Positions 1 through 12,866 of a stretch of 12,866 bases of DNA are shown one piece after another. The notes under the pieces were generated by a model, which was not told the origin of the DNA, did not search any database, and saw only the letters and a list, made by a program, of their open reading frames with translations. The stretch spans positions 1 to 12,866 of the forward strand of contig JACQWU010000028.1 of assembly GCA_016209155.1 (NCBI GenBank), written 5' to 3'. Origin of the DNA: Candidatus Desantisiibacteriota bacterium (GTDB lineage Bacteria; JACRDZ01). The position numbers and the translations under genes were made by a program. How positions within the stretch are numbered: position 1 is the first letter of the stretch; each line of letters opens with the position of its first letter.

Positions 1-1
1 T

Positions 2-1141
2 TCTTTTTTAGGCCTTTTTACTAATTTAACAATTGTAAAACTCATTGGAGGTTTAACAACGTTATCCGCTTTAATACGTGATATTTTCCAAAAGAAAAAA
101 ATAGATTTTTTTTTAACATCCCAGTCTTTATGTTTCTTGATTTTAACATGTTACGTAATACTCACCGGATTTATTAAACCCGGTTCAAATACAAGAGAAA
201 CATTCACTAAATTTGGTTCTTTTATCATGTTTTATTATTTATTAGTTTCACTGGTTGATAATTATTCCAGAATAAGAATTATTGTCTGGTCATGTATAAG
301 TGCTATGGTATGGGCATCATTTTTAGCATTAGCACAGTTTGTTTTTAAGGGCGGAGGAGATGCCAGACCGGGAGCATTATTCGGGGATTCGAATTATTTT
401 GCAATATCACTTCTGGTTGTTATATCTATGGCTTATTATAGAATAGAAGGAGAATATAAAAAGCGGTTCAAGGTTTTAGCGGTTATTTTTATTTTGATTT
501 TAATATCAGGCCTGATGCTTACTCTTTCCAGAGGAGGTATTCTGGGATTTTTAGTAGGGATAATAGCAGTTTCTTTAAAAAAACAGGAAAAATGGAAAGG
601 AATTTTATTTCTGATTATAATTATTAATTCAACTCTTTTACTCATGCCTCAGACATTCTGGAAACGTGTAGAAATGACAAAAATTAGAAATACAGCTGTG
701 TCCGATAAATATAATGAAGCATTTGTGTCAACAGAACGCAGGATTAAGCTTGCAAAAGGAGCTCTGGCAATGTTTATTAGTAACCCTATTATCGGGGTGG
801 GTCCCGGTAATTTTTTCTGGAATTCCAGACAATATGCACATATTGTTCCGGGTATGGCGCATAATATGTATTTGGAAGTTTTAGCTGAAATGGGGATGAT
901 AGGATTCCCGTTATTTATATCTATTATTTTTTTTACTTTAAAGGATTTAAAATATATTATTGCAAATTCAATTTTAAATGGAAGTCCTAATATGAAAAAT
1001 TTAGCTGACAGCTTACAAGTAGGCTTAATATCATTTCTTGTTTCCGGAGTTTTTTTACATGCAGAATATGAGAAGTTTTTCTGGTTATCAATATTTTTGA
1101 CACTTATTTTAAAGAAAAAGATGCAGGAATCGGAAATTTAA
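2..1141 (+). CDS. O-antigen ligase / Wzy-like polysaccharide polymerase, 5'-truncated by window edge
   Basis: The reading frame is open from base 2, so the gene starts before the window; 379 residues are visible. A TTG at 137 could be mistaken for a start, but the codons before it continue the same kind of hydrophobic protein. The product is a multi-span inner-membrane protein with about eight visible membrane segments. Near the C-terminus it has the Wzy_C pattern: GVGPGN at visible residues 265-270, then a periplasmic loop with AHNMYLEVLAEMGMIG (His at 287) and more membrane segments. Proteins of this family join lipid-linked glycan repeats or transfer glycan to an acceptor on the periplasmic face. 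As first visible gene of an exosortase-linked glycan operon it probably polymerises or ligates the product of the downstream glycosyltransferases. Polymerase and ligase cannot be told apart from sequence alone. Confidence 0.85.
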   Translation, partial: SFLGLFTNLTIVKLIGGLTTLSALIRDIFQKKKIDFFLTSQSLCFLILTCYVILTGFIKPGSNTRETFTKFGSFIMFYYLLVSLVDNYSRIRIIVWSCISAMVWASFLALAQFVFKGGGDARPGALFGDSNYFAISLLVVISMAYYRIEGEYKKRFKVLAVIFILILISGLMLTLSRGGILGFLVGIIAVSLKKQEKWKGILFLIIIINSTLLLMPQTFWKRVEMTKIRNTAVSDKYNEAFVSTERRIKLAKGALAMFISNPIIGVGPGNFFWNSRQYAHIVPGMAHNMYLEVLAEMGMIGFPLFISIIFFTLKDLKYIIANSILNGSPNMKNLADSLQVGLISFLVSGVFLHAEYEKFFWLSIFLTLILKKKMQESEI

Positions 1142-1220
1142 GTCATGGAGTTTTTTAGGTGAAAATATTAAAACGATTTACTCTGATATTGATTATTTTG
1201 ACCAATACAGCGGATGGAAA

Positions 1221-3017
1221 ATGATTAAGGGAACTAAAACGGGTTTCTTCCATACTGAACGAATTTCAGATAGATGGTGGTTTATTACACCCGATGGAAA
1301 TGCATTTTTTTCACTGGGAATGTATTGTGTGAGAATGGGAGGCATTCCGGAAAACGAGACAGGAAAAAGACCATATAAAGAAAATTGTTTGAAAAAATAT
1401 GGTTCTGAAAAGAAATGGATGGAAGTAAGTTTAAGTAATCTGCAAAATTGGGGATTTAATACTATCGGGGATTGGTCATCTCAGTCTATTATCAATGCCA
1501 GGAGGCTTCCTTATGTTATTGGATTGAATTTAAATAAAGTTGGTAATAATGTCATTCCTGAAGGTTCTTACGGTTTTTTCCCGGATGTATTTGATCCGAA
1601 GTTCAAAGAAGCTGTTGAAGGTCTTATCCAAAATCGTTTTAAAGAATTTCCATGGTTAAAAGACGATCCGTGGCTGGTGGGGTATTTTACCTCTGATGAA
1701 CCTGCATGGTATGGAAGCAGACAGAGAAGAGGCGCTTTGACGGATGATTTTAGCGGGCTTCCAAAAGAAGCACCCGGTAAAAAGGCATGGAAAGAATTTA
1801 TTCAAAAAAGATATGGTTATATTTTTGAATTAAATGTTGCATGGGAAAAGAAATTTAAAAGTTTTGATGAATTACTGGAGACTAATATATTAATAAGTAA
1901 TGAAAATATTGAAAGAGATAAATCAGATTTTTTACGTTTAATTGCGGAAGAATTCGGCCGTATTCCATTTGAAATATTAAAAAAGTATGATTCCAATCAT
2001 TTGATTTTAGGTTCAAGACCAACCAGAGATTATCCTGAAGTCATAGAAGGATTAGGTAAATATACAGATGTTTTTGGTATGAGTTATTATGGATTAAATG
2101 AAGGATATGCAATTAATCCTGATTTTGACAAAGTGGTTAGAAATTTATATACATATGGCAGGAAACCGCTTATATTGGGTGTACTATTGACATCTGAGGA
2201 TTCAGGAATGCCTTTTTCCAATGTTAAGACACAGAAGGACAGGGGAATAAGTTATAAAAAGTATTTAAAAAAACTTGCAGAAACCCCATTTATAATAGGT
2301 GTTCACTGGTTTCAATATTTTGACCCGCCTTTAAACTGTTATGATAAACAGGCAAGCAATTGGGGGCTTGTAAGAGATACGGATGAACCTTATGAAGCTG
2401 CAGTAGAAATAATAAGTGATGCGAATAAAGATATATATGATTTTATAATCGGACGCGATGGAACATCATTTGAAAAAGATAAAAGTTTTGGTAAGCAAAC
2501 AGAATTGAAACAAAAACCTTTAAATTTATCTAAAAATATTTCAATCCTTGATTGGGATTTTGAAGAAGCCAGCGGCTTATTTAAAGGTTCCTCTGACACC
2601 TGGAAATTTCAATCATGGAAAGGCGGCAGTAAAGCTGAATTGGATGCGAAAATCAGTCATCATGGGAAATATTCATTAAAAATATCAGGAGGTAATGTGC
2701 CAGGGTGGGAATCAATCGGTGTGGGAATTCAATATTCTCCTTCAATGAAATTGATTAAAGGAACAAAATATAAATTTTCAGTGTGGATAAAAACTGAAGA
2801 AGTGGAATTTGGCGCAATAATCAGAATTAAAGTTAAAAATAGTGATGGGAAGTCACAATATTTTGATTCACCAAAAGCACATGGAACATACGATTGGCAA
2901 AAGGTTGAATTCTCTTTTACCCCGCAAAAAGATAATACAATTGAGTATTTAAGCACACAATTGATAGGGCAGGGGACAGCATGGTTTGATGAAATTAAAT
3001 TAGAGGTAATAGATTAA
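1221..3017 (+). CDS. Glycoside hydrolase (clan GH-A-like TIM barrel) with C-terminal carbohydrate-binding module
   Basis: The 598-residue product starts with TGFFHTERISDRWWFITPDG, the N-terminal strand typical of agarase/beta-galactosidase-like barrels (GH42/GH50-like). SDEPAW at 158-163 carries a likely acid/base Glu160, and LTSED around Glu326 is a candidate nucleophile at the strand-7 position; GVHWFQYFDPP begins at 360. Residues about 441-598 form a beta-rich CBM4/9-like jelly roll, ending in the usual WFDEIKL. The likely role is cleavage or editing of the polysaccharide made by the neighbours; substrate and exact GH family are not determined. ATG 1221 has a weak GGATGGA upstream and gives no signal peptide. 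The upstream codons in this frame look like real family sequence (YFDQYSGWK just before Met1) but have no start codon, so the true N-terminus may be about 25 residues longer and frameshifted. Its stop overlaps the next start by one base. Confidence 0.8.
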   Translation: MIKGTKTGFFHTERISDRWWFITPDGNAFFSLGMYCVRMGGIPENETGKRPYKENCLKKYGSEKKWMEVSLSNLQNWGFNTIGDWSSQSIINARRLPYVIGLNLNKVGNNVIPEGSYGFFPDVFDPKFKEAVEGLIQNRFKEFPWLKDDPWLVGYFTSDEPAWYGSRQRRGALTDDFSGLPKEAPGKKAWKEFIQKRYGYIFELNVAWEKKFKSFDELLETNILISNENIERDKSDFLRLIAEEFGRIPFEILKKYDSNHLILGSRPTRDYPEVIEGLGKYTDVFGMSYYGLNEGYAINPDFDKVVRNLYTYGRKPLILGVLLTSEDSGMPFSNVKTQKDRGISYKKYLKKLAETPFIIGVHWFQYFDPPLNCYDKQASNWGLVRDTDEPYEAAVEIISDANKDIYDFIIGRDGTSFEKDKSFGKQTELKQKPLNLSKNISILDWDFEEASGLFKGSSDTWKFQSWKGGSKAELDAKISHHGKYSLKISGGNVPGWESIGVGIQYSPSMKLIKGTKYKFSVWIKTEEVEFGAIIRIKVKNSDGKSQYFDSPKAHGTYDWQKVEFSFTPQKDNTIEYLSTQLIGQGTAWFDEIKLEVID

Positions 3018-4243
3018 TGAATATTCTTTTCTTAACACGTGAGATTCCTTATCCGGCAAATAGCGGTACAAAAATAAGAACTTTTAAAATTTTACAGTTC
3101 TTGTCCGGTAAATATAAAATAAAATTATTTGTTTCAAGTTTTACAAAAGCAGAAATAAAAAACAAAAAGGATTTTGAATCTGTTTTACCGAATGTGGAGG
3201 TTTTATGCGGCAGTCCGGTATCAGTATTTAATGAAAAAAATATAGTAAAAAAAATAAAATTTTGTATGAATTTAATTTCAAATTTATTTTCTATTGTTCC
3301 TTTAAATGTAAAAAAATGGGAAAATAAAAAAATAAGCAGGAGAATAAAATCGTATATTCATCAGGAAAATGTAGATTTTATTATCTGTGATTCAATTTAT
3401 CAAACAGCTAATCTGCCGGTTACAGGGGAAAATGGCAATAGCTATATTCTTCTTGAACATAATATAGAATCGGAAATAATAAGACGATACATGGAAAATG
3501 AAAGATTTTTTTTAAAAAAAATGTATATTTATTATGAGCTGTGGCGGATGAAAAGATATGAAGCTAAAATATGGAATTCGGCAAAATATAGTTTTGTAAC
3601 TTCAAAAGTGGATTTAGATATATTAAAGACAAGAGTACAGGGAGCAAAAGCCGATTTTTTAGACAATGGCGTAGATACTGAATATTTCACTCCAGGTATT
3701 GATGAAAAGGAAGATGATTGTATCCTTTATTTTGGCAGAATGAACTGGTATCCTAATAGTGAAGCTGTTTACTTTTTTCTTACAGAAATATTCCCTATAA
3801 TAAAAGCCGTTAAAAAAGATATAAAATTTTTTATTATCGGGAAGGATCCAGATAAAAGTATTTATAAATTGGCTGAGAATGATGCTTGTATTAAAATATT
3901 GGGTGAAGTAGAAGACTTAAGACCTTTTTTGCATAAAAGCAAAGTTGTGGTAGTCCCAATACGTATCGGCAGCGGAACGAGACTCAAGATTTTAGAAGCT
4001 ATGGCTGTTGGTAAACCTGTGGTATCAACGAGTATCGGCTGTGAAGGGCTTGATGTTTTTTCCGGGGAGAATATTCTCATTGCCGATAAACCCGAAGATT
4101 TTGCTAAAAAGGTTATAGGACTTTTAAATGATGAAAGTTTGAGAAAGAAAATAGGCCTTTCAGGAAGAAAAACCGTTAAAGAAAAATATGACTGGGAAAT
4201 TATTAACAAAAAGTTTTCAGCTTTTCTTTCAAATTTAAAATAG
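3017..4243 (+). CDS. Glycosyltransferase family 4 (group 1), exosortase-associated sugar transferase type
   Basis: This is a 408-residue GT-B fold enzyme without membrane segments, expected at the cytoplasmic face. The N-terminal half opens with MNILFLTREIPYPANSGTKI, the pattern of the PEP-CTERM/EpsH1-associated transferases (TIGR03087 type). The donor-binding half contains ILYFGRMNWYPN (236-247), FIIGKDP and GSGTRLKILEAMAVGKPVVS (318-337). Glu327 is the second acid of the GT4 EX7E motif; the first position is not acidic, which I believe is usual in this subgroup. It probably adds a hexose from a nucleotide sugar to the lipid-linked glycan. The start overlaps the preceding TAA (TAATG), with GAGGT at 3003-3007 as ribosome site, so it is likely translationally coupled to the hydrolase. 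Sugar and linkage are unknown. Confidence 0.88.
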   Translation: MNILFLTREIPYPANSGTKIRTFKILQFLSGKYKIKLFVSSFTKAEIKNKKDFESVLPNVEVLCGSPVSVFNEKNIVKKIKFCMNLISNLFSIVPLNVKKWENKKISRRIKSYIHQENVDFIICDSIYQTANLPVTGENGNSYILLEHNIESEIIRRYMENERFFLKKMYIYYELWRMKRYEAKIWNSAKYSFVTSKVDLDILKTRVQGAKADFLDNGVDTEYFTPGIDEKEDDCILYFGRMNWYPNSEAVYFFLTEIFPIIKAVKKDIKFFIIGKDPDKSIYKLAENDACIKILGEVEDLRPFLHKSKVVVVPIRIGSGTRLKILEAMAVGKPVVSTSIGCEGLDVFSGENILIADKPEDFAKKVIGLLNDESLRKKIGLSGRKTVKEKYDWEIINKKFSAFLSNLK

Positions 4244-4252
4244 AAAGGTATT

Positions 4253-5389
4253 ATGGAATTTATTTTTTGGATAAATTTATTTTTAATTCTATATGTTTAT
4301 TTCGGATATATAATAATTTTATTATTAATAAAAAGTGTTAGAAAATTAAATATTGATAAAAAAGATTATTATCCTTCTGTTGCACTGCTGATCGGAATTT
4401 ATAATGAAGAAAAGGTAATTGAAGAGAAAATAAAGAATAGTCTAAATCTTGATTATCCTCGTGAAAAAATTAAAATTATTATAGCTTCAGATAACTCTAC
4501 TGATAAATCGCACGATATTATTGGAAAATATAAAGAAAAAGGTGTAATATTATATATAGCTCGAAAAAGACAGGGTAAGGTTGCGAATTTTAATGATGTA
4601 ATAAAAAATCTGGATACTGAAATTGTTATTTTTTCTGATGCAAGCAGTATGTACAGAAGTGATACTATAAAAAAACTTGTAAGAAATTTTAATGATCCTT
4701 ATATCGGCGGAGTTGGGGGCAAGGTTAAATATAGGAATAAATCAGATACTTCGGTAAGCAAAGGTGAGGGAATATACTGGAAGTTGGAATTATTATTAAG
4801 ACGTTTAGAAAGTGAAACCGGTTCAACTATTGTTGTAAGCGGCACTTGCTATGCGATTAGAAGAAGTCTTTTTAGGAGCTTACCGCCGAATCTGCCGGAT
4901 GATCTTATTAATCCGTTAAATGTGATTGCCCAGGGATATAGGATAGTAATTGATGATGAGACAGAGATAATAGAAGAAATCGTAACAACTATTAAGGGAG
5001 AAATAAGAGCAAGAATAAGAATTGTTTCACTTGGTATTGCCGCTGTATTTTCAAATATTAAGGTTTTAAATCCTTTTTTTAATTTTAAAGCGGCTCTTTC
5101 AATATGGTCGCATAAATTATTTCGCTGGTTGAATTTTTTAAATATGTTAATTCTATTTATATCCAATATTTTTTTAACGGAAAAATTATTTTATTATTAT
5201 ATTTTTATATTACAGTTAATATTTTATTCTTTTGCTTTTATTGGATATTTACTTGAAAAATATAATATTAGAACAAAAATATTTTATATCCCTTTTTATT
5301 TTTGCTTGATTAATTTTACGGCTTTTTTAGGTATACTGAATTATTTCAGAGGCAAAAATAGCGGTATATGGGAACCTGTGGAGAGATAA
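4253..5389 (+). CDS. Membrane-anchored glycosyltransferase family 2
   Basis: The 378-residue product has one N-terminal membrane helix (about 4-27), a GT-A catalytic domain (about 40-260) and three or four C-terminal membrane helices (about 290-365), the layout of processive or EPS GT2 enzymes. Visible motifs are ALLIGIYNEEKVIEEKI for nucleotide-sugar binding, ASDNSTD with Asp80, the SDAS metal site at 128-131 (Asp129), PDD at 215-217 where the general base normally sits, and RARIR at 252-256 in the position of the (Q/R)xxRW motif, which is degenerate because the Trp is missing. It likely transfers a sugar to a lipid-linked or growing chain at the inner membrane. AAAGG at 4244-4248 precedes ATG 4253, nine bases after the GT4 stop. 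Synthase activity of the cellulose/PNAG kind is possible but unproven. Confidence 0.87.
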   Translation: MEFIFWINLFLILYVYFGYIIILLLIKSVRKLNIDKKDYYPSVALLIGIYNEEKVIEEKIKNSLNLDYPREKIKIIIASDNSTDKSHDIIGKYKEKGVILYIARKRQGKVANFNDVIKNLDTEIVIFSDASSMYRSDTIKKLVRNFNDPYIGGVGGKVKYRNKSDTSVSKGEGIYWKLELLLRRLESETGSTIVVSGTCYAIRRSLFRSLPPNLPDDLINPLNVIAQGYRIVIDDETEIIEEIVTTIKGEIRARIRIVSLGIAAVFSNIKVLNPFFNFKAALSIWSHKLFRWLNFLNMLILFISNIFLTEKLFYYYIFILQLIFYSFAFIGYLLEKYNIRTKIFYIPFYFCLINFTAFLGILNYFRGKNSGIWEPVER

Positions 5390-5395
5390 GAATTC

Positions 5396-6366
5396 GTGAT
5401 TAATTTTTTTATTGTTTTCATATTGACGTTTTTAGTTTCAAGTTGGGTTACTCCGATTGTAAGAAGGACAGCATGCAGATTAAATTTATTGGATACAGGA
5501 TCAAATCGTACTGTGCATAAAGTCCCTGTCCCCCGAATTGGAGGAGTGGGTATTTTTTTATCTTTTTTAGCAGGATTAGCTTTTATTATGGTTGCTGAAT
5601 ATGGATATTTTTTTAAACATTTTCGTCAGTTTTTTGGAATTTTGACAGGTGGCACGTTGATTTTTATTATTGGATTATACGATGATGTCTATGGGATTGA
5701 TGCAAAAAAGAAATTCTTTTTACAGATTTTAGTGTCTCTTATACTGGTTTTATTGGGTTTTAAAATTCAGAGCATTTAACAGCTATCTCTTCATTGATAC
5801 TTTTTGTAGTTGCAAGCTGGGATAATAATTTTTTTGTAGCTGTTATTATGATTATTCTTGCAGGATCAAGTATTGGTTTTTTATGGCACAATTTTAATCC
5901 TGCGAGTATTTTTATGGGTGATTGCGGCAGTATGCTGCTTGGTTTTATTTTAGCTTCGATTTGCATTATGGACGCATATAAAGGCGCTTTAGCTATTTCT
6001 TTATCTATACCTTTTATAGCTTTAGGACTACCGATATTTGATACTGTTTCATCCTTTATCCGGCGTATTTATCATGGAAAACCGCCTTTTCAGGCCGATA
6101 AGAATCATATTCATCATAAACTTTTAAGGCTTGGACTGAATCAGCAGGAAGCAGTTGGTATATTATATCTGATTTCATTAATTTTGGGAGGTGTGGCTTT
6201 ATTTTTGGCAGCCAAAAAAGGCAGTAATTTAATTATTTATCTATGCGGTATTGCCATATTAGTGATTTTTTTTATGTTAAGAGGGGAAAAAAAATTCTTA
6301 TCTATAATAAAGGATAAATTCAGACATAAACACATAGTTGAAAATATAAATGGAGATAAAAAATAA
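5396..6366 (+). pseudogene. WecA/MraY-type polyprenyl-phosphate sugar-1-phosphate transferase, centre deleted and frame changed
   Basis: The N-terminal part is 5396-5779 (127 residues, GTG start with GGAGAG at 5380-5385). It has membrane helices, the VHKVPVPRIGGVGIF motif and the Mg-binding GLYDDVYGIDAKKKF motif, and stops at TAA 5777. The C-terminal part continues in another frame from about 5776 to 6366, starting LTAISSLILF, then IFMGDCGSMLLGF and the HIHHKLLRLGL histidine loop. Intact enzymes have about 40 residues between these blocks, including a membrane helix and the catalytic NxxNxxDGxDGLA loop. None of that is encoded here in any frame, so this is a deletion as well as a frameshift. 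The intact enzyme starts glycan assembly by moving a sugar phosphate onto undecaprenyl phosphate. TTG 5794 could restart translation of the second half, but no piece carries a complete active site. An assembly error is the main alternative. Confidence 0.85.
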
Positions 6367-6367
6367 A

Positions 6368-7200
<833 letters not shown>

Positions 7201-7216
<16 letters not shown>

Positions 7217-7833
7217 TAATAGTTTTTCTTTTATTATCTTTAGTTGGATTGGGGCTGTTTTTTCTATCTTTTCGTTCAAGTAAAAATTGGAATAATCCGG
7301 ATTTTAAAAATATTCCAGTAAAAATAAATAATTGGGAGGGGAAGGATGAGTCTTTTTCTGAGGAAATTTACCAGAGACTGGCAGCCAGTGAGACCCTTTT
7401 AAGAAAATATACAAAAGAAGGAACAGGTGAGGTCATTTATCTATGGGCGGCTTATTACAGGGATCAGATGAAATCAACAGCTCATATACCGCGCATCTGT
7501 TTTATCGGACAGGGATGGAATACTCAATTTGACGGTAAAGAGGATATTGAAATTAATGAAAGTCCTAAAAATATTTTAAATATGAAAAAATTGGTAATGA
7601 AAAGAGAAAATTCAAATCAGGTTATTTATTACTGGTTTCAGTCGCAGGATAAAATTTTTAATGATGAACTTTATAAAAATATATATCGTTTTACAGGTGC
7701 TGTTTTTAACAATCGGACAGATTTAACTTTCATCCGGATTAGCATGATAACAGCAAATGATAAAGATGCCGAACAGTTGAAGCAGTTTATCAGGGATATT
7801 TATCCTTCCATTCAAAAAGAGATCCCCAGGTAG
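7201..7833 (+). CDS. epsI: EpsI-family exosortase-associated protein
   Basis: The 210-residue protein has one N-terminal membrane anchor (about 4-25) followed by a periplasmic domain of the EpsI type. Recognisable parts are VKINNWEGKD, a YLWAAYYRDQMKSTAHIPRI segment and the CFIGQGW motif; the family typically has H-x-P-x-x-C and GxGW at this point. EpsI proteins are found next to, or fused to, exosortases and are thought to assist export or EPS assembly; their biochemical role is not settled. The start is TTG 7201 with a strong GGGGAG (7187-7192) eight bases before it, so the gene begins inside the last codons of the exosortase gene and is probably translationally coupled to it. It is the last gene of the operon and is followed by a hairpin terminator. 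Confidence 0.9.
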
Positions 7834-7876
7834 AAAGACTATAGTAAATATCAAATATTAAATATTAAAATTAAGG

Positions 7877-7896
7877 TGTCCTACGGACATTTTTTT
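7877..7896 (+). terminator. Hairpin terminator between converging operons
   Basis: TGTCC-TAC-GGACA (7877-7889) forms a 5-bp stem with a 3-base loop, extendable by G-T and A-T pairs, and is followed by seven T. It lies 43 bases after the epsI stop. The T-run overlaps the stop codon of the minus-strand TPR gene. The flanking AATTAA and TTAATT could give a short U-run on the other strand too, so it may act in both directions. Confidence 0.75.
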
Positions 7897-9550
7897 AATT
7901 ACTTAGTTCCCTTATCAGGTTTTTTGTCTCATCCGCTTCAGAAAAAACAAGGTTCTGCTCCAGTGCTTTGTTTAAATTTGATAGAGCATCTTTTTTTTCG
8001 CCGATTTTATAATAAGAATAACCCAAATGATAATAAATTGTAGGCTCTGCCGGCAAATATTTAAGTGCGTCTTTGAAATGTGTTATGGCTTTTTGGTAAT
8101 CACCTTTTAATAAATAAATATAACCCAGTGTGTCAATAACAGTTCCATTCTGAGGAGATAGTTCCATTGCTTTTGAGGCATAGCCGAAAGCAGTATCCAG
8201 TTTATCATTTTTTGTGGCATATATATAAGCAAGGTTATTATAGGCGCGGCTGTCATTTGGTAATAATTTAATAACGATAGTATATTCCTTTATAGCCTGA
8301 TCAACATCTTTCTTTTTCTCAGAAATTATTCCCATCATCAAATGAGCTTCACCATTATTGGGCTCTTTATCCAATATTTTTTTTAAGTGTATAATTGATT
8401 TGTCATATTCTTCTTTACGCACATAAATTGAAGCCAGATTTTTGTGCGCGCCCATATCGTCCTGATTAGCTTTTAATACTAAGTTGGTTTCTTCAATTGC
8501 TTTATCCAGTTCATTTTTTTGAAGATATATCTGGCTGAGAACTATATGCACAGAGATTTGCGTTGGATCAATCTCCAATGCTTTTTGCAATTCAGCAATA
8601 GCTTCCTCAACTTTATATGCAGAGAGATAAAAAGCGGCAAGCTGTAAGTTTGCCTTTATATTTTTAGTACCAGTAGTGGAATTGGCTGAACTTTTGAGTT
8701 TTCCCAGATTTTCATTATAAAGCTTTTCATAATTTTCAGTTTCTTTTAATGCATTTTTTGCCTGAGGATTTTCAGGATATTGTTTTAATACAAGATTTAT
8801 CTGGTTTTTTGCCATTTTAAAGTTGGCCTGACGAACATATATTTTTGCGATTTCAAAATGAATAGTCATTAATTTCGAATTAATATCCAGAATTTTTTTT
8901 AGCTGGGCAAGTGCTAAATCCAGATTTCCCTTAAGCTGATATGCGGCATTGAGATTATAATACCCCAGCGTTGATTTAGGATAATCTTTTATAAGATTAC
9001 TATAATAAATTAAGGCGTCATCAAGAGATTTAGAGATTGACTCATTTTTTTTATTTCTTATGTAAAATTGCGCCATAAAAAGAGGCATATTAACAGCCAG
9101 CCGTGTGTCCGGATATTGTTTATTTATCATTTTATATTCTTCCAATGCTTTGTCTATTTCTTTATTTTTTTCAAATATATTTCCTCTTGCCATATTAGCC
9201 TGAGCGCAGGCTTCATGATTATCTTTGAATTTTTCTATTACTTTATCGAAGGTTTTAAGAGCTTCTGCTTCATTTTTTTGCATAAGGTGCAAATTGGCAA
9301 TAATAAAATATATTTGCGCCGCATTATCCCATGAAGGATATTCATTTAAAATTTCATAATAATCTTTTATCAGTTTTTCAAGTTTCTGCGGTTTTATATC
9401 TTTTTCTTTTTTTAAAATTTCAATTCTTTCTTTCTCAATATGCCAGAATTGTTTTTCAGCAGAATATATTCTTTCCGCATGAACTTTACTCATAATAAAA
9501 AATGGTAAAATAAATATAATAATCGTAAAATTTTTTTTATTTAGGGACAT
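7895..9550 (-). CDS. Secreted tetratricopeptide-repeat (TPR) protein
   Basis: The 551-residue product starts with a Sec signal peptide (Lys-rich start, hydrophobic core IIIFILPFFIMS, likely cut after VHA near residue 25); there is no lipobox Cys. The rest is helical: irregular TPR-like repeats in the first half, then after about residue 295 a run of seven or so regular 34-residue TPRs with the usual spacing (e.g. AIAELQKALEIDP, AYNNLAYIYATK, TVIDTLGYIYLLKGDYQKAI). TPR proteins are scaffolds, and periplasmic ones often accompany EPS and exosortase loci; here it converges on that operon, so a scaffold role in glycan or protein export is an inference. AAGGAGT (9557-9563, minus strand) precedes ATG 9550, and a sigma70-type promoter lies directly upstream. 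No enzymatic motif is seen. Confidence 0.88.
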   Translation of the reverse strand: MSLNKKNFTIIIFILPFFIMSKVHAERIYSAEKQFWHIEKERIEILKKEKDIKPQKLEKLIKDYYEILNEYPSWDNAAQIYFIIANLHLMQKNEAEALKTFDKVIEKFKDNHEACAQANMARGNIFEKNKEIDKALEEYKMINKQYPDTRLAVNMPLFMAQFYIRNKKNESISKSLDDALIYYSNLIKDYPKSTLGYYNLNAAYQLKGNLDLALAQLKKILDINSKLMTIHFEIAKIYVRQANFKMAKNQINLVLKQYPENPQAKNALKETENYEKLYNENLGKLKSSANSTTGTKNIKANLQLAAFYLSAYKVEEAIAELQKALEIDPTQISVHIVLSQIYLQKNELDKAIEETNLVLKANQDDMGAHKNLASIYVRKEEYDKSIIHLKKILDKEPNNGEAHLMMGIISEKKKDVDQAIKEYTIVIKLLPNDSRAYNNLAYIYATKNDKLDTAFGYASKAMELSPQNGTVIDTLGYIYLLKGDYQKAITHFKDALKYLPAEPTIYYHLGYSYYKIGEKKDALSNLNKALEQNLVFSEADETKNLIRELSN

Positions 9551-9578
9551 TGAATTACTCCTTTATATATTTATCTAA

Positions 9579-9608
9579 AATATAACCAAATTTTCTTAAA
9601 AATGTCAA
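9579..9608 (-). promoter_or_regulatory. Sigma70-type promoter for the TPR gene
   Basis: Read on the minus strand, TTGACA (9603-9608) is followed after 18 bases by TATATT (9579-9584). Transcription would begin near 9572, about 22 bases before the start codon and just upstream of the ribosome site. Confidence 0.6.
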
Positions 9609-9638
9609 CAACTATTTAATTAGACCAGCATAAAACGG

Positions 9639-9667
9639 TTGACAGAAAAGAATATTAGTAATAATAT
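9639..9667 (+). promoter_or_regulatory. Sigma70-type promoter for tRNA-Leu
   Basis: TTGACA (9639-9644), 17 bases, TAATAT (9662-9667). The predicted start near 9674 is about 12 bases before the mature tRNA 5' end. It points away from the TPR promoter, which lies 31 bases to the left. Confidence 0.6.
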
Positions 9668-9685
9668 ACCACAGTAATTAATCAC

Positions 9686-9774
9686 GCCGGAGTGGTGAAA
9701 CTGGCAGACACAGGGGACTCAAAATCCCCCGAGCCTCACAGCTCATATCGGTTCAATTCCGATCTCCGGCACCA
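9686..9774 (+). tRNA. tRNA-Leu, anticodon CAA, CCA encoded
   Basis: The acceptor stem pairs GCCGGAG (9686-9692) with CTCCGGC (9764-9770), followed by discriminator A and encoded CCA (9772-9774). The anticodon arm is GGGGA-CTCAAAA-TCCCC, which puts CAA at the anticodon, decoding UUG. A long class II variable arm (GAGCCTCACAGCTC region) and T-arm ATCGG-TTCAATT-CCGAT confirm a leucine tRNA of 89 bases. Its 3' end is followed within 17 bases by an integrase remnant pointing at it, so it has probably served as an attachment site. Confidence 0.95.
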
Positions 9775-9790
9775 TGTTTTTGTTTAATTA

Positions 9791-9991
9791 TCAAGGACTT
9801 ACGATACTTCCCATGTTCTTCTCTTTCGCATCAAAAACCGGTAATTTGATCAAATTGTGCCCATTTTGTGCCCGTAAAATATTTTTTTCACTCTCTTCAT
9901 GCAACTTTAATATTTTCTCAGAAGCACTTTTTAAATCCTCTTCATTAACAATATTATACCGATCAAAAACCGATCTTGTCTTGTGTTGAAA
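9791..9991 (-). pseudogene. C-terminal remnant of a tyrosine recombinase (integrase)
   Basis: 66 codons remain on the minus strand, ending at a TGA 17 bases from the tRNA-Leu 3' end. The fragment begins HKTRSVFDRYNIVNEEDLKS, the highly typical end of phage and island tyrosine integrases; the nucleophile is Tyr in FDRYN (codon at 9956-9958) and the preceding HKTR carries the conserved His. The frame is closed by TGA at 9992-9994. Just upstream, a second frame reads Met-Ile-Ser, as expected before GHKTR, so two G appear lost at this point. Nothing convincing of the rest of the enzyme (catalytic Arg, HxxR) follows in the next 200 bases. It is non-functional and marks an old insertion at the tRNA. 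Confidence 0.85.
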
Positions 9992-10006
9992 TCATATTTA
10001 TCTGGA

Positions 10007-10025
10007 AGTGCCATAAATTGGCACT
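10007..10025. repeat. Perfect 7-bp inverted repeat
   Basis: AGTGCCA-TAAAT-TGGCACT forms a clean hairpin beside the broken end of the integrase remnant. There is no T-run on either side, so it does not look like a terminator. Confidence 0.6.
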
Positions 10026-10093
10026 AAAATAAATAATGAAAATTCATATCTTCATTTTTTATGCATAATCATTAAAGGTTGTATTTTTTTTGC

Positions 10094-10123
10094 TTGACAA
10101 ATACTATTTAATGAGTGTATAAT
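10094..10123 (+). promoter_or_regulatory. Near-consensus sigma70 promoter
   Basis: TTGACA (10094-10099), 18-base spacer, perfect TATAAT (10118-10123). Transcription would start near 10130, leaving a leader of about 65 AT-rich bases before the DIP1984-like gene. It is the best-matching promoter in the window. Confidence 0.8.
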
Positions 10124-10194
10124 TTTAAATATTTAATTGCTAGAAAAAAATGATAATCAAAAAAGGTAGATTATAATTATGAAAGGAGAATAAT

Positions 10195-10734
10195 ATGCCT
10201 AATAATAAAAACAAGATTTATCTCTATGAAGCTTTAGAACTCCGCTCTGAATATGATGCAAGAATAAAAAATTTAAAAGATTTATTGCCTGAAGCTAAAG
10301 AAAATAGGGATAAATTTTATTTCAGAAGGGATGATGAGGTAAAGCTGCGACCTGCTTCCGGCTTTAGTGTCGATGAAGTTCGCGATGAATTGAATATAAT
10401 AGAATTCAAAAAGCGAAAGCTTAATAATACTATTCAGCAAGTAAATTTTAATCATCATATAGTAATCAATGATCAAGAAATAAATCTTGCCGAGGCATTG
10501 GAATTAAGAAAATCAGTTAATGTGCAAATAGGTGAGTTGAGTGCTCAATTAGTTTCATCAGCATATGAGAGGGTGATTTACAAAGAAGGCCGCGACATCG
10601 TGGAAAGTCCAAATATTGAATTCTCAAAAACTATGAATGCTCTTGAAAACAAAAGATTATTATTTCGGGATCTAAATAGAAAACTTCGTGCAATTTCATA
10701 TAGTATCAGTATTGATTTTATAGATGAAAAATAA
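10195..10734 (+). CDS. DIP1984-like (DUF6847-type) coiled-coil protein
   Basis: The 179-residue acidic/basic helical protein resembles the DIP1984/septicolysin family, whose members share an EAL(x)LR start, a central paired-helix region and an end like (E)LNRKIQ. It is an internal duplication: YEALELRSEYDARIKNLKDL (11-30) matches LAEALELRKSVNVQIGELSA (98-117), and the segment around FKKRKLNNTIQQVNF (71-85) matches NKRLLFRDLNRKLRAIS (152-168). No signal peptide or membrane helix is present, so it is cytoplasmic. The family has a known fold but no established function. A strong ribosome site, AAAGGAG (10182-10188), sits 6 bases from ATG, below a near-consensus promoter. It lies inside the tRNA-adjacent accessory region, beyond an integrase remnant, so horizontal origin is likely. 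Confidence 0.7.
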   Translation: MPNNKNKIYLYEALELRSEYDARIKNLKDLLPEAKENRDKFYFRRDDEVKLRPASGFSVDEVRDELNIIEFKKRKLNNTIQQVNFNHHIVINDQEINLAEALELRKSVNVQIGELSAQLVSSAYERVIYKEGRDIVESPNIEFSKTMNALENKRLLFRDLNRKLRAISYSISIDFIDEK

Positions 10735-10740
10735 TATAAA

Positions 10741-10861
10741 CCGGAGATAGGGGAGCAAGTGCTAAAATTATCGTGAGAATAGTATATAGCCCAGTCATGG
10801 ATCTGTAAAACCAGAACTCTCATGGGGGTGACGACCCAAGCGTCCGGAAAAGTGATTTAGC
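10741..10861 (+). ncRNA. Candidate structured RNA with pseudoknot, family unknown
   Basis: This stretch, just after the DIP1984-like gene, is much richer in G and C than its surroundings and has no long ORF. CCGGA (10741-10745) pairs with TCCGG (10843-10847), while GCTAAA (10761-10766) pairs with TTTAGC (10856-10861), which interleaves with the first stem as a pseudoknot. Inside are a hairpin with a GTGA (GNRA) tetraloop near 10767-10785, a TCTG/CAGA stem enclosed by CATG/CATG (10796-10833), and GGG-TGACGA-CCC (about 10825-10837). Such compactness suggests a folded RNA. It could be a mobile-element RNA such as an IscB-associated (HEARO) type or a ribozyme relic, but I cannot match it to a family. 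The strand is assumed from G-rich loops and may be wrong. Confidence 0.35.
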
Positions 10862-11029
10862 AATATAACATTATAGCTTTATAACAAACTAAACTTAATA
10901 TCCAAATAGCATGATGGCTCCGCATCTCCAAATTTAATTACTTGAATTTTCGTATTTTTTTGATACAAACCTTGATGGATCGATTAAAAAATAAGAAATA
11001 ATAATTGACGTTTAACAAGAGGTAATACT
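10862..11029. other. AT-rich stretch without a recognisable gene
   Basis: Between the structured element and the zinc-finger remnant I see no supported gene on either strand. Short frames exist but have no ribosome site or recognisable motif. Confidence 0.5.
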
Positions 11030-11149
11030 ATGCATAAATACGGAGATTGTTCTTTTTGCGGTGGTAAAGTAAAAGAAAAAAAGGTTTCTTTAGTTTTATC
11101 AATTTATATTCTAAGATATCAATTTTTTATAGCACTCCGGCATTGTTAA
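11030..11149 (+). pseudogene. Truncated YgiT-type zinc-finger (MqsA-like antitoxin) remnant
   Basis: ATG 11030 is preceded by AAGAGG (11017-11022) at 7 bases. The 39 codons begin MHKYGDCSFCGGKVKEKKV, which matches the N-terminus of YgiT/MqsA-type zinc-finger domains: the first CxxC metal pair is Cys7 and Cys10, followed by GGKVxEKxV. In intact domains a second CxxC pair follows about 30 residues later; here the sequence turns into unrelated hydrophobic residues after about residue 20 and ends at TAA 11147, so the domain cannot fold around zinc. Such proteins are antitoxins or partner proteins of small toxin genes (MqsR or DUF4258 types), but no toxin gene is seen beside it. It is probably the broken end of a former toxin-antitoxin pair. 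Confidence 0.55.
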
Positions 11150-11202
11150 TTTACTCGCTATTAAAGTCACTCCTTTTTTATCCTAAATATATTTGTCTTT
11201 TT

Positions 11203-11231
11203 TTGTATTTTCATGTTATATTACATATAAT
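11203..11231 (+). promoter_or_regulatory. Probable promoter for the 288-residue TPR-like gene
   Basis: Perfect TATAAT at 11226-11231 with a weak TTGTAT -35 at 11203-11208 (17-base spacer). Transcription would start near 11238 and give a leader of about 110 bases containing the hairpin and mini-ORF described separately. Confidence 0.45.
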
Positions 11232-11264
11232 TTTTTGATATTTTTATTTTTGTAAAGGAATACT

Positions 11265-11295
11265 GCGGGAAGAGACGTCAGGGCGTCTTCTTTGC
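11265..11295 (+). promoter_or_regulatory. Leader hairpin upstream of the TPR-like gene
   Basis: GAAGAGACG (11269-11277) pairs with CGTC-T-(T)-CTTT (11284-11293) around the loop TCAGGG, with one bulged T; an outer GC pair (11265-11266 with 11294-11295) can extend it. It lies in the leader 54 bases before the gene. There is no U-run after it, so it is not a plain terminator. Confidence 0.4.
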
Positions 11296-11316
11296 ATTAA
11301 AAAGGTGTATATATCA

Positions 11317-11337
11317 ATGGCACTTTTAGATGAATAA
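11317..11337 (+). other. Possible six-codon leader ORF
   Basis: ATG 11317 follows AAAGGTG (11301-11307) at 9 bases and encodes Met-Ala-Leu-Leu-Asp-Glu before TAA. It ends 11 bases before the start of the TPR-like gene. So short an ORF may be chance; the good ribosome site is the only support. Confidence 0.25.
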
Positions 11338-11348
11338 CGAGGTGAAAT

Positions 11349-12215
11349 ATGGAGAATGAACTAAATATAGCATTAAATCAACCGATTGATTTAATAGTAA
11401 TTGTAGTTAAAAAAGCAGCAATACGATGCAGAATACTTAAAACAGGTAAATTTATTACATTCCGAAAGACTACCAGTATGTATTCTGAAGTAGAAGGTGA
11501 AATATTAACAGTAAAACCATCAAAAGTTTGGATATTTCGTAAAAATTATTATGTGACAGGTGATATTATTTCTAAAAGATTAGATATTCCTGCTTTGCAA
11601 TTTAAACCGCTTATGCTAAATAGTATGGGTAAATGGAATCCTGAAGATGAATATTGGGGTGAACCAGATGAACCTATTAATCTATATTTTAAACCTATTA
11701 TAGATTTTGGAACAAGAGAAAGTTTTGAAATGGAACAGATAATTCCCTGTGCGGATATAGAAAATATGGTTGATCCAATAATTGATGCATCTGAGTATTA
11801 CGAACAGGGAGATTATGATAAAGCATATAAAATAATAGAAAATATTTTGATAACTGATTTACGATGTTTAGATGCACATGCTCATCTTGGTAATTGGGAT
11901 TTTAATCATACAGATAAATCGAATTTACAAATAATTGATAAAGCAAAAAGACATTATGAAGCAGGTGTTAAAATTGGGGAATTATCTCTTGGCGAAGAAT
12001 TTAATGGTGTTTTACCATGGGGACATATTGACAATAGACCATTTCTTCGATGCCTTCATGGATATGGACTATCATTATGGCGGCTTGGTGATAATAAAAC
12101 CGCGAAAAAAATTTTTGAGAAAATGCTCTGGTTAAATCCTGCTGATAATCAAGGAGTGCGGTTTTTGCTTGAAGATATTGATGCGGGAAGAAGTTGGTAT
12201 GATTTAAAAGAATAA
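11349..12215 (+). CDS. Conserved cytoplasmic TPR-like protein of unknown function
   Basis: The 288-residue product belongs to a widespread, well-conserved family usually annotated as a cytoplasmic or tetratricopeptide protein. The N-terminal half (1-135) is a beta-rich domain: AAIRCRILKTGKFITFR, then GEILTVKPSKVW, and LDIPALQFKPL with WNPEDEYWGEP. The C-terminal half has TPR-like helices: EYYEQGDYDKAYKIIE, the strongly conserved DLRCLDAHAHLGNWDF, FNGVLPWGHIDNRPFLRCLH and FEKMLWLNPADNQGVRFLL near the end. There is no signal peptide or membrane helix. No catalytic activity is established for the family. The gene is intact, with GAGGTGA (11339-11345) close to ATG 11349, between two broken genes, so it is the best-kept gene of the accessory half. 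The DNA leader has a promoter, a hairpin and a mini-ORF. Confidence 0.8.
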   Translation: MENELNIALNQPIDLIVIVVKKAAIRCRILKTGKFITFRKTTSMYSEVEGEILTVKPSKVWIFRKNYYVTGDIISKRLDIPALQFKPLMLNSMGKWNPEDEYWGEPDEPINLYFKPIIDFGTRESFEMEQIIPCADIENMVDPIIDASEYYEQGDYDKAYKIIENILITDLRCLDAHAHLGNWDFNHTDKSNLQIIDKAKRHYEAGVKIGELSLGEEFNGVLPWGHIDNRPFLRCLHGYGLSLWRLGDNKTAKKIFEKMLWLNPADNQGVRFLLEDIDAGRSWYDLKE

Positions 12216-12416
12216 TATAGAATATATAGGGGTTATTTAATACTCTTTAATTTTGACCTCAAATCTTGATGTAGACTGTCGATAATCCTCACCCTAAACG
12301 TTCAATTTTCTTAAGTCTCATAATCTGATGCTTTAACTATATCAGATTATACTTGACAATATACTGCTAAAGGTGAATCTTTAGTAGAAAAAACAAGCCG
12401 TAAAGAAAAAGAGATT
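12216..12416. other. Intergenic stretch with no supported gene
   Basis: No ORF with a ribosome site or recognisable motif. It contains the perfect inverted repeat at 12320-12350 and a TTGACA (12353-12358) with no good -10 at 16-18 bases. The frame of the next short ORF is open back to 12357 but has no normal start codon there, so this may be the edge of a deleted gene. Confidence 0.5.
12320..12350. repeat. Perfect 10-bp inverted repeat
   Basis: ATAATCTGAT (12320-12329) and ATCAGATTAT (12341-12350) are exact reverse complements around an 11-base spacer. The repeat ends two bases before a TTGACA hexamer, so a regulator-binding site is possible. With no T-run it is a poor terminator. Confidence 0.75.
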
Positions 12417-12533
12417 ATGAGAAAAATTAAAATAAATATTGAAGCAAGGGAAATGCTGAAAGCGGCAGAGACGTTACAGACGGTAAAAAGATTTTTTGAA
12501 AGCCAGCAATGGAAAGATATACTTGAAAAATAA
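12417..12533 (+). CDS. Short ORF, unknown function, perhaps the tail of a lost gene
   Basis: The 38-codon ORF (MRKIKINIEAREMLKAAETL at its start) is basic and helical, with no known motif. The codons before ATG 12417 stay open to 12357 and read as similar charged sequence (SLVEKTSRKEKEI), which suggests it could be the C-terminal end of a longer gene whose start is missing. AAAGAG before the ATG is a modest ribosome site. It ends 17 bases before the hydrolase gene and may be co-transcribed with it. Short length and absence of a known family keep confidence low. Confidence 0.35.
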   Translation: MRKIKINIEAREMLKAAETLQTVKRFFESQQWKDILEK

Positions 12534-12550
12534 AATTAGGGAGATCAAAT

Positions 12551-12866
12551 ATGACAAAAATAAGTATTTAGATTGAAGCTGGTATTTTATTCTTTTTATT
12601 TGCAAATATTAATCGTGCCGAATCACTAAAAGCCCCGCTGTCAGATCATTACAACGGCAAACACTTTTATGACAATGAAAAGCACCATACATTTTCTGAT
12701 GAGGTGAAATGGTTTTGGGAAATGGATACCGTGGAATGGCCTGAATGGATAGATGACCCCCGAGAGCCGCCTCCTCCGGAAAAAGTAAATAATGGTGATT
12801 TGTGCATTGCATATATTAATCAGGCAACAGTATTAATTCAAATGGATAAAATAAATATCCTTACTG
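12551..12866 (+). pseudogene. Metallo-beta-lactamase-fold hydrolase (UlaG/NAPE-PLD-like), amber stop at codon 7, runs off the right edge
   Basis: AGGGAGA (12538-12544) precedes ATG 12551. The frame reads MTKISI, then TAG (12569-12571), then continues open to the window end: a hydrophobic signal-like segment AGILFFLFANINRAES, the SDHYNGKHFYDNE motif typical of the N-terminus of NAPE-PLD/UlaG-like enzymes, a Trp- and Pro-rich linker, and YINQATVLIQMDKINILT, the first strands of the MBL fold (family consensus GHATVLIQ...NILTDP). The metal-binding HxHxDH motif would lie beyond the window. Such enzymes hydrolyse phosphodiester or lactone bonds; the substrate here is unknown. No ATG, GTG or TTG lies in frame between the stop and the SDHYNG motif, so the stop should abolish expression unless read through. 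A sequencing error is possible. Confidence 0.75.

Follow-up and report, generated by a model that had tools for sequence, protein, structure and literature searches.

The locus described here raises a question with two parts: has an exosortase-linked polysaccharide cluster lost the enzyme that initiates its glycan, and, if so, did the loss occur in the organism or in the assembly? The window, by which we mean the whole stretch of DNA that was analyzed, is the complete contig C4 (12,866 bases, G+C 31%) of a draft genome of 3.08 Mb in 352 contigs that is 78.8% complete. Its forward strand opens with a Wzy_C/O-antigen-ligase-like gene, followed in this order by one encoding a carbohydrate-binding domain, glycosyltransferases of family 4 (GT4) and family 2 (GT2), a WecA-like gene, an exosortase and EpsI; behind EpsI, the reverse strand encodes a PrsT-like TPR protein. 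The features used below are as follows.

2–1141, + strand: Wzy_C/O-antigen-ligase-like protein, truncated by the contig start (PF04932, E 1e-19; TIGR03097, 98.1 bits, under the cut-off of 188.1)
3017–4243, + strand: glycosyltransferase family 4, resembling TIGR03087 of PEP-CTERM/XrtA systems (PF13692; TIGR03087 over 3–405 of 408 aa, 248.5 bits, under the curated 316.65)
4253–5389, + strand: glycosyltransferase family 2, intact (PF00535, E 5e-23)
5396–5779, + strand: N-terminal fragment of a WecA-like polyprenyl-phosphate N-acetylhexosamine-1-phosphate transferase (PF00953, 2–48 of 160; TIGR02380, 3–109 of 346)
5775–5778, + strand: junction of the putative deletion, the breakpoint being ambiguous over at most 4 bases (junction frame analysis and homologue alignment)
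5776–6366, + strand: C-terminal fragment of the same WecA-like gene (PF00953, 96–158 of 160), 196 codons (5776–6363) and a stop (6364–6366)
6350–7216, + strand: exosortase (EpsH/XrtA-like), intact (PF09721, 3–253 of 254, E 2.2e-68; TIGR03109, 210.8 bits, cut-off 208)
7201–7833, + strand: EpsI-family protein (DUF3485), intact (PF11984, 2–201 of 203; TIGR02914, 95 bits, cut-off 42.8)
7895–9550, − strand: TPR protein, PrsT-like (TIGR02917, 179.7 bits, under the cut-off of 312.2)

This gene set is typical of an exosortase-linked exopolysaccharide locus (PMC1569441). The initial annotation had described the operon around the WecA-like gene as intact, and our analysis agrees: the EpsH-type exosortase and EpsI are both nearly full length (PF09721, PF11984), and the polysaccharide genes upstream of the exosortase (GT4, GT2 and Wzy_C) match their families.

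Several other features of the contig were recorded. The start of the exosortase ORF overlaps the 3′ end of the broken gene, and just behind that start, adjoining the end of the broken gene, lies an 11-copy AAT repeat encoding poly-Asn (6374–6406), a triplet array whose changes in length leave the exosortase frame unchanged. A tRNA-Leu gene (anticodon caa; 9686–9774) separates the PrsT-like TPR gene from the genes downstream of it, and is absent from the Rfam gathering-score list, which holds no match for the window. Searches of the window against a plasmid collection and PADLOC likewise gave no match. A small protein at 10195–10734 is barely above the Pfam cut-off for DUF6847 (27.6 versus 27 bits). 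The contig end (12540–12866) has no ORF of convincing length; an ATG on the forward strand at 12551 is followed by TAG six codons later, and the sequence beyond looks protein-like.

The broken WecA-like gene

Both halves of the WecA-like gene match PF00953 and TIGR02380, as expected of WecA/TagO/WbpL-like transferases of the polytopic PNPT superfamily, and this homology pattern rules out a chance ORF as the source of the two-frame arrangement. The first half begins with a GTG at 5396 and runs for 127 codons to I127 (5774–5776), where a TAA (5777–5779) produced by the frame shift ends it. The second half opens with L-T-A-I-S-S in a different frame; its candidate start codons are a TTG at 5794 and an ATG at 5848, and neither has a clear ribosome-binding site. 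The motifs YDDVYGID and HKVPVPRIGG are retained in the N-terminal fragment, and IFMGDCGSM and DKNHIHHK in the C-terminal one, so that the DDxx(D/N), FMGD and HxHH motifs of the superfamily are all present. In contrast to WecA, TagO and WbpL-like enzymes, the gene lacks the catalytic loop and one helix and has a disrupted frame: the PF00953 domain is matched at 2–48 and 96–158 with positions 49–95 absent, and the TIGR02380 scores of the two halves are 41.7 and 66 against a cut-off of 326 bits.

To define the missing part, we compared the gene with its intact homologues. In 88 of 96 aligned homologues, 40–42 residues lie between the edges that align with the window (range over all 96, 33–44), and this stretch comprises one transmembrane helix together with the loop NxxNLxDGxDGLAxG. 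Inside the gap, every one of the ten columns that are at least 90% conserved, which are those of the loop, is absent; outside it, 32 of 33 such columns are retained, and only P35 differs, with a G here. This bears out the initial annotation, which had reported two halves in different frames, a loss of about 40 residues including the loop and a helix, and codons that were absent and not merely shifted. The 96-homologue alignment thus excludes a plain frameshift, since the codons themselves are missing. The loop was found in every one of 113 homologous matches, which include a few duplicates of one gene (109 by pattern, and four by eye, with DIMDG replacing DGxDG). Therefore, its absence here is no family variant, and a natural loop-less subfamily can be dismissed. 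Relative to its intact homologues, the gene has the disrupted frame expected of a pseudogene.

What does this loss mean for activity? In the PDB, a profile built from the intact relatives finds chains of MraY and of DPAGT1, and in the MraY alignments shown the lost stretch corresponds to the 'IVGSANAVNLTDGLDGLAIG' region of the 4j72 chain. Going by the motif, we take Asn185 of human DPAGT1 to be the second Asn of NxxN. In DPAGT1, a structural member of the same superfamily, the chelators of the catalytic Mg2+ are Asn185 and Asp252, and the mutants Asn185Ala and Asn185Asp have 1.2% and 0.7% activity, respectively (PMC6218659). Given that the fragments lack both the Mg2+ ligand and the helix, transferase activity is not expected, and the product of the gene is, as judged from its sequence, almost certainly dead.

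Junction, age and origin of the lesion

The breakpoint was found at 5776/5777, inside the interval of 5760–5800 where the initial annotation had placed it. Read in the downstream frame, TTA (5776) is preceded by AAT TCA GAG CAT (N S E H) in place of the L A x G of homologues, so that bases shared by the two sides extend no further left than 5775; in the upstream frame, 5777–5779 is TAA, so that they extend no further right than 5778. Assuming an intact ancestor, the sequence common to both sides is therefore at most about 4 nt (5775–5778). For the frame to shift as it does, the length of the deletion must be 1 modulo 3, which implies that about 121, 124 or 127 nt were lost. Collapse of a repeat in a de Bruijn assembly requires a shared k-mer of 20 or more bases. 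Thus, the short overlap argues against both long direct-repeat recombination and the repeat type of short-read assembly collapse, and the junction fits a small illegitimate deletion.

The rest of the gene gives an indication of age. Its 323 remaining codons contain no internal stop and no second frame shift. In a simulation of neutral decay, with substitutions and with indels at one tenth of the substitution rate, the probability of observing no lesion was 0.56, 0.30, 0.085, 0.025 and 0.0045 at 0.5, 1, 2, 3 and 5% divergence, respectively. The absence of any further lesion means that the event is either young or not real; youth is also the look expected of an artefact.

Weighing these observations, we consider a recent and real deletion, yielding a loss-of-function allele (a pseudogene) that may be carried by only part of the population, to be the probable explanation. 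Such a deletion, arising without long flanking repeats, would have removed the helix and the loop and shifted the frame. The first ORF would then be translated as a 127-residue stub, and the second, which has no good start, would be inactive. We infer that the deletion is present in the DNA of living cells.

The strongest competitor, to which we give a clearly smaller though appreciable chance, is an artefact, in which a chimeric read, mixed strains or a gap joined wrongly would have broken the gene in the assembly while the organism's own copy is intact. The fragmentation and incompleteness of the draft speak for this explanation, as do the otherwise pristine state of both fragments and a gene neighborhood of a conserved, apparently working type. 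On the other side, the short overlap at the junction argues against the commonest mechanism of collapse, the missing stretch occurs on no other contig of the assembled genome, and the assembly shows few frame lesions elsewhere, with no internal stops in the same-genome controls (0 of 44 ABC_tran matches and 0 of 5 tRNA-synt_1 matches). A DNA search of the region against the genome returned only the region itself and short low-scoring matches, and the missing piece was not found relocated; the sole other PF00953 gene is MraY. The assembly collapse raised in the initial annotation is therefore disfavored in its usual repeat form, and its chimeric or strain-mixture forms could still account for the junction.

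It is improbable that the deletion allele and an intact allele coexist in a mixed or phase-variable population and so segregate or switch the production of the surface glycan. A very young lesion within an otherwise intact cluster would suit such a population; however, the assembled genome contains no intact copy, and a deletion without long repeats is irreversible, so that any coexistence would be a simple polymorphism and not switching.

Least credible of all is the idea that the halves cooperate as a functional split enzyme, or serve as a protein without enzymatic function. Neither fragment contains a stop, and the other conserved residues persist in both, but the lost loop holds a catalytic Mg2+ ligand of the family (PMC6218659), the helix is gone as well, no clear ribosome-binding site is available to the second fragment and none of the 113 homologous matches does without the loop. 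The initial annotation had spoken of a split protein devoid of an active-site loop; the fragments do lack it, and by analogy with DPAGT1, whose Mg2+-chelating Asn has no counterpart here, a functional split is unlikely.

Initiating enzymes and known exosortase loci

If the deletion is real, then it introduces a question concerning how the surface glycan is primed. As the initial annotation had proposed, we searched the genome for a second gene of the WecA or WbaP type. Besides the WecA-like gene, the only assembled PF00953 gene is the MraY on contig C40, which lies in a cell-wall cluster beside a partial MurF-like ORF and an FtsW-like ORF (both by eye). The search also revealed a polyprenyl-phosphate sugar transferase on contig C247 with a complete catalytic domain (PF02397, 1–178 of 179, E 8.5e-69; TIGR03025, 337.5 bits versus a cut-off of 295.55), although its start is cut by the contig end. 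Downstream of it are a large protein in which SLBB/Wza-like segments recur (by eye) and a chain-length protein similar to Wzz. The earlier expectation that the locus depends on a further initiating enzyme is thus borne out insofar as such an enzyme exists, and this enzyme may serve the locus on C4. In carriers of the deletion allele, the glycan might be primed by this PF02397 enzyme or by an unassembled gene, or might not be made. A further proposal, that the pathway as a whole is being lost, found no support: no other gene of the cluster is damaged, and the genome has 16 PEP-CTERM matches over the PF07589 cut-off. At L124, 171–1746, contig C59 carries a second exosortase followed by a 246-codon ORF with an EpsI-like opening (by eye).

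These results have practical consequences. Annotators should not label the gene at 5396–6366 a functional WecA, and in pathway reconstructions of this draft genome the C247 enzyme is the candidate for the initiating transferase. If the deletion is real, the locus offers a recent natural knock-out of the initiating enzyme in an exosortase locus, which is of modest importance. Subject to confirmation by reads, we regard the case as a commonplace loss of function in a known enzyme, and an assembly fault as less likely.

The broken gene shares a young, single lesion and intact neighbors with ordinary bacterial pseudogenes that arise from small illegitimate deletions, and we found no difference from them. 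The locus also resembles the exosortase/EpsI/PEP-CTERM loci described previously (PMC1569441) in its grouping of GT4, GT2, exosortase, EpsI and a PrsT-like TPR gene. A WecA-like gene adjoins exosortase and EpsI in other loci as well (L036–L040, L043, L044, L046, L047, L055, L058, L065, L068 and L095); in many beta- and gammaproteobacterial loci it lies directly 3′ of EpsI, whereas in the window it precedes the exosortase and is broken. No close intact relative of the operon was found, the nearest genomes compared being of the same phylum only, and in the stretches of those genomes that were examined no WecA-like gene occurs near the exosortase genes. Instead, in the same-phylum genomes G003 and G001, the slot directly upstream of exosortase-EpsI is filled by a PF02397 enzyme (L122, 8376–9791; L123, 5316–6728); the full-length PF02397 gene, exosortase and EpsI together span 8376–11262 in L122 and 3777–6728 in L123. 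Because these two relatives carry the PF02397 type in that position, one might speculate that in this sparsely sampled phylum a WecA-type initiator is being replaced by the PF02397 type in an exosortase-linked glycan locus and has been caught just after its inactivation, an idea that we hold to be rather unlikely. Both types of initiating enzyme occur beside exosortases, and the present genome contains one representative of either type, of which the WecA-type one is broken.
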